From Heliomicrobium modesticaldum Ice1 (GTDB taxonomy: Bacteria > Bacillota > Desulfitobacteriia > Heliobacteriales > Heliobacteriaceae), in the NCBI RefSeq assembly GCF_000019165.1, contig NC_010337.2, positions 62,001 to 126,000 of the forward strand: a DNA stretch of 64,000 nucleotides. The letters are read 5' to 3'. The translations under genes and the position numbers were made by a program. Positions 1 to 64,000 of the stretch are shown here, in pieces. Under the pieces are notes generated by a model. That model worked only from the letters and a program-made list of their open reading frames with translations. It was not told the DNA's origin and did no database searches. Position 1 is the stretch's first letter. Each line of letters opens with the position of its first letter.

Positions 1-625
1 TAAAGTTCGGCGTATCCTTGGCCAGGACGACGCCTTTACCCAACTGCTTTTCGCAGAAAGACTTCATGAAACCGATGAGTTCTTCGTCCGTTTCGCGGCA
101 AGGGATGAGTTCCAGCAGTTTCATATACCGGGGCGGGTTGAAAAAATGGGTCCCCATGAAATGACGCCGGAAGGGATGGGAACAATCGGCCACGATCTGG
201 TTGATTGATACACCCGATGTGTTAGAGCTGACGATCGTACCCGGCTGCCAGTAAGATTCCACCCGTTTCCAGAGCGCTTGCTTGACATCCAACCTTTCGA
301 CGATGGCCTCGATCACCCAATCGGCCGTGGCCACACGAGGAAGGTCATCTTCCAGATTGCCGACAGCGATTCGCTCCAAGACCTCCGGGACGAACAAGGG
401 AGACGGTTTTTGCTTGAGCAGATTCGCCTTGGCCTTGGCGGCAATGCGATCTCTCACCGCTCGGTCTTGCAAGGTTAATCCCTGCTTCGCCTCTTCTGGT
501 GTAAGTTCTTTGGGGACGATATCTAGCAGCAGCACATCGCGGCCGGCATTGGCCAGATGGGCGGCGATCGCCGAACCCATCACGCCTGCCCCGAGAACAA
601 GGACGGTTTGGATTGACGGGATCAT
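1..625 (-). CDS. 3-hydroxyacyl-CoA dehydrogenase, 5' part (gene runs off the window)
   Basis: NAD-dependent oxidation of 3-hydroxyacyl-CoA in beta-oxidation, cytoplasmic. The visible 208 residues open with a Rossmann fold (VLVLGAGVMGSAIAAHLANA, residues 8-27), then the typical linker and a conserved SSNTSG segment and HFFNPP block (about residues 145-170) of the 3-hydroxyacyl-CoA dehydrogenase NAD-binding domain. The ATG at 625 is preceded by AGGAGGG. The reading frame is open to base 1, so the C-terminal domain lies outside; it may be a short dehydrogenase or a FadN-type fusion with an enoyl-CoA hydratase domain. A FadR-box palindrome lies about 70 bases upstream of the start, and the adjacent genes are a FadR-like repressor and an acyl-CoA ligase, which fits a fatty-acid degradation regulon. 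Confidence 0.88.
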   Translation of the reverse strand, partial: MIPSIQTVLVLGAGVMGSAIAAHLANAGRDVLLLDIVPKELTPEEAKQGLTLQDRAVRDRIAAKAKANLLKQKPSPLFVPEVLERIAVGNLEDDLPRVATADWVIEAIVERLDVKQALWKRVESYWQPGTIVSSNTSGVSINQIVADCSHPFRRHFMGTHFFNPPRYMKLLELIPCRETDEELIGFMKSFCEKQLGKGVVLAKDTPNF

Positions 626-694
626 GCTTTCCCTCCTTATGAATGCAAAATGGTTACGCTATTGCCTTTCAGCGGACATCGATGCCATTTAACC

Positions 695-712
695 TGAATG
701 AGCACTCATTCA
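695..712. promoter_or_regulatory. FadR-box operator upstream of the dehydrogenase gene
   Basis: TGAATGAGCACTCATTCA is a perfect 8+8 inverted repeat around CA. It closely follows the Bacillus FadR operator pattern (TGAATGA-N4-TCATTCA, recalled). It sits in the gap between the divergent-looking ends of the dehydrogenase leader and the 3' end of the TetR gene. The likely ligand is the FadR-like protein encoded at 732-1325; long-chain acyl-CoA would release it. Confidence 0.8.
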
Positions 713-731
713 TTAAACCTCAGGCATCTGT

Positions 732-1325
732 TCACTTGGTGATGCCTCTGAAAATCATGCGGAGCAATGGCTCTCCTTGCGCCCGCAACGCATATGCCTT
801 TTGGCTGAATACCCAGGAGGTGGCTACCTCGTTGATACCGCCAAAGATAAGCTGACGGGCCAGTTTTGGAGAAAGGGTGGGATCGAAATGCCCCTGCTCC
901 TGACCCAGGAGAATCGTCTGCTCGATGACCTGGAAGTACGATCGGAGAACAGGCGCAATGCCATCGCGGATGGTCGGGTTCGGTTGACGCAGTTCGAATT
1001 GAATCACTCGCGCCAGCTCAGGGTCTTCTTCCAGTCGAGAAAGGTGTTGATGGATGATGCAGGCGATCTGATCTCTTGCATCCTCCATAGAGCGCAGTTG
1101 TTCCTGCAGCACTGTAATAAAGCTCCCTACTTGCTGCTCAAAGAGGCGGATCATCAGCTCTTCTTTGCTGCGAACATAGAGATAGATGGTTCCTTCAGCG
1201 ATTCCCGCTTGTTTGGCGATTTTGGCAATCTGGGAATTATGAAAGCCGTTGCTCGCAAAAATCACTTTCGCCGCCTCCAGAATGATCGGCAGTTTATCCT
1301 TCTCTCGTTGTCGTGTGCCAGCCAG
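732..1325 (-). CDS. fadR: TetR-family fatty-acid degradation repressor (FadR-like)
   Basis: Predicted acyl-CoA-responsive repressor of the beta-oxidation genes around it. The N-terminal helix-turn-helix (ASNGFHNSQIAKIAKQAG, then GTIYLYVRSKEELM) closely resembles Bacillus FadR; the rest is a ligand-binding helical domain. An internal GTG at 1265 would remove the first helix of the DNA-binding domain. The frame remains open upstream to a stop just before CTG at 1325, preceded by a GAGAGG-like site, giving 197 residues, the usual size of FadR. I therefore favour a non-ATG start at 1325, though this is not certain. It follows the acyl-CoA ligase gene by 26 bases, probably in one transcript. Two FadR-type palindromes (695-712, 3235-3252) flank the pair. 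Confidence 0.85.
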   Translation of the reverse strand: MAGTRQREKDKLPIILEAAKVIFASNGFHNSQIAKIAKQAGIAEGTIYLYVRSKEELMIRLFEQQVGSFITVLQEQLRSMEDARDQIACIIHQHLSRLEEDPELARVIQFELRQPNPTIRDGIAPVLRSYFQVIEQTILLGQEQGHFDPTLSPKLARQLIFGGINEVATSWVFSQKAYALRAQGEPLLRMIFRGITK

Positions 1326-1351
1326 TACAACTCACGCCTCTCGTGCAAATA

Positions 1352-3055
1352 TCATGAATTTTTTATATTCTTTGCAGCCACCTCTTTTTCCTCTTCCAGC
1401 AACTGACGCCGCAAGATTTTACCGGAGAGTGTCTTCGGCAATGCTGTCCGGAACTCAATCGCCCGTGGGACTTTATAGCTGGCAAGATTGCTCCGGCAGA
1501 ATTGTTCGATTTCAGCGACGCTGACATCGATGCCGGCTTTGCGCACGATATAGGCCTTCACTGTTTCCCCTCGATACGGGTCAGGTACACCGACGACAAC
1601 AGCTTCCTGAATGCCAGGGTGTTCGAAGAGAACCTCTTCGACCTCACGAGGGTAGATGTTGTATCCGCCAGCGATGATGATGTCTTTCTTCCGGCCAACG
1701 ATGTGAAAAAATCCATCTTCATCCATGTAGGCCAGGTCGCCCGTGAACAGCCACCCATCGCGCAACACCGCGCTCGTCTCGTCCGGACGGTTCCAGTATC
1801 CTTTCATCACCTGCGGCCCTTTGACAACCAATTCACCAACTTCTCCGCCGGCGATCACCGCTGCGGTCTCCGGATCGACAATTTTCGCTTCCGTGTCCGG
1901 CAAAGGCAGTCCAATGCTACCTGCTTTTCGTTTGTGCCACAAAGGGATGCAGTGGGTCACCGGAGATGCTTCTGTCAACCCGTAGCCTTCCACAACACGA
2001 CCACCTGTCAGCTCTTCGAACCGCTGTTGCACCTCCACAGGCAATCCTGCAGCGCCACTGATGCATCCTTTGATCGAGGAAAGGTTATACTGGCGAACCT
2101 TAGGATGGTTGATGAGCGCGATGTACATGGTCGGCGTTCCTGGAAACATGGTCGGACGCTCCTTAGCGATTATCTCCAGGATTCTGTCGCTGTCAAAGCG
2201 AGGCAGCAGGATCAGTTCGGCGCCGATGGCCACGCCGAGATGCATGCCCATTGTCAACCCATAGACGTGGAAAAAAGGTAAAACACAGAGCACCCGTTCT
2301 TTTCCCGGTTCAAACCGATAAAACCACGCCCGGATCTGCTGGGTATTCGCGTTGATATTCCCATGCGTCAGCATGACGCCTTTTGGCGTTCCCGTCGTCC
2401 CGCCGGTGTACTGGATCAGCGCCACATCATCCGTCCTTCTTGACGAAAAGTCGACTTTCTCTCTTTCCGCGCCCAAGACATCCAACCAGCGATGGAGTCG
2501 GGTATCGCCGATGACCGGGCTTGTGGAAGAACAGGCTGGGCTCTGGGCTGTCGTGAGATAATCGTGGGCGCCCGTGAAAATGACCTGTTCGATCTTCGTC
2601 TTTTCGATCGCCCCCATCACCCGCTCTTGCAGTTGGTCTAAGGCGACGATGATCTTGGCGCCTGAATCCTGCAACTGGTATTGCAGTTCCCGCTCAACAT
2701 AGAGCGGATTGGCCATGACCACAACGGCGCCAGCGTGAAGGATGCCATAGAAGGCGATGACCGCCTGTGGGCAATTGGGGAGCATGATGCAGACGGCATC
2801 ACCAGGGCACAGGCCCATCCGAACCAGGGCATCGGCAAATCTGGTCACATCGGTCCACAACTGCTGATAGGTTATTCGCACTCCCAGATAGGAAATCGCT
2901 CCGTGATGGGGGAAGGCATCGACGGTGCTTTTCAACATTTCCGGCACCGTTTCTCTGCTGTAGGTTAAGCGGTGTGGCACTTCCGATGGATAACTGCGCA
3001 ACCAGTCTTTGCCGACATTCCACTCATTGAAGTCAGGACAGCTTGTCCTCTCCAC
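1352..3055 (-). CDS. lcfA: Long-chain fatty-acid-CoA ligase
   Basis: Activates fatty acids to acyl-CoA with ATP through an acyl-adenylate (ANL superfamily). The 567-residue length is normal. Visible motifs are the P-loop-like YTGGTTGTPKGVMLTHGN (about residue 215), the EGYGLTEASP block, the GWLFTGDLAYMDEDGF segment and the C-terminal PKTLSGKILRRQL with its catalytic lysine. The start is GTG at 3055 with GAGGTGAG six bases upstream. The fadR-like gene follows directly, and a FadR-box lies at 3235-3252 in the leader, so autoregulated fatty-acid-inducible expression is likely. It is distinct from the acyl-CoA synthetase at 18390-20099. Confidence 0.92.
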   Translation of the reverse strand: MERTSCPDFNEWNVGKDWLRSYPSEVPHRLTYSRETVPEMLKSTVDAFPHHGAISYLGVRITYQQLWTDVTRFADALVRMGLCPGDAVCIMLPNCPQAVIAFYGILHAGAVVVMANPLYVERELQYQLQDSGAKIIVALDQLQERVMGAIEKTKIEQVIFTGAHDYLTTAQSPACSSTSPVIGDTRLHRWLDVLGAEREKVDFSSRRTDDVALIQYTGGTTGTPKGVMLTHGNINANTQQIRAWFYRFEPGKERVLCVLPFFHVYGLTMGMHLGVAIGAELILLPRFDSDRILEIIAKERPTMFPGTPTMYIALINHPKVRQYNLSSIKGCISGAAGLPVEVQQRFEELTGGRVVEGYGLTEASPVTHCIPLWHKRKAGSIGLPLPDTEAKIVDPETAAVIAGGEVGELVVKGPQVMKGYWNRPDETSAVLRDGWLFTGDLAYMDEDGFFHIVGRKKDIIIAGGYNIYPREVEEVLFEHPGIQEAVVVGVPDPYRGETVKAYIVRKAGIDVSVAEIEQFCRSNLASYKVPRAIEFRTALPKTLSGKILRRQLLEEEKEVAAKNIKNS

Positions 3056-3234
3056 TTGAACTCACCTCATCAATCGATGGTATTTTCGTTCTGATGTGGG
3101 ACACTCCTTGGGTGAAGGGCGGAACTCAATGTGAAGGACTACTCTGACAAACCGCTTTCCCGGTTGCATCATGCAGCACGGACAACGAAAGTAAAATCAC
3201 CTCCTTCTGCCCATGGATGACAGCTGCCATTAGA

Positions 3235-3252
3235 TGAGTGAGTATTCATTCA
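3235..3252. promoter_or_regulatory. FadR-box operator upstream of lcfA-fadR
   Basis: TGAGTGAGTATTCATTCA matches the FadR operator pattern and pairs in 7 of 9 positions as an inverted repeat. It lies about 180 bases upstream of the acyl-CoA ligase GTG. The whole gap 3056-3426 holds no convincing gene: besides this site there is a strong but unused-looking Shine-Dalgarno (AGGAGGTGA near 3195-3205, minus strand) and the pyk terminator. Confidence 0.72.
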
Positions 3253-3372
3253 GTTATGTGCGACAGCGAAGGAGGACGAGTTCCGGTCCCACTGTCGCGT
3301 TTTCCCTGTTGTGACAAAAATAAATGGCCTTTTCATTGTATATCTATTCTGAATTTTCCGTCAATATGTTTT

Positions 3373-3413
3373 AAAAAAATTAGGTCTCCTTCTTTTCCCA
3401 TTGAAGAAGACCC
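3373..3413 (-). terminator. Rho-independent terminator after pyk
   Basis: On the minus strand GGTCTTCTTC and GAAGGAGACC (one G-T pair) form a stem around a 10-base loop, followed by TAATTTTTTT. It starts about 14 bases past the pyk stop. Confidence 0.8.
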
Positions 3414-3426
3414 CCGTTGATATTCC

Positions 3427-5217
3427 TTACAAAACCCGCGCTGTTCCCTCGTAGATCATCCCTCGCTCGGTGGCGTCGATGGTGACCACGGCGCCGTCGG
3501 GAAGGACCTCGAAGGCGTTGTCGACGCCGACGATGACGGGGATACCGAACTGCAGCCCTACGATAGCCGCGTGGGAGGTGAGGCCGCCTTCCACGGTGAT
3601 GATGCCGGCGCAGCGTTCAAGGGCCGGCACGTAATCTCGATCAGTGCCGTAGGCGACGAGGATCTCGCCCCGCTCCAGCCGCGCGGCGTCGGCGGCGGAT
3701 CGGCAGAGGCGCACCTTGCCGACTGCTTTCTTGCGGCTGATGCCCATGCCGTGGGCCAGCACCCGACCGGCCACATGAACCTTGAGCAGGTTGGTCGTTC
3801 CGGATACGCCGACAGGGACGCCGGCCGTGACGACGACGAGGTCGCCTGACTCGATACGGCCTTCCTTCAGAGCGCAGTCGATAGCGTCGCCGAGCATCTC
3901 GTCCGTCCCCGCCGTCTCCCGCACCTTCATCGGCTCGGCGCCCCAGACGACGGCCATCTGACGCATCACTTTTGTCTCCGGCGTCGCGGCGATGATAGGG
4001 CAATCAGGGCGGTAGCGGGAGACCATGCGAGCCGTCGAGCCGGCTTTCGTGAGGGTGATGATCGCCTTTGCCTTCAAGTCGGCCGCGATGCTGCAGGTAG
4101 CATGGCTGATCGAATCGGTGACCGAGCCAAGGCCGGCTTTGCGGCGGCGATCCAGTTCCTCATCGTGGCGGAGGGCTTGTTCGGTACGTATGGCGATGCG
4201 GGCCATCATCGTGACGGCCTCGACAGGGTACTTACCGGCTGCCGTCTCGCCGGAGAGCATGATGGCATCGGTTCCATCCAAGATGGCGTTGGCCACGTCC
4301 GTCGCTTCGGCCCGGGTGGGCCGAGGGTTGCGGATCATTGAATCGAGCATCTGGGTCGCCGTGATCACCGGCTTGCCGGCGATGTTGCACTTTTCGATGA
4401 TCATCTTCTGCACCAGAGGGACGTCTTCCGTCGGGATGGCCACCCCGAGATCGCCCCGGGCGACCATGATCCCGTCAGAGACGGCCAGGATCTCGTCGAT
4501 GTTGTCAACGCCCTGGTGGTTCTCGATCTTGGCGATCAGCTGCATGGAGGCGCCGCGGTCTTCCAGGATCTTGCGGATGCCGAGCACATCAGAGGCGTCG
4601 CGGACAAAGGAGATGGCGACAAAATCCATGTCCTGGGCGATGCCGAACTCGAGATCCTTCACTTCCTTTTCGCTGATGGCCGGCATGCGCAAGGCCACGC
4701 CGGGGACGCTGACACCCTTGCGGCTGCTCACATCGCCGCCGTTTTTGATGCGGCAGCGGATCTCACCGGCCTCCACAGCCGTCACTTCCATCTCGATGTT
4801 CCCGTCGTCGATAAGCACCCGTACGCCGGGCCGGACATCTTCAACGAGCCCGGCGTAGCTGATAGGCAGGCGCTCCTTCGTCCCCAAGGTCCCATCGTCA
4901 GGGAAGAGGGTCACTTCCGCGCCTTCGTCAAGGGTGATTTTGCCGCCGGACACTTGGCCGAGGCGGATCTCCGGGCCTTTCGTGTCGAGGAGGATGGCGA
5001 TGGGCTGCCCTAAGGCATCGGCCGCCTGGCGAACGGCAGCGATGCGGGCGGCATGCTCCTCGTAGGTGCCGTGGGAAAAGTTCAGCCGGGCCACCCGCAT
5101 GCCGGCCCGAATCATCTCCATCAGGATGGTAGGGTCAGAACTAGCCGGTCCGACGGTGCAGACGATCTTCGTGCGGGGCGTTCCGGACAGAGAAGCCTTT
5201 TGGATATAGGCATGCAT
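3427..5217 (-). CDS. pyk: Pyruvate kinase with C-terminal PEP-utilising domain
   Basis: Converts phosphoenolpyruvate and ADP to pyruvate and ATP, the last step of glycolysis. At 596 residues it is the long Bacillus-type form. The barrel shows RTKIVCTVGPAS near the N-terminus, ARLNFSHG, the MVARGDLGV segment and the signature ITATQMLDSM with LSGETA after it. The last ~85 residues are the extra PEP-utilising-like domain with GGLTSHAAIVG, the phosphohistidine-type motif of that family, whose role in pyruvate kinases is not catalytic as far as known. ATG at 5217 is preceded by GGAGGT. It lies downstream of pfkA and a small membrane protein gene, so both committed ATP-linked steps of glycolysis are clustered. 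Confidence 0.96.
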   Translation of the reverse strand: MHAYIQKASLSGTPRTKIVCTVGPASSDPTILMEMIRAGMRVARLNFSHGTYEEHAARIAAVRQAADALGQPIAILLDTKGPEIRLGQVSGGKITLDEGAEVTLFPDDGTLGTKERLPISYAGLVEDVRPGVRVLIDDGNIEMEVTAVEAGEIRCRIKNGGDVSSRKGVSVPGVALRMPAISEKEVKDLEFGIAQDMDFVAISFVRDASDVLGIRKILEDRGASMQLIAKIENHQGVDNIDEILAVSDGIMVARGDLGVAIPTEDVPLVQKMIIEKCNIAGKPVITATQMLDSMIRNPRPTRAEATDVANAILDGTDAIMLSGETAAGKYPVEAVTMMARIAIRTEQALRHDEELDRRRKAGLGSVTDSISHATCSIAADLKAKAIITLTKAGSTARMVSRYRPDCPIIAATPETKVMRQMAVVWGAEPMKVRETAGTDEMLGDAIDCALKEGRIESGDLVVVTAGVPVGVSGTTNLLKVHVAGRVLAHGMGISRKKAVGKVRLCRSAADAARLERGEILVAYGTDRDYVPALERCAGIITVEGGLTSHAAIVGLQFGIPVIVGVDNAFEVLPDGAVVTIDATERGMIYEGTARVL

Positions 5218-5378
5218 AAATTCATACCTCCCCGTGGGAGGGCTGGCGCGCCTTCCCTTCTCGCTTGCGCTGATTGTCGCTGCGGTGTATTCGCTCTGCT
5301 GGCTAGTCTGTGCTTTTTCCGATTATTTCTTCAGCCCGCTGCCGGCTTCCTCCCATCCTCGGAAAGTTAACCGAAAAT

Positions 5379-5555
5379 TTACCTTCCCGTCACCAGCAGG
5401 TAGACTAACCAGGCGCCTCCTCCGATGAGGAGCAAGGAGCCGAGGCGTGAATGATAGCCATAGAGCAGCGCTCCCAGAAGCAGCACGATGACGGCGGCGC
5501 CATAGAGGCCCCCGCGGACCTTGGTCCAGTTTTGATCAGAAGGCACTTCGCTCAC
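5379..5555 (-). CDS. Small two-helix membrane protein between pfkA and pyk
   Basis: A 58-residue frame with two hydrophobic segments: YGAAVIVLLLGALLYGY (about residues 18-34) and GSLLLIGGGAWLVYLLV (about 39-55), with a short basic loop (HSR) between them. It starts 26 bases after the pfkA stop and lies in the same direction. Either GTG at 5555 or the in-frame GTG 9 bases later, which has GGGGTGAG just upstream, could be the start. Base composition and frame bias resemble its neighbours. I do not recognise the family. The position suggests co-transcription with pfkA and pyk, but the function is unknown. Confidence 0.6.
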   Translation of the reverse strand: MSEVPSDQNWTKVRGGLYGAAVIVLLLGALLYGYHSRLGSLLLIGGGAWLVYLLVTGR

Positions 5556-5581
5556 CCCGAGGGTAGTTTACCCCCGGTGAA

Positions 5582-6703
<1,122 letters not shown>

Positions 6704-6719
6704 TCATCATCTATCGTAT

Positions 6720-6755
6720 AAAGACGCCGCCGGTCCCAGCGCCGGCGGCGTCTTT
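6720..6755. terminator. Terminator hairpin between accA and pfkA
   Basis: Perfect 14-bp inverted repeat AAAGACGCCGCCGG / CCGGCGGCGTCTTT with an 8-base loop. It lies just past the accA stop on the minus strand, so it most likely ends the accDA transcript. The T-tract is short (TTTAT), so termination may be incomplete. Confidence 0.8.
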
Positions 6756-6807
6756 ATGTGCATTTTCAAAAAAGCTTCCCGGCAACCGCTGCTTCCATCC
6801 GACCTTC

Positions 6808-7815
6808 TCAGGTGCCTGATGCGTCGGTCGCCTCGGCTTCAAAGGTGCCACAGGAGGCATCTTCGATGCAGTGCAAGCCCAGGTTGCGGTATTTGGCATA
6901 ACGACTATCGACCAGTTCCTGGGCGGAAAGGGCCAACAGGTTCTCTATTTCTTCGCTGAGCGCCGTCGCCAGTTCCTTCGCCGTTCCGATCGGGTTACGG
7001 TGGGCGCCGCCGGAGGGCTCGGGGACGATGCGGTCGATCAGCTTCAGGTCTTTCAACCGCTCGGCGGTGATGCCCATCGCGGCCGCAGCCTGCGGGGCTA
7101 AGGAGGCGTCTTTGAAGAGGATCGAAGCCGCCGATTCGGGCGAGGCCACCGAGTAGACGGCATGCTCCAGCATGAGCAAACGGTCGGCTACACCGAGGGC
7201 CAGTGCGCCGCCGCTGCCACCTTCGCCGATGATCACCGAGATGATCGGCACGGGCAGAGCAGCCATCTCTAGGAGATTGCGGGCGATCGCTTCGGCTTGC
7301 CCCCGCTCCTCAGCGCCGATGCCGCAGTAAGCACCTGGCGTGTCGATGAAGCAGATGATGGGCCGGCTGAACTTGGCCGCCTGCCGCATCAGCCGCAAGG
7401 CTTTGCGGTAGCCTTCGGGGTGAGGCATGCCGAAGTTGCGGTAGATGTTCTCCTTCGTGTCCTTGCCTTTCACGTGGCCGATGACGGTGACGGGACGGCC
7501 CTGAAAGCGGGCGATGCCACCCACGATCGCCGGGTCGTCGCCATAGAGGCGGTCGCCCTTCATCTCATAGAACTCCTCGAAGAGGAGACGGATGTACTCG
7601 ATCGTGTTGGGACGATCCGGGTGGCGGGCCAATTGGGCCTGCTGCCACGGCGTCAGGTCGCGGTAGATCTTTTTGCGCAGTTCTTCGGCCTTCTGTTCCA
7701 GCGTCGCGATTTCGCTGCTGAAATCCAGGTCTTTTTCTTGGGAGAAGGTGCGCAGTTCGTCGATTTTCGTTTCCAGCTCAAAAAGCGGTTTTTCAAAATC
7801 CAGCGGCAGCGCCAT
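6808..7815 (-). CDS. accA: Acetyl-CoA carboxylase carboxyltransferase alpha subunit
   Basis: With AccD, transfers the carboxyl group from carboxybiotin to acetyl-CoA to make malonyl-CoA for fatty-acid synthesis. It has 335 residues, normal for the family. The N-terminal helical region ([17 protein letters not shown]) is followed by the crotonase-like fold with [18 protein letters not shown] and [16 protein letters not shown], which form the oxyanion and CoA site. The ATG overlaps the accD stop as TGATG, indicating translational coupling. The C-terminal tail after [11 protein letters not shown] is a short, poorly conserved extension. No biotin carrier or carboxylase genes are in the window. 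Confidence 0.95.
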
Positions 7816-8609
7816 CAGCTTTCCACCCCCTCGAGGGAATTCCCGCAGTGCAACGCCAGCAGCGCAGCCAATTGCTCGCGCATCTTCGGGCGTTCGATGA
7901 TGATGTCGACCATACCGTGTTTTTGCAAAAATTCGGACCGCTGAAATCCTTCCGGCAGTTTCTGGCGGATCGTCTGCTCGATGACGCGGGGGCCGGTGAA
8001 GCCGATCAAGGCGCCCGGCTCAGCGATGATCAGGTCGCCCAGCATGGCAAAGCTAGCTGTAACGCCGCCAGTCGTCGGGTCGGTGAGAACCGAGAAAAAG
8101 GGCAGGCCGGCTTTGGAGAGGCGGGTCAGGGCGGCGCTGGTGCGGGCCATCTGCATCAGCGAGAGGACGCCTTCCTGCATGCGGGCGCCGCCGGAAGCGG
8201 AAAACAGCACCAGCGGCAGGCGCAACTTCAGCGCCCGCTCGGCGGCGCGAACGATCTTCTCACCGACAACGGCGCCCATGGAGGCCATGATGAAGCGGGG
8301 ATCCATGACGCCGAGGACAACGGGAATGTCACAGATCCTCCCCTGCCCGGTCGTGATGGCCTCGCTCATGGACGTTTCAATCTGACACTTCTGAATTTTT
8401 TGGGCATAGCCGGGAAACTGGAGGGGATCTTTTGATACCAGCTCCCGGTCCCACTCGATGAAGCTGTTCTCGTCGACCAGCATGACGATCCGTTCCTGAG
8501 CCGTCATCCGAAAATGGTATCCACACCGGCATACCTTCAGATTCTTCTCCAACTCTTTCGTCAACAGGATCTGCTGACACTGCTTGCACTTCACCCACAA
8601 ACCATCCAT
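7815..8609 (-). CDS. accD: Acetyl-CoA carboxylase carboxyltransferase beta subunit
   Basis: Partner of AccA in the carboxyltransferase. The crotonase-like fold shows [11 protein letters not shown] and [24 protein letters not shown]. The 264 residues start at ATG 8609, slightly shorter than most AccD proteins because the basic N-terminal leader is missing; the frame upstream has no ATG, GTG or TTG before a stop. The N-terminal zinc ribbon is unusual: the first pair is CKQC, but the second reads VCRCGYH, so the two cysteines are separated by one residue rather than two. The start has only a modest ribosome site (AAGGGG). The stop overlaps the accA start. Confidence 0.94.
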
Positions 8610-8717
8610 TTGTTTATCGCGCCCCTTAATCGATTGTGTATCCAGTTGGTACGGTTACGCTGGGGACATGCCCGCGGCGTGACATTATGGGTGGCGTGGG
8701 CCGAGGCTTGGGCCTGC

Positions 8718-8918
8718 TTACCCTCCCAAGGCCCCGCTCAAAATCTCATGGGCTTCTTCGGCTTCTGATTCGGGCACGAGGATTTCTACGGAACCTGAGT
8801 CGCCGAGATGAGGCACCCCGACAGGTCGCAACATGACGAGCAAACCTTCGTTCGTAAGTACGTTCTTCAACATTTCAGCGGTGGTGCGGTTGGGTGCGAT
8901 GTAGACGACGGTCCACAC
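8718..8918 (-). CDS. Small DUF2007-like protein
   Basis: A 66-residue protein beginning WTVVYIAPNRTTAEMLKNVL and containing VPESEAEEAHEIL. The pattern (one beta strand, a helix with A-E-xL, a loop and a strand ending LVP, then a helix) resembles the DUF2007 'putative signal transducing protein' family, a ferredoxin-like fold of unknown role. ATG at 8918 has GGTGATTCC-type context (AGAGAGGTG). It lies between mtrB and accD in the same direction. The function is not known, and an association with TRAP or with fatty-acid synthesis would be speculation. Confidence 0.7.
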   Translation of the reverse strand: MWTVVYIAPNRTTAEMLKNVLTNEGLLVMLRPVGVPHLGDSGSVEILVPESEAEEAHEILSGALGG

Positions 8919-8944
8919 AGGGAATCACCTCTCTCATGTCCCAT

Positions 8945-9178
8945 TCAGATTCCGGCTTCGATCTCACCGTGCTTGGTAAAGATGGTGGCCCGACCACGGA
9001 TTTTCATGGCCGATGTGTGTTCGGTGAACTGGGCGACCATGACCTCGCCTTTGTCCAATTTCTCTGAATGGTGAAACCTCGTATCCTTGCCTCGGGTCAG
9101 GCCGATGATGGTTACGCCGTTTTCCAAGGCTTTGATGACGATATACTCGCCACCGATGGCCGTTTCCTTTTCCAGCAT
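8945..9178 (-). CDS. mtrB: TRAP, trp RNA-binding attenuation protein
   Basis: An 11-mer ring protein that, when loaded with tryptophan, binds repeated GAG/UAG triplets in leader RNAs and shuts off tryptophan biosynthesis genes (family knowledge). The 77 residues match Bacillus TRAP almost throughout: VVIKA-like [19 protein letters not shown], then [15 protein letters not shown] and AQFTEHTSA, with the KxGxxxR RNA-contact residues (KLDKG, KIRGRA) present. ATG at 9178 has GGGAAGG upstream; TTGACA lies further up (near 9211) and may be a -35 element. No trp operon or anti-TRAP gene is in the window, so it acts in trans. Confidence 0.93.
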
Positions 9179-9307
9179 AAGAGCACAACCTTCCCTGAGA
9201 TTATGTCAATTTCCCTGTAGTCGCACACTTGAAGACCCAGATCAGAACTAGAATAACACAATTTTTCCCTTCGATGCAAACAGTATCGAAGATCGATTGT
9301 TTATTCA

Positions 9308-12300
9308 TTATTCCCAGACGATTTTCATGCGAATCTCTCGAAAGTGCGCCTTCAGCGCTGACCGCAGCGCCGGAGACAAGGTCACCCCAACGGCCTTGGG
9401 GACGACTTTGCGATCAACCAAGAAGTTCAATTGAACCGGCGTCGACCCTGCATGGGCGCGGCATATGGCGTCGAGCTTTTCCCGGGCGGCCATGTCTGTC
9501 GAGGCCTCGGGGATCCATAGATGCAGCACCGGTTGACGGGTTTCGCCGTTGGGTTTGCCCTCGACAACCTTTTTTTCTCTGAGGGCGGGATCGATCGCCC
9601 AAAGGTTCTCGCAAAAGATTCTTTTATTTTCTTCCTCATAGTGGATTTTTCCTTCTACTATGACCGCGGCGTCATCCTGAATTTTTTCGGCGCACTTTTC
9701 GAAGGTGCGCGGGAAGACAAGCACATCGACGCCGCCGCTCCAATCCTCGAGGGTGAAATAGGCCATCAATTGGCCTTTCTTGGTGGTGGTCCGCCTTAGA
9801 GCGTGGATCACCCCGCCCAGTTTCACCTTCTGCTGGTCATTGTCCGGCTGGATGCGAGCGATCGTCATCGAAATCTGCTGTTCGAGCCAGGGCCGCAGTT
9901 CTTCGAGGGGATGGCCGCTGAAGTAGATGCCGAGCAGTTCTTTCTCCATGGCCAGGATCTCACGGTGCGGGAAGTCAGCGATCTCCGGCAGGGGGACGGC
10001 TGTCTCGGCAGACAGCCCGCTGGAAAATCCGGAGAAGTCGGAAAGCGCTCCGGCTTCGAAAGGCTCGCCCCGTCCCCCTTCGCCGCCAAAACCGCCAAAG
10101 TCAAAGAGGTTCATCTGCCCCGTCGCCAGGTCACGCTGGCGGCGGGCGGCCACCTCCATGCACTTGTCGAGGATCTGCAGAAGGGGCCGGCGCTTGCCCA
10201 GGGAGGAGAGCGCCCCTGCCTTGATCAGGCTTTCCAGGACGCGCCGGTTGGCTTGACGGTTGTCGATGCGAGTGCAGAAATCGTCGAGGGAGGTGAAAGG
10301 GCCGCCTGTTTCGCGGGCCAGCAGGATCGCGTCGATGGCGCCGCGGCCCACGTTTTTCACGGCTGCAAGGCCGAAGCGGATCTGCAGGCCGCCGGTGAGC
10401 GGGTCGGCGACGACGGAAAAATCGATCTCCGAGGCGTTCACATCAGGCGGCAGGACGCGGATGCCGAGGCGCTGGCACTCATCGACATACTGGGCCACCT
10501 TTTCCGACGAATCGGCGACGCTCGTCAAGAGGCCGGCCATGAACTCGACGGGGTAGTTGGCCTTCAGGTAAGCCGTCTGGTAAGCGATCAGGGCATAGGC
10601 AGCCGAATGGCTCTTGTTGAAGCCGTAACCAGCAAAAAACTCCATCAAGTCGAAAATGTCGCCAGCCGTCTTTTCGGAAATGTGATGGGCGGCGCAGCCT
10701 TCAACAAACTGCTGGCGCAGTCCGGCGATGACGTCGGGCTTTTTTTTGCCCATGGCGCGCCGCAGCATGTCGGCTTCGCCGAGGGTGAAGCCGGCCAGTT
10801 CGCTGGCGATGCGCATGACCTGTTCCTGGTAGAGGATGACGCCGTAGGTGTCCTTCAGGATCGGTTCGAGGGCCGGGTGGAGATACTGGACCGTCGTCTG
10901 CCCGTGTTTGCGGCGGATGAAATCGTCCACCATGCCCGATTGAAGGGGGCCCGGTCGGTAGAGGGCCACCAAGGCGATGATGTCATCGAAGCTGTTCGGC
11001 TTCAGTTCCCGCAGGATCGCCCGCAGCCCCGAGCTTTCCAATTGAAAGACGCCGAGGCTGTCGGCGCGGCTTAGCAGTTGAAAAGTTTTCGGATCATCGA
11101 GAGGCAGGTCCTTGAGTTTTAGTTGCAGGCCGCGGGATCGGCGAATCTTATCGATCACATCGCCGATCAGGGTGAGCGTCTTTAACCCCAAAAGATCCAT
11201 TTTTAAAAGGCCGATCTCTTCAACGGTGTCTTTCGGAAACTGGGTGGTGACACCCCCATCAGCGCCGCGCTGGACCGGCAGGTAGTCGATCAGGGGCGAC
11301 GGCGCGATGACGACGCCGGCGGCATGGGTGGAGGCATGGCGAGGCATCCCCTCGATGGCCCGGGCCGTCTCGACGAGATGGCTGATGCGCTGGTCCTGAC
11401 AGAGGGCTCGCAGTTCGGGACTGATCTCGATGGCCTTCTCGATAGTCATGCCCAGTTCAGCCGGGATGGCCTTAGCCACCTTGTCTACATCGGCCAAGGG
11501 CAGGTTAAGCACGCGACCTACATCGCGAACGGCGGCGCGAGCAGCCATTGTTCCAAAGGTGATGATCTGGGCGACCCGGTCGGAGCCGTATTTGTGGACC
11601 ACATAGTCGATGACCTCGCTCCGCCGCACGAAGTCAAAGTCGATGTCAATATCCGGCATAGAGATCCGTTCAGGGTTCAAAAAGCGTTCGAAGAGCAGAT
11701 TGTATTCGATGGGGTCGATGTCGGTGATACCCAGCACATAGGCGACGAGGCTCCCGGCAGCCGACCCCCGGCCGGGGCCGACGAGGATGCCCTCGCGGCG
11801 GGCGAAGGCGCAGAAGTCCTGGACAATCAGGAAGTAGCCGGCAAAACCCATCCGGCAGATGGTCTGCAACTCGAAGGCAAGGCGGCGGCGGTAGTCATCG
11901 CGCTTGGCGCAACCACGCCAGGTCATCCCTTGGCTGCAAAGGTAAGTCAAGTACTGCTCCGCATCGCCCCAGGGAAGGCCCGGCCAAGGCGCGCGCTCGT
12001 GCTCGCGCCGCCACTGGATAAAGGCCGGCTCATCAGGAATCGGATAGGCAGGCAGGTGTTGCTTGCTGAAGTCAAATTGGAGATCGCAGGCCTCGGCGAT
12101 AGCGAGGCTGTTGAACAGCGCTTCGGGGACTTCGCCAAAAAGCATCGCCATCTCCCGCGCGCTTTTCAGGTAAAACTCAGCGCCGTCGAACTTCATCCGC
12201 TCTGTGTCCTGAAGGGTCTTGCCCATCTGGATGCACAGGAGCACATCCTGGATGTAGGCATCTTTGCGCTCCACATAGTGGACGTCGTTCGTCGCCACCA

Positions 12301-12934
12301 GGCCGAGTCCCAATTCGCCGGCGAGGCGGATCAGGCTGCGGTTCACCTGCTTCTGCGCAGGAATGTCATGGTCTTGCAGTTCAATGTAGTAGTTGTCGCA
12401 GCCGAAGATATCCCGGTAAAAGGCCGCCCGTTCCCTCGCCTGCCGTTCCTGGCTGTTGAGGAGCAGGCGAGGGATCTCGCCGGCCAGGCAGGCGCTCAGG
12501 GCGATGAGTCCTTTGCTGTGGCGGGCCAGGCGGTCATGGTCGACGCGCGGCTTATAGTAGAAGCCTTCCGTATGGGCCTGGGAGACGAGCGCCGTCAGGT
12601 TGCGGTAGCCTTCTATGTCTTTCGCCAGCAGCACCAGGTGGTGCTGGTCGCTATCCTTCTGGGGATCGCGGTCCAACATGGTCCGCGAGGCCACATAGAC
12701 CTCGCAGCCGATGATCGGTTTGACGCCGCGGGCTTTGGCTTTTTTATAAAATTCGATGACGCCGTACATGACGCCGTGGTCGGTGATGGCCAGAGCAGGC
12801 ATATCCAGTTCGGCGGCGCGATCGACCAGCTTGTCGATGCGGGCCGCGCCGTCGAGGAGGCTGTATTCGCTGTGGACGTGGAGGTGAACGAACCGTCGAT
12901 TCGCCTTTGCCCTTGTATGGTTTTGACTGTTCAT
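9308..12934 (-). CDS. dnaE: DNA polymerase III alpha subunit
   Basis: Replicative or lagging-strand C-family polymerase, 1208 residues. The N-terminal PHP domain starts FVHLHVHSEYSLLDGAARID. The palm has GRGSAAGSLVAYVLGI and the catalytic PDIDIDFDFVRR (about residues 420-445). The tandem helix-hairpin-helix region and the C-terminal OB fold (VKLGGVIHALRRTTTKKGQ, then MAYFTLEDWSG) are present. This is the DnaE rather than PolC architecture, as no exonuclease domain interrupts PHP. ATG at 12934 follows GGGAGTGGG. It ends about 130 bases upstream of mtrB with no clear terminator between. Confidence 0.96.
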   Translation of the reverse strand: MNSQNHTRAKANRRFVHLHVHSEYSLLDGAARIDKLVDRAAELDMPALAITDHGVMYGVIEFYKKAKARGVKPIIGCEVYVASRTMLDRDPQKDSDQHHLVLLAKDIEGYRNLTALVSQAHTEGFYYKPRVDHDRLARHSKGLIALSACLAGEIPRLLLNSQERQARERAAFYRDIFGCDNYYIELQDHDIPAQKQVNRSLIRLAGELGLGLVATNDVHYVERKDAYIQDVLLCIQMGKTLQDTERMKFDGAEFYLKSAREMAMLFGEVPEALFNSLAIAEACDLQFDFSKQHLPAYPIPDEPAFIQWRREHERAPWPGLPWGDAEQYLTYLCSQGMTWRGCAKRDDYRRRLAFELQTICRMGFAGYFLIVQDFCAFARREGILVGPGRGSAAGSLVAYVLGITDIDPIEYNLLFERFLNPERISMPDIDIDFDFVRRSEVIDYVVHKYGSDRVAQIITFGTMAARAAVRDVGRVLNLPLADVDKVAKAIPAELGMTIEKAIEISPELRALCQDQRISHLVETARAIEGMPRHASTHAAGVVIAPSPLIDYLPVQRGADGGVTTQFPKDTVEEIGLLKMDLLGLKTLTLIGDVIDKIRRSRGLQLKLKDLPLDDPKTFQLLSRADSLGVFQLESSGLRAILRELKPNSFDDIIALVALYRPGPLQSGMVDDFIRRKHGQTTVQYLHPALEPILKDTYGVILYQEQVMRIASELAGFTLGEADMLRRAMGKKKPDVIAGLRQQFVEGCAAHHISEKTAGDIFDLMEFFAGYGFNKSHSAAYALIAYQTAYLKANYPVEFMAGLLTSVADSSEKVAQYVDECQRLGIRVLPPDVNASEIDFSVVADPLTGGLQIRFGLAAVKNVGRGAIDAILLARETGGPFTSLDDFCTRIDNRQANRRVLESLIKAGALSSLGKRRPLLQILDKCMEVAARRQRDLATGQMNLFDFGGFGGEGGRGEPFEAGALSDFSGFSSGLSAETAVPLPEIADFPHREILAMEKELLGIYFSGHPLEELRPWLEQQISMTIARIQPDNDQQKVKLGGVIHALRRTTTKKGQLMAYFTLEDWSGGVDVLVFPRTFEKCAEKIQDDAAVIVEGKIHYEEENKRIFCENLWAIDPALREKKVVEGKPNGETRQPVLHLWIPEASTDMAAREKLDAICRAHAGSTPVQLNFLVDRKVVPKAVGVTLSPALRSALKAHFREIRMKIVWE

Positions 12935-13028
12935 CGGTTCTTTCCCACTCCCTGTTCGCGACGTCTATCCCCATATTATAAACGAAGATCTCTCGGCGGG
13001 GATCATGAGGGAACGAAGGACATGACAA

Positions 13029-13061
13029 ATCGCCCGCTGCGGCAAAGGCCACAGGGGCGAT
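13029..13061 (-). terminator. Hairpin terminator after the YbaK-like gene
   Basis: On the minus strand ATCGCCC-C-TGTGGC pairs with GCCGCAG-C-GGGCGAT around CTTT with a single bulge, followed by TTTGT. It lies about 75 bases past the stop at 13135 and before dnaE. Confidence 0.65.
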
Positions 13062-13134
13062 CCCCTTTACCTGCTTAGGGTGAATCTAACCGGCTCGCGT
13101 CCATTAACGCAATGGTTACGGGGCAGTGGAGCGG

Positions 13135-13671
13135 TCAACAACCGCAATCGCGATACTCTGCCAGATCGGCCACTTCTCCACCGGTCGTCACTACGAGTTG
13201 GTCAACCGTGATCGGCAATGCCGAGTTGGCTGTCCCGGCGGCGATGTAGACGACAGGAAATCGGCGAAGGCTTTCATCAATGAAGATGCGCATCGGCTTC
13301 GGCAGGGCGAAGGGACAGACGCCACCTGCCCGGTAACCGGTGAGGGCGAAGGCCTCGTCCGGATCAACGAACTTGGGCTTGCCGCCGACCAGCGATTTTA
13401 ACTTTTTCACATCCACTCGGGCATCGCCGCTGGTGACGACGAGAAGGGGATCGTCTTTGATCCGGAAGCAAATGGTCTTGGCAATCGCTCCGACTTCGAC
13501 GCCGACAGCCTCGGCAGCCAGTTGGGCGCTGGAAGTGGAAACGTCGAAGAGCATGGGTTTGAGACCCAACTGAAACGTATCGAGGTACCGACAGACCCGC
13601 TCCAGGGCATCTGATTGCGATTCCGAAGATAGAGGTTCCTGGGAAAGGGATTTGGGGGCAACGACAGACAT
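13135..13671 (-). CDS. YbaK/EbsC-type aminoacyl-tRNA deacylase
   Basis: A 178-residue YbaK/ProRS-INS-fold protein, expected to hydrolyse mischarged tRNAs such as Cys-tRNA(Pro) or Ala-tRNA(Pro). Recognisable features are TSSAQLAAEAVGVEVGAIAKTICFR, the LVVTSGDARVDVKKLK segment with the conserved lysine, and YRAGGVCPFALP, the GxxP loop of the family. Translation from ATG 13671 has GGAGG seven bases upstream; the longer open frame to 13788 adds unrelated sequence. It is divergent from feoA. Exact substrate cannot be told from sequence. Confidence 0.85.
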   Translation of the reverse strand: MSVVAPKSLSQEPLSSESQSDALERVCRYLDTFQLGLKPMLFDVSTSSAQLAAEAVGVEVGAIAKTICFRIKDDPLLVVTSGDARVDVKKLKSLVGGKPKFVDPDEAFALTGYRAGGVCPFALPKPMRIFIDESLRRFPVVYIAAGTANSALPITVDQLVVTTGGEVADLAEYRDCGC

Positions 13672-13920
13672 GAGACAGCCTCCTGCCATTTCACACGTAA
13701 GCGCCGTCAAGGGCATCGCTTTCATTATAAGAAAAAAGCCGTCTATCGTCCAATCGGCTCGAGCATCCACTCTGCATCGATATTCCATTCAACGATGCCT
13801 TCCCTCGAAGGCCCCCCAACCGGATCGTTCAGACAAGCACCGATGGGCCATCGCCCCATATTTTAAAGCAGGCTAACATGATTAGCCAAATGAAACAATC
13901 CTCTTGAAGGAGGAAGGGTC

Positions 13921-14157
13921 ATGGGCGATCGCTTTCCCCTCTGTAACACCCCGGTAGGCCATCAGGTGCGCGTCAAAGACCTCCAGCTGGTGGGATTTCA
14001 GCGGCGACGCATGCTGGACATCGGACTGGTCCCGGGAACTGCGGTAAAGGTCATCCGCCGGAGCCCTATCGGCGATCCGACGGCCTATCTCATCCGAGGC
14101 GCCGTCATCGGCCTGCGCAAAAATGAGGCGTCAAAGATCTTGGTAGAAGAAGAATAG
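13921..14157 (+). CDS. feoA: FeoA-type iron transport accessory protein
   Basis: An SH3-like cytoplasmic protein of 78 residues needed for FeoB-dependent ferrous iron uptake. LQLVGFQRRRMLDIGLVPGTAVKVIRRSPIGDP is the typical FeoA core. ATG at 13921 is preceded by AAGGAGGAAG. It starts a + strand operon with the two feoB pieces, with a 19-base gap to the next gene. I see no clear Fur box in the 130 bases upstream. Confidence 0.93.
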   Translation: MGDRFPLCNTPVGHQVRVKDLQLVGFQRRRMLDIGLVPGTAVKVIRRSPIGDPTAYLIRGAVIGLRKNEASKILVEEE

Positions 14158-14176
14158 CCCGGAAGGAGCGAAACGG

Positions 14177-14983
14177 GTGATGAAAAACCAATGCCGGTCC
14201 TGCGCCAGTGGCGCCCTTTCTGTGGCGCGCAGCCGGTACAATGTTCGGCAAAATACGGAGCGGGAGAAGGTGATCGCCCTGGCCGGAAATCCTAACGTGG
14301 GCAAGACGACCCTCTTCAACAGCCTGACCGGTTTGCGCCAGCACACGGGCAACTGGCCCGGCAAAACGGTCACCCAAGCCCAAGGGCGATTTTTGCACCG
14401 CAATCAGCCCTTTCTGCTCGTCGACCTGCCGGGAACCTACTCCCTCCTGGCGCACTCCGCCGATGAGCAGGTGGCACGTGACTTCATTTGTTTCGGCCGC
14501 CCTGACGCCACCATCGTCGTCGTCGACGCCACCTGCCTGGCCCGCAACCTTAACCTGGCCTTGCAGGTGCTGGAGATTACCGGCAAGGTGGTCCTCTGCG
14601 TCAACCTGATCGATGAGGCCGAGTGTAAGGGGATCCGCATCGACGTGGACGCGCTGTCACAAAAGCTGGGCGTGCCTGTCATCGGTACGGCCGCCCGTTC
14701 AGGCCGGGGGCTTTCCGAGTTAAAAGAGGCCCTTTACGGCGTCGCCATGGGACAGATCGAACCGGCGCCCCCGCCAGTAAAATATGACGAGGAAGTGCAG
14801 TCAGCGGTCGATCAGTTGCTGCCCCAGCTTAGGCCCCTCCTGCAAGGGTTGCCCCATCTCAATCCCCGTTGGGTAGCCATGCGGCTCCTCGACGGCGACG
14901 ATCCCTTTCTCGATTCCCTCACCGCATGCCATCGCGCCTACGAGATGGCGGCAAAAGGGGAGATGGCCCTATGCGCCCCGTGA
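14177..14983 (+). CDS. feoB: FeoB GTPase domain protein (split FeoB, N part)
   Basis: The cytoplasmic part of the ferrous iron transporter as its own 268-residue protein. G1 is AGNPNVGKTTLFN, G3 is VDLPGTYSL, and G4 reads NLID instead of the usual NxxD with M or K, which is normal for FeoB. The G domain is followed by the helical GDI segment (WVAMRLLDGDDPF). An N-terminal extension carries CRSCASG, not part of the standard FeoB start; it could bind metal. The reading frame stops at 14983, where a normal FeoB would continue. The membrane part starts at 14971 in another frame. Confidence 0.9.
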   Translation: MMKNQCRSCASGALSVARSRYNVRQNTEREKVIALAGNPNVGKTTLFNSLTGLRQHTGNWPGKTVTQAQGRFLHRNQPFLLVDLPGTYSLLAHSADEQVARDFICFGRPDATIVVVDATCLARNLNLALQVLEITGKVVLCVNLIDEAECKGIRIDVDALSQKLGVPVIGTAARSGRGLSELKEALYGVAMGQIEPAPPPVKYDEEVQSAVDQLLPQLRPLLQGLPHLNPRWVAMRLLDGDDPFLDSLTACHRAYEMAAKGEMALCAP

Positions 14984-16398
14984 TCTCCCCTGTCGCTTCC
15001 CCAGCGACACCTCCGAAGGACCACAGCCGCATCCGCAGCCTGGCCGAGGAAGCGCGACAACGCTTCGGGACGTCGATGGCCGATCGCATCGTCAGCAACA
15101 TTTACCGGCAGGCCGAGTCGCTCGCTGCCGACGTGGTGCAGTTAGCGCCGGAAGCGGGGCGGTCCTGGGATCGCCGGCTTGACAACCTCCTGACCTCGCG
15201 CTGGTTCGGCTACCCTGCCATGTTGGCTTTGTTGATGCTCCTCTTCTGGCTGACCATCGAAGGGGCCAACATCCCCTCAACGATACTTGCCTCGATCCTC
15301 TTTACCGGTCAGGAATGGCTGGCCGAACTGTTCGTCTGGCTGCAGGCGCCCCTGTGGCTGAAGGGGCTGCTTGTCGACGGCGTCTACCGCTGTCTGGCTT
15401 GGGTGATCTCGGTCATGCTGCCGCCCATGGCCATCTTCTTCCCTCTCTTCACCCTGCTGGAGGATCTCGGTTACCTGCCTCGCGTCGCTTTTAACATGGA
15501 CCGCCTGTTCCAGTGGGCCGGCGCCCATGGCAAACAGTCCCTGACGATGAGCATGGGTTTCGGCTGCAATGCCGCCGGTGTCGTCGCTTGCCGCATCATC
15601 GACTCACCGAGGGAGAAGATCATCGCCGCACTGACCAATAATTTCGTCCCCTGCAACGGCCGTTTCCCTACGCTGATCGCCCTTTCCACCATCCTCACCG
15701 GGGGCTACCTTGGGGTCACACTGGGCCAAGGCCTTGCTTCGCTGATCATCGCTGGCCTGGTGGTGCTGGGCGTTGCCGTCACCCTCGTCGTATCGTGGCT
15801 GTTGTCGAAGACGCTGCTCAAGGGCGAGGCCTCTTCTTTTTCACTGGAGCTGCCGCCCTTTCGCAAACCTCAGGTGGGCCGGATCATCATCACCTCTATC
15901 ATCGACCGGACCCTCTTCGTCCTCTGGCGCGCCGTCAAAGTAGCCGCGCCAGCCGGTGCCCTCATCTGGCTGTTGGCGAACATCTCCGTTGGCAACCTGA
16001 GCCTGCTCGCCGCCCTGGCGGGACTTCTCGATCCTCTCGGTCGGTCTCTCGGCATGGACGGGTTTATCCTTCTGGCTTTCTTCCTCGGTCTGCCGGCCAA
16101 CGAGATCGTCCTGCCTATCTTGATCATGGGCTATCTCGCCCAAGGCAGACTCGTCGAAATAGAGGAGGTGGGCGAACTGGCCCGACTCTTCGTCGATCAC
16201 GGATGGACCTGGCTGACGGCGGTCAACGTGATGCTCTTTTCCCTCCTGCATTTCCCCTGCGCGACGACGTTGTTGACGATGGGCAAAGAGACTGGTTCCT
16301 GGCGCTGGCCTGCCCTCTCTTTTTTCTTAAATACAGCCTTGGCGATGGCTGTCTGTTTCATCGTGGCACTAACGGCGCGAGGCTTGCATCTCGTGTAA
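14971..16398 (+). CDS. feoB: FeoB membrane permease domain protein (split FeoB, C part)
   Basis: 475 residues containing the FeoB transmembrane region. It begins within the end of the GDI helical domain (EEARQRFGTSMADRIVSNIYRQ) and then shows the transporter helices, the Gate motif GFGCNAAGVVACRIIDS with its conserved cysteine, NNFVPCNGRFPTLIAL, and the C-terminal LPANEIVLPI and HFPCATTLLT segments. ATG 14971 overlaps the GTPase gene by 13 bases and has its own GGGGAG nine bases upstream, so two separately initiated, translationally coupled proteins are likely. The longer open frame from 14869 only reads the previous gene out of frame. Confidence 0.9.
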   Translation: MRPVISPVASPATPPKDHSRIRSLAEEARQRFGTSMADRIVSNIYRQAESLAADVVQLAPEAGRSWDRRLDNLLTSRWFGYPAMLALLMLLFWLTIEGANIPSTILASILFTGQEWLAELFVWLQAPLWLKGLLVDGVYRCLAWVISVMLPPMAIFFPLFTLLEDLGYLPRVAFNMDRLFQWAGAHGKQSLTMSMGFGCNAAGVVACRIIDSPREKIIAALTNNFVPCNGRFPTLIALSTILTGGYLGVTLGQGLASLIIAGLVVLGVAVTLVVSWLLSKTLLKGEASSFSLELPPFRKPQVGRIIITSIIDRTLFVLWRAVKVAAPAGALIWLLANISVGNLSLLAALAGLLDPLGRSLGMDGFILLAFFLGLPANEIVLPILIMGYLAQGRLVEIEEVGELARLFVDHGWTWLTAVNVMLFSLLHFPCATTLLTMGKETGSWRWPALSFFLNTALAMAVCFIVALTARGLHLV

Positions 16399-16481
16399 GT
16401 CGGATCATCGTCGTCATCTTATGACCCATCTCTGTGCTTAATCTTTTTCGGGCAAATCCGGGTAAGGGATTATCGCCTTCA

Positions 16482-17474
16482 TCATCTTGTCGATGTTAGC
16501 CACGGATCGAGCGCCTCGGCCGGATTCTTTTTTTCACTTTCGCCTGCAGCTTGATAGAATCCGTTCGCCCCCTGCGACCGCACCAATCCCGCCCGCTCCA
16601 GCAGGTCCAGGCAGCCGAGGGTCTTGCTCATGACCATATAGGGCTGGCTTTCGATCTGCCGTGGATAGAGGCGCGCGGCGATCTCGTGCAGGGGCGACGG
16701 TCCCTGTTCCCTGACAATGGCATGGACCTCCAGCGCTTTCTGGCGGTAATGGTCGACGGTGGCGTTCAGTTCCGCCGCCAGGTCGGTGACAGGGTCGCCG
16801 TGACCGGGATAGAGGATCGCCGCATCAAGATGGCGCAGCCGATCGAGGCTCTTCAGGTACATGGGGAGCGTGGGCACCCGTTCCCCTTCTACATGGTAAA
16901 TGAAAGGATTGGGCGCCAGCCCGGGAATGACCGTGTCGCCGGTGAAGAGCCAGCGATTTTTCTGTTCCCAGAGGGCCACATGGCCGAGCGAGTGGCCCGG
17001 TGTATCCAGCACGTCAAAGCGCAGGCTACCTGTAACGATGGTCTCCCCGTCCTCAAGGGGCTGGAAGGTCACGCCGGCGGGGCGGTACTTCTCGGGTATC
17101 CAGTGACGGGTGTCAAACTGTTTGGGATCCCAGTTGGGAGGCAGATTCCAGCCGTCAAAAAAGCCGCTCGCCTTTTCGCTGCCCAGGCGCAGCGTGTACA
17201 GATCGAGGGGATGGAGGCGCACAGGAATGCCCGCCTCCTTCGCCAAGACTTGAGCGAGGCCGACATGGTCCGGATGAAAATGGGTCACCACAATCTCCTT
17301 AAGGGCAGTGACCGGGCAACCGAGGGCTTGCAATCGTTCCGTCAAGATGCGGTAGGCCTCACAGGTCGGCGGACCGGCATCGATCAGCATGGGCCGTTCG
17401 TCATCGATAAAAAAGACATTCACATCGCCGACCATATAGGGGGTGGGCAGGGCGATGGGGATGATCTGTGCCAT
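16482..17474 (-). CDS. MBL-fold metallo-hydrolase (glyoxalase II-like)
   Basis: A 330-residue metallo-beta-lactamase-fold enzyme. The metal-binding motif THFHPDHVGLA (about residue 75), the DTPGHSLGHVAL histidine, FTGDTVIPG aspartate and PGHGDP histidine are all present, so an active binuclear site is expected. The C-terminal ~90 residues (HEIAARLYPRQIES to LDLLERAGLVRSQ) form a winged-helix-like cap seen in the YqgX/LACTB2-like group. ATG 17474 has AAGGAG ten bases upstream; the longer frame to 17528 has no better start. The substrate is unknown. It is convergent with feoB. Confidence 0.83.
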   Translation of the reverse strand: MAQIIPIALPTPYMVGDVNVFFIDDERPMLIDAGPPTCEAYRILTERLQALGCPVTALKEIVVTHFHPDHVGLAQVLAKEAGIPVRLHPLDLYTLRLGSEKASGFFDGWNLPPNWDPKQFDTRHWIPEKYRPAGVTFQPLEDGETIVTGSLRFDVLDTPGHSLGHVALWEQKNRWLFTGDTVIPGLAPNPFIYHVEGERVPTLPMYLKSLDRLRHLDAAILYPGHGDPVTDLAAELNATVDHYRQKALEVHAIVREQGPSPLHEIAARLYPRQIESQPYMVMSKTLGCLDLLERAGLVRSQGANGFYQAAGESEKKNPAEALDPWLTSTR

Positions 17475-17639
17475 CAGACACTCACTCCTTACAACGTTAA
17501 CCGTCAGACCGTCTTCAGACGGTCCCACCCCAAAAGCCTACCACATCTGATGCCGTCGCGTCGACTGTTCCGTCCCCGCCGATTAAACCCCTGGTATAAT
17601 GGGTGTATGGTCGAATGAAAAAGACAGGAGTGAATAACC

Positions 17640-18134
17640 ATGCTGCTGCGCAACGCCGTAGAATCCGACTTGCCTGCCATCGTCGCCATTTACAATTCCA
17701 CCATCGCCAGCCGGATGGTGACCGCCGATACAACGCCGATTTCCGTGGAAAGCCGCCTCCCCTGGTTTCACGACCACAATCCCGACGGGCGCCCGCTCTG
17801 GGTGCTGGAAATGGACGGGGTCATCGCCGGATGGCTCAGCTTCCAGTCCTTTTACGGCCGCCCCGCTTACGACGGAACCGTCGAGGTGAGCATCTATATC
17901 GCCGAGTCTTTCCGCGGCCAAGGGATCGGTCGCTTTCTGCTGCAAAGGGCCATCGAGGCGGCGCCAGCCATGGGCGTACATACCCTGCTCGGCTTTATCT
18001 TTGCCCACAACCTGCCGAGTCTCGGTCTTTTCGAGGCGCTCGGCTTTGCACGCTGGGGACACCTGCCCCGAGTGGCCCTTCTCGACGGCGTGGAACGCGA
18101 TCTGGTGATCTGCGGACGGCGCGTCACGGGCTAG
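17640..18134 (+). CDS. GNAT acetyltransferase, phosphinothricin acetyltransferase-like
   Basis: A 164-residue N-acetyltransferase of the Pat/YwnH type. The N-terminus [18 protein letters not shown] and the acetyl-CoA loop [16 protein letters not shown] (motif A, RGQGIG) are clear, followed by [20 protein letters not shown] 17640 is preceded by AGGAGTG. Related enzymes acetylate phosphinothricin, methionine sulfoximine or similar amino-acid analogues; the real substrate cannot be told. Its 3' end overlaps by about 10 bases the minus-strand sirtuin remnant. Confidence 0.88.
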
Positions 18135-18389
18135 TCAGTTTCGGCAGGCTTTGTCGGCCTTCACCAAGCACTTCCGCAGCGATCCGATCCAGCGCCTCCG
18201 CCGCCGGCGTCCGGATCACCCAATCCGCCCGATCAGCTAGCGGTGTCAGCTCGGCGTTGATGATCAGCAGACACGCCCCGCCCTCGACGGCCCAATGGGT
18301 CATAGATTGGCCGGGCTGTCAGCCAGTGAGGAGCCGATAACGACGAAATAATCAGCCTGCCGGCTCCATTGCGGCGAAAGGCAATTGAT
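18124..18389 (-). pseudogene. Sirtuin (NAD-dependent deacylase) C-terminal remnant
   Basis: Directly after the acyl-CoA synthetase stop the minus strand encodes QADYFVVIGSSLADSPANL and then a stop; in a second frame the continuation is THWAVEGGACLLIINAELTP followed by LADRADWVIRTPAAEALDRI. Together these match the end of a sirtuin: the DxxxxxGTSL NAD-binding segment, the LLIIN strand and the final D-V-I helix. The catalytic histidine, zinc ribbon and NAD-binding N-terminal half are absent, and a frameshift separates the two pieces. I call it a truncated, frameshifted relic, not a functional gene. Confidence 0.75.
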
Positions 18390-20099
<1,710 letters not shown>

Positions 20100-20126
20100 T
20101 TACTCCCGAAAAAGGTGTAGAAAAAG

Positions 20127-20177
20127 CCAGGTTTCCACAGGGAATCCTGGTCTGAAACGGTTTCTCTATTCGCGAAT
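20127..20177. promoter_or_regulatory. Cluster of palindromes upstream of the acyl-CoA synthetase
   Basis: Three short palindromes lie 28-78 bases before the GTG: CCAGGTTTCC-ACAG-GGAATCCTGG (9 of 10 paired), GAAACGGTTTC at 20154-20164, and ATTCGCGAAT at 20168-20177. None matches the FadR box. They may be operators, but no protein can be assigned. Confidence 0.45.
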
Positions 20178-20273
20178 GAGGCAAAAAAATCCTTCACATG
20201 TTCAAGTGTTTTTTATGTTTTATTCAAATGATGTGTAATGCTTTCCCGGGTCGACAGTACCCTCTCGCTATCC

Positions 20274-20570
20274 CTAATACTTCCGGGCAATATCAGAAAC
20301 ACGGCTCAACCAAAGCGCCAGCAACAGCAGATACCCGAAGAAGTAAACATAGGCAAACCGTTCGGGGATCGCCGGCCCTGCCAGGATCAACAGCAGTGAC
20401 ACGGCCCCGATGGCGATAAATTGGTTTGCCACCCAACGGACGAGGCCCTCCTTGTCCTTCGCTGCATCGTAACCGGCCAACCACTCCACCGTCTTTCCCT
20501 TTTTGAGGGCGAATCCCCAAGCGAGAAAAAAGACCATGTTGAAGAGCGGGAGCAGGATGTTCACTTTCAT
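20274..20570 (-). CDS. Small three-helix membrane protein, DUF3784-like
   Basis: A 98-residue protein with three hydrophobic segments: ILLPLFNMVFFLAWGFAL near the N-terminus, FIAIGAVSLLLILAGPA in the middle and FAYVYFFGYLLLLALWL near the end. A short soluble loop GYDAAKDKEGLVRW connects the first two. The arrangement and the loop sequence resemble DUF3784 proteins, which have no known function. ATG 20570 has GGGAGGAA upstream; the longer frame to 20648 has no supporting features. It stands alone between metX and the acyl-CoA synthetase. Confidence 0.68.
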   Translation of the reverse strand: MKVNILLPLFNMVFFLAWGFALKKGKTVEWLAGYDAAKDKEGLVRWVANQFIAIGAVSLLLILAGPAIPERFAYVYFFGYLLLLALWLSRVSDIARKY

Positions 20571-20595
20571 ACCATTTCCTCCCTTTCCATAGGAA

Positions 20596-20618
20596 AAGGG
20601 GCAGCCACGGCGCCCCTT
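20596..20618 (-). terminator. Terminator-like hairpin after metX
   Basis: AAGGGGC and GCCCCTT form a 7-bp stem around nine bases; on the minus strand it continues TTTTCC. It lies between metX and the small membrane protein gene. The T-tract is weak. Confidence 0.5.
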
Positions 20619-20740
20619 CTTGCGGATGTTCTGCTTCGACTGTTGCATGGTCTGGTTTCTTTCGACGGGGCTCTTTAGGTTGCGGCGGCATAGCTGCTAA
20701 GCTAACCGCCTTTCATGCCGCCTGTTGACATCCGCCTCTG

Positions 20741-21916
20741 CTACAGCTGCCGCATGTCGGCGAGCTCATTGACAAAAGACGCCACAAGGGGGCGCATCCG
20801 TTCAAACTCGATCAAGAAGGCGTCGTGTCCATGAGGGCTTTTCAGTTCCCAGTAGCGGGCGTCACAACCGGCCTTTTTCATGATCTCGGCCATCTCGATC
20901 ATATAGACAGGCGGGTAGAGCCAATCGGAATCGACGCCGATGAAAAGTGTCCGGGCGGTGATGGAGGCGAGTGCCTTCTCGTAGCCGCCGCGGCCACGGC
21001 CCACATCAAGTAAGTCCATGGCCTTGCAGAGGTAAATATAGGTGTTGGCGTCGAAACGTCGGACCAATTTGTCGCCCTGGTAGTGCAGGTAGCTCTCGAT
21101 CTCGAAGCGGTTGTTAAAATCAAAGTATGCCTTCGGCTGGTTGTTCGTCATCCGCCGGCCGAACCGGGCGGTGAAGAGTTCGTCGCTGCGGTAGGTGACC
21201 ATGCCGAGCATCCGGGCGATGGCGAGGCCCTGGGCCGGCCCTTTTCCGGGCGCGTAGTCGCCACCGTTCCAGGCGGGATCGAGCATGATCGTCTGGCGCA
21301 TGATCTCGTTGAAGGCGATGCCCATGGCCGTCATGCGGCCGGCTGTGGCGATGGGCAGCAGGCCGTCCATCATGTCCGGATAGGTGACGCCCCATTCCAG
21401 GACCTGCATGCCACCCATGGAGCCGCCAGCCACGAGCAGCAACCGCTCGATGCCTAGGTGATCGATGAGCGCCTTCTGCACACGCACCATGTCTCGGATG
21501 GTGTAGACGGGAAAGTTCATCCCATAGGGACGTCCCGTTGCCGGATTGATGCTGGCCGGGCCCGTCGTTCCTCGGCAGCCACCGAGCACGTTAGAACAGA
21601 TGATGAAAAAGCGGTTCGTGTCAAAGGGCTTGCCCGGTCCGATCAGGTCATCCCACCAGCCCGGCGTTTTTTCAGACGGGTGGTTCTTGCCGGCAGCATG
21701 ATGATCCCCCGTTAATGCATGGGCGATCAGGATGGCGTTGGAGCGTTCCCTGTTCAAGACGCCATAAGTCTCATAGACCACCGTGATGGGGCCGAGCCGG
21801 CTGCCTGATTCCAGCACAAAGGCGTCAGACCCCTCGGCGAAGGTAAATGTTTGGGGTTGGACGATCCCTTCGCGACTTTCCATCGTTCCCCAGTTGGCAA
21901 CGGCCCCAGTGCTCAT
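20741..21916 (-). CDS. metX: Homoserine O-acetyltransferase
   Basis: Acetylates homoserine with acetyl-CoA for methionine synthesis. The 391-residue alpha/beta-hydrolase has the nucleophile elbow VAGGSMGGMQVLEW with the active serine, the LTGDHHAAG segment with GWWDDLIGPGK, and the C-terminal D and H of the triad (VDSDWLYPP and SPHGHDAFL). Gly-Gly-Ser-Met-Gly-Gly is characteristic of MetX. It lies 15 bases downstream of metY in one operon controlled by the SAM riboswitch, so the two consecutive steps from homoserine to homocysteine are co-regulated. ATG 21916 has only a weak ribosome site, which suits reading through from metY. Confidence 0.95.
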   Translation of the reverse strand: MSTGAVANWGTMESREGIVQPQTFTFAEGSDAFVLESGSRLGPITVVYETYGVLNRERSNAILIAHALTGDHHAAGKNHPSEKTPGWWDDLIGPGKPFDTNRFFIICSNVLGGCRGTTGPASINPATGRPYGMNFPVYTIRDMVRVQKALIDHLGIERLLLVAGGSMGGMQVLEWGVTYPDMMDGLLPIATAGRMTAMGIAFNEIMRQTIMLDPAWNGGDYAPGKGPAQGLAIARMLGMVTYRSDELFTARFGRRMTNNQPKAYFDFNNRFEIESYLHYQGDKLVRRFDANTYIYLCKAMDLLDVGRGRGGYEKALASITARTLFIGVDSDWLYPPVYMIEMAEIMKKAGCDARYWELKSPHGHDAFLIEFERMRPLVASFVNELADMRQL

Positions 21917-21931
21917 TCGGATCCCGCCTTC

Positions 21932-23227
21932 TTACGCCCGGCCTTCGGCGGCCCGCAGCGCCTGAGCAAGGTCTTCTATCAAGTCGTCCGGATCTTCCAG
22001 ACCGATGGAGAGGCGCACCAGATCGGGGCTGACGCCGGCGGCGCGCAAAGCCTCCTCGGAGAGCTGGCTGTGGGTTGTCGACGCCGGATGGATGACGAGA
22101 GACTTGGCGTCGCCTACGTTGGCCAGGTGGGAGAAGATCTGCAGGCTGTCGATGAAACGGCGGCCCGCTTCCACGCCGCCTTTGATGCCGAAGGTGAGGA
22201 TGGCGCCGGCGCCCTTGGGCAAGTACTTTTTCGCCAGATCGCAGGAGGCGTGGTCGCTGCACTCGGGATAGGAAACCCAGCTGACCAGCGGGTGGTTCCG
22301 CAGGAAGTCGACGACGCGGCGGGTGTTGCTCACATGGCGCTCCATCCGCAGGGAGAGAGTCTCCACACCGAGGAGCAGCAGAAAGGCGTTGAAGGGGCTG
22401 ATGCAGTTACCCATGTCACGCAGGAGTTGCACCCTGGCCTTGACGACGAAGGCTGCCGGACCGATGTCCTTGGCGTAGACGATGCCGTGGTAGCTCGGGT
22501 CGGGGTTGATGAACCCGGGAAACTTGTCGTTCTGGGTCCAGTCGAACTTGCCCGAATCGACGATGACACCGCCGATGGCGATACCGTGACCGCCGATGAA
22601 TTTGGTGGCCGAGTAGACGACGATGTCGGCGCCGAAGTCGATAGGCCGGCAGAGAGCGGGCGTGCCGAAAGTGTTGTCGACGATGAGAGGGATGCCGGCT
22701 TCATGAGCCACGGCGGCGACAGCCTCGATGTCGAGCACGTCACACTTGGGGTTGCCGATAGTCTCGCCGTAGATGGCCTTCGTCTTTTCGTTGATGGCGG
22801 CTCGGAAATTGTCAGGGTTCGAGGGATCGACAAAGCGGATCTTGACGCCGAGGCGAGGCAGCGTGTGGGTGAAAAGATTGTAGGTGCCGCCGTAGAGGCT
22901 GGTGGCAGCGACGATCTCATCACCGGCAGCGCATATGTTCAGGATGGATAGGGTGATAGCCGACTGACCCGAGGAGAGGGCGAGCGCGCCGACACCGCCG
23001 TCGAGGGCAGCGAGCCGTTTTTCCAACACGTCCGTCGTCGGGTTGTCGATGCGCGTGTAGATGTGGCCGGGCTCTTTCAAGGCAAAGAGGTTAGCGGCAT
23101 GGTCCACATCGCGAAACACATAGGAAGTAGTCTGATAAATCGGAACTGCCCGGGAAAGGGTGTCCTGGTCGGGCACATGGCCTTCGTGCAGGGCGATCGT
23201 GTCAAAGCGCCATTTTTTCTCTGTCAT
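21932..23227 (-). CDS. metY: O-acetylhomoserine sulfhydrylase
   Basis: PLP enzyme that turns O-acetylhomoserine and sulfide into homocysteine. 431 residues. The fold-type I signature around the PLP lysine is [13 protein letters not shown], and the substrate region [18 protein letters not shown] and the [13 protein letters not shown] stretch identify the Cys/Met-metabolism family. The length and N-terminus ([14 protein letters not shown]) fit the OAH sulfhydrylase branch rather than cystathionine synthase. ATG 23227 is preceded by AAGGGAG; the open frame extends to 23260 without homology. First gene after the SAM-I riboswitch. Confidence 0.95.
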
Positions 23228-23294
23228 GGCTGTGCTCCCTTCTCGTCTTTCATCAATCATAAACGCCCTTCAAGGAGGATACGGGCGGGATGCG

Positions 23295-23455
23295 AAAACC
23301 CCCTGCGCAGACGCAGGGGGTATACTTCTATCCGCCTCATCTGCCAGGACGAACTGCGTCCTGAAGGAATTGGCACCATGTCGCATCGATTCCCACTATC
23401 TGCGACGGGTTGCCGGGTTTCATCGGGCCCTTTCCCTCCACCTCTCTGGATGAGT
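23295..23455 (-). promoter_or_regulatory. SAM-I (S-box) riboswitch with terminator
   Basis: On the minus strand the leader carries the S-box core: CTCATC (P1), AGAGAGGTGGAGGGA, GGGCCCGATGAAACCCGGCA, then GGTGCCAATTCC and the closing GATGAG that pairs with CTCATC (23336-23341 with 23449-23454). It is followed by a strong terminator, CCCCCTGCG / CGCAGGGGG with a four-base loop (23299-23320) and TTTT. SAM binding would favour the terminator and switch off metY-metX. Confidence 0.93.
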
Positions 23456-23501
23456 GTCTTCAATTTTCGGCCTACCCTGAATAGGTAAGCGCTTGAAGAT
23501 T

Positions 23502-23530
23502 ATTGTACCCGTGGCGACAGTCGCCGTCAA
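23502..23530 (-). promoter_or_regulatory. Promoter of the met operon
   Basis: TTGACG (23525-23530) and TACAAT (23502-23507) are separated by 17 bases, a good sigma-A promoter. It lies about 45 bases upstream of the riboswitch core. Confidence 0.78.
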
Positions 23531-23739
23531 TTGAAAAATGAAAGGTAACAGAAATTTTACTGACCTGTACTGCCGTGGAAGCTTCTCCCGTCCCGTTTCA
23601 ATTTTTCTTCCCCTCTGAATAGAGGGAATGGCTCGTTCCCGTGGAATAAATCATCGCTGTCGGTTCGACATTACAGGCGAACGACGGGCGGACCACTTGT
23701 CGAACTTCAGCTCGACGTGAAAAAGAAGGAGGCTCTCTG

Positions 23740-24651
23740 TTGCGTGCTCGCTGGTTGAAACCGCTTTTTCTGTGCCTGCTGGTCTTCACCTTGGCGCTGA
23801 CGGGCTGCTCCAAACCGTCGCCTAGTGCAAAAATTCCCGGTTCGGGCGAAGCGCCGTCCACAGCGACGACACAGGCCACCTCTGTCCAAGAGGTATTGCG
23901 CGTCCATTTCATCGATGTGGGTCAAGCGGACTCCATCCTGATCCAATCCCCCGCCGGACGTTTTGTCCTTGTCGACGGAGGCAATATCGATGACGGCCAA
24001 CAGGTCGTCGATTACCTGAAGCGCCAGGGGGTCAAAGAACTGGCCGCGATCGTGGCCACGCACCCCCATGAGGATCACATTGGAGGACTTGATAAAGTCC
24101 TCAGAAGCTTCCCCGTCGGCCAGGTATACATGCCCAAGGCGACGACAACCACAAAAACCTTTGCCTATTTTTTAAACGCCGTAAAGTCGAGCGGCGCCAA
24201 ACGGGTGGAAGCGAAAGGCGGCGTAAAGTTGGATGTGCCCGATATGGACGGCACCTTTCTGGCGCCGAACGGAACGGATTATGAAGAGATGAACGATTAC
24301 AGCGCCGTCCTTAAGGTCACCTACGGCAAGATTTCCTTCCTGCTGATGGGCGACGCCGAGGCAAAATCGGAAGCAGAAATGCTGGCCCGGGGATATGATC
24401 TGAAAGCCGATGTGCTGAAGGTAGGGCATCACGGCAGCAGCAGTTCCACCACAAGCCCCTTCCTGAAGGCGGTATCGCCCAGATATGCCTTCATTCCGGT
24501 GGGCGATGGCAACGACTACGGCCATCCCCACAAGAAAACCCTCGACAAACTGGCCAAAGCCGGCGTCGAGGTCTTCCGGGCAGATAAAAACGGCACGGTT
24601 GTGGCCACTTGTGACGGAAACAAGGTCAGCTTTGAACCGGAAAAACGGTAA
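23740..24651 (+). CDS. ComEC-like MBL-fold lipoprotein
   Basis: A 303-residue secreted lipoprotein with a metallo-beta-lactamase domain like the C-terminal domain of ComEC/Rec2. A signal peptide ends in LALTGCSKP, a lipobox (about residues 18-24), followed by a Ser/Thr/Pro linker. The domain begins LRVHFIDVGQADSILI and has THPHEDHIGG for metal binding, LLMGDAEA and VGHHGSSSSTT. It is therefore an outer-face enzyme, perhaps a nuclease or phosphodiesterase. TTG 23740 has GGAGG upstream. There is no ComEC channel gene nearby, so it is a stand-alone member. Confidence 0.87.
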   Translation: MRARWLKPLFLCLLVFTLALTGCSKPSPSAKIPGSGEAPSTATTQATSVQEVLRVHFIDVGQADSILIQSPAGRFVLVDGGNIDDGQQVVDYLKRQGVKELAAIVATHPHEDHIGGLDKVLRSFPVGQVYMPKATTTTKTFAYFLNAVKSSGAKRVEAKGGVKLDVPDMDGTFLAPNGTDYEEMNDYSAVLKVTYGKISFLLMGDAEAKSEAEMLARGYDLKADVLKVGHHGSSSSTTSPFLKAVSPRYAFIPVGDGNDYGHPHKKTLDKLAKAGVEVFRADKNGTVVATCDGNKVSFEPEKR

Positions 24652-24737
24652 AAAGCCCCAATGACAGAATGAACATGAGCAAAAATAAAGCAGAGCAGCA
24701 GCACCTGTCCGCTTCACCAGCGGGCAAGGAAACTTAT

Positions 24738-24766
24738 GAGTCGGGATGAAGGCCCGGCTCTTTTTT
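24738..24766 (+). terminator. Terminator after the MBL lipoprotein gene
   Basis: GAGTCGGG pairs with CCCGGCTC (one G-T) around seven bases, followed by six T. Confidence 0.8.
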
Positions 24767-24895
24767 GTTTTCCTCTCTCTATTCGTTTTGGAACTTGCTC
24801 TTCTATTTTCAGGGAAAGGCGAATAAATAGGTATAGCTGGTTGATTTTTCCATTTTTTATCTCTCTCGGTACCCATTATTGGCGGAGGTGGTTCT

Positions 24896-26038
24896 TTGAA
24901 ACGTTCGGTCCGGTCCTGTCTGTTGGTCTTTGCCCTCGTTCAGGTCTTCGCCTGCAGTGAGGCGGAAGCGCTGCCCTCGCACAAAGCGCCCCCGTCGATG
25001 CCACCACCGGCGGCGCTGGCTGCCCTTTTACCTGGCGCGACGACTGCCTCTTCGCCTTCCGGCTTGACACCGGCTATCCCGACTTCGACCGGGGCAACCC
25101 CACCGGGGAAAACCTCGTCGACGGCTGCCTCTTTTGCCGCGGGATCGACAACGCCAGCAGCATCAACACCCTCCAAGGTCACTTTGCCCACACCTACGGC
25201 TACGTCGCCAGGCACCGTTGAGCCGGCTGCTCCCGCTGTCCCCACTAACCCTGTTCCCTTGGTTGAACCGGTCCCGGCTCATCCCGCTACCTCTAATCCC
25301 CCGGCGGCGAACCCTGTTGCTCCTCTTTTAACGGGCGGAACCATCACCCTGTACATCGGAGAAGAGACGTTTGTTTTCCTCCCGAATAAAAAAATTGGCG
25401 CCGTAGATGGCAGCAACTGGACGTACATACCCTCGAAGGATCCCAAAGAGGCACGCCTTGCCGCCGTACGCTTTGCCGATTCGCTCCCCAGTCATATCCG
25501 GCTCCGCGAGGGCGCTGTCGACATGATCACCGATGCCCTGACCGCGGCAATAGACACCGAAGTGGCCGTCCCCTCCTGGCGCCTCGCCTCCGATGTCCTG
25601 CTTTCCATGGCCCAAGTCAGCGCAGCCGGCGGGAAAAACGCCTCCGTGGCGCTCGACCACATTGACGGGCTGGTGCTACAACCGCATGAAGTCTTTTCCT
25701 TCAATAAGGCAGTCGGTCCCCGTAATGCGCACAACGGATTCGGACCCGGCAAGGTCCTCGTCGGCAATCGATACATCACCGAAATGGGCGGTGGCATCTG
25801 TTTCTCTTCCACCATCGTCCACCAGGCAGTCGTCCATGCCGATGAACAAAGCGGTCTGAAAGTCATCGAACGCCACCGGCACAGCCGCCCGGCGCCTTAC
25901 GTGGAGGCGGGCGGCGACGCCACCGTCTATTACGGTGTTATGGACTACAAGTTCCGCAACGGCGCCTACATGATCGCCATTGAAAAACAGAAGACAGACG
26001 ACGGAATGGGCCTCCGCTTCTGGCGAGCGGTCAACTGA
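24896..26038 (+). CDS. VanW-family secreted protein
   Basis: 380 residues: a signal peptide (LLVFALVQVFACSEAEA), a ~120-residue Ala/Pro/Thr/Ser-rich linker, then a VanW-like domain. That domain has HEVFSFNKAVGPRNAHNGFGPGK and NRYITEMGGGICFSST, the hallmark of the family, where the usual reading is GGGICQVSST; here Q-V is replaced by F-S. VanW proteins occur with glycopeptide resistance genes and in spore or envelope contexts, but their activity is unknown. A possible lipobox is not clear. TTG 24896 follows GGAGGTGG. It stands alone between two terminators. Confidence 0.8.
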   Translation: MKRSVRSCLLVFALVQVFACSEAEALPSHKAPPSMPPPAALAALLPGATTASSPSGLTPAIPTSTGATPPGKTSSTAASFAAGSTTPAASTPSKVTLPTPTATSPGTVEPAAPAVPTNPVPLVEPVPAHPATSNPPAANPVAPLLTGGTITLYIGEETFVFLPNKKIGAVDGSNWTYIPSKDPKEARLAAVRFADSLPSHIRLREGAVDMITDALTAAIDTEVAVPSWRLASDVLLSMAQVSAAGGKNASVALDHIDGLVLQPHEVFSFNKAVGPRNAHNGFGPGKVLVGNRYITEMGGGICFSSTIVHQAVVHADEQSGLKVIERHRHSRPAPYVEAGGDATVYYGVMDYKFRNGAYMIAIEKQKTDDGMGLRFWRAVN

Positions 26039-26119
26039 TCGATAGTCGGGACATCCGCTTCCGATGAAAAGTCCATTTAAAAACTATATTCATCCGAACC
26101 GTTCGGACTGACTGCACGA

Positions 26120-26151
26120 CCGCTGGGTTCTACCGGAATCCAGCGGTTTTT
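26120..26151 (+). terminator. Terminator after the VanW-like gene
   Basis: CCGCTGG and CCAGCGG form a 7-bp stem with a 13-base loop, followed by TTTTT. Confidence 0.75.
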
Positions 26152-26172
26152 GCTCTCGCCATCATGACGGTG

Positions 26173-27087
26173 TTACCCGTCGTTCCGATCGCGAAGCAAG
26201 GTCCTCTTGCGGAGGGTGGCGCACTCGCATCCCGGATGCCCATCGCCCTGTTTCTCCGGCAAGGACTCGAGTGCCATGAGCAAACGACGCCCAGCAGGCT
26301 CCGACTCCTCGTAAAAGATGTCCTTCAGTTCCTGGTGGGACCAGTCGGTGATCACCCCTTCAGCGTAGTTGACCACCAGTTCGAGACGGGCATAGCAGGC
26401 GCCGATCTCTCGGGCGAGATAGACCTCCGGCGCCACGCTCTGACCGATCACATCGCCGCCGGCCATACGGAAAAAACGCACCTCGGCCGGGCTCTCGAAA
26501 TGGCGGCCGTCGGTGACTACGTAATTAGAACGGTCAAAGACGCGCCCTTTGCCGGGCAGCGCCTCAGAAGCGTCGATGAAAGCGCGGCGCAAAAGGGGGC
26601 AGAAAGGTTGGCGCATGATGCAGAGGGTCGGCGTCCCCAGATCGACATCCTTGCGCATGGAAAAGTCGATGTAATCGTGAGGGATGACGAGGTCGCGCGG
26701 GCGCAGCAGTTCATTGATCGCCCCGACGCCGCCCTCGGAAAGGATCTGTTTGACGCCGGCCTGCTGGAAGACCCAGAAGATCTGCCGCGAGGCGTCGGCC
26801 CGCTTCACCCCCGGCCGCCATCCGTGCATGACACAGGTGAGGGCGCGCCGCCCCTTTAACTCAAAGTAGACAAAGGCGGGGCTAGGGCCGAAGGGCGTCT
26901 CCCACCCCGGGTATGTCTCCAGCACCGTCAGGCCCGGCACATTGAGAGCCTCAGGAAAGCGCAGCGAATTAGTGCTTGATCCGCCGATGATCGCAAAAGG
27001 AGCGGCGGGGATAGACGCGGAAGAAAGCATGGCCATAACCTCCATCGGCATCTGAGATTTCTCGTTCATCTCTCTGTCATGTCCCAT
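26173..27087 (-). CDS. Purine nucleoside / methylthio-nucleoside phosphorylase
   Basis: A 304-residue MTAP/PNP-family (NP-2) phosphorylase that cleaves a purine nucleoside with phosphate. IIGGSSTNSLRFPEAL holds the phosphate-binding Ser/Thr of the group, LSEGGVGAIN and DLVIPHDYIDF are typical, and GGDVIGQSVAPEVYLAREIG contains the signature helix. The base-contact segment reads LVVNYAEG; family comparison (recalled) links Asn here to 6-oxopurines and Asp to adenine, so inosine, guanosine or methylthioinosine may be preferred over methylthioadenosine. ATG 27087 and the ATG six codons in are both possible starts. No mtn or mtnK genes are adjacent. Confidence 0.85.
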   Translation of the reverse strand: MGHDREMNEKSQMPMEVMAMLSSASIPAAPFAIIGGSSTNSLRFPEALNVPGLTVLETYPGWETPFGPSPAFVYFELKGRRALTCVMHGWRPGVKRADASRQIFWVFQQAGVKQILSEGGVGAINELLRPRDLVIPHDYIDFSMRKDVDLGTPTLCIMRQPFCPLLRRAFIDASEALPGKGRVFDRSNYVVTDGRHFESPAEVRFFRMAGGDVIGQSVAPEVYLAREIGACYARLELVVNYAEGVITDWSHQELKDIFYEESEPAGRRLLMALESLPEKQGDGHPGCECATLRKRTLLRDRNDG

Positions 27088-27165
27088 CTGTGTCTCGTTC
27101 GCTAGACTTTCGTCTTGATGAAAGTTTCACCGGGAGACCGTCGAACTATGGGGCGGCAAGGCAAG

Positions 27166-27185
27166 AGCCGGGCAAAAGCCCGGCT
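27166..27185 (-). terminator. Terminator-like hairpin after the second phosphofructokinase
   Basis: AGCCGGGC-AAAA-GCCCGGCT is a perfect 8-bp stem with a four-base loop in the gap between the two genes. No T-tract follows on the minus strand, so it may be a pause or mRNA-stabilising hairpin instead. Confidence 0.45.
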
Positions 27186-27259
27186 TGCGCTGTTTTCCCG
27201 AAACCATGTCCTTATCCAGAAACCCATTATGGGTAAGACATTCCCCTTTCACTGCATCT

Positions 27260-28354
27260 TCAATCACCGAAAGAGATCCCTACAGACTTGGCTGCCTGAA
27301 CGATTTGACCGTCCGGGTTCACCTGCTTGGCCGTGCCGACGGCCTCTTCCAAGGGCACCGGCAGGATCTTCGGTGTCCGCAAGGCCACCATCTTGCCGAA
27401 CTGTCCGCTCATGATGGCATCGACGGCAGCCGAACCGTAACGAGTGCTGAGGATGCGGTCCTCCGCCGTCGGTGAGCCACCCCGTTGGACGTGGCCGAGG
27501 ACGGTGACGCGCGTCTCCATCCCGGTGCACATCTCCAATTTCTGAGCCACCACATGGCCGACGCCGCCAAGACGGACGGGGTCGTGGCTCTGGGCCACCA
27601 ACTTCTGGACGACCAACTCGCCGCCGATCTCCTTAGCCCCCTCGGCGATGACGACGATGGAGAATTTGCGTCCTCGCTCAGCCCGGGCGCGGATATGGTC
27701 ACAGACCTTGCCCAGGTCAAAGGGGATTTCGGGAATCAGGATCACATCGGCCCCACCGGCCAGCCCCGAGTAGAGGGCGATCCAGCCGGCGTAACGACCC
27801 ATAACCTCCAGGATCATGATCCGGTGGTGGGACTCAGCGGTGGTATGGAGCTTGTCGATAGCCTCGGTGGCCGTGGTGACGGCCGAATCAAAGCCGAAAG
27901 TGACATCGGTGGCCGAGAGGTCATTGTCGATCGTCTTGGGAACACCGACGACGGGGATGCCTTTTTTGTGAAATTCAAGGGCGATGGACAGGCTGCCGTC
28001 GCCGCCGATGATGACCAATGCGTCGATGCCCCGCTTTTTCATATTGACGATACACTGCTCCGAGCGGTCCTCAAAGGTCAGTTGTCCATCCTTTTCGACA
28101 GCATAGCGAAAGGGGTTATCCCGGTTGGTCGTGCCGAGGATAGTGCCGCCCCGGTGCAGGATGCCGGAGACGCTCGACTCGGTGAGCGGCTCCATCACGT
28201 CATTGACGAGTCCGTAAAAACCGTCGATGATGCCGACAACCTCCAGGTCGTAGCGCCGAATGGCCGTTTTGACCACGGCGCGGATGACGGCGTTCAGCCC
28301 TGGACAATCGCCGCCGCCGGTCAACACCCCGATGCGCTTGATCTGGCCTTGCAT
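27260..28354 (-). CDS. 6-phosphofructokinase, second type (clade with Lys in PKTIDND)
   Basis: A 364-residue phosphofructokinase of a different branch from pfkA. GVLTGGGDCPGLNAVIRA starts the protein; GGDGS occurs near residue 105 and PKTIDNDLSATD near residue 127. The glycine in GGDG points to ATP use, while the lysine in PKTIDND is typical of PPi-dependent and of group III ('mixed') enzymes. The phosphoryl donor is therefore not settled. ATG 28354 is favoured because of GAAAGGGG upstream; the open frame to 28498 has unrelated sequence. It is alone on the minus strand between trmL and the nucleoside phosphorylase. Confidence 0.88.
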   Translation of the reverse strand: MQGQIKRIGVLTGGGDCPGLNAVIRAVVKTAIRRYDLEVVGIIDGFYGLVNDVMEPLTESSVSGILHRGGTILGTTNRDNPFRYAVEKDGQLTFEDRSEQCIVNMKKRGIDALVIIGGDGSLSIALEFHKKGIPVVGVPKTIDNDLSATDVTFGFDSAVTTATEAIDKLHTTAESHHRIMILEVMGRYAGWIALYSGLAGGADVILIPEIPFDLGKVCDHIRARAERGRKFSIVVIAEGAKEIGGELVVQKLVAQSHDPVRLGGVGHVVAQKLEMCTGMETRVTVLGHVQRGGSPTAEDRILSTRYGSAAVDAIMSGQFGKMVALRTPKILPVPLEEAVGTAKQVNPDGQIVQAAKSVGISFGD

Positions 28355-28515
28355 CCACATACCCCTTTCTTCATTCCGGGTTCCCCGAATCACCGGGAAG
28401 TCGCTGTGCCGTACCGAATCCACTTTGCTGCACCCGAACCGATTCTGAGTCAAAGCCCTGCTGTTTTTTTCGATCCAATCATGCCCTGGGCCGACCATAC
28501 CCGATTGGGCGCCCT

Positions 28516-28977
28516 TTACACCAGTCCCGCAAACCCGTTTTGGCGCAATCCCTCAAAAACGACGACAGCGACCGCGTTAGACAGGTTCAGCGATCGGGCA
28601 TCCGCCACCAGCGGGATGCGGGCCACTCGTTCCGGCCATTCGCTCAAGATCTCTTCGGACAACCCCTTCGTCTCTTTGCCGAAGACGAAGAAATCGCCAG
28701 GCCGATAGGCGAACTCATGGTAGGCCTTTTTCCCTTTGGTGCTCAACAAGAGGAGGTTGGCCTGCCCGTGCTTTTCGAGAAAGGCCGCCCAGTTATCATG
28801 AACATGGACCTTGACCAGGTGCCAATAGTCCAGTCCGGCCCGTTTGAGTTGCTTGTCGTCGATGGAAAAGCCGAGCGGTTTGATCAGGTGCAGTTCGCAG
28901 CCGGTTCCGGCGCAGAGCCGGGCCACATTGCCTGTGTTCGGGGGGATCTCCGGTTCTACCAGCACGATGTGAAACAA
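28516..28977 (-). CDS. trmL: tRNA (cytidine/uridine-34 2'-O)-methyltransferase
   Basis: A 153-residue SPOUT methyltransferase that modifies the wobble base of leucine tRNAs. FHIVLVEPEIPPNTGNVARLCAGTG carries the N-x-x-N-x-x-R motif; the deep-knot AdoMet region is DFFVFGKETKGLSEEIL and IPLVADARSLNLSNAVAV. TTG 28977 with GGAGTG upstream gives the usual ~155-residue size; a longer open frame extends to 29166 but encodes no conserved sequence. Monocistronic, divergent from the aconitase gene. Confidence 0.92.
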   Translation of the reverse strand: MFHIVLVEPEIPPNTGNVARLCAGTGCELHLIKPLGFSIDDKQLKRAGLDYWHLVKVHVHDNWAAFLEKHGQANLLLLSTKGKKAYHEFAYRPGDFFVFGKETKGLSEEILSEWPERVARIPLVADARSLNLSNAVAVVVFEGLRQNGFAGLV

Positions 28978-29287
28978 TGTTGTCGACACTCCATCTGCTT
29001 TGATGAATTGGCAAAAAGCAGCCCAATGGCACGAGGTAACAGTTCTCCCCGTTTTGTGAAAAATCCTTCCCGCCGATCGGCCTGACGGGGTTCCTGTACC
29101 CCTTTCTGTGTTGTTCATGTATAGTGGATACACGCCCGCAGCGCCTTGTCCATCAAGCCTTTCCAATGCTATACTTTCCTACTGTAACGGACACTGCGAC
29201 AACAGCGTCGTCATCCATATTTCCTATTATCGCGTCGCTTGCAGACCCAGAGAAGCAGTGACTGAGCACTATGGAGGAGGGAAATCT

Positions 29288-31213
29288 GTGGGCAAAAACC
29301 TTGTGCAAAAAATCCTCGCCGCCCATCTGATCGAAGGGGAACTCGTCCCCGGCAAAGAGATCGCCATCCGCATCGACCAGACACTGACACAGGACGCCAC
29401 CGGCACCATGGCCTATCTGCAATTCGAAGCCATGGGCGTTCCCCGCGTCAAGACCGAACTCTCCGTCTCCTACGTCGACCATAACACCTTGCAGAGCGGC
29501 TTCGAAAACGCCGACGACCACCGCTTCCTGCAGACGGTGGCGGCCAAGCACGGCATCCGCTTCTCCCGCCCCGGCAACGGCATCTGCCACCAGGTCCACT
29601 TAGAACGCTTTGGCGTGCCCGGCAAAACGCTGCTCGGCTCCGACTCGCACACCCCCACCGGCGGCGGCATCGGCATGATCGCCATCGGCGCCGGCGGACT
29701 TGACGTGGCCGTAGCCATGGCCGGCGGCCCCTTCTACCTAACCTGCCCGAGAGTGGTCGGCATCAACCTGGTGGGCAGGCTCTCCCCTTGGGTCTCGGCC
29801 AAGGATGTCATCCTGGAAGTCCTGCGCCGGCTCTCCGTCAAGGGTGGCGTCGGGCGGATCATCGAATACTGCGGCCCCGGCGTAGCCACCCTCTCCGTTC
29901 CTGAGCGGGCCACCATCACCAACATGGGCGCCGAACTGGGTGCTACCACCTCTATCTTCCCCTCTGATGAAGTGACGAAAGCCTTCCTGAAGGCGCAAGG
30001 CCGCGAGGATGCCTGGGTCGAACTCGGTCCCGATGCCGACGCGACCTATGAAGAGACCTTGACCATCGACCTGTCTGCCCTCGAACCGGCTGTCGCCTGC
30101 CCCCATATGCCCGACCTTGTCAAAACGGTCCGCGAAGTCGGTCCCATCAAGGTGGACCAGGTCCTGATCGGCTCCTGCACCAACTCTTCCTACACCGACC
30201 TGATGCGCGTCGCCAGCATCTTGAAGGGCAAAACAGTCCACCCGACGGTCAGCCTCGGCATCGCACCCGGCAGCCGCCAAGTCTTCGAGATGCTCGCCCG
30301 CAACGGCGCGCTGGGCGATCTGATCGCTGCCGGCGCCCGCATCCTTGAATCAGCCTGTGGTCCCTGTATCGGCATGGGCCAGTCGCCTAACTCGGGCGGT
30401 GTCTCTGTGCGAACCTTCAACCGAAACTTTGAAGGCCGCAGCGGCACCAAGGACGCATCCATCTACCTTTCCAGCCCTGAAGTAGCCGCCGCCACCGCCT
30501 TAACGGGCGTCCTCTCCGACCCACGCGATCTGGGCGAAGCCATCGATGTGCCGATGCCGGAACGATTCATCATCGATGACCGCATGATCCTTGAGCCAGC
30601 CGCCGACCCCTCCACCGTAGAAGTCCTGCGCGGTCCGAACATCAAGCCCCTCCCGATCAACCGGCCCCTGCCCGATACCCTCCGGGCCGGCGTCATCCTC
30701 AAGGTGGGCGACAACATCACCACCGACCATATCATGCCGGCTGGCGCGAAGATCCTGCCCTTGCGCTCCAACATCCCGGCCATCAGCCAGTACGTCTTCG
30801 CCGGCGTCGACGCTACCTTCGCCGAGCGAGCCAAAGCGGCCGGTCAGGGCTTTATCGTCGGCGGCCAGAACTACGGCCAAGGCTCCTCGCGGGAGCATGC
30901 CGCCCTGGCACCCATGTACCTGGGCATCAAGGCCGTCATCACCCAGTCCTTCGCCCGCATCCACCGGGCCAACCTGATCAACTTCGGCATCCTGCCTCTC
31001 ACCTTCGCTGATGAGGGCGACATCGCCAAGGTCAACCGGGGCGATGTCCTCGAAATCGCCGACGTGGCCGCCAAACTGGGCACCTGCGAAACGCTGGAGG
31101 TTCGCAATGTGACCACCGGGGAGACCTTCCTCGTTCGCCCTGACCTGACGCCGCGTCAGGTGGCGATCATCAAGGCAGGCGGGCTCTTGAACTATACGAA
31201 GGAACAGGCCTAG
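29288..31213 (+). CDS. acnA: Aconitate hydratase
   Basis: Isomerises citrate and isocitrate through cis-aconitate with a [4Fe-4S] cluster. 641 residues, the shorter anaerobe form with fused swivel domain. GSDSHTPTGGGIGMIAIGAGG, the cluster motifs GSCTNSSY and ESACGPCIGMGQ with three cysteines, and the swivel segment YGQGSSREHAALAP are present. GTG 29288 follows GGAGGAGGG; the upstream extension to 29108 is out of family. Homoaconitase or isopropylmalate isomerase is less likely given the length and fused layout. It is monocistronic and ends in a strong terminator. No citrate synthase or isocitrate dehydrogenase lies nearby. Confidence 0.92.
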   Translation: MGKNLVQKILAAHLIEGELVPGKEIAIRIDQTLTQDATGTMAYLQFEAMGVPRVKTELSVSYVDHNTLQSGFENADDHRFLQTVAAKHGIRFSRPGNGICHQVHLERFGVPGKTLLGSDSHTPTGGGIGMIAIGAGGLDVAVAMAGGPFYLTCPRVVGINLVGRLSPWVSAKDVILEVLRRLSVKGGVGRIIEYCGPGVATLSVPERATITNMGAELGATTSIFPSDEVTKAFLKAQGREDAWVELGPDADATYEETLTIDLSALEPAVACPHMPDLVKTVREVGPIKVDQVLIGSCTNSSYTDLMRVASILKGKTVHPTVSLGIAPGSRQVFEMLARNGALGDLIAAGARILESACGPCIGMGQSPNSGGVSVRTFNRNFEGRSGTKDASIYLSSPEVAAATALTGVLSDPRDLGEAIDVPMPERFIIDDRMILEPAADPSTVEVLRGPNIKPLPINRPLPDTLRAGVILKVGDNITTDHIMPAGAKILPLRSNIPAISQYVFAGVDATFAERAKAAGQGFIVGGQNYGQGSSREHAALAPMYLGIKAVITQSFARIHRANLINFGILPLTFADEGDIAKVNRGDVLEIADVAAKLGTCETLEVRNVTTGETFLVRPDLTPRQVAIIKAGGLLNYTKEQA

Positions 31214-31231
31214 GCAAACACACCATAGATT

Positions 31232-31271
31232 ACAGGTCCCTTGGATGAAGATCCAAGGGACCTGTGTTTTT
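31232..31271 (+). terminator. Terminator after the aconitase gene
   Basis: A perfect 15-bp stem (ACAGGTCCCTTGGAT and its complement) with a GAAG loop, then GTTTTT. Very strong. Confidence 0.92.
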
Positions 31272-31354
31272 CCCGCACTCCTCAGCAAAGGCGGCGGTCA
31301 CGGCCTGGAGCGCCTGGAACAAGGCCGGGTGAGGTGGATATCGGAGGTATTTAC

Positions 31355-31636
31355 TCAAAAGACCTCTGTATCGACGGCGACGACATCTACCTCGCCCGAC
31401 CCCTCGATCTGGCGGACCGCCGCGTCGAGAACCTGGCGGATATGGGTGCGGTCATTGCTGACGACAGCCAATCCGATGACCGACGCCTGCCAGAGGTCGT
31501 GTTGGTCCACTTCGGCAACAGAGATGTTGAACTTCCCCCGCAGCCGCTCGACAATGCTCTTCAGCACCCGGCGCTTTCCCTTCAAAGAGTCGACGCCATG
31601 GATACGTAGGCTCACTTCACTGTAGCCGACAGACAC
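31355..31636 (-). CDS. DUF503 (YlxP-like) protein
   Basis: A 93-residue ferredoxin-like-fold protein: VSLRIHGVDSLKGKRRVLKS, then RGKFNISVAEVDQHDLWQAS and VSNDRTHIRQVLDAA, which are the conserved blocks of DUF503. GTG 31636 has GGGGGAGG five bases upstream and gives the usual size; GTG 31660 is the longer option. In many Bacillota ylxP lies in the nusA-infB-rbfA region and may help ribosome assembly, but here it is elsewhere, downstream of aconitase on the opposite strand. Function unproven. Confidence 0.8.
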   Translation of the reverse strand: MSVGYSEVSLRIHGVDSLKGKRRVLKSIVERLRGKFNISVAEVDQHDLWQASVIGLAVVSNDRTHIRQVLDAAVRQIEGSGEVDVVAVDTEVF

Positions 31637-31741
31637 CTTCGCCTCCCCCTGCCCTTCCACGATTCAGTCGTCAAGAAGCGCCAGCAGGAAATGAAAACAC
31701 GGGCAGAACCCGCATCTCAGCACGTCCGCCCGCTGGTTTCG

Positions 31742-32893
31742 TTACTCTCTGACGTTCATGATCATTTCCAGATACTTGCCGGACTGGCGAACCTTCTCGA
31801 TCAGTTCTTCCGTGATGACGTCGCCCTTTTCGGCGACCGTCTCACCTAGGTTGTTGGTGAGCGTCTTGGTGAGCACCTTGCCCACATAGTACTTATGCTG
31901 CATTTGGCCGAACAAGGGGCCCCGTTCCTGACCGTCACCGCCTTCCGGCTTTGCCTCAGCATCTTCACTCTTCTCCAGCGACGGGAAGATGAAGGGTTCC
32001 GCTTCGTTAGGCTTGTCCTCCTGTTGCGAGCGAGGCGAACCCGGATCGATATCCTCAACGGGCAGTGAATTGACAGAGAGGTCTTCGAGCACCGGCAGGA
32101 CCGACGCCTTTTCCACCGATGGCTCCTTGATAGGGTGAATCGTTGGAGGGACTTCTGTCGGCCTCGCTGCGCTGGATGAGGTCATTGTTGCAGCCGAAGG
32201 GACCGGCGCCGCTGATGCCGGGACCTGAGCCGCTGATGCCGGGACCTGAGCCGCTGATGCCGGGACCTGAGCCGCTGATGCCGGGACCTGAGCCGCTGAA
32301 GCTGGCACAGAAGCGGGGGCAGCAAGCGGGGGTTTCGGCGCGTCAATGACGGCAACGGAGCGAACGGTCGCCACAGCATTGGCGGCAATAGAACCGTCGT
32401 ATTCTTCCAAGCTGGCTTCGTCCAGATCTTCTGCGACGATCAACACATCCCGACCGAAAGTGACGACGCTCTCCGCCGGGATGATGCGGGCCCCCAGCGT
32501 TTCCCGGGAGGGCAGGAGCAGGCAACCAGCGATCTTGCCGGAGGCCACATCAACGAAGTACTCGCTGACAAGGCCGATCAGTCGTCCCCCTTTGGTCAAC
32601 ACCTTCGTCCCTTTGACCTTGACCTGACGCTGAATCAGCCCCAGCACATCAGGCAAATCGATCAGGCGCTGCAGCGCCTCTTCGCTCTCAATGGTAACGG
32701 CATACTCGCCAACCCCTTGGAGCCGCTCGAAGGGAATTACCTGCGCCCCGAGATACCAAGTCTCGTTTTCCACCATCAGGTATTCGACGGCGCCTTGGTC
32801 AGGATTGATGATCAGGTCGCGGACCAAACCGAGTTCTCGACCATCGCTGATGCTGATGATGGCCAACCCGACAATGTTCTGGCTCTTGGTCAC
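31742..32893 (-). CDS. PRC-barrel domain protein with Pro/Ala repeat linker
   Basis: 383 residues. Two PRC-barrel-like domains occupy residues 1-170: NIVGLAIISISDGRELGLVRDL with GAVEYLMVENE, then TKGGRLIGLVSEYFVDVASG. A linker follows that contains four copies of the heptad ASAAQVP plus more Ala/Pro/Ser sequence. The acidic C-terminal third ends in a third barrel-like element (HKYYVGKVLTKTLTN). The first domain resembles photosynthetic-reaction-centre/YlmC-type barrels. GTG 32893 has GGAGG upstream and overlaps the stop of the membrane protein gene (GTGTGA), so the two are coupled. A scaffold or envelope-linked role is possible but unproven. Confidence 0.75.
   Translation of the reverse strand: MTKSQNIVGLAIISISDGRELGLVRDLIINPDQGAVEYLMVENETWYLGAQVIPFERLQGVGEYAVTIESEEALQRLIDLPDVLGLIQRQVKVKGTKVLTKGGRLIGLVSEYFVDVASGKIAGCLLLPSRETLGARIIPAESVVTFGRDVLIVAEDLDEASLEEYDGSIAANAVATVRSVAVIDAPKPPLAAPASVPASAAQVPASAAQVPASAAQVPASAAQVPASAAPVPSAATMTSSSAARPTEVPPTIHPIKEPSVEKASVLPVLEDLSVNSLPVEDIDPGSPRSQQEDKPNEAEPFIFPSLEKSEDAEAKPEGGDGQERGPLFGQMQHKYYVGKVLTKTLTNNLGETVAEKGDVITEELIEKVRQSGKYLEMIMNVRE
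32211..32294 (-). repeat. Four tandem 21-bp repeats in the PRC-barrel gene
   Basis: Four identical 21-base units, in frame, encoding ASAAQVP repeats. In-frame length keeps the gene open whatever the copy number; such perfect DNA identity suggests recent expansion by slippage. Confidence 0.95.
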
Positions 32894-33993
32894 ACAGCCG
32901 TCCTCCTTGTCACATTTCTATCCGCCGCCGTTCGCGGCGCGCGATAGGCTTTCAGGTAGTTTTCAATCTCCGCCAGGATAGGGGCGGGCAGATCTCCCCG
33001 GTACTTTCCCCAGTACCGGGTGATCTGATGGTAGGCTTCGTCATGTTTGTCCATCAGTTCATATATGGCGCATATTTCGAGGACGATGAACATCTCGTCC
33101 TCCATGCTGATCCCAAATCGCGTTGCCTCTCGGAAGCTCTCCAGAGCACCCCATAAATCGCCGCGAGCCTTATGCCGAAAGGCATCGTCCAGCAAACGGC
33201 TGAGTTCGGGAGCCGGCTGACCTTTAGGTGACGAGACTGCGGCACAAGCCGCCCGTTCTGTCAAAGGAGGGCTTTCTGCCGATGAATCGAATGGATCTTC
33301 TTCCGGCGAGTTCACATCAATTTCTTCAAGAGCCCTTTCCAGTTTCTCTTCCGTCGAAGTCAACTTCGATCCTTCGATTACACCCAAAACGGGCTCGGTA
33401 TCGTTATCAAGAATACAAGCCTCCGTCTCATCGGTTTCTTTTTCCTCGCCCATGTCTTTTATATTCCTTGCTTCCTTTTTCAGATCTGCAGCGGTCTGCG
33501 AATCTACTTGTTCTTCAAGTTCTACAGAAACCGTCAGCGTGATCGCTTCAGCCTCCCGTTCCTCAGAAGAAAGCATCTCGACTGCTTCTATCTCAGGAAC
33601 TTCAAGGGGAAGCGCCTCTGCCTCTTTTTCTTTACCGAATGTCATTGCGACCACTTCCTCATCTCCATCTGCCGGAGATGCCAGTGCAGGCACTTCCGCC
33701 TCCCCTTCTGCCGGAGGGCTTACCGGTTCATGATTCTGCTCCTGGACATAGGTGCGGGCCAAACCTACGGAAGCGATCAAAAGCCCACCCCCGATCAAAA
33801 AAAGGTAGGGGTTGGGGAGCAAGGTGATCTGGGGAAAGCTGAGGGCGATCAACCACATGAGGGCACATCCGGCCACCATCAAAGGCAGCTGGCCAAAGGG
33901 TGTCTTTTGCAGAAGGAACCACCAGAGCCCCAGCAGTAATGCGTTTACGATCAGGACAAAGCCGATTATCGCCAGCATCGTCAGGTTCTTCAC
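32890..33993 (-). CDS. Membrane-anchored acidic protein, unknown function
   Basis: 367 residues with three N-terminal hydrophobic segments (LAIIGFVLIVNALLLGLWWF; PLMVAGCALMWLIALSF; PYLFLIGGGLLIASVGLA), then about 170 residues rich in Glu and Asp, and a C-terminal helical region (LLDDAFRHKARGDLWGALES, then FIVLEICAIYELMDKHDEAY) that looks like tetratricopeptide-type helices. No family is recognised. GTG 33993 is taken as start; ATG six codons later with GAGGTG ten bases upstream is an equally good choice. The stop overlaps the PRC-barrel start by four bases, so the two proteins probably work together at the membrane. Confidence 0.7.
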   Translation of the reverse strand: MKNLTMLAIIGFVLIVNALLLGLWWFLLQKTPFGQLPLMVAGCALMWLIALSFPQITLLPNPYLFLIGGGLLIASVGLARTYVQEQNHEPVSPPAEGEAEVPALASPADGDEEVVAMTFGKEKEAEALPLEVPEIEAVEMLSSEEREAEAITLTVSVELEEQVDSQTAADLKKEARNIKDMGEEKETDETEACILDNDTEPVLGVIEGSKLTSTEEKLERALEEIDVNSPEEDPFDSSAESPPLTERAACAAVSSPKGQPAPELSRLLDDAFRHKARGDLWGALESFREATRFGISMEDEMFIVLEICAIYELMDKHDEAYHQITRYWGKYRGDLPAPILAEIENYLKAYRAPRTAADRNVTRRTAV

Positions 33994-34111
33994 CTCGCGG
34001 GCACTTCAAGTGACATATCTTGATGCTTCATTTCGACATAGGTAAGCTTTATCCTTCCGTATCGCGCGAATCTCTGTATAACTCTGTCAAAACAGTTCTA
34101 AATCGATCGAA

Positions 34112-34834
34112 TCAGTCGTCAAAGAAATCGGTCAAGCTGCCAATACCGCCTGATGATTCCCGTTTCCCGGCATGGGCCAAGATCCGGCCTGCCAGGTTGG
34201 CGAGGGTGAGTGTCTGGATCCACACGCGGCCGGGGCCGGTCAGGCTGGTCAAAAAAAGTCCTTCTCCGCCGAAAATGGCGTTTTTCATGCCTTTGACCAT
34301 CTGAATGTCCATCGAAACTGTGGATTCGATCATCGCCACATGCCCCGTATCAACCATCAGCCGCTCGCCAGGGGCCAACTTTTTTTCGATGACTTCGCCG
34401 TCAATCTCAACAAAAGCCATACCCCGACCGGAGAGCTTTTGCATGATGAAGCCCTCGCCGCCGAAAAAACCGGCGCCAAGTTTGCGCTGGAAGAAGATGC
34501 TCATCTCCACCGACTCCTGCGCACACAAAAAGGAGTCGCGCTGGCAGATCAGTTCGTAGCCGCGCTCGACTTCAACGGGCAACACCTTCCCGGGCGCGGA
34601 GGGGGTGAAGCCGATATTAGCCGGACCCCCCACCGCTTCAAAGAAGGTGTAGGTCAGCGATTCCCCGGAAAGGGCGCGACCGAGGGACTTCAACAAGCCG
34701 CCTTTGAAGTTTGTGTCCATGCGAACATTGGACGACATCCATGTCATAGCGCCCGATTCTGTGTAAATGCGCTCCCCCGGTTCCAAGTCGATATTCAAAG
34801 CCTGCATGGTCGTTCCCAAGACCTGATAACGCAT
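34112..34834 (-). CDS. AIM24-family (TIGR00266) protein
   Basis: 240 residues of a beta-helix-like fold. YQVLGTTMQALNIDLEPGER, YTESGAMTWMSSNVRMDTN and the glycine-rich FFGGEGFIMQKLSGRGMAFVE with IFGGEGLFLTSLTGPGRVWIQ are the repeated blocks typical of this family. ATG 34834 has GGAGGAGG at a good distance, whereas the ATG two codons earlier lies directly against the site. The mitochondrial homologue AIM24 affects inner-membrane organisation; the bacterial role is unknown. It lies just downstream of glgA in the same direction, 80 bases apart. Confidence 0.86.
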   Translation of the reverse strand: MRYQVLGTTMQALNIDLEPGERIYTESGAMTWMSSNVRMDTNFKGGLLKSLGRALSGESLTYTFFEAVGGPANIGFTPSAPGKVLPVEVERGYELICQRDSFLCAQESVEMSIFFQRKLGAGFFGGEGFIMQKLSGRGMAFVEIDGEVIEKKLAPGERLMVDTGHVAMIESTVSMDIQMVKGMKNAIFGGEGLFLTSLTGPGRVWIQTLTLANLAGRILAHAGKRESSGGIGSLTDFFDD

Positions 34835-34915
34835 GGCCATCCTCCTCCTGGAAATCAATCTCAAGCTCAAGTATAGCTTCCATCGAGCATATGGACAAGG
34901 TTCGGCTTATCGCGA

Positions 34916-36370
34916 CTACAGCTCCGGATTCACCTTGCGTCGCGCCCGACCATAGAGTTGCATGTACTCATCAGCTGATCTCCGCCAGGAGTGGTCAAGC
35001 CGCATCACCTTGGCAATGAGCTGTTGCCAACGATCCTTCTGACGATACAGATGAAGACCCCTGCGGATGGCTTCGAGGAAACGATCGGGCTGATAAGCCT
35101 CAAAGACTACCCCGTTTCCATTGGGGAAGCGCACATCCGTAACCGTGTCGGCCAACCCCCCTGTCGAGCGGACGATGGGAATCGCGCCGTAACGGAAGGC
35201 GATCAGTTGGCCCAGACCGCAAGGTTCAAAACGCGACGGCATCAGGAAAAAATCGCTGCCGCCATAGACGCGCTGGGCCAGCGGCGTATCAAAGCCGATA
35301 AAGAGGCCTACCTTCTCCGGAAAATGCTGCTTCAACCGCCGAAAAAGACCTTCATAGCGAGGATCTCCCTGCCCCACCACGACCAGTTGGAGATCCTCCC
35401 GGAACAAGGCCTCCTCGATCCCCTCGAAGAGGTCGATCCCCTTTTGATCGACGAGACGGTGGACCAGACCCAACAGCGGCGCCTCCGACACAGGCAAGCC
35501 GAACTGACGCTGCAGTTCCGCTTTGTTCCGCTTTTTGCCTTCTATGTTGTCTGCTGAATAGTGATGGGGGATGTGGGGATCTGTCGCCGGATCATAGACC
35601 TCCACGTCAATGCCGTTGACGATCCCGAAGAGATCAGAGTGGCGGAGCCGCAGCAACCCATCGAGACCCCAGCCGTATTCGCTCGTCTGGATCTCCTCGG
35701 CATAGGTGCGGCTGACTGTGTTGATCAGATCGGCGAAGACCAGCCCCGCCTTCATGAAGTTCACTTGACCATAGAACTCCAGGGCATCAGGGCGGAAGAG
35801 GTCCTGACGCAACCCGATGAACTGGAGAATGTCCCGCCCGAAATGGCCTTGGTATTCCAGATTATGCACTGTCAGCACACTGGCGATCCGGCGATAGGCC
35901 GGATGATGGCGGTATTCCTCTTTGAGCAGCGCGATGGCAGGGCCGCACTGCCAGTCGTTGAAGTGCAGGATATCAGGGATAAAATCGATCGGTTCAAGCA
36001 TCTCCAGAAGGGCGCGCGAAAAGAAACCCCACCGTTCACCGTCATCGCTGTAGCCGTAAATGTTTTCACGGCCAAAATACTGGTAGTTGTCAATAAAATA
36101 CACCGGGACGGACTTTCCCCCGGGCAGCGCCTCGATCCGGCCTTCGCGGATCACCGCCGTCTCCTTGCGGGCGTCCACTTCCACCATGTAATCGGTCACA
36201 TAGGCGCCACGGGGGATCTGCCCATGGCGGGGCATGGCCACACGGACGTCGACGCCTGAGGAGGCAAGGGCTCGCGGCAACGAACCGGCCACATCAGCCA
36301 GGCCTCCGGCCTTGGCAAAGGGGACAACCTCTGCCGATACGAAGAGAACCTTCAACGGTTGTTCCGTCAC
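34916..36370 (-). CDS. glgA: Glycogen synthase
   Basis: ADP-glucose-dependent starch/glycogen synthase (GT5), 484 residues. The N-terminal KxGGL motif lies in [22 protein letters not shown]. The C-terminal GT-B donor site has [20 protein letters not shown] with [12 protein letters not shown] 36370 is preceded by GGAAGGG. No glgB, glgC or glgP genes are in the window, so the rest of the pathway is elsewhere. It is followed on the same strand by the AIM24-family gene. Confidence 0.95.
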
Positions 36371-36491
36371 GATCTATTTCCCTTCCTCTCGTTCCCACCG
36401 GCCCTTTACAAACCAAAGCTTCCTTGCCGGCTTGGCAGTTCCGGTCGGTGGTATGTATATATACCGGCGGTTTTGAGAATTGGACAGTGCG

Positions 36492-36947
36492 CTACTTCAC
36501 CTGGAGCAGCATGGCCACCTCGTCACAATTGGGGAATTTGGGACAATCGATGCATTCCTTCCAAACCTTATGGGGCAGTAGTTCCTTTGGCACCACAGAA
36601 AATCCGCACTTGGAGAAAAAGCCCTCCTGATAGGTGAGGGCGAAAACACGGTCTATCCCGAGGTCTTTGGCCTCTTTGATCAGCATGTCCACGATGGCCC
36701 TGCCGATTCCCTTTCCGCGAGCGTCCTTAATGATAGCGAGGGCGCGGATTTCCGCCAGATCCTCCCATAAGATATGCAGCGATCCGGTGCCTACAATCCT
36801 CCCCGCTTCTTCGGCGACGGTGATGTCCCGCAACCCCTCGTAGAGCAGGCTCCGCGACCGGGCCAGCATGAGCCCTTCTGCGGCGCTCTCGCTGATCAGG
36901 GCATGGATGTCCTCCACATCATTCATCTTGGCTTTGCGCAAAATCAT
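36492..36947 (-). CDS. argA: Amino-acid N-acetyltransferase (short ArgA)
   Basis: A 151-residue GNAT with the stand-alone ArgA pattern, giving N-acetylglutamate for arginine synthesis. ILRKAKMNDVEDIHALI begins the fold, ARGKGIGRAIVDMLI is the acetyl-CoA loop, and the C-terminus has LTYQEGFFSKCGF, PHKVWKEC and the CPKFPNCDE cysteines seen in clostridial ArgA. ATG 36947. It lies between glgA and nfo with no other arg gene, so the assignment to arginine synthesis rests on similarity only. Confidence 0.85.
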   Translation of the reverse strand: MILRKAKMNDVEDIHALISESAAEGLMLARSRSLLYEGLRDITVAEEAGRIVGTGSLHILWEDLAEIRALAIIKDARGKGIGRAIVDMLIKEAKDLGIDRVFALTYQEGFFSKCGFSVVPKELLPHKVWKECIDCPKFPNCDEVAMLLQVK

Positions 36948-36973
36948 GTTTCTTCCATCCCTTACGTCATAGT

Positions 36974-37837
36974 CTATTGTTTCAGCGCCGAGCGCATCCA
37001 GGCAATCTCCCGGCGGTAGTCAGCGATCTCCCCGGGCGTCTCCAGGTTGAGGGGCAGACCGACCAGCGCAGGGTGATTCAACAGCGCCGCCAAGGCATCG
37101 CTGCCGATGAGGCCCTGGCCGAGCAGAGCGTGGCGATCCTTATGAGAACCGAGCGGTTGCTGGCTGTCGTTGATGTGCATCGCCTTCAACCGTTCAAGCC
37201 CGATGATCCGATCGAAGGCATCGAGAACAGCGGCAAAATCGCTTTTCACATCGTATCCGGCGCCAAACAGATGGCAGGAATCCAGATTCACCCCGACGAC
37301 CTCCGGGACTTGCAGGCCGTCGATGATGGCTCGCAGCTCCTCAAAGCGTCCGCCCACCTCAGTGCCTGCACCGCTCATCCCTTCCAACAGCACCATAACG
37401 CCCTGGTCAGGCCGGAGAATCTCATTCAAGGCCTGGGTGATCCGTTCGATCCCGGCCTCAATCCCCTGGCCTACATGGCTGCCGGGGTGGACAACCATGT
37501 AGGGGACCTGCGCCGTAGCCATCCGGACGATGTCAGCGGCCAGCGTCATCTTGGCGAAGGCCCAGGTTTCCTCTTTCGGGGCCGCCAAGTTGATCGTGTA
37601 GGGCGCGTGGGCCACCAGGGGGCCGAATCCGTGTTCTTCGCGCAACCATATGGAACGGGCGATGTCATCGGGATCAAGCGCTTTGGCTGCCCCGCCGCGG
37701 GGATTGCGCGTAAAAAACTGGAACGTCGTCGCTCCGATGGAAAGGGCCTCTCGGACGGCCGACTCAAAGCCTTTTGAAATGGATAGATGCGCTCCCAAAT
37801 ACAACAGGTCATCCTTCTTTCTTCCGGCGTATTTCAA
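36974..37837 (-). CDS. nfo: Deoxyribonuclease IV (endonuclease IV)
   Basis: AP endonuclease of base excision repair, a TIM barrel with three zinc ions. 287 residues: LGAHLSISKGFESAVREA at the start, FTRNPRG, VAHAPYTINLA, VVHPGSHVGQG, LLEGMSGAGTEVG, NLDSCHLFGAGYD and MHINDSQQPLGSHKDRH contain the metal-binding histidine, glutamate and aspartate residues of the family. ATG 37837. The adjacent HhH-GPD glycosylase gene and this enzyme could together carry out excision and incision, though a ThiE gene and a repeat region separate them. Confidence 0.93.
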   Translation of the reverse strand: MKYAGRKKDDLLYLGAHLSISKGFESAVREALSIGATTFQFFTRNPRGGAAKALDPDDIARSIWLREEHGFGPLVAHAPYTINLAAPKEETWAFAKMTLAADIVRMATAQVPYMVVHPGSHVGQGIEAGIERITQALNEILRPDQGVMVLLEGMSGAGTEVGGRFEELRAIIDGLQVPEVVGVNLDSCHLFGAGYDVKSDFAAVLDAFDRIIGLERLKAMHINDSQQPLGSHKDRHALLGQGLIGSDALAALLNHPALVGLPLNLETPGEIADYRREIAWMRSALKQ

Positions 37838-37927
37838 GGATGGGTGTAGCTCGACTTGTGAAGACTTTTTTGAAAAACTCTTTGGACAAAGGAGCCCTTC
37901 TTTCCTGCCCGATCAGAAATTTTAAGA

Positions 37928-38078
37928 CACCCAACGGGTCAACAGCAGCCCGTTGCTTAAGAACAACGCCTTGCTTAAAGCGGCACCCTTGCTTAATAAG
38001 GCAGCGTCTTTGGATTAAGGCAGCTCCAGTTAAGGCGGCGCCTTTGGGTTAAGGCAGCTCATTAAGGCAGCTCCTTGC
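37928..38078. repeat. Imperfect tandem repeat between nfo and the TenI/ThiE gene
   Basis: On the minus strand a unit resembling GCTGCCTTAA recurs about eight times with 14- to 21-base spacing, and the sequence drifts from the end of the TenI/ThiE coding region. Variants include GCTGCCTTAATG, GCCGCCTTAACTGG and GCTGCCTTATTAAGC. It encodes no plausible protein and is not a CRISPR array. Function unknown. Confidence 0.7.
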
Positions 38079-39548
38079 TTACAGCTGCGCCTTCAGTCGC
38101 CTGGCTGCCTCTTCCACGGCTGCTCGGACAAAGTCAGCAGGGGCGCCAGGCCCATCGCTCGTACCCTCTTCTTGCAGAGCAGTCAGCCTGCATGGCGCAG
38201 CAGCTCCTCTATCTGGATGACCCTTTGCGTCGCGCAACTGAAACAGCGCCGAAATGACGGACACCCCACTGCAACCGGTCTTTCTGATCCCGTTCATCGT
38301 GCCGGCATTCAGGCCGCCGATGGCCACGACAGGAATATCGATGGCATCGCAAATCGCCTGCAGGCCTGCAAAACCCAGCGGCGGAGCGTCTAATCTTTTT
38401 GATGTCGTCGGAAAGACGGGACCCGCCCCGACGTAATCGGCTCCGGCAGCAACGGCAGCCTGCGCCTGGGCAAGATTGCGGACGGTGACACCGATGATCC
38501 CTTTGGGCCACATCTGGCGGGCTATCTCAGGCGGGAGATCTTCGGCTCCCAGGTGAACGCCGTCAGCGCCGGCGGCGATGGCGATATCGATGCGATCATT
38601 GACAATAAACAGTTTCCCCCAGCGGGAAGCCTTTTCCCGCAGGATTTGGGCGCGGCGCAAAAATTCGCCTGTCGGCATATTTTTCTCTCGCAACTGGATG
38701 ATATCACAACCGCCGGCGTAAGCCCCATCGGCCATGGCCGCCAGCGTTGCCGCATCTGACGCCTGCTCCCGGCCGATGATGCCATAAAGGATCCCGGCAT
38801 CTTCCCCGGCTTCGGTGACGCCGGCGACGGCCTTGGCAGCGGGGACGGTGATGGCCCTCGCGGCGGCAACCGGGTCGGCGGCCGTCATGATCGCCGACAT
38901 GATGGCCACCCCGGCGGCGCCTGATCGACCGATCAAAGGCACTTTATCGGCTGTGATCCCGCCGATGGCGATCACCGGGACGGGAGAGCGACGAACGATT
39001 TGGCTCAACACGTCAAGTCCTACTGCTGCCTTGCCCGGCTTGCAAGCCGTTTCAAAGACATTCCCAAAGAGAAAATAGTCCAGAACTGCCCCATCTCCTG
39101 ATTCCGCCAGCGCCTGTGCTTCTTCAGACGAATGGATGGAACGGCCCAACAACATGCCGGGACCGATAATTGAGCGGACTTTGGAAGGCGGCAGGTCTTC
39201 GGCGCCGAGATGAACACCGTCAGCCCCCGCCGCGATGGCGACGGCTGGATTGCCGTTGACGATCAGCGGCACCCCGGCCGGCCGGGTCAGCGCCAGCACA
39301 GACTGCGCCAGGTCCAGCAGTTCCCTGCCGGTCAGGTCTTTTTCCCGCAAGATGACTGCCCCAATACCGCCCTCGATCGCCCCGGCGATGACGTCGAGCA
39401 GGCTTTTGTCGCTGGGGCAGAGCCTGCGATGGGTCACCAGCACCGGCGGCCACGCCAGGGGTGCGGCTTTCCTCAGCGTTCGCTGGAACAGACCGTATCG
39501 ACCTATATTCAAGGCGTATCTGCCTGCCCACAGCTCTTCAAGGCACAT
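38079..39548 (-). CDS. thiE: Tandem TenI-ThiE fusion (thiamine phosphate synthase)
   Basis: 489 residues made of two thiamine-phosphate-synthase-like barrels. The first (about 40-245) has ILREKDLTG, ADGVHLGAEDLP, GRSIHSSEEA and VPVIAIGGITADKV, closer to TenI, lacking the usual QLR start and the N-D-R catalytic triplet (NGNP replaces it). The second (about 285-450) has IIQLREKN, VNDRIDIAIAAGADGVHLG, the phosphate loop GPVFPTTSKR and VVAIGGLNAG, and looks catalytically complete. It joins thiazole phosphate and pyrimidine pyrophosphate. ATG 39548 overlaps the glycosylase stop by 11 bases. The tail is Ala-rich. No other thi gene is adjacent. Confidence 0.9.
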   Translation of the reverse strand: MCLEELWAGRYALNIGRYGLFQRTLRKAAPLAWPPVLVTHRRLCPSDKSLLDVIAGAIEGGIGAVILREKDLTGRELLDLAQSVLALTRPAGVPLIVNGNPAVAIAAGADGVHLGAEDLPPSKVRSIIGPGMLLGRSIHSSEEAQALAESGDGAVLDYFLFGNVFETACKPGKAAVGLDVLSQIVRRSPVPVIAIGGITADKVPLIGRSGAAGVAIMSAIMTAADPVAAARAITVPAAKAVAGVTEAGEDAGILYGIIGREQASDAATLAAMADGAYAGGCDIIQLREKNMPTGEFLRRAQILREKASRWGKLFIVNDRIDIAIAAGADGVHLGAEDLPPEIARQMWPKGIIGVTVRNLAQAQAAVAAGADYVGAGPVFPTTSKRLDAPPLGFAGLQAICDAIDIPVVAIGGLNAGTMNGIRKTGCSGVSVISALFQLRDAKGHPDRGAAAPCRLTALQEEGTSDGPGAPADFVRAAVEEAARRLKAQL

Positions 39549-40233
39549 CGCTGTCGTTCCCCTTTCCTTCCGTCCGATAATAAGTGCAACAGTCGCCCAG
39601 CGGACATTCCGCACAGGACGGCCCTTTGGCCAGACAATAGCGATTGCCCAGGCCATCGATCTGGGCGTGGTATTCCTGAAAGAGGTACAGATCCGGTTCC
39701 AGTCGCTCGGCAAAAAAGGCCTGCATCTCATCGTAACCGACCTTTTCGGAAAAGTAGCCGAGGCGAGAAAAGATGCGCCGCGTATAGGCATCAACTACGA
39801 AAATCGGCTGCTGCGCGCCGTAGAGGATGATGCAGTCGGCCGTCTCTTTGCCGATCCCCTTGATGTCAAGGAGCCGCTTGCGCAACTCCCCCGCCTCCAA
39901 CGACAACAGGTTTTCCAACCTCCCGCCGTATTCGTCGACGATCCGCCGAGCGAAGCCTTGCAACCGCTCTGCCTTTTGATTGTAGTAACGGGTCGAACGT
40001 ACCAGGCGGGCCACCTGTTCCCTCGGTGCTTCCGCGAGGGCGCTGATGTCAAGCAAACCTGCTTGCTTCAGTTGCTCGATAGCCGTCACGACGTTCTTCC
40101 AGGCCACATTTTGGGTCAAGATGGCGCCGACAACCATCTCCAAGGTTGTATCGGCAGGCCACCAGTGCCGAGGACCGAAATGATCAAGCAGGCGGCGGTA
40201 GAGGCGGAGCAGTTCAGCCCGTTGATCGTCCAT
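39538..40233 (-). CDS. HhH-GPD DNA glycosylase, MagIII-like
   Basis: 231 residues with the helix-hairpin-helix glycosylase fold. The motif reads DIKGIGKETADCIILYGAQQ followed by VVDAYTRR; the catalytic aspartate is present, but the endonuclease III lysine position is Glu (KGIGKET versus PGVGRKT), as in 3-methyladenine glycosylase III. It should therefore be a monofunctional glycosylase. The C-terminus keeps a four-cysteine iron-sulfur pattern, CLAKGPSCAECPLGDCC. ATG 40233 has GAAGGTGA upstream. The TenI/ThiE gene overlaps its end, an unusual pairing. Confidence 0.84.
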   Translation of the reverse strand: MDDQRAELLRLYRRLLDHFGPRHWWPADTTLEMVVGAILTQNVAWKNVVTAIEQLKQAGLLDISALAEAPREQVARLVRSTRYYNQKAERLQGFARRIVDEYGGRLENLLSLEAGELRKRLLDIKGIGKETADCIILYGAQQPIFVVDAYTRRIFSRLGYFSEKVGYDEMQAFFAERLEPDLYLFQEYHAQIDGLGNRYCLAKGPSCAECPLGDCCTYYRTEGKGNDSDVP

Positions 40234-40258
40234 AACCGTCACCTTCCCAAAGTATAGT

Positions 40259-40293
40259 AAAAAGCGGGGCAACCCGTCTGGGCACGCCCCGCT
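40259..40293 (-). terminator. Terminator after the LivJ-like gene
   Basis: AGCGGGGC and GCCCCGCT form an 8-bp stem, extended inside by GCCC/GGGT pairs, and followed by five T on the minus strand. Confidence 0.8.
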
Positions 40294-40368
40294 CCGGAAC
40301 ACCATTCCGTCGAAGGAGTCTCTTTGCCAAGGCGTAGCGCCTCAGCGTCTTCACTTGCCTTCCTGCTG

Positions 40369-41571
40369 TTAGCTCTTCGGCGTGATCTTGTCCTTGAAGG
40401 TGAACTTGCCGTTTTTCACTTCCACGACGACGGCTGATTTGACTGGGTTATGCTGCGCGTCAAAACTGATCGTGCCGGTGACGGCCTGCAGGTCCTTCGT
40501 GGCGCTCAGCGCTTCGCGAACCTTCTCCGGATCGGTAGAGTTGGCGCGCTTGATGGCGTCGACGAGGATCGCCGCAGCGTCATAGCCCAATGCGCCCAAG
40601 GCTTCCGGGTTCTCGCCATATTTGGCCTTGTAGGCGGCGATGAAGTCTTGCACGCGAGCGGATTTTTCCTCTTCCGAGTAGTGAGTGCTGAAGAAGGTGT
40701 TGTTCAGGTTCTCGGCGCCGGCGATCTTGGCGAGGGTCGGTGAATCCCAGCCGTCGCCGCCGAGGATCGGCAGGGTCATGACCAGTTCGCTAGCCTGCTT
40801 GACGATGAAGCCGGCTTCCTCATAATAACCGGGGACATAGATCAGTTCGGCGTCACGGCCCTTGATCCGAGTGAGAACGGAACGGAAATCCTTGTCGCCG
40901 GTGACGTAGCCTTCCTCGGCGACAACCTGACCGCCGTTCTTGACAAAGTAGTCCTTAAAGGCTTTGCCGGATCCCTTGCTGTAAGGCGACTGGTTGTCCA
41001 CCAGGATGGCGGCCTTCTTCAGTTTCAGCGAATCGAGGGCGTATTGGGCCATCACCTCGCCCTGGAAGGGGGCGGTGAAGCAGGCGCGGAAGACGTAGTC
41101 GCGCGTCTTGCCTGTTTCGTCGACAGTCACCTCTTGAGCGACAGCCGAGGAGGAGATGACGGGGATCTTTTTGTCATTGGCCAGCTTGACAAAACCGACA
41201 GTGGAACTGGAGGCGGCGCCGCCGAGGATGGCGACAACCTTCTCCTGATTGATCAGCCGGGCAGCGACGTTGCTGGCTTCGCCAGCTTCCGACTTGTTGT
41301 CAAGGGAGACGAACTTGACCTTCTTACCGAGCAGTCCGCCCTTTTCGTTCAAGTCGTCGATGTAAAGCTTGATGCCGTTGACAGCTGCCGTTCCGTAGGT
41401 GGCGTTGCCGCCCGAGAGTTCATAGTTGCCGCCGATGATGATCTCCTTCGCTTCAGGCGTATTTTGAGCCCCTTTCCCGGACGAGCAGCCTGTCAGTACG
41501 CTGGAGGCCAGCATACCGACGCTGACGAGCAGGGCCAGGGGGAGCGCCCATCTTTTGTGTTGGGAAGCCAT
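40369..41571 (-). CDS. Branched-chain amino acid ABC transporter substrate-binding lipoprotein
   Basis: A 400-residue LivJ/Leu-Ile-Val-binding-type protein. The signal peptide ends in VLTGCSSGKG, a lipobox; the mature part begins EIIIGGNYELSGGNATYG and contains FVSLDNKSEAGEASNVAARL, VAILGGAASSSTVGF and GGDGWDSP, all typical of the type I periplasmic fold. It would deliver an amino acid or related ligand to an ABC permease, but no permease or ATPase gene is in the window, so it is an orphan. ATG 41571 is preceded by GAGGAGGA. Ligand not deducible. Confidence 0.88.
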   Translation of the reverse strand: MASQHKRWALPLALLVSVGMLASSVLTGCSSGKGAQNTPEAKEIIIGGNYELSGGNATYGTAAVNGIKLYIDDLNEKGGLLGKKVKFVSLDNKSEAGEASNVAARLINQEKVVAILGGAASSSTVGFVKLANDKKIPVISSSAVAQEVTVDETGKTRDYVFRACFTAPFQGEVMAQYALDSLKLKKAAILVDNQSPYSKGSGKAFKDYFVKNGGQVVAEEGYVTGDKDFRSVLTRIKGRDAELIYVPGYYEEAGFIVKQASELVMTLPILGGDGWDSPTLAKIAGAENLNNTFFSTHYSEEEKSARVQDFIAAYKAKYGENPEALGALGYDAAAILVDAIKRANSTDPEKVREALSATKDLQAVTGTISFDAQHNPVKSAVVVEVKNGKFTFKDKITPKS

Positions 41572-41698
41572 GTGTGTTTCCTCCTCTTTAAGATATCATG
41601 CACTATGTTAGCAGATTCTTACTCGCAATGCTACGAGAATCTTGGCTAATACATAGTCTCAGGCGCTTTCACCCATATTACTGCTAGGAGGTGGTTCC

Positions 41699-42088
41699 AT
41701 GGAAAGACCGGATGTGGTCTGTGAGGTGTCGACCTGCAACCATTGGTTGCCAGGCAAGATCTGCGGCGCCGCCAACATCGACATTTTAAATGAGCAGGGC
41801 GATATGCCAAAGGACTCAAAAGGAACGAAATGTAAGACCTTCAGCAAGCGCGGACTGGGGACGATGGTCGCCTCTCTAGACAATACAAACTGGAGCGGTG
41901 TGCTGACGGAAGCCTTCAAATCAGGCAAACAAGCTGTACCGACGATCACCTGCACCGTTCAGAACTGCAACTTCTGGGACGCCGGGAACCGTTGTAACGC
42001 TACAGGGATTTATGTGACCGGCAATGGCGCCAACACCGACGCTGAGACAGATTGCCACACCTTTGTCCAACGGGGATCGAACCGGTAA
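41699..42088 (+). CDS. Protein with two DUF1540 domains
   Basis: 129 residues with a duplicated Cys-containing unit: VCEVSTCNHWLPGKICGAANIDIL and, near the end, ITCTVQNCNFWDAGNRCNATGIYV, each with four cysteines including a distal one in KCKTF or DCHTF. This is DUF1540, a small clostridial domain of unknown function, probably metal binding. ATG 41699 follows GGAGGTGG. It lies on the strand opposite to the LivJ-like gene and shows the usual base composition of the region. A role in spores has been suggested for some members, but nothing here supports it directly. Confidence 0.85.
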   Translation: MERPDVVCEVSTCNHWLPGKICGAANIDILNEQGDMPKDSKGTKCKTFSKRGLGTMVASLDNTNWSGVLTEAFKSGKQAVPTITCTVQNCNFWDAGNRCNATGIYVTGNGANTDAETDCHTFVQRGSNR

Positions 42089-42100
42089 GTCATGTATCTT

Positions 42101-42136
42101 CAAGCCGCCGTGGGAACCGGCGGCTTGCATATTTTC
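42101..42136 (+). terminator. Terminator after the DUF1540 gene
   Basis: AAGCCGCCG and CGGCGGCTT, a perfect 9-bp stem with a seven-base loop, followed by GCATATTTTC. Confidence 0.75.
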
Positions 42137-42189
42137 ATCGCGCTGGCAATAAGCTTTTATGAACCCTAACCGTTTTGGGGAGGTGCGCG

Positions 42190-42381
42190 ATGGCCATCAT
42201 CATCCCTTTTCCCCGCCCCCACCCCGAAGGCCGGTGCGAAGACTGCGCCATGGCTTCCTGGTGTTACGCCGACCCCTCGGATCGGACCTTTGTCAGCCAG
42301 GTCCATACAGAGGAAATGACCCGCGCATTGGAGGAATGCCTGGAACGGGTATGGGTGCGAGAAAACCCCAACCTCGAATAG
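42190..42381 (+). CDS. Small cysteine-containing hypothetical protein
   Basis: 63 residues: AIIIPFPRPHPEGRCEDCAMA then SWCYADP, with three cysteines in a CxxC...C pattern, and a C-terminal helix MTRALEECLERVWV holding a fourth. ATG 42190 has GGGGAGGTG upstream, giving strong support that it is translated. No known family is recognised. The cysteines could bind a metal or iron-sulfur cluster. It ends about 30 bases before an insertion sequence. Confidence 0.6.
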   Translation: MAIIIPFPRPHPEGRCEDCAMASWCYADPSDRTFVSQVHTEEMTRALEECLERVWVRENPNLE

Positions 42382-42414
42382 AGGCAGTTTTTTTTCCTGA
42401 TCGCAAAAAAAAAA

Positions 42415-42440
42415 GGTTCCTCGCTATTTTGTGTGGGTTG
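42415..42440 (+). repeat. Left terminal inverted repeat of the insertion sequence
   Basis: About 21 of 26 bases match the complement of the right end; both start GGTTC and contain TTTTGTGTGGGT. Confidence 0.88.
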
Positions 42441-42468
42441 GCAATTACAGAAATGATAAAATGGAGCT

Positions 42469-43695
42469 ATGAACAACAAAGATTTATTCCAATTAGCCCT
42501 CGGCTTAACCCCACCATGGTTTGTCTCTGAAGCCCGGTTTAACGCCGAGGCACAAGAACTTCATATTACGATCGACTTCGTACCCGGAAGCTCATTTGCT
42601 TGCCCGGCTTGTGCTGAAGCTGGCTGCAAAGCCCACGATACAAAGGAGAGATCTTGGAGACACCTGAACTTCTTTCAGCACAAGACCTTTATCCATGCAT
42701 CTGTTCCTCGAACGAAATGCGACCGATGCGGGGCAGTCCGTCAGGTAACGGTGCCGTGGAGTCGGCCGGGCAGTGGATTCACCCTGCTCTTTGAGGCCTA
42801 TGTGATGACACTCATGAAAGAAATGCCTGTTAAATCAGTCGCGCGAATTGTTCACGAACATGACTCGCTACTGTGGCGAATCCTCCACCACTATGTTCAT
42901 AAAGCTCGCCGAAAAGAAAACCTGTCGACCGTCGAGAAAATTAGCATCGACGAGACGGCTCGGGCGAAAGGGCATAAGTACATCTCGATGGTTATTGATG
43001 CCGACACCCGGCGAGTGATATTCGCAACAGAGGGAAAAGGCGCTGATGTTCTTCCGAAGTTTAAAGAAGATTTTCAATCCCACGGGGGTAGTGCCGAGAA
43101 TATTACTGATGTTTGCATGGACATGTCCCCGGCCTTTATTTCAGGTGTAGAACGACATCTTCCAGAAGCAACGATAACCTTTGACAAGTTCCATGTGATC
43201 AAGCTAATCAACGAAGCGGTGGACCAAGTTCGACGGGAAGAGCAAAAGACAATGCCGGAATTAAAAGGAACTCGTTATATTTGGCTTAAAAACAAAAAGA
43301 ATTTAACGATGAAGCAAAAAGCGATCATGGAAGATGTGCTGACCCAACGTAACTCAAAGACCGCCAAGGCATATCAGCTTCGACTTACCTTCCAAGAAAT
43401 GTACGAAAAAGATCCTATGGACGCACCGATGTTCTTTAAGAAATGATACTTCTGGGCCACCCATAGTCGGCTAGCGCCTATGAAAGAAGTCGCAAAGACC
43501 ATGAAACGCAATGAGAAGGGCATCCTGCGCCGGTTTGTCTCTAACATCACAAACGGATTACAAGAAGGAATCAATAGCTTGATTCAAGCAGCCAAGCGTA
43601 AAGCGCGCGGGTACCGCTCAGTACGCAACTTCATCTCCATTATATACCTGGTTGCGGGTGGGCTCGATATTTCCGTAGCACCGGCGAACACTTGA
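42469..43695 (+). pseudogene. ISL3-family transposase with in-frame nonsense codon
   Basis: The N-terminal zinc-finger (CPACAEAGCKAHDT, then CDRCGAVRQV) and the DDE-like core (SIDETARAKGHKYISMV, VCMDMSPAFISGV, ITFDKFHVIKL) are those of ISL3 transposases. TGA at 43444-43446 interrupts the frame after MFFKK, and the same frame resumes at once as YFWATHSRLAPMKEVAKTM, giving about 408 codons in total. A TGG codon in a tryptophan-rich WxFWA context would restore the normal protein, so a single G-to-A change is the simplest explanation. The element is probably no longer self-mobile. Confidence 0.88.
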
Positions 43696-43717
43696 TACAA
43701 TTTCAGCAAACAAATGT

Positions 43718-43743
43718 TCACCCACACAAAACAGCGAAGAACC
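43718..43743 (-). repeat. Right terminal inverted repeat of the insertion sequence
   Basis: Mirrors the left end; next base starts the duplicated A8 target. Confidence 0.88.
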
Positions 43744-43770
43744 AAAAAAAATAACCACCTCACGGTGGTT
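43744..43770 (-). terminator. Terminator of the tRNA cluster, hit by the IS
   Basis: On the minus strand AACCACC-GTGA-GGTGGTT is followed by A and eight T; the T-tract is exactly where the insertion sequence joins. The hairpin itself is intact. Confidence 0.8.
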
Positions 43771-43772
43771 AA

Positions 43773-43838
43773 GCCAGTGGTCGGAATCGAACCGTTCGGA
43801 AAGGATGCCACTGTCCTTTCCAGCACCTGCTCACTGGG
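43773..43838 (-). ncRNA. tRNA-like structured RNA or degenerate tRNA
   Basis: Located between tRNA-Gly and the terminator. CCAGTG and CACTGG can close a 66-base domain; inside are an 8-bp hairpin GGAAAGGA / TCCTTTCC with an 8-base loop and a GGTTCGATTCC segment like a tRNA T-loop. The D-arm and anticodon arm are not standard and no CCA is encoded. It is either a decayed tRNA or an unrelated structured RNA; I cannot assign an anticodon. Confidence 0.4.
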
Positions 43839-43881
43839 ATCGTTCTTCTTTGTCTAATACCTTGAACACAATGAAAACAAA

Positions 43882-43956
43882 TGGAGCGGAAGACGAGATT
43901 CGAACTCGCGACCCTCGCCTTGGCAAGGCGATGCTCTACCGCTGAGCTACTTCCGC
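43882..43956 (-). tRNA. tRNA-Gly (GCC)
   Basis: 75 bases including an encoded CCA. Acceptor GCGGAAG pairs with CTTCCGC; the D-arm is TAGCTCAGCGGTAGAGC; the anticodon loop CTTGCCAAG gives GCC; the T-arm is GCGAGTTCGAATCTCGT. Confidence 0.95.
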
Positions 43957-43957
43957 A

Positions 43958-44044
43958 TGGTGCGGTCGAGAGGACTTGAACCTCCACAGCCTTGCGACCA
44001 CTAGAACCTGAATCTAGCGCGTCTGCCAATTCCGCCACGACCGC
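43958..44044 (-). tRNA. tRNA-Leu (CAG)
   Basis: 87 bases with encoded CCA. Acceptor GCGGTCG pairs with CGACCGC; anticodon arm CTAGA-TTCAGGT-TCTAG gives CAG; a long variable arm (GGTCGCAAGGCTGTGG region) is typical for class II leucine tRNAs. One base separates it from tRNA-Gly. Confidence 0.95.
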
Positions 44045-44055
44045 GATTTATTAAT

Positions 44056-44061
44056 ATTATA
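44056..44061 (-). promoter_or_regulatory. Probable -10 box of the tRNA-Leu/tRNA-Gly transcript
   Basis: TATAAT on the minus strand ends 11 bases before the tRNA-Leu 5' end. No good -35 box is visible at the usual distance (TGGATT at 17 bases). The gap 44045-44365 otherwise holds nothing I can support except a 12-bp inverted repeat near the rubrerythrin end. Confidence 0.45.
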
Positions 44062-44293
44062 ATAGAAGATAGCGTTGAAATCCAGTCTAAATTATCTGCT
44101 CACCTACATTTTTTCGGCCCCTCAAGATCAAGGCCACCTGTCCGATGGCGGGAATTTATGATATCACGTTCTCACCTAAGCGTCAACCGGGATATTTTGC
44201 TTCCCCTGTCTCCCAGTCAAAACTGTAACAGGCAAAGCTTATATCGCTAACAGCAAAGAATGTCAAACCCAAGGCGACGGTCGAGGCATAGGC

Positions 44294-44332
44294 GGAAGCC
44301 GGCGCAGCCTTTCAATGGGCGCGCCGGCTTCC
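44294..44332 (-). terminator. Hairpin downstream of rubrerythrin
   Basis: A perfect 12-bp inverted repeat, GGAAGCCGGCGC and its complement, with a 15-base loop, about 35 bases past the rubrerythrin stop. No T-tract follows on that strand. Confidence 0.5.
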
Positions 44333-44365
44333 TATATGACTGTCAGGGGGACTGCTCGGTCGATA

Positions 44366-44929
44366 TCAGTAATTGGGGATGTGAATTTCGTAAAATGCTT
44401 GGGGGTGTTGGCAGGCAGGGCAGACTTCCGGCGCTTCTGTTCCTTTATGTATGTACCCGCAGTTCCGGCACTTCCACTCGACTACGGTATCCCGTTTGAA
44501 CACCCGTCCGTTTTTGATGTTATCCAGCAAAGCGAGGAAACGCTTTTCGTGACGCTCCTCCACTTCAGCGATCTCCTCGAAGAGATCGGCGATGTCACTG
44601 AAACCTTCCTGACGGGCCGTCTCGGCAAAGCGCTGATACAGATCGGCCCACTCACGGTTTTCGCCTGCGGCGGACTGCTCCAGGTGATCCGTCGTCGCCC
44701 CAAGGGCGCTTAAGGCCATATAGAATCGTTTCGCATGCTCTTTCTCGTTTTCGGCAGTTTCAGAGAAGAAACCGGAGATCTGTTGATAACCTTCTCTCGC
44801 GGCGATGGCAGCAAAGAAATCATACTTCGTACGGGCTTGGCATTCTCCGGCAAAAGCAGCCAACAGGTTCTTCTCCGTCTCCGTCCCTTTTAATCCGGGC
44901 ACGTTGGTAATGGTTCTTGTGGGAGACAT
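44366..44929 (-). CDS. Rubrerythrin
   Basis: A 187-residue peroxide-reducing protein of anaerobes. The ferritin-like di-iron domain has [15 protein letters not shown] and [13 protein letters not shown], then [13 protein letters not shown], the two ExxH-type metal sites. The C-terminal rubredoxin-like domain has [12 protein letters not shown] and [17 protein letters not shown]. This order (di-iron then rubredoxin) is the classic form. ATG 44929 follows GGAGGATG. It stands alone between tRNA genes; no peroxiredoxin or PerR gene is seen. Confidence 0.95.
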
Positions 44930-45135
44930 CTTTCATCCTCCTTATCATTTGATATTTTTAGTACAAGTTTATTGTAAAGGAATCTAAGCGACTTGTCAAA
45001 AGATTGCCTAAAAAGCTATTTCTTGAAAATCGCTTCCACAATGCTGTTCAATGGCAGTCGTTGCCTTTTTCTCGGCCTCGTAAGCACCATAGGTAAAAAA
45101 CGGGGCAGGATGTTAAAAAAAGCAACACAAACAAA

Positions 45136-45159
45136 AAACCCCCGCTACAATGGGGGTTT
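45136..45159 (-). terminator. Terminator of tRNA-Thr
   Basis: AAACCCCC and GGGGGTTT, an 8-bp stem, followed by TTT on the minus strand, 11 bases past the tRNA 3' end. Confidence 0.85.
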
Positions 45160-45170
45160 GATCATACTTA

Positions 45171-45246
<76 letters not shown>

Positions 45247-45448
45247 AAATAAGATGTATTGTTAGGTAAAAAAAGATGCCGTAATTACTACTCATAGTAT
45301 GGATAACCGGAACTTGAATATTGGCTTAAAGATGCTCTCATGGTCCTATGCCCATTAATTTCAAACTCGCCGTATTTGCTGCGCACAGCCTTACTTTTTC
45401 ATCAATTGCGGCAGTTCAGGTTATCCTGACTAACCATTTTTTGAATAA

Positions 45449-46192
45449 CTATTGGGACAAAAGTTCTATTCCATTTAAACTAATTTGTTGAGAGATATCT
45501 TCTTTCCGTATCTCGTTTATCAGTCTAACAGTTTCATTCATATATTGGTTATGCTCTTTGCCAGATTCAAACTTTATTACAAATGGTGCATCTGATTCCA
45601 CAAGAATTTTTTCTTTTGGGAGTATAGAAACAATTTTTTTACCTCGATCAGAATTAATCATTTGACTGTTTATCGAAAAAAAGCAACCGAGCTTAATGGC
45701 ATCCTGTAATGTCTTAATGTCCCCCGTGAACCAATGCATAATAAATTTATTGCTTTTATTACGTACATTACTTCTGAGTATTTCTAAAATGATATCTGCG
45801 GAACGCAAACTATGGATTGATATAATTTTATTTCCATACCAATCACATTTATCAATTATATCATTAAATATCCTTATTTGAGCATCTATTGTTTTATAAT
45901 AGCGTGGTCCTTGATCAATCCCAATCTCGCCAATAAATTTTGCCTCCTCAATGTATTTAAAGAGTATATCTAATTCCTTTTCTCTTTCTGCAATTAATTG
46001 AGGATGAAGGCCAAGCGCCACAAATACATGAGAGTATCTGCTACATAGCTCCCGATTTTTTTGATATGCTCGGGGCGTAGTCGTCATTGTTATTATAGAA
46101 TTTTTATAGTTTTTTGTGTCATCTAAGAATTTATTCATATTATCGAACAAATCCAGATGACAATGAGAGTCTATGTATCGCAAAGCATTCAA
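45449..46192 (-). CDS. qatD: QatD: TatD-family metal-dependent nuclease
   Basis: 247 residues, an amidohydrolase-fold DNase of the TatD type. IDSHCHLDLFD gives the first metal pair (HxH), EIGID the glutamate, ISIHSLRSA and MHWFTGD the two histidines, and VESDAPF the catalytic aspartate, so the active site looks complete. Its ATG overlaps the qatC stop (ATGA), so translation is coupled. Together with a KAP ATPase, QatB and a QueC-like protein it makes up the QatABCD antiphage system described by Gao and colleagues in 2020. The gene is AT-rich compared with its surroundings, indicating transfer. Confidence 0.88.
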   Translation of the reverse strand: MNALRYIDSHCHLDLFDNMNKFLDDTKNYKNSIITMTTTPRAYQKNRELCSRYSHVFVALGLHPQLIAEREKELDILFKYIEEAKFIGEIGIDQGPRYYKTIDAQIRIFNDIIDKCDWYGNKIISIHSLRSADIILEILRSNVRNKSNKFIMHWFTGDIKTLQDAIKLGCFFSINSQMINSDRGKKIVSILPKEKILVESDAPFVIKFESGKEHNQYMNETVRLINEIRKEDISQQISLNGIELLSQ

Positions 46193-47550
46193 TCCTTTTT
46201 GTTAAGGTTTAGTAGAGACGCAACTTCAAAAAGTCCTCTCGTATACACATCGCACAATTCATGCAAATATTCAGGTTCATGATCTAACGGCCCAGATTTA
46301 TGTATTAAAAATTCTGATATAGATGGCTTCTTAGTAAGCTTTTGTATTGCAACCTCAAAAGATCGCAGCTGCGCCCCTGTTTCGGTATTATGCAATTGTT
46401 TGAGTATATCTAAATCTTCAATGTAATATTGTGTTTTATCGTTTTCCTGACCAAACGCAAAGTTTATAGCTGCTCTCCGAATTATACATGGCACACAATG
46501 CCCACAATGCATATGAGTGCTACCACGATATCTATATTTTGTTGGAGCCGAACACGACATTGATATAGGCAGTAAATCAAGTAATAATTCCTTATTTAGA
46601 CAATCACGTGCCATTTCACCTTTTGTCTTATTCCAATATGGATTTCTTATGGATTTTCCAAGGTTAACTATGCCTAAAATCTCATTCCATAGTTTGAAGT
46701 AATACGGATGTGTTGTTCTTGTACTATGAGATCCAACTCTTAAATCATCCAAGGGGACATTTATTGCAATAAGACCATTTTCTGGTACATCCAATATATC
46801 TACTTTTGGAAGTCCGGATAATGCAAATAACGCTAAAGATATATATAAAAACGATCTGCTTCTGGTAGTGTTTTCTTTACAGCTTTGACTTACAATATGT
46901 TTATTAAAAGACATCCATAAATTTAGTTGAGAAAACGAAATATCCGCATAGTTATTACTCAAAGTATTTATTATTTCTTTCTGATAATTTTTAGTATATC
47001 CATCACCTGCATGGCTAATAAATAAAGGAGTTTTCTTCTCTTCCAAAGAGTTAATCGCAAATATCAAACTATCCATTCCGCCAGAAAATAGCGAAACGGT
47101 ATCATAATCATATAACGATATTATTTTGACCTTCGGGGTTATTTCGTTAACATTAAAATTCCTACTACAATAATTTATATCCCATATATCCCCAGTAAGG
47201 AACCTTAACATTTTTTCAAAATGATCTTTTGTGGGTATCCAGACATCAGGATTTGATACAGGCACAACTAAAGAAAACTCTCTTGTCCATGAGTCCTGAG
47301 AGTCAATATCACGTGATACACGTGTATCGGCTAAGTATACTAATGTAGCTAATGTTAAGATGTCAAAGCCCAACTCCGATGGAACAACATTTAACTTAAG
47401 TAAATACTTAAAAGTTTTTTGAATCCCATATCTTAAATAAGTCGTCTTATCGAGAAAAGGAACACAAATTATTTCTCTGCCAGATTTTGAATAATCTTTA
47501 AAAAGTGATTCATCGTAATTATAAAAGCCATAGAATGTATACCTTCTCAT
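46189..47550 (-). CDS. qatC: QatC: QueC-like protein
   Basis: 453 residues. A PP-loop ATP pyrophosphatase motif, TVSLFSGGMDSLIFAINSLE, lies near residue 135, and a zinc-binding CxxC-type cluster (SCSAPTKY, then HCGHCVPC) near residue 375, as in QueC, the 7-cyano-7-deazaguanine synthase. The N-terminal ~130 residues and overall length exceed QueC (about 230 residues), which fits the defence-associated branch. Related enzymes in immunity have been reported to attach a deazaguanine to a partner protein N-terminus (from memory). The ATG adjoins the qatB stop (TAAATG). Confidence 0.9.
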   Translation of the reverse strand: MRRYTFYGFYNYDESLFKDYSKSGREIICVPFLDKTTYLRYGIQKTFKYLLKLNVVPSELGFDILTLATLVYLADTRVSRDIDSQDSWTREFSLVVPVSNPDVWIPTKDHFEKMLRFLTGDIWDINYCSRNFNVNEITPKVKIISLYDYDTVSLFSGGMDSLIFAINSLEEKKTPLFISHAGDGYTKNYQKEIINTLSNNYADISFSQLNLWMSFNKHIVSQSCKENTTRSRSFLYISLALFALSGLPKVDILDVPENGLIAINVPLDDLRVGSHSTRTTHPYYFKLWNEILGIVNLGKSIRNPYWNKTKGEMARDCLNKELLLDLLPISMSCSAPTKYRYRGSTHMHCGHCVPCIIRRAAINFAFGQENDKTQYYIEDLDILKQLHNTETGAQLRSFEVAIQKLTKKPSISEFLIHKSGPLDHEPEYLHELCDVYTRGLFEVASLLNLNKKD

Positions 47551-48358
47551 TTACTCTTCACCCTCCTCAGCAAGATTTTCCAAAATCGTATAGGCCGTCA
47601 AATAAACTCCATCAACAACTTCTCTCGCACGTTCATCGCTTATTTCTTGAAAATCAATACCAAGTCCCGTAATAGCATCACTAACGGTTCCTTTTATAAA
47701 CTCGCTTAATTGACTCTCAATAAAATTAATTTCATCAATATCATCAGGCAGACGAAAAGTATTTTTCCCTATATCGTTAATTAACCTCTGCATGATAACA
47801 TTGGAAAAATAAACTTCCATTATTGCTCGAAGCTGCGTTTCATTTATTCCGCTATTTTCTTCAATACCCATCTCTTTGATTAATGGTAACAAATCAATAA
47901 ATGCATTCCTTGCTATTCCTTCATCAGTCCGTCCACCATCAGGGCAAATGTAATCAACAAGACCCAGAAAAATCTGATCGATCGGCTTTCCTATTAGGTT
48001 TTTAAAACCATGCCGCTCTAAAGTTGCATTTTAGACCGTTAGCCGAAATGCTTCCTAAAACACTTATTAATCTGGTACTACTACTTTTTGCAGCACCAAG
48101 TCTTTGAGAAGCGTTGGACGCACCTCCTAAAGAATGCCGAACATAGTTAGAGGCTGCTCGATGAAGGCTGCCACTATTTCTGCCTGATGATTTTATGTAG
48201 TCTGTAAATTCTTTTCTCGGATATCTAAAACGATCCCTATCACCGGGTGGAGGAAGCGGCTTGTCATCTCCAGGATTATCACCGGGCCCATCATCTACCC
48301 ATGAGGGAACTAAAGGAGTATTACCTTTTTGTCCAGAGTTGCTATTGGATGTGCCCAT
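47551..48358 (-). pseudogene. qatB: QatB with a one-base frameshift
   Basis: Reading from ATG 48358 (GGAGG upstream) gives MGTSNSNSGQKGNTPLVPSW, the typical QatB start, and continues to residue ~102 (LGSISANGL). There, GGTCTAAAATGC (T-run 48029-48032 on the + strand) shifts the frame to a stop at 48002. Removing one A restores NATLERHGFKNLIG, GLVDYICPDGGRTDEGIARN and the rest through ETQLRAIMEVYFSNVIMQRL to 47551, about 268 residues. Thus all protein content is present but in two frames. Causes could be mutation, phase variation, or a sequencing error in a homopolymer. If real, the system lacks its QatB function. Confidence 0.88.
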
Positions 48359-48378
48359 ACCAATACCTCCGTTACAAA

Positions 48379-50298
48379 TTATTTATATTTCTTTTGGACA
48401 GCTTGAGCTATCATTTTTACGGTTGTATTCCCGTTTTTCGCTATCTCTTGTATATATTCACTAAGCTGCCTCTTATAATTATCATCTGTAATACTCTTTT
48501 CCCAACCAGAACAAATCCACGCTCCAACTGTAGCTACTGGGAACGTCTTTATGAATTCAATAAGTTTTTGTTGCAATTTTGGATGAAGCTCAACTAGTGC
48601 CCTAATCCCATCAATACCTTGTGGAATATTGGAATAGTCAGTATTTTCCTGCACTTTACTACAAATGAGATCAAATATCATTTCTGCATTCGATTGACTC
48701 AGTGCACTAATTTCTTTTGTTAACGACGCGATCAACATTCTGCTTCCCATCAATTTTTGAACCAATTCGCGTATTTGTTCTGATTGTACTTGTGTAAGGA
48801 AGAAGTCTTTGCGTTCTTTACTTGCAAAATAATAGGGGCGAAGATCCTCTTCCCCAATAAGAGGCTCAATCTTTAACCATTCCAATAATTCTTCATTATT
48901 TTCCCACTCCTTGAGTTGGCTTTCAATAGCAGATATGTTTGGAGCTTTAGCATCAAGCCCTTCAGTTTTTTTGTCTTCAGGTATTTCTTGTCCAGACTCC
49001 TTCTTGCTTTCTAAATATGCTATAAAAGGACTAGTACCATCTGGTGAGAGATTAGAAGCAATACTCTCATAGATATTCGGAATAAAACGTTCCAGAAGCA
49101 TCAATTTTGCTAAGCAAGATAATTTGATATCTTCACCATATCCTCGAGCGTGAGCTATATCATACCTGAGCAGGAGTGTATTTATAAACCTTTTAATCTG
49201 CCTTGGATTACCTGATGAACGTTTTGAAAGAATACTTGATATTTGATTCGAAATTCTAATCTGTTCTGCTACTGATTGATACTTGTCGTCCCCTAATATG
49301 CTCTGGATTTCTGATACTGTTATACCTTCTCCAATCCATGGCCTCTTTATCTTTTCTAGTGCATGTCCTATTAAGCGTGTTATACTTTCGCTATCTGCTG
49401 CGTCTAAAGAAGAACTTATCATTAACAATGTTATATATGTCTTGGCCTCAACTTCACCAAGTGCAGGAATTTTAAATGGAACTTGCACAAGTTTTTCAAG
49501 ATATCTTCTAGAAAACTCTTTTGATATCTCGTTTTCGGGTAAATCGGGGAAATGCTTTTTTACTGCATACTCTATCATTGCCTCATCAGCAGCAATAACA
49601 AATGCCGTGGATTTAGAGAACATAAATAGACGAACAGCCTCAAGTGTCTCAATTGCAACTTCGGGTAAGCACCGGTCAAGATCATCTATTAAAACTACCA
49701 GTTTACTGATACCTGCTTTTTTCATTAAATCATCAAATGATTTTTGAAACTCTTGGAAAGCAATAGATGTTGATTCTTTAGAAAACAGTTTGGAATCATT
49801 AGAGAACTTTCCTAACTTTTCAATGATGCCAGAAACTTTTTCAGGATCTTTAACACCGTCTTTTAGCGCAGTTATAGCATCAGTGATTAATGTCACAGGA
49901 GGAACACCAGTTAGAGCTGTGACCGCTATGCTACCGGCACCTTTCGCAACTTTCAACCAATCAATATTCTTCTTAATTTTTTCTATTATATCTTTAGCTT
50001 TTTCCTTTAATGAGCGCTCTTCTATCAATGTAGTTACAACGCTTTCCATTAAAGCTATTTTAGCGTCTTCAAACCCTTGATATTTCCATCCATTAAACTT
50101 TATACATGCAATTGATTCTTGGGAGGCCAATTCTTCTTTAATCATTTCCAAAACGCTAGATTTTCCAGCACCCCAATCACCGTGGACTCCTATAGTGATC
50201 GGTTCATCCTTGTTATCAACTATAAGTTTCACTATTGACTTTGCAATAGGCTTACTATTTATCATATCAATACAGGTTTCATTATCAGATAAGATCAT
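48379..50298 (-). CDS. qatA: QatA: KAP-family P-loop NTPase
   Basis: 639 residues. Walker A is GVHGDWGAGKSSVLEM near residue 45; Walker B is LVVLIDDLDRCLPE near residue 210; a hydrophobic stretch (AGSIAVTALTGVPPVTLITDA, residues ~125-145) may touch membrane, as usual for KAP NTPases. FINTLLLRYD and KRFIN-type segments mark the helical domain. It is the first gene of the Qat operon, 20 bases before qatB, and the ATG has GGGAGGG upstream. The protein probably powers or senses for the QatB/C/D components. The gene is AT-rich like qatB-D. Confidence 0.9.
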   Translation of the reverse strand: MILSDNETCIDMINSKPIAKSIVKLIVDNKDEPITIGVHGDWGAGKSSVLEMIKEELASQESIACIKFNGWKYQGFEDAKIALMESVVTTLIEERSLKEKAKDIIEKIKKNIDWLKVAKGAGSIAVTALTGVPPVTLITDAITALKDGVKDPEKVSGIIEKLGKFSNDSKLFSKESTSIAFQEFQKSFDDLMKKAGISKLVVLIDDLDRCLPEVAIETLEAVRLFMFSKSTAFVIAADEAMIEYAVKKHFPDLPENEISKEFSRRYLEKLVQVPFKIPALGEVEAKTYITLLMISSSLDAADSESITRLIGHALEKIKRPWIGEGITVSEIQSILGDDKYQSVAEQIRISNQISSILSKRSSGNPRQIKRFINTLLLRYDIAHARGYGEDIKLSCLAKLMLLERFIPNIYESIASNLSPDGTSPFIAYLESKKESGQEIPEDKKTEGLDAKAPNISAIESQLKEWENNEELLEWLKIEPLIGEEDLRPYYFASKERKDFFLTQVQSEQIRELVQKLMGSRMLIASLTKEISALSQSNAEMIFDLICSKVQENTDYSNIPQGIDGIRALVELHPKLQQKLIEFIKTFPVATVGAWICSGWEKSITDDNYKRQLSEYIQEIAKNGNTTVKMIAQAVQKKYK

Positions 50299-50398
50299 AT
50301 GATATTACCCTCCCAATTCATTTATTACCCGATTCATATACCCATACAAAAGTTACAATAACCCGCCATACTTTGTTTTCATAACATATTTGACGCTC

Positions 50399-50512
50399 TT
50401 AATCTGTGCATTTTTCGGTTTTCAGTATGTTATGAATTGCAAATGCAATGCCGAAACGGGAAGCCCCTTCGATTTGCCCTTCAGCACAAAGCGTATGAAC
50501 CCTTATTGCTAT
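50399..50512 (-). pseudogene. Decayed excisionase-like HTH fragment
   Basis: RVHTLCAEGQIEGASRFGIA can be read on the minus strand and ends 14 codons later; no start exists and a stop lies just upstream. It matches RRAQVLCAQGKIPGAVRFGNN of the intact neighbour at 50579-50770, so it is a degenerate paralogue. The rest of 50299-50578 shows no gene. Confidence 0.7.
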
Positions 50513-50578
50513 AACTGCAAGCATCCCGAACTTCCCATTATTCGCATTATACGAACTTGCTCGAATTCTTTCTGTTGT

Positions 50579-50770
50579 TCAGAACAACTCTTTCGGTTTA
50601 GCATGTTTCTTACATCTACCATCCTTCGGTTTCACAGCATCCTTCGGAATTGCCCAATTGTTCCCAAATCGAACAGCGCCAGGGATCTTTCCTTGAGCGC
50701 ATAAAACTTGCGCTCTACGCTGCGTGATGCCCCATTTTTCAGATGCTTCTCTTGCGGTCATATAGTCCAT
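50579..50770 (-). CDS. Excisionase-like helix-turn-helix protein
   Basis: 63 residues. MTAREASEKWGITQRRAQVL is an HTH of the MerR/excisionase type, followed by LCAQGKIPGAVRFGNNWAIP and a lysine-rich tail. Proteins like this accompany site-specific recombinases in clostridial integrative elements and act as directionality factors or regulators. It lies between the qat operon and the sigma-like/recombinase module. A decayed copy of it follows at 50399-50512. Confidence 0.8.
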   Translation of the reverse strand: MDYMTAREASEKWGITQRRAQVLCAQGKIPGAVRFGNNWAIPKDAVKPKDGRCKKHAKPKELF

Positions 50771-50844
50771 AACAACAATCCTTCACAGGAAAATATTACA
50801 TATTATAATTATATATCGATAACGCGAATAATACAATGAATATA

Positions 50845-51240
50845 TCAAAAAATGATTTGTCTTTTGCCTTTGGCAACTATACTTAATAAAAAGCTTACAA
50901 TCTGATTACTTTCCCATTCAGCAAATTCGTCGCGGTTTGTATATTGTTTCTGTTCAAAATCGTCAACTAATATTTCGCAAGAATAGCGCTTAATATTTTT
51001 GATTACACGGCAAAATTCATGATACGCAATCTCCTTTAGCCATGCCCAGAACCGGTAGTTGCTGTTATATGAGGCAATGTACTGTATGGACTTCAGTGCT
51101 GCGTTTTGAATGACATCCTCCTTATCTTCCTTTGTCAAAAATGACCGACAGCTGATGTAAAAAACATAACTTCGGAGGAGTGGATAATTGTGTTCAAACA
51201 ACTGCTCCAAGGCTGTTGTACCTCCAGATACGCATTGCAA
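50845..51240 (-). CDS. Sigma-70-like factor, truncated after region 2
   Basis: 131 residues. The region 2 of sigma-70 family factors is visible: LFEHNYPLLRSYVFYISCRS, then KEDKEDVIQNAALKSIQYIASY and FWAWLKEIAYHEFCRVIKN, including the core-binding and -10 recognition helices. The end (FLLSIVAKGKRQIIF) appears where region 4 should begin, and the HTH of region 4 is missing. Either the gene is 3' truncated, or it is a region-2-only element protein. ATG 51240 has only weak support. It lies within the mobile-element module. Confidence 0.65.
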   Translation of the reverse strand: MQCVSGGTTALEQLFEHNYPLLRSYVFYISCRSFLTKEDKEDVIQNAALKSIQYIASYNSNYRFWAWLKEIAYHEFCRVIKNIKRYSCEILVDDFEQKQYTNRDEFAEWESNQIVSFLLSIVAKGKRQIIF

Positions 51241-51288
51241 GCTGCCCAGCTTAAACCAACAGGAAAGCGTATATTATGCATTTCAATT

Positions 51289-52002
51289 TTACATTCCTTG
51301 TTCAAGCTGCATTCCTCCTTGCTCCTGTTCTGTTTGTTTCATGCTCTCTGCGATCTGCTGGCGGTCGTAGCAGTAGATGTAGGCGTTATAATTGCCCTGC
51401 TGGGGAAAACAGCGGATGTAATAGCTGTAGGCTTCGGTTTCCAGCTTGAAGCCATAGGAATTGCTGCAGTATTGGTCTGTGAATCTGGCGTCCTCATGGT
51501 CATGGCACCACTTTGCCATCGCATTCAAATTTTCAAGCGGGCCGCATCTGCGGAGTTCATCTATTACTGTCTGGAAGTCTTCTTTGAATGCCGGAGTTAT
51601 AAGCTCTGCAAGATGGTCAAACCATGTATGCCAGAACTCTTTACCCTTATGCCCAAAGTCACATCGGAAATGCCCGATGCATCCGCGCTGTATATCGTCA
51701 TCGCTGTTGCTTGAAAAGAAAAGAGCCGCCTCATTTTTGTCGGCGGCACACAGCTCATATTTCATTTTTATGCCTTGATCCGGCTGCGTGATCACACGGA
51801 AGCTGTCCTCGCCGGGAACTAGGGCAAGACTTCTGCCATTATCCCAAGTCATTTGGAGCTGGCCGATATCATCCACACAATCCACCGTACCCTGTAACCC
51901 GCGGGGCATATCTGCTTCGCCGCTCATGGAAACAAGTTCGATGCGGGTACCGGGAGGGTATTGGTCTTTGATTCGTTGTATGCGTCTGTGGTCCATATTC
52001 AT
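51289..52002 (-). CDS. DUF4314 domain protein
   Basis: 237 residues. The N-terminus MDHRRIQRIKDQYPPGTRIELVSM, GLQGTVDCVDDIGQLQMTWDNGRSLALVPGEDSF is DUF4314, a small SH3-like domain frequent in integrative elements of Clostridia. The C-terminal part (KNEAALFFSSNSDDDIQRGC to YIYCYDRQQIAESMKQTEQE) is aromatic-rich, conserved in related elements as far as I recall, and of unknown role. ATG 52002 is preceded by GGAGGTATC. The gene follows the large serine recombinase in the same direction. Confidence 0.78.
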   Translation of the reverse strand: MNMDHRRIQRIKDQYPPGTRIELVSMSGEADMPRGLQGTVDCVDDIGQLQMTWDNGRSLALVPGEDSFRVITQPDQGIKMKYELCAADKNEAALFFSSNSDDDIQRGCIGHFRCDFGHKGKEFWHTWFDHLAELITPAFKEDFQTVIDELRRCGPLENLNAMAKWCHDHEDARFTDQYCSNSYGFKLETEAYSYYIRCFPQQGNYNAYIYCYDRQQIAESMKQTEQEQGGMQLEQGM

Positions 52003-52094
52003 GCTGATACCTCCGTTTTTCAAGGTTCTATATAAATAGCGGAGCTGCTTTGCTCCGCTAAATGGTTTTATTATTTGCTATACATCGGGATATC

Positions 52095-53744
52095 CTATAT
52101 CGTGAGCGGTTGTTCCATCGTAATGCCGCCTTTGAAAATAAAGAGCAGCTTATCTTCATTCACCACCTTGATGGTGTCGATAAATTGCCGCACGATGTTG
52201 TTGCTGTATTCCGTTATTTCAAAGGGGGCGTCTTCCAGCGCCTTGCAGATGTCGTCCATCTGCCTGGCGAGTTTATCCGGACCGTTTTGCTCCGCCTGGT
52301 ATTGCTCCAGTGTTTTCTGCAGGGATTTGATTTCCTCCGAAATTTCTCTGAACTTGTCCTCGTAGCTTTCGGCGTTTCCCGCCTTTGCCGCGACCGCCAC
52401 CAGCTCCATCATGCTGTCCTGCAGCTCGCGGATGCGGTTTTCGATTGCGTATGGATTGGTCGCGCCGCTGCTTTTTTCAGAAAGCGTGATTTTCAGATTG
52501 GTTTTAAGGATACCGATGAGCCGTTCCCGATTGCTCATCATGGCGTTGATGGCTTTCAGCACCGCTGCCTGAAGCCTTTCTTCATCAACGGTGGGGGAGC
52601 TTTTGCAGTATTTCGTGCCGTAGTCCAACCGGCTGATGCACCGCCACACGATCTTTTTCTTGCCCCGCTTTGACCAGGTCACCCGCTTGTAGGGAGTACC
52701 GCAGTTGCCGCAGATAAGAAGCTCGGTCAGGGCGTACCTTCCGCTGTATTTGGATTGTCCGGTTTTGCTGGTCTTGTCGGATACCTTCCGCTTTCCGGCA
52801 CGGCGGGCGATTTCCGCTTGCACTTTCTCAAAAAGCGTACGGTCGATGATCGCCTCATGGTGGTTTTGAACCAGGTATTTGGGTAGCTCGCCGTTATTTT
52901 TCCTTGTTTTCTTGCTGATGCAGTTTTCCACGAAGGTCTTTTGCAGGAGGGCGTCGCCGCAGTATTTCTCGTTCCGGAGCATATACTGCAGGGCGCCGAC
53001 GGACCATTGGGGCTTTCCTCCAGCCGCAGCGATGCCTTCCGCTTCCAGCATCCGCTTGATATCAGGCACGCTGCTTCCGGCAAGATAGCTTTGAAATATC
53101 CGCCGCACTACAGCCGCCTGTTCGGGGACCACCCTGGGCTTATCATTCTCGCCCCGTTCGTATCCGTAGATTCTTGAATACTGGAAGGATACCTTTCCGC
53201 TTTTAAAGGCCTGGCGTTTGCCCCAGCGGACGTTCTGGCTGATTGACTCGCTCTGCGCCTGGGCGAAGCCTGCCAGCATGGTGATAATAATTTCGGTGTC
53301 CGCTTTCATGGTGTTGATGTTTTCGTTTTCAAAAATGACCGCTATCCCCAGCTCCTTGAGTTCCCGGATGTAGTTCAGGCAGTCTACCGTGTTTCTCGCA
53401 AACCGGCTGATAGACTTGGTCAGTATGATATCAATCTTGCCCTTCCTGCACAGACGGATCATTCTCAGAAAGTTGGTGCGCTTTTTTACCGACGTCCCCG
53501 TGATGCCTTCGTCTGCGAATATGCCTGCCAGCGTCCATTCGGGGTTGCTCATGATCTTGTCGGTATAGTAAGCCACCTGCGCCTCGTAGCTGGTGAGCTG
53601 TTCCTCCTGGTCGGTGGAGACCCTGCAGTATGCGGCGGCGCGAAGCTGCCGGGGGAAGGTCCTGTTTTGGGCTACGAGTGGATTGGCGGGGATGATGATA
53701 ATTTGCTTTTCTTGCGGTTGTAAATCGCTTTGTGCCGTCAGCAT
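52095..53744 (-). CDS. Large serine recombinase 1
   Basis: 549 residues. The catalytic domain has RAAAYCRVSTDQEEQ with the nucleophilic serine, FADEGITGTS and TKSISRFARNTVDCL. The recombinase domain (YGYERGENDKPRVVPEQAAV) and a zinc ribbon (ICGNCGTPYKRV, then WRCISRLD...KYC) follow, and a coiled C-terminus (REISEEIKSLQKTLEQYQAE). It is thus a complete large serine integrase. ATG 53744 has AAGGAGAG upstream and overlaps the stop of the middle recombinase (ATGCTGA). Likely drives excision and integration of the element. Confidence 0.9.
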   Translation of the reverse strand: MLTAQSDLQPQEKQIIIIPANPLVAQNRTFPRQLRAAAYCRVSTDQEEQLTSYEAQVAYYTDKIMSNPEWTLAGIFADEGITGTSVKKRTNFLRMIRLCRKGKIDIILTKSISRFARNTVDCLNYIRELKELGIAVIFENENINTMKADTEIIITMLAGFAQAQSESISQNVRWGKRQAFKSGKVSFQYSRIYGYERGENDKPRVVPEQAAVVRRIFQSYLAGSSVPDIKRMLEAEGIAAAGGKPQWSVGALQYMLRNEKYCGDALLQKTFVENCISKKTRKNNGELPKYLVQNHHEAIIDRTLFEKVQAEIARRAGKRKVSDKTSKTGQSKYSGRYALTELLICGNCGTPYKRVTWSKRGKKKIVWRCISRLDYGTKYCKSSPTVDEERLQAAVLKAINAMMSNRERLIGILKTNLKITLSEKSSGATNPYAIENRIRELQDSMMELVAVAAKAGNAESYEDKFREISEEIKSLQKTLEQYQAEQNGPDKLARQMDDICKALEDAPFEITEYSNNIVRQFIDTIKVVNEDKLLFIFKGGITMEQPLTI

Positions 53745-54616
53745 GGCATTGCTCTCCTTTCCGGCCTGTTTTCAAGGCTCTGTCCGTTTTTTAACTTCAG
53801 GGAGACCGTTCCGTCCGGCTGGACGACGACCGCGTCCACGGCGCATTCGAACAGCTCCGCATCAAACTGTGTTAGGAGTTTACGGCTTTCAAAGGCCGCT
53901 TTGATTTCCCGCGCCTTTTGCGGCAGGAGACCGTCCGGGCAGCTCTCGTATTGGGCGGCGGCGCGGGCCATGATCAGGATTCTGGCGTATTCCTCGTCGC
54001 AGTCCGTCTTGTCCAGTTCCCGGTTGATCTCGTTGGTCAGCCTTGTGATTTCGAGGTCATGGCATCGGCTTACAATGTCCGGGATTTCGATGCGCTGCGG
54101 ATTTTCAACGGCAAGGTTCAGCAGGGAGATGATCTGCCCGGTCAGCAGGGTGTCGGTGATTTTTGCCGTGCGGCGGCACCCGGTATTTTTGCATTTCCAT
54201 TTCTCCCCGGTCCGGTTGTCCAGAATCCTTTCATAGGGGCTTCCGCATTCTCTGCAAAATACTTTCCTTTTCAGGGCTGTAATCTCCGGAGCCGTATGTA
54301 TATCCTTGCGGGTATATTTTGCCTGCTGGAGCAGGGCGGACTGTCTGAACTCGTCCTCCGTGACCAGTTTGGGATATCCGTCCTGTCCGGTATATTTCCG
54401 GTTTTGCAGGATGCGTCCCACCATATTCTTGTTCCAGCGGGAGGAGCCTTCGCTATAGGGCTGCCCCGCTTTTTCCAGCATGGCGGCGATCCGGCCGTAG
54501 GACTCGCCGGATATGTATTGCCGGAAGATCAGCCGCACCATTTCCGCTTCCCTGTCATGAGGTACGATGACTCCTTCAGAAAGCCGGTATCCGAATGGGA
54601 TGTATCGGTTTTTCAT
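53738..54616 (-). CDS. Recombinase-like protein lacking the catalytic domain
   Basis: 292 residues beginning directly in the recombinase domain (PFGYRLSEGVIVPHDREAEM), with RWNKNMVGRILQNRKYTGQD, a zinc ribbon (VFCRECGSPYERIL, then WKCKNTGCR) and a coiled region. The ~140-residue resolvase domain with the serine is absent, although ribosome site and overlaps to both neighbours are intact, so it is not obviously a fragment. It probably pairs with the full recombinases as an accessory DNA-binding subunit. This three-recombinase layout recurs in clostridial elements. Confidence 0.85.
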   Translation of the reverse strand: MKNRYIPFGYRLSEGVIVPHDREAEMVRLIFRQYISGESYGRIAAMLEKAGQPYSEGSSRWNKNMVGRILQNRKYTGQDGYPKLVTEDEFRQSALLQQAKYTRKDIHTAPEITALKRKVFCRECGSPYERILDNRTGEKWKCKNTGCRRTAKITDTLLTGQIISLLNLAVENPQRIEIPDIVSRCHDLEITRLTNEINRELDKTDCDEEYARILIMARAAAQYESCPDGLLPQKAREIKAAFESRKLLTQFDAELFECAVDAVVVQPDGTVSLKLKNGQSLENRPERRAMPC

Positions 54617-54617
54617 G

Positions 54618-56228
54618 CTACCGCACCGTCCTTTCTATGGGTTCGGCAAGCTCCAGACCGTTTATCAGCTTGAATTTCAGCCGTTCGCCGGACTCGGCGG
54701 TAACCAGCTCCACTATGCTGTCAAAGAGCGTTTCGTCAAAACCGCTCAGACGCTCCGGTCCGTCCTCCAGGATTTCGATCAGGCTCCTGGTTTCGGTGAT
54801 GGCGCTGTCGTCCTCATCCTTTTCCATCAGCTTGTTTTTCTCTGCTTTTAAGGCGCGGATTTTTCTGCTCAGCTCGTCGGTTTGGGATATAAAAAGAGCG
54901 GAATCGATGATGCCTTTGGACTTCAGTCCGTTCAGCACATGATTCCGCTCAGTGAGTTCCGCGATCTGCCGGTTCAGCTCGACCACCTGCAGATTGCTTA
55001 AGTTTCGGTGTCGCTTGAGCGCCTGCAGTTGGTCCAACATGGGGGATAAAATTTTATCATAGTTCAGCTTTAGCTTGTGGTACAGCCGGAGGAATGCTCC
55101 GTAGATCTCCGGCTCCGGAATTTGGGTTACGGTGCAGTTAGATTTGCCTTTGTTGTGGTTGCGGCATACCCAGTAGGTTTTTCCGTTGCAGGTTTTCCTT
55201 TTGAAAAGCGACCCGCACTCTCCGCATCGAATCCTTTTGCTCAGCGGATACATCGAGCGTTTCGACATGGTAGGGATATTCCTGCTTTGGTTCAACTCCT
55301 GCGCCCTTTCGAAAATATCGCGGGAGATAATTGCGGGATGCGAGTATTTGACATAGTATTTGTCCTTCTCGCCTTTGTTGCGCTTTTTCTGGAACGGCAG
55401 GACGGCGGTGGTGTACCGTTTTTGCAGCAGGGCGTCGCCTGCATACCGTTCATTTTTCAGGAGATAGTCTATCGTGCTGTAGTGCCACCTGTCTTTTCCG
55501 TCCCTTGTGGGGACGCCCTGCGCAGTCAGTTCGGCTGCGATTTCGTCCTTGCTTTTTCCGTTCAGATAGCTGTTGAAAACATAGCGAACGATTTCAGCTT
55601 CCTGCTCATGGATTTGCAGGGTTCCGCTCTGCAGCCGGTATCCGAGGGGCGCTTTGCAGGTAATGAATTTGCCGTTTTTCATGCGGTGCTGATAGCTCCA
55701 CCGCATGTTTCCCGATATGGACATGGACTCCTGCTGGGCGTTGCCGGAGAAAAAGGTCAGCAGCATCTCGTTGCTGATTTCTCCGGTATCGATGTGTTCC
55801 TTTTCAAAATAAATGGTCACGCCAAGGGATTTGAGTTCCCGGATGGTTTCCAAGCACTCCCTTGTGTTCCGGGAAAACCGCGAGATGGATTTGGTCAGGA
55901 TTCGGTCGATTTTCCCCTTGCGGCAGTCGCGGAGAAGGCGCTGAAAATCCTCCCGCTTATCCATCCGCAGTCCTGTGACGCCCTCGTCGGCATAAATGTC
56001 GACGAGTTCCCAATTCTCGTTTTCCCGGATCAGCGTGGTGTAATGGCTCACCTGCGCCGCGAAGGAGTTCAGCTGGTCGTCGGAGTCGCTGCTGACACGG
56101 GCGTATGCCGCGATGCGCAGCTTGTCTTTTTGGGCCTGAACGGCCGGATTGATTACAATAACCCTGGGAGCTTCCGGCTGAAGTTCTCCCGCCAGTGCTC
56201 CGCCAACAGTATTTTGGCTTGTTTTCAC
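54618..56228 (-). CDS. Large serine recombinase 2
   Basis: 536 residues. LRIAAYARVSSDSDDQ holds the catalytic serine; YADEGVTGLRMDKRED, TKSISRFSRNTRECLE and MRWSYQHRMKNGKFI complete the resolvase and hinge, with a recombinase domain, a zinc ribbon (RCGECGSLFKRKT, WVCRNHNKGKSNC) and a coiled region after. GTG 56228 has AAAGGAGG upstream. The stop is adjacent to the start of the catalytic-less recombinase. The two full recombinases are paralogues and not copies of each other. Probably acts on the element ends. Confidence 0.9.
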   Translation of the reverse strand: MKTSQNTVGGALAGELQPEAPRVIVINPAVQAQKDKLRIAAYARVSSDSDDQLNSFAAQVSHYTTLIRENENWELVDIYADEGVTGLRMDKREDFQRLLRDCRKGKIDRILTKSISRFSRNTRECLETIRELKSLGVTIYFEKEHIDTGEISNEMLLTFFSGNAQQESMSISGNMRWSYQHRMKNGKFITCKAPLGYRLQSGTLQIHEQEAEIVRYVFNSYLNGKSKDEIAAELTAQGVPTRDGKDRWHYSTIDYLLKNERYAGDALLQKRYTTAVLPFQKKRNKGEKDKYYVKYSHPAIISRDIFERAQELNQSRNIPTMSKRSMYPLSKRIRCGECGSLFKRKTCNGKTYWVCRNHNKGKSNCTVTQIPEPEIYGAFLRLYHKLKLNYDKILSPMLDQLQALKRHRNLSNLQVVELNRQIAELTERNHVLNGLKSKGIIDSALFISQTDELSRKIRALKAEKNKLMEKDEDDSAITETRSLIEILEDGPERLSGFDETLFDSIVELVTAESGERLKFKLINGLELAEPIERTVR

Positions 56229-56300
56229 GGCTTTTCGCCTCCTTTCTTGTCAACAACATACACTACCACACAACCGGCGTCATAGCTATACCCAATAGCG

Positions 56301-56462
56301 CTAAACAATGAAGATGGAGGCTCCCAATTGTTCGGCAATACGCAAGGCGGTTTTTCTGCCGTCCTCGGCGGTGATCTTACCGGTGGAAACCAGCCAGTTC
56401 AAAGCATTGAGAATTCCGATATAGTCGGCGTTGGCGCTGATTCTTTCGGCAGATTCGTTCAT
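56301..56462 (-). CDS. Small hypothetical protein of the recombinase operon
   Basis: 53 residues: NESAERISANADYIGILNAL and NWLVSTGKITAEDGRKTALR followed by IAEQLGASIFIV. ATG 56462 is preceded by AGGAGGAAG. It lies between the serine-less resolvase-domain gene and the large recombinase. The sequence is not one I recognise. It looks like a compact helical protein; function unknown. Confidence 0.65.
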   Translation of the reverse strand: MNESAERISANADYIGILNALNWLVSTGKITAEDGRKTALRIAEQLGASIFIV

Positions 56463-56475
56463 ACCAGCTTCCTCC

Positions 56476-56874
56476 TTATTCCATTCTCATGGCGGCAAGG
56501 CCGCCATACATTTCCTCAAGCCGCGTCAGCTTGATTTCACCCTCCAGCGGGGAATAGAGTCCGATTCCAAGCTGGTCCAGTCCCCGGATGAAATCCATTG
56601 TTTTTACGGTATCCCTGCCCAGGCGGGAGAGATTTACAATAAGCAGCACATCCAGCTTGCCTTCAGCCGCGGCCTCGATTACCTCGGCAAGGCCGCTTCT
56701 GGCAAAATTCAGGCCGCTGCCGGTGTCCTGGGAGACTCCGACCACTTCAAACCCCATCTGCCCGGCGTAGTCCGCGAGTTCTTTCTGCTGCCCTTTGAGG
56801 CGGCCATGCTCGTCCTCCGGAGCGTCGATGCGGCAGTAAAGCCATGCTCGTTTCTTTTCATCCATATTTTTCAT
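56476..56874 (-). CDS. Resolvase-domain protein without the catalytic serine
   Basis: 132 residues with the fold of the serine recombinase catalytic domain: RAWLYCRIDAPEDEHGRLKG, DTGSGLNFARSGLAEVIEAA and NLSRLGRDTVKTMDF, the arginines being conserved. At the position of the nucleophile (YxRVS in active enzymes) it has YCRID, so no serine is present. It ends after the domain, with no DNA-binding part. It is probably a non-catalytic accessory protein, perhaps regulating the neighbouring recombinases. The 56875-57438 gap downstream/upstream has no supported gene. Confidence 0.78.
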   Translation of the reverse strand: MKNMDEKKRAWLYCRIDAPEDEHGRLKGQQKELADYAGQMGFEVVGVSQDTGSGLNFARSGLAEVIEAAAEGKLDVLLIVNLSRLGRDTVKTMDFIRGLDQLGIGLYSPLEGEIKLTRLEEMYGGLAAMRME

Positions 56875-57386
56875 GCCTCCTGTACATTAGTGGTTTGATC
56901 CTACAAGGATGCTGCGGGGCGTGGCCGTCCCGCAGCATAGTTTCTAAGATCAAAGCGTTTTCGCTTGTTCTTCATTTCATGTCTGAATAAACGGCTTCAG
57001 ACGATGCGCTTAATTCGACACTGCTCCCCAAGCACGAATGGCAGCGGCGCAAACTATCCGTGGTCAGCGGATATCACAGGAATTCCACCTCCCCGAGAGC
57101 CTCCGGGCCGCACTCTGGGACCTAACCTCGACTATGCAGGAGTATCATTATAGGCCGTTCAGGTCAACGCGATACAGTCCACCACAGACTGTTTTATGGC
57201 CGGGCATTTCTCGCTCGTCGCCTTTGATGCCATCGTTTTTACGGATCGCCTTGACTGATCCGCAGGCAGTCTTCGCGTGCCTGCCAATGTCGCTTTCCGT
57301 TTCCGGCTGAACGGCTAACGTATTTGAGCCGCTGGATATGGACGGCTAAAGCCGGCTTTTTTCAAAGAGCAATGGGGGAATAAAAA

Positions 57387-57423
57387 AACCCCCTCACTTC
57401 TTTAAGGAAAAAATGAGGGGGTT
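57387..57423 (-). terminator. Terminator after the sigma-like gene
   Basis: AACCCCCTCA and TGAGGGGGTT, a perfect 10-bp stem, followed by five T on the minus strand. The 564-base gap 56875-57438 otherwise contains only an open frame without a start (57151-57345), which I do not call. Confidence 0.85.
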
Positions 57424-57438
57424 GAGCGGATTTATTTT

Positions 57439-57855
57439 TTATTTTTCCAAAAGTTTTTTCAGCTTCAGGAGAATCCTGCGCTTTCTATCGTTGATAGTTC
57501 TTTGAGGCGTTCCTGTTTCCGCCGACAATTGGCGCTCGCTTTTCCCCTGGAAAAACAGCGCGTAAATCAGCAGCCGTTCCTGCTCGGAAAGCGTTTCCAG
57601 GCACAGCGCCAGCTTTTTAAGCATTTCCTTTTTGATGACGCTGTCCTCTATGGATTCTTCCGCGCGGGATAACAGGTAATCCACCTGAATGCCTTTTTCC
57701 TCGCATTCCTCAAAGGATATGTTGTGCTTGCCGGCGAGCTTGTCCAGATACGCTTCGCGCTCCTTCTGCCGGTAGTAGGCCTTATATACCTCTCTGCCCA
57801 CGGCGACGCGCTTTTTGTTAATCAGCAATGTATACTTGCTCTCCTGTTCTTCCAT
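57439..57855 (-). CDS. Sigma-70 family factor of a mobile element
   Basis: 138 residues. The C-terminal half, LETLSEQERLLIYALFFQGK and SERQLSAETGTPQRTINDRK, is a sigma region 4 helix-turn-helix. The N-terminal half (TLLINKKRVAVGREVYKAYY, then RQKEREAYLDKL) is the region-2-like or linker part seen in short element-encoded sigma-like proteins. ATG 57855 has GGAGG nine bases upstream; the ATG five codons earlier is an alternative. It is likely to activate element genes such as those for the recombinases. Confidence 0.8.
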   Translation of the reverse strand: MEEQESKYTLLINKKRVAVGREVYKAYYRQKEREAYLDKLAGKHNISFEECEEKGIQVDYLLSRAEESIEDSVIKKEMLKKLALCLETLSEQERLLIYALFFQGKSERQLSAETGTPQRTINDRKRRILLKLKKLLEK

Positions 57856-57987
57856 GAGCTTGTCCTCCATTTCGAGATTTTTTAATCCGGAAAATGAAGA
57901 ACAAGCGGAGGGGAGCGGCACCTTGCCGATTGGGCAAGGCGTCTATTTGTTGTTTTCAGTCGAAAACATAAGATTTTTGTCAAAAAG

Positions 57988-58022
57988 AAAACCGCAATCT
58001 GCGAGCTGCAAACTGCGGTTTT
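57988..58022 (-). terminator. Hairpin in the island flank
   Basis: AAAACCGCA and TGCGGTTTT, a 9-bp stem, with a run TTTTCTTTTT on the minus strand. The gap 57856-58567 contains this, a second GC-rich hairpin (58266-58306) and no supported gene. Confidence 0.6.
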
Positions 58023-58498
58023 CCGGTCAATATGAGCTGGACTGCCAAATGAAAAATCTAATGAACGCGCATAAAGCCATAAGGCTGGAAGGTGCATATT
58101 CCAACCGAGAGAAATAATTCTTGCGCTGCAGATGCCTTGATAGCACGCAAATTCAGCTACTCCAACCTCTCAATAGATTTTTTCATGTGTCAGCCCTCCC
58201 GATGCTTTTAACAGTGCCAAGATTCACATGGGTGTCGTATTTTGCCGAAAATTATCCGCCTTGGCAAACAAAAAACCCGCCGCTAAAAAGGGCAGGTTTT
58301 ATTACACAGTCTTTGCGGCAACCAGGCTGTCATAGCGCTTTAAGCACCTTAGACCCTATGGCTTTGCGTCCCGGCCTTTAGGCAGGTTTGCCCTTGTCAC
58401 GGATATTATGTTGATGTTAACGAAGAAGTTCCAGCTTATAGGTGAGCCTGGACCGCTTGGAACAAAAGCATTTCTTTTAGAAAAAGGCGGAGATAATG

Positions 58499-58534
58499 CT
58501 TGAGGCCGCAGTCCTTTTTTACCGCGGCCTCAAG
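58499..58534 (-). terminator. Terminator-like hairpin after the SLH protein gene
   Basis: CTTGAGGCCGC and GCGGCCTCAAG, an 11-bp stem with a 14-base loop, 33 bases past the stop. No T-run follows on the minus strand. Confidence 0.6.
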
Positions 58535-58567
58535 GTATTAGCTTATTTCCATTGGTGAAGCTTATCT

Positions 58568-61500
58568 TTAGTATTTATTGTAGATCCGGTACAGGAACAC
58601 GGCTGCTTCCGCCCTTGTGGCATTTGCGCGGGGGTTCAGCCTGTCCCCGGAGCCCTTGATCAGGCCTTCTTTAACCAGTGTGGCCAGGCTATTGGCCGCA
58701 TAGCCGGCGATGTCTCCCTTGTCGCTGTATTTATCCAGCAGACCGTTGGCGTCCACAGCCTTCAATCCCCTGAATTTCTCCAGTGCCCTGGCTGTCAGCA
58801 CCATCATGTCCTGACGGGAGATGCTTTCCTTAGGATTGAAACGGTTGTTCCCGCTGCCCGCGGCAATGCCCAGCTTTTTGGCGATGCCGAGGGCTTCATA
58901 ATAGTAGGCGCCCGGCTCCACATCGTCAAAGTTGCCATCGAATTCCGCCATCAGTCCCAGGGTCCTGATCAGCAGCACCAGGTAATCGGCCCTGGTGATA
59001 TTGGCAGCGGGGGAGAAGGTACCCTTTCCTGTTCCGCTGATGATTCCCTTGGAGGCCATAACCTCAACGGGTTTTCTGGCCCATTCCGCGCCGCCCAAGT
59101 CGCCGAATGTCTTGTGCACGTATGCCACAGCGTAGTAGCTGAAATGGGTGGTGGTGAAGGTAACGGTGCCGGTGGCCGGGTCGTAGCGCCCGTTGGGTAC
59201 CGAAACCACATTGCCGCTGCCGTCGATGTACCAGACGACGATATGCTCGGGATTGGCCAGCTCCGCCGCCGTCGGCGTATAGGGGATGCTTACCGTCACC
59301 GGAGCGTCGGGGTTGCTCCAGTTTGTCTGCTTGCCGTCCAGGGTCAGGGTGAGCTGGACAATAGGCCGGTCGCCGATGGCTGTTTTTACATCCTCCGGCA
59401 GGCTGGTCCTGTCGCCCCGGGCGATGGTGATGCCTGCCTTCTTTCCTTCCGTTTCCGGAATTCCCGCCAGCATCCCGGATGGGATGGTGATGCTGCCCGC
59501 GCCGGTGGAGAAGGTCAGAGCGCCTTCGCCCTGTGAGCCGGACAGGGAAGCGGCGGGTATTCCTACGGTATAGGAGTTCACGCCGGAAATGGAGGGTACT
59601 GTGAGGACCGCCGTTCCCGCGCCGGTAAAGATATCCTTCGCCAGGGTGCCCAGGTCTGTGGCCGCATTGCCCGCATTGGTATTGACACTGACGGGCAGGC
59701 TGGTTTCTGCTGTGCTGATGCCCGAAACCTCAGCTTTGTATGTTGGGGTGGCAGGAGTGCTGCTACTGCTGCCGCCTCCGCCGCCTCCGCCGCCACCGCC
59801 ACCGGCACTGGAAGCCGTTAATGTCACCGTGTAGGTGTCGGCGGAGTCCACTGTCCCGTCATTGGCTGTGAATATCAGGGTGGTTGTACCTACAGCAGCC
59901 GGCGTGTATGAATAATCTTTGTTTGCCGCAACCGCCGCGGCGCCGTTCACCGATACCTTGTAGGTCAGATTGTCGCCGTCGGCATCCTCGAATATGGTGG
60001 ACAGATCAAGGGTGTAGGCGTTGTTCACGGTCACGACGGCCGTCGCTGTTGCCGGTACGCCGGATTTGCGCTTCGGCGCGGTGTTCACGGGCGGCGCGGC
60101 CGCGGTGGTTACTGATGTCATGGTGTAAGCGGTTTTGTTCCCGGCTTCGTCCATAACGATGACGTTAAAGTAGTAGGTGGTATTGCTATTCAAGCCGGTA
60201 ATTTCTTTTGTGCCGATATCTGTTGCGTAATCTCCTGCTGCTGTGCCGTTATATACCGCGTCTGTTACTGATGCTATATTGTCTGAATCCGAATAATAGA
60301 CCCGATACCGCAGAGCGCCCTGGGGGCTCACATCGTCCGTCGCCTTGCTCCAGCTCAAGGTGACTCCGTTGTGGGTGAGGCCGCCGGCAGTGATGGTTCC
60401 GTCCGCCACGGCCGGCGGAGTGGTGTCAGGCTGGGCCGGCGCTGCATCTGTCGATACGGTCAGCCCCGCGCTCTCGGACGATGCCTTGTGGGTGGCGGTT
60501 TCTTTGACCCTGGCGGTAAAGGTGTATGAGGTTTCCGGTGATAGACCCGTGAATATATTGCTGTCCTGCCACAGGCCTCCGTTTACCCTGAATTCGTAGG
60601 CTGCGTTGGCTGCCAGGGTGACGCTGTTGTGGGTTTTGCTTGCCAGCGAAGGTGCTCCCGGGGCCGCCGGCCCGTCGGCTTTGTCCACAACAGCCGTCGG
60701 AGCACTGGTGACGCTGCTCGTAGCGTGGATGCCATCGGCGGTGACAGTCACGGTGATGGTCTGGCCGATGTCGGCCTGCGCCAATATGTAGGCTGAGGCT
60801 GTGGCCCCCGGGATATCCGCTCCGCCGCGCTTCCACTGGTAGGTTGGCACGTCATCGCTGGTGTCCGGGGTATAGGTGATGCCTGATATATCCGCTGTCA
60901 GTGTTTCGCCGTATTTGGCACTGCCGCTGATGGTTACACTGCCGCCCATGACCGGCAGCGGCGCCGCCGTGACGGTGATGGTTGCCTCGCCGTATACCCC
61001 GGAGCCGTCGTTGGCCGTCGCCCTTACCGTCACTGTGCCTTCTCCGGTGCCCGTGAGCAATCCGGTGGAAGCGTTTATGCCGGCTGTGCCCGTTCCGGAA
61101 TACACGCTCCAGGTCACGCTCTTATCCGTGGCATCAGAAGGCAATACTTCCGCTGTCATTTGCAGGGTACCGCCGTTCACTACTGTTGTCGCGTCGCCTG
61201 CCCCTTTTACCGTGATGGAGGTTACCAGGGTGGGCGGCGCCGCCGTTACCGAAACCGGTACGGTTACATCTGCTGTATCCGTCCCGTCGTAGACCGTGAC
61301 CACAACCGATGTGTCGCCCGCCGCCACGCCGGTGAGGGTAACAGTGCCGCTATTAAGGCTTGCCGTTGCCTTTGCTGTGTCCGGGCCTGTCACAATGGCC
61401 GTGATGGTCAGCGGATCGCTGTCCGCATCCTCCGCAATATCGGAGGCGGTAAAGGTGGCCGTGCCGCCCGCGGTCACGCTTTGGGTTGGCACCGGATTTT

Positions 61501-64000
61501 TAGCCATTGGCGGGTTATTCGCAGGAGGCGCCGTATTCACCGTCAAAGTTGCCGCATTGCTGGTTGCGCTGCCTGCCGCATTGGTTACCACTACAGTGTA
61601 GCTTCCGGCATCCGACGCTTGCACATTGCTGATGGTCAGGGTATCGGTGGCGGCCCCGCTGATGTTGCCGCCGTCGGAAAGGTTATTGCCGTCCTTCTTC
61701 CACAGGTAGCTCAAAGGTGCGTCTCCCGTCGCCGTTACCGTAAAGGTGGCCGTTTCTCCCGCGGTCACCGTCTGATTAGTCGGTTGGGCAGTAATGGCCG
61801 GAGCTACAGGAGCCGGATTAATGGTTATGCTCAAGGCTTTTGTGTCGCTGCCTGCGCTGTTGTCAGCCTTTACGGTAAAGTTAAATGTACCGGCAGCCGT
61901 CGGCGTTCCGGATATGTTTCCATCACCTGACAGCGTCAGTCCGGTCGGCAGGCTTCCGCTTTCAAGGCTCCAGGTGATGGGCGCATCACCGGTTGCTGTA
62001 AGCGCCTGGCTGTAAGCAGTGTTCACCGTGCCATCAGGCAGGCTTGCCGTGGTAATGGCCGGAGCTGCAGGAGCTGCCGTGACGGAAACCGGTACGGTTA
62101 CATTTACGGTATCAGTACCGTCGTAGACCGTGACGACAACCGATGTGTCGCCCGCCGCCACGCCGGTGAGCGTTACGGTGCCGCTATTAAGGCTTACCGT
62201 TGCCTTTGCTGTGTCCGGGCCTGTTACAATAGCCGTGATGGTCAGCGGGTCATTGTCCGTATCTTCCGCGATATCGGAAGCGGTGAAGGTGGCCGTGCCG
62301 CCCGCCGTCACGCTTTGGGTTGGCACCGGATTTTTCGCCGTTGGCGGGTTATTCGCCGGAGGCGCCGTATTCACCGTCAAAGTTGCCGCATTGCTGGTTG
62401 CGCTGCCCGCGGCATTGCTTACATGGCAGGTGTAGCTTCCGGCATCCGCCGCCTGCACATTGCTGATTGTCAGTGTTGCCGTCGCGGCCCCGCTGATGCT
62501 GCCGTTGTCGGTCAGGTCCGCCCCGCCCTTCTTCCACCGGTAATTCAACGGCTCTGTCCCTGCCGCTTCCACTGTGAAGGTAACCGCCTGCCCCGCCGTT
62601 ACCGTCTGACTCAAAGGTTGCTTCGTTATATACACCGGCGTCAACTCTGACGTGGCCACCTGCACACTGGATATGCAGGCGTCTGGCTGCAGGTTCCCCG
62701 CTGCGTCCTCGGCCGTCATATAAACATAGTATTCCGTCTCAGGATCAAGTCCGTTAATGACTGTCTCGGCCAATACGCCGCCTCCCGCTATCTCCAGACT
62801 TCCTTTCCGGTTTTCATTCAGGGCATTACCGACTGAGTCCGTCCCTTCCTTTATCTGAGCGGCACTGATGGTACCAGCAGCCGATTCCAGCACCACATAA
62901 TAAACGGTACCTGCCTCATCCATTTGAACCTGCAGTTCCGCAGATTCGTGGGTAACATCGCCTGTTTGCGGGTAATTTTCGGCGAATACCGGAGGCGCGA
63001 AGTCGAAATCATCAGTCTGCCACTTGAAATAGGGATATGTGGAATTTTCCACAATGTTCCAGGTGCTGTCAAAATCCCAGTTCGCTTCCATGAAGGTGGA
63101 CTTCCGCTTCATCTCCGCGGTGGTCTTGCCCGTACCGCCTTGACTGCTTACTTGACAGGACGTCTGAGTATCCCAGAAGGAACCGGTTACGGTTGAATTG
63201 GAGCTGCGGTAACCTACCAGGCCGCCTACATTGCCGCTGCCCTGTACCCTCCCCGCGGAGTAGCAGTTCACAGTATTACTTTCTTGCTCGCAGCTGCCTA
63301 CCAAGCCGCCGACATAACGATCACCTGACACAACACTGGTGGAAGAGCTTTCACTAACAAGGCCATCGTTTTGGCCCACAAGGCCGCCGACATTAAAGTC
63401 TCCCGACACACTGCCGGAAACATGGCATTTGCTGATGCTGCCCTCGTTATATCCTGCCAGACCGCCGGCGTAGAAGACAGTAATATCCACTGGAGGCTCA
63501 ACGACTATATCGACCAGTTTTAGTTTTACGTTACGAACATTGGCATTAACGCCTATGTAGCCGAAAAGACCGACATAACTCTTAACGGTCTGTCTGATTT
63601 TGAGGTTGCTGATAGTATGATTACCGCCGTTGAAGCTGCCGCAAAACGGACTGGAAGAATTGCCGATGGGTTCCCAGCCGTTCCATATGTTGAATGGAGA
63701 TACATCCAGATCAATATCGCTTATAAGAATAAAGTGTTTATCCAGATGTTTACGCACGTTATTCAACTGGTATGCATCAGCGATCTGGTAGGGGTTTGCT
63801 TCCGTGCCGTCGCCGCCAGCAAATTCGGTCACAGAAATTTGCACTGTTATATATGCAAAATCCTCCCCGTCGCTGACCTTAACTGTAAACGACGTTTCGC
63901 CCGCTGCTTTGCCGGCGAGGGTAACAGTACCGCTGTCAAGGCTTGCCGTCGCTACATTAGAGTTGGGGAATGTCATTATGGCTGTGATGGTTAGCGGGTC
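58568..64000 (-). CDS. Giant SLH-anchored repeat surface protein, 3' part
   Basis: At least 1810 residues are in the window; the frame is open to base 64000, so the start and N-terminus are missing (an internal ATG at 63976 is not the start). From the left: a cadherin-like repeat end, a GLUG-type beta-repeat region ([24 protein letters not shown]), Ig-like domains ([40 protein letters not shown]) alternating with cadherin-like ones ([20 protein letters not shown]), Big_2-like and fibronectin-III-like domains, a polyglycine linker and three SLH domains ([40 protein letters not shown]). It is exported and bound to the cell wall. Confidence 0.93.
61246..61585 (-). repeat. Long direct repeat copy A in the surface protein gene
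   Basis: About 340 bases nearly identical to 62083-62418, with scattered substitutions; encodes the paired cadherin-like/Ig-like domain start. Confidence 0.85.
62083..62418 (-). repeat. Long direct repeat copy B in the surface protein gene
   Basis: Matches 61246-61585; a third, more diverged copy begins near 63875 and runs off the window. Confidence 0.85.

Follow-up and report, generated by a model that had tools for sequence, protein, structure and literature searches.

A TenI-type barrel fused to a predicted thiamine phosphate synthase in Heliomicrobium modesticaldum Ice1 and its close relatives

TenI is a thiazole tautomerase, which in B. subtilis acts on the carboxythiazole phosphate that ThiG produces, one step before ThiE, and TenA is the thiaminase II or aminopyrimidine hydrolase. 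In the primary paper on TenI, His122 is reportedly described as the acid/base residue of the B. subtilis enzyme. For ThiE, the thiamine phosphate synthase, which couples HMP-PP to a thiazole phosphate, a natural fusion is represented by THI6 of Candida glabrata (PDB 3nl2 series), which combines ThiE with hydroxyethylthiazole kinase. According to a passage in one published account, TenI turns the ThiG product into a tautomer that ThiE uses more readily (PMC6505512), and a passage in another states that tenI is needed only in certain organisms (PMC5473766). Within the open-licence literature, no paper on a TenI-ThiE fusion was recognised from its title or the opening of its abstract.

Such a fusion is encoded by H. 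modesticaldum on the minus strand at 38079..39548 of the window, by which we mean the whole 64-kb stretch of DNA that was analysed. The gene was delimited from its open reading frame, its two PF02581 domains and its recurrence in relatives; it encodes 489 aa from an ATG at 39548 down to 38079, and in the ORF list the open frame extends to 39794. A profile search of the whole genome with PF02581 (TMP-TENI) gave two stop-free matches within this ORF (E 9.4e-55 and 1.6e-54), which cover positions 1-180 and 3-180 of the 180 in the profile, and at E <= 0.001 no match besides these two barrels was found in the single contig of 3,075,407 bases. Both halves thereby belong to the TMP-TENI superfamily, with 185.5 and 184.7 bits against a curated PF02581 cut-off of 27 bits, and the best NCBIfam and PDB matches of the fused protein are thiamine phosphate synthases and TenI. 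The first barrel (N barrel), assigned as TenI-type from its residues and from trees, comprises residues 36-233 (38850..39443, minus strand) and is without the ThiE residues Gln57 and Asp93. It is followed by a linker at residues 234-253 (38790..38849, minus strand), which is weakly conserved as judged by dN/dS, identity and pLDDT, and by the ThiE barrel (C barrel) at residues 254-442 (38223..38789, minus strand), identified by residues and family models and carrying the QLREK, NDR, GAED and PTTSK motifs. The order put forward in the initial annotation, a TenI-type barrel and then ThiE in one gene, is thus borne out by the two PF02581 barrels and by their placement in the trees.

Upstream of the fusion lies the gene of an HhH-GPD DNA glycosylase (39538..40305, minus strand) and downstream a conserved neighbour, the endonuclease IV gene nfo (36974..37837, minus strand), both assigned from their ORFs and family matches and the latter also from relatives. 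The fused gene had been said to overlap the glycosylase gene, and it does so by 11 nt between the glycosylase stop and the ATG at 39548. All the fusion starts behind these lengths, that of H. modesticaldum included, are putative. Of the relatives, G004 has an overlap of 11 nt, G001 and G002 have 44 nt from a TTG start, and G003 has 38 nt if its ATG is the one at L025:3542 and no overlap if it is the one at L025:3614. Because its length varies in this manner the overlap looks incidental, and a dedicated role for it was rejected. At the Rfam gathering threshold no TPP riboswitch was detected in the window; the Rfam matches on its minus strand included a pemK RNA (57074-57151), a c-di-GMP-I riboswitch (58314-58402) and a SAM riboswitch (23334-23456). 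Elsewhere in the window, an ORF at 42469-43446 resembles, by eye, an ISL3-type transposase, with three tRNA genes close by (43885 to 45246).

Both barrels were found within one open frame in five of the nine genomes of the order and, in a class survey that scored nearly all candidates, in 5/82 genomes of the class. The phylum survey scored at most four candidates per genome and sorted matches by score, with two-half matches on top; here the arrangement was present in two of 398 sampled genomes among the matches listed, and in G007, G126 and G283 a match across both halves was broken by stops. All carriers of the fusion belong to two genera of the family of H. modesticaldum. Another 78 ORFs carrying a TMP-TENI domain all proved to have no second one, a count that excludes long single-match frames listed without a locus, and one pattern scan of other phyla, made in a collection of species genomes and reaching close relatives only, gave no fusion among the matches listed. 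Two archaeal matches (L023 and L024) were rejected as fusions after ORF inspection had revealed single-domain proteins, and a TGA counted within the G001 and G002 matches of the class survey sits just upstream of the ORF start. The proposed search for the same fusion elsewhere therefore located it in five genomes of two genera, and since these share the open frame, the assembly or frameshift error that had been named as an alternative is excluded in practice. This is a real, conserved and lineage-restricted fusion of two related proteins from one pathway.

Codon comparisons indicate that the first barrel is not decaying. Between H. modesticaldum (G000) and G004, dN/dS is about 0.25 for the N domain, 0.18 for the C domain and 0.5 for the linker (22 codons), and between G000 and G003 it is about 0.21 and 0.12 for the N and C domains, with dS near 1; the linker identity of the latter pair is 27% over 22 codons. 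The N domain is under purifying selection and slightly less constrained than the C domain.

Two trees of TMP-TENI domains were examined, namely tree A, which includes 19 other TenI-type rows together with the heliobacterial N-type rows, and a tree of 91 rows. The N-type rows and the C-type rows form one group each, with supports of 99/97 and 100/100 in tree A and 100/97 and 100/99 in the 91-row tree. The N half is placed with TenI-type proteins, including B. subtilis TenI, at 98/88 and 96/86 in tree A and at 100/95, 99/92 and 92/79 in the 91-row tree, where the starred branch (100/95) separates B. subtilis TenI and all seven N-type rows from all seven C-type rows and the ThiE rows. B. subtilis TenI itself is on a long branch, its grouping with the N halves being supported at 96/86 and 92/79, respectively. 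When the 14 N and C rows were forced into one clade, the free trees scored 34 and 26 log units better than the joint-clade trees, while AU tests gave no rejection (p 0.068 and 0.105). Internal duplication is accordingly disfavoured by the trees, though the AU tests do not reject it.

The two genes may have been joined once or twice. Support for a grouping of the five fused N halves is 94/63 (tree A) and 98/85 (91-row tree), and a five-gene tree sets the five fused genomes apart by a branch with a support of only 54/35. The C halves from genus g2, by contrast, form a group with genus g4's unfused ThiE (98/84 in tree A, 96/57 in the 91-row tree), so that fusion may have happened a second time or the gene may have been split in g4. 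In G006 and G007, which represent one genus of the family, the pair exists as separate adjoining genes in the same order, with the same nfo and GNAT genes next to them, which fits either a fusion of neighbours or the splitting, in that genus, of a fused gene. G126, only distantly related within the phylum, has the order thiG-thiH-tenI-thiE-thiD, in which both genes share a single stretch of thiamine genes, and of the 20 regions retrieved for N-half or two-half matches 12 contain thiG.

The residues of the two barrels were compared in B. subtilis ThiE numbering, the ThiE residues concerned being catalytic and Asp93 among them metal-binding. According to the alignment, the C barrel keeps the equivalents of Gln57, Arg59, Lys61, Asn92, Asp93, Asp112, Thr156 and Lys159, and the Ser130 position is occupied by Thr in 7/7 C-type rows as opposed to 2/61 ThiE rows. 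The N barrel keeps the equivalents of Arg59, Lys61, Asn92, Asp112, Ser130, Thr156 and Lys159 and has Ile at Gln57 and Gly at Asp93 in all five fusions. The catalytic NDR triplet had been noted as lacking in the first barrel and complete in the second, and the alignment agrees: VNGN at residues 97-100 (N98-G99-N100, at 39249..39257 of the minus strand, takes the place of the ThiE NDR/NDD) stands against VNDR at residues 316-319 (N317-D318-R319, at 38592..38600 of the minus strand). Since Gln57 and Asp93 are present in 61/61 ThiE rows and 7/7 C-type rows, thiamine phosphate synthase activity is not to be expected of the N barrel, and the predicted inactivity of this half in that reaction is supported. 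Loss of NDR does not serve as a mark of TenI, with Asp93 still present in eight TenI-type rows that have His122.

At the position of B. subtilis TenI His122 (alignment with PDB 1yad) the N barrel has Asn163 (39060..39062, minus strand). Asn occupies this position in 7/7 heliobacterial N-type rows, comprising the five fusions and the unfused homologues of G006 and G007, and the 19 other TenI-type rows of tree A have His (13), Ser (3), Gln (1), Pro (1) and Asn (1). It is because of this replacement of the acid/base residue that we call the N half TenI-type and not thiazole tautomerase TenI. The residues His139, Gly172 and Met217 are shared by 7/7 N-type rows and 14/14 TenI-type rows, the latter picked for having His122, and occur in 0/7 C-type rows; among the 61 ThiE rows, His139 is found in 12 and Met217 in none. 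Invariant in 7/7 N-type rows are His113, Ser137, His139, Thr167, Lys170 and Gly196-Gly197. The description of the first barrel as an 'aminase-like TenI' seemingly mixes TenI, the tautomerase, with TenA, the thiaminase II. A reference title seen in reference lists (PMC5899164 / PMC11117688) likewise gives thiaminase II for TenA, not TenI.

Family models proved uninformative as an arbiter between TenI and ThiE. Both halves pass the ThiE model TIGR00693 (cut-off 145.1 bits; C half 175.9, N half 174), and neither passes PRK07695, the NCBIfam TenI equivalog (cut-off 251 bits; N half 128.3), below which four other TenI-type proteins fall as well (101.3, 130.5, 167.3 and 153.5 bits). The N half is not filed as ThiE despite its TIGR00693 score, because Gln57 and the metal-binding Asp93 are absent. 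TIGR00693 also accepts three of the four other TenI-type proteins scanned, and automatic naming of TenI-type proteins as ThiE may be common. An AlphaFold2 model built from a 5-row alignment contains two barrels (mean pLDDT 74.5, pTM 0.48), in which residues 1-32, 242-250 and 437-468 are modelled with low confidence and the placement of the barrels relative to each other is untrustworthy; its top Foldseek match is THI6. In structure comparisons the N barrel has a best Z of 29.6 to ThiE chains versus 23.7 to TenI chains, from alignments mainly of residues 30-244, and such barrel Z-scores do not separate functions.

The remaining thiamine genes of H. modesticaldum are organised as thiS-thiG-thiH behind a TPP riboswitch, thiS being identified by eye from its position and Gly-Gly end, and as thiC-thiL-thiD at another TPP riboswitch site. 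The fusion is not beside thiG, which is about 1.93 Mb away on the contig. The counterpart of the thiC operon in G001-G004 reads thiC-thiM-thiE-thiL, with thiD next in G001, G002 and G004, and that of H. modesticaldum is without thiM and the second thiE, having about 100 bases between thiC and thiL (L059:6409-6512). As ThiM and the second ThiE are missing from this operon, the C half looks like the genome's only ThiE found and is predicted to be a working thiamine phosphate synthase. ThiM scored above the family cut-off in six of the nine genomes of the order and is absent from G000, G006 and G007, the three genomes where PF02581 matches nothing but the fusion or pair. In both G006 and G007 the unfused ThiE is the sole ThiE-type protein found; these proteins (L029:5803-6447 and L030:6067-6750) have Pro for Thr156 and Ala for Ser206. 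The second ThiE of G001-G004 adjoins ThiM, and we infer that in these relatives the fused ThiE may serve de novo thiazole and the ThiM-side ThiE salvage. In G005 and G008 thiG is present with no TenI-type row, and G005, which is without the TenI-type/ThiE pair, has a ThiE-ThiL fusion of 615 aa (L031:4986-6833).

On balance we consider it rather probable that the TenI-type N domain binds the thiazole precursor next to the ThiE that uses it, and that the gene arose by fusion of neighbours. ThiG would make carboxythiazole phosphate, the N barrel would bind this compound and hold it near the tied ThiE for a putative hand-over, and the C barrel would couple HMP-PP to thiazole phosphate; the two barrels would represent a fusion of thiamine-synthesis genes that adjoin elsewhere. 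Retention of most pocket residues, together with purifying selection, points to carboxythiazole phosphate as the candidate ligand. Also in favour of the reading are the placement of both halves in the trees, the residues that the N halves share with TenI-type rows, the adjoining genes of G006, G007 and G126, the frequency of thiG in the regions retrieved, the position of the C barrel as the only ThiE found in a genome with thiS-thiG-thiH, and the published description of TenI. Counted against it are the PRK07695 failure and the passing of TIGR00693 by the N half, the structural Z-scores, the AU tests, the long branch of B. subtilis TenI with its lower support in the 91-row tree, the loss of His122, the distance from thiG, the lack of a TPP riboswitch in the window, the published statement that only certain organisms need tenI, and the presence of thiG with no TenI-type row in G005 and G008. 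Whether the bound compound would also be tautomerised divides the reading into two sub-cases, and the replacement of His122 by Asn leaves the chance that the N barrel is still a thiazole tautomerase at only about even. A tautomerase active without His122 would use His139 or the substrate phosphate as acid/base and make the fusion a two-step bifunctional enzyme; this quite possible outcome, which we place slightly below an even chance, draws on the residues invariant in all seven N-type rows and on the selection acting on the N domain, and has against it the heliobacterial Asn at the reported acid/base position, where most other TenI-type rows have His. The same loss makes a non-catalytic role possible, the scaffold suggested in the initial annotation being one conceivable form of it; the N barrel would then be a pseudoenzyme that serves the fused ThiE through binding, stabilisation or allostery. 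Most of its pocket is retained without ThiE Gln57 and Asp93 or TenI His122, and G006 and G007, whose genes are unfused, likewise have Asn at the His122 position, but the Ser, Gln, Pro and Asn of other TenI-type rows suggest that this His is possibly dispensable across the branch, and we would put the pseudoenzyme, too, a little short of an even call. A fuller version, offered tentatively and in our opinion rather doubtful, is that of a pseudo-tautomerase which has given up His-based catalysis to become a covalently tied receiver of carboxythiazole phosphate or an allosteric partner, with one ThiE dedicated to de novo thiazole and the relatives' second ThiE beside ThiM for salvage.

The alternatives that dispense with a TenI-type partner fare worse. 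A tandem duplication of one thiE in this lineage, whose first copy then lost its ThiE residues, is left standing by the AU tests and agrees with the passing of the same ThiE model by both halves, but the advantage of the free trees, the splitting of the halves by starred branches and the residues which the N halves have in common with TenI-type rows, and which are missing from the C halves, render it improbable. Hardly credible is thiamine phosphate synthase activity in both barrels, each perhaps with a thiazole substrate of its own; the TIGR00693 score of the N half would allow it, but Gln57 and the metal-binding Asp93 are kept in every ThiE and C-type row and are absent from this half.

Should the preferred reading hold, with the thiazole precursor bound by the N barrel next to ThiE, a natural fusion would link two consecutive steps of thiamine synthesis and would lend support to an action of TenI-type proteins on the ThiE substrate. 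That all heliobacterial copies seen have another residue in place of His122 provides a natural test of the TenI mechanism. For annotation, the name thiamine phosphate synthase, which TIGR00693 gives to both halves, misleads in the case of the first.

Compared with B. subtilis TenI (PDB 1yad, 3qh2), the N half is alike in fold, in its side of the tree, in the GRSxHS and FETxCK-G motifs and in the equivalents of His139, Gly172 and Met217, whereas it differs by Asn at His122, by the ThiE fused onto it, by its score below the NCBIfam TenI cut-off and, in the fused forms, by keeping Asp112. The C half resembles ThiE (PDB 2tps, 1g4t, 1xi3) in its catalytic residues and in a model score above the cut-off, and departs from it in the TenI-type barrel in front and in Thr at Ser130. 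As in THI6, the ThiE/ThiD model PRK09517 and the ThiE-ThiL protein of G005, a ThiE domain is joined to an enzyme of the same pathway; unlike in these three, the partner is a second member of TMP-TENI which, to go by its place in the trees, would act on the ThiE substrate. Proteins in which ThiE is joined to another thiamine enzyme are already known, and the one described here is a modest variation on them.
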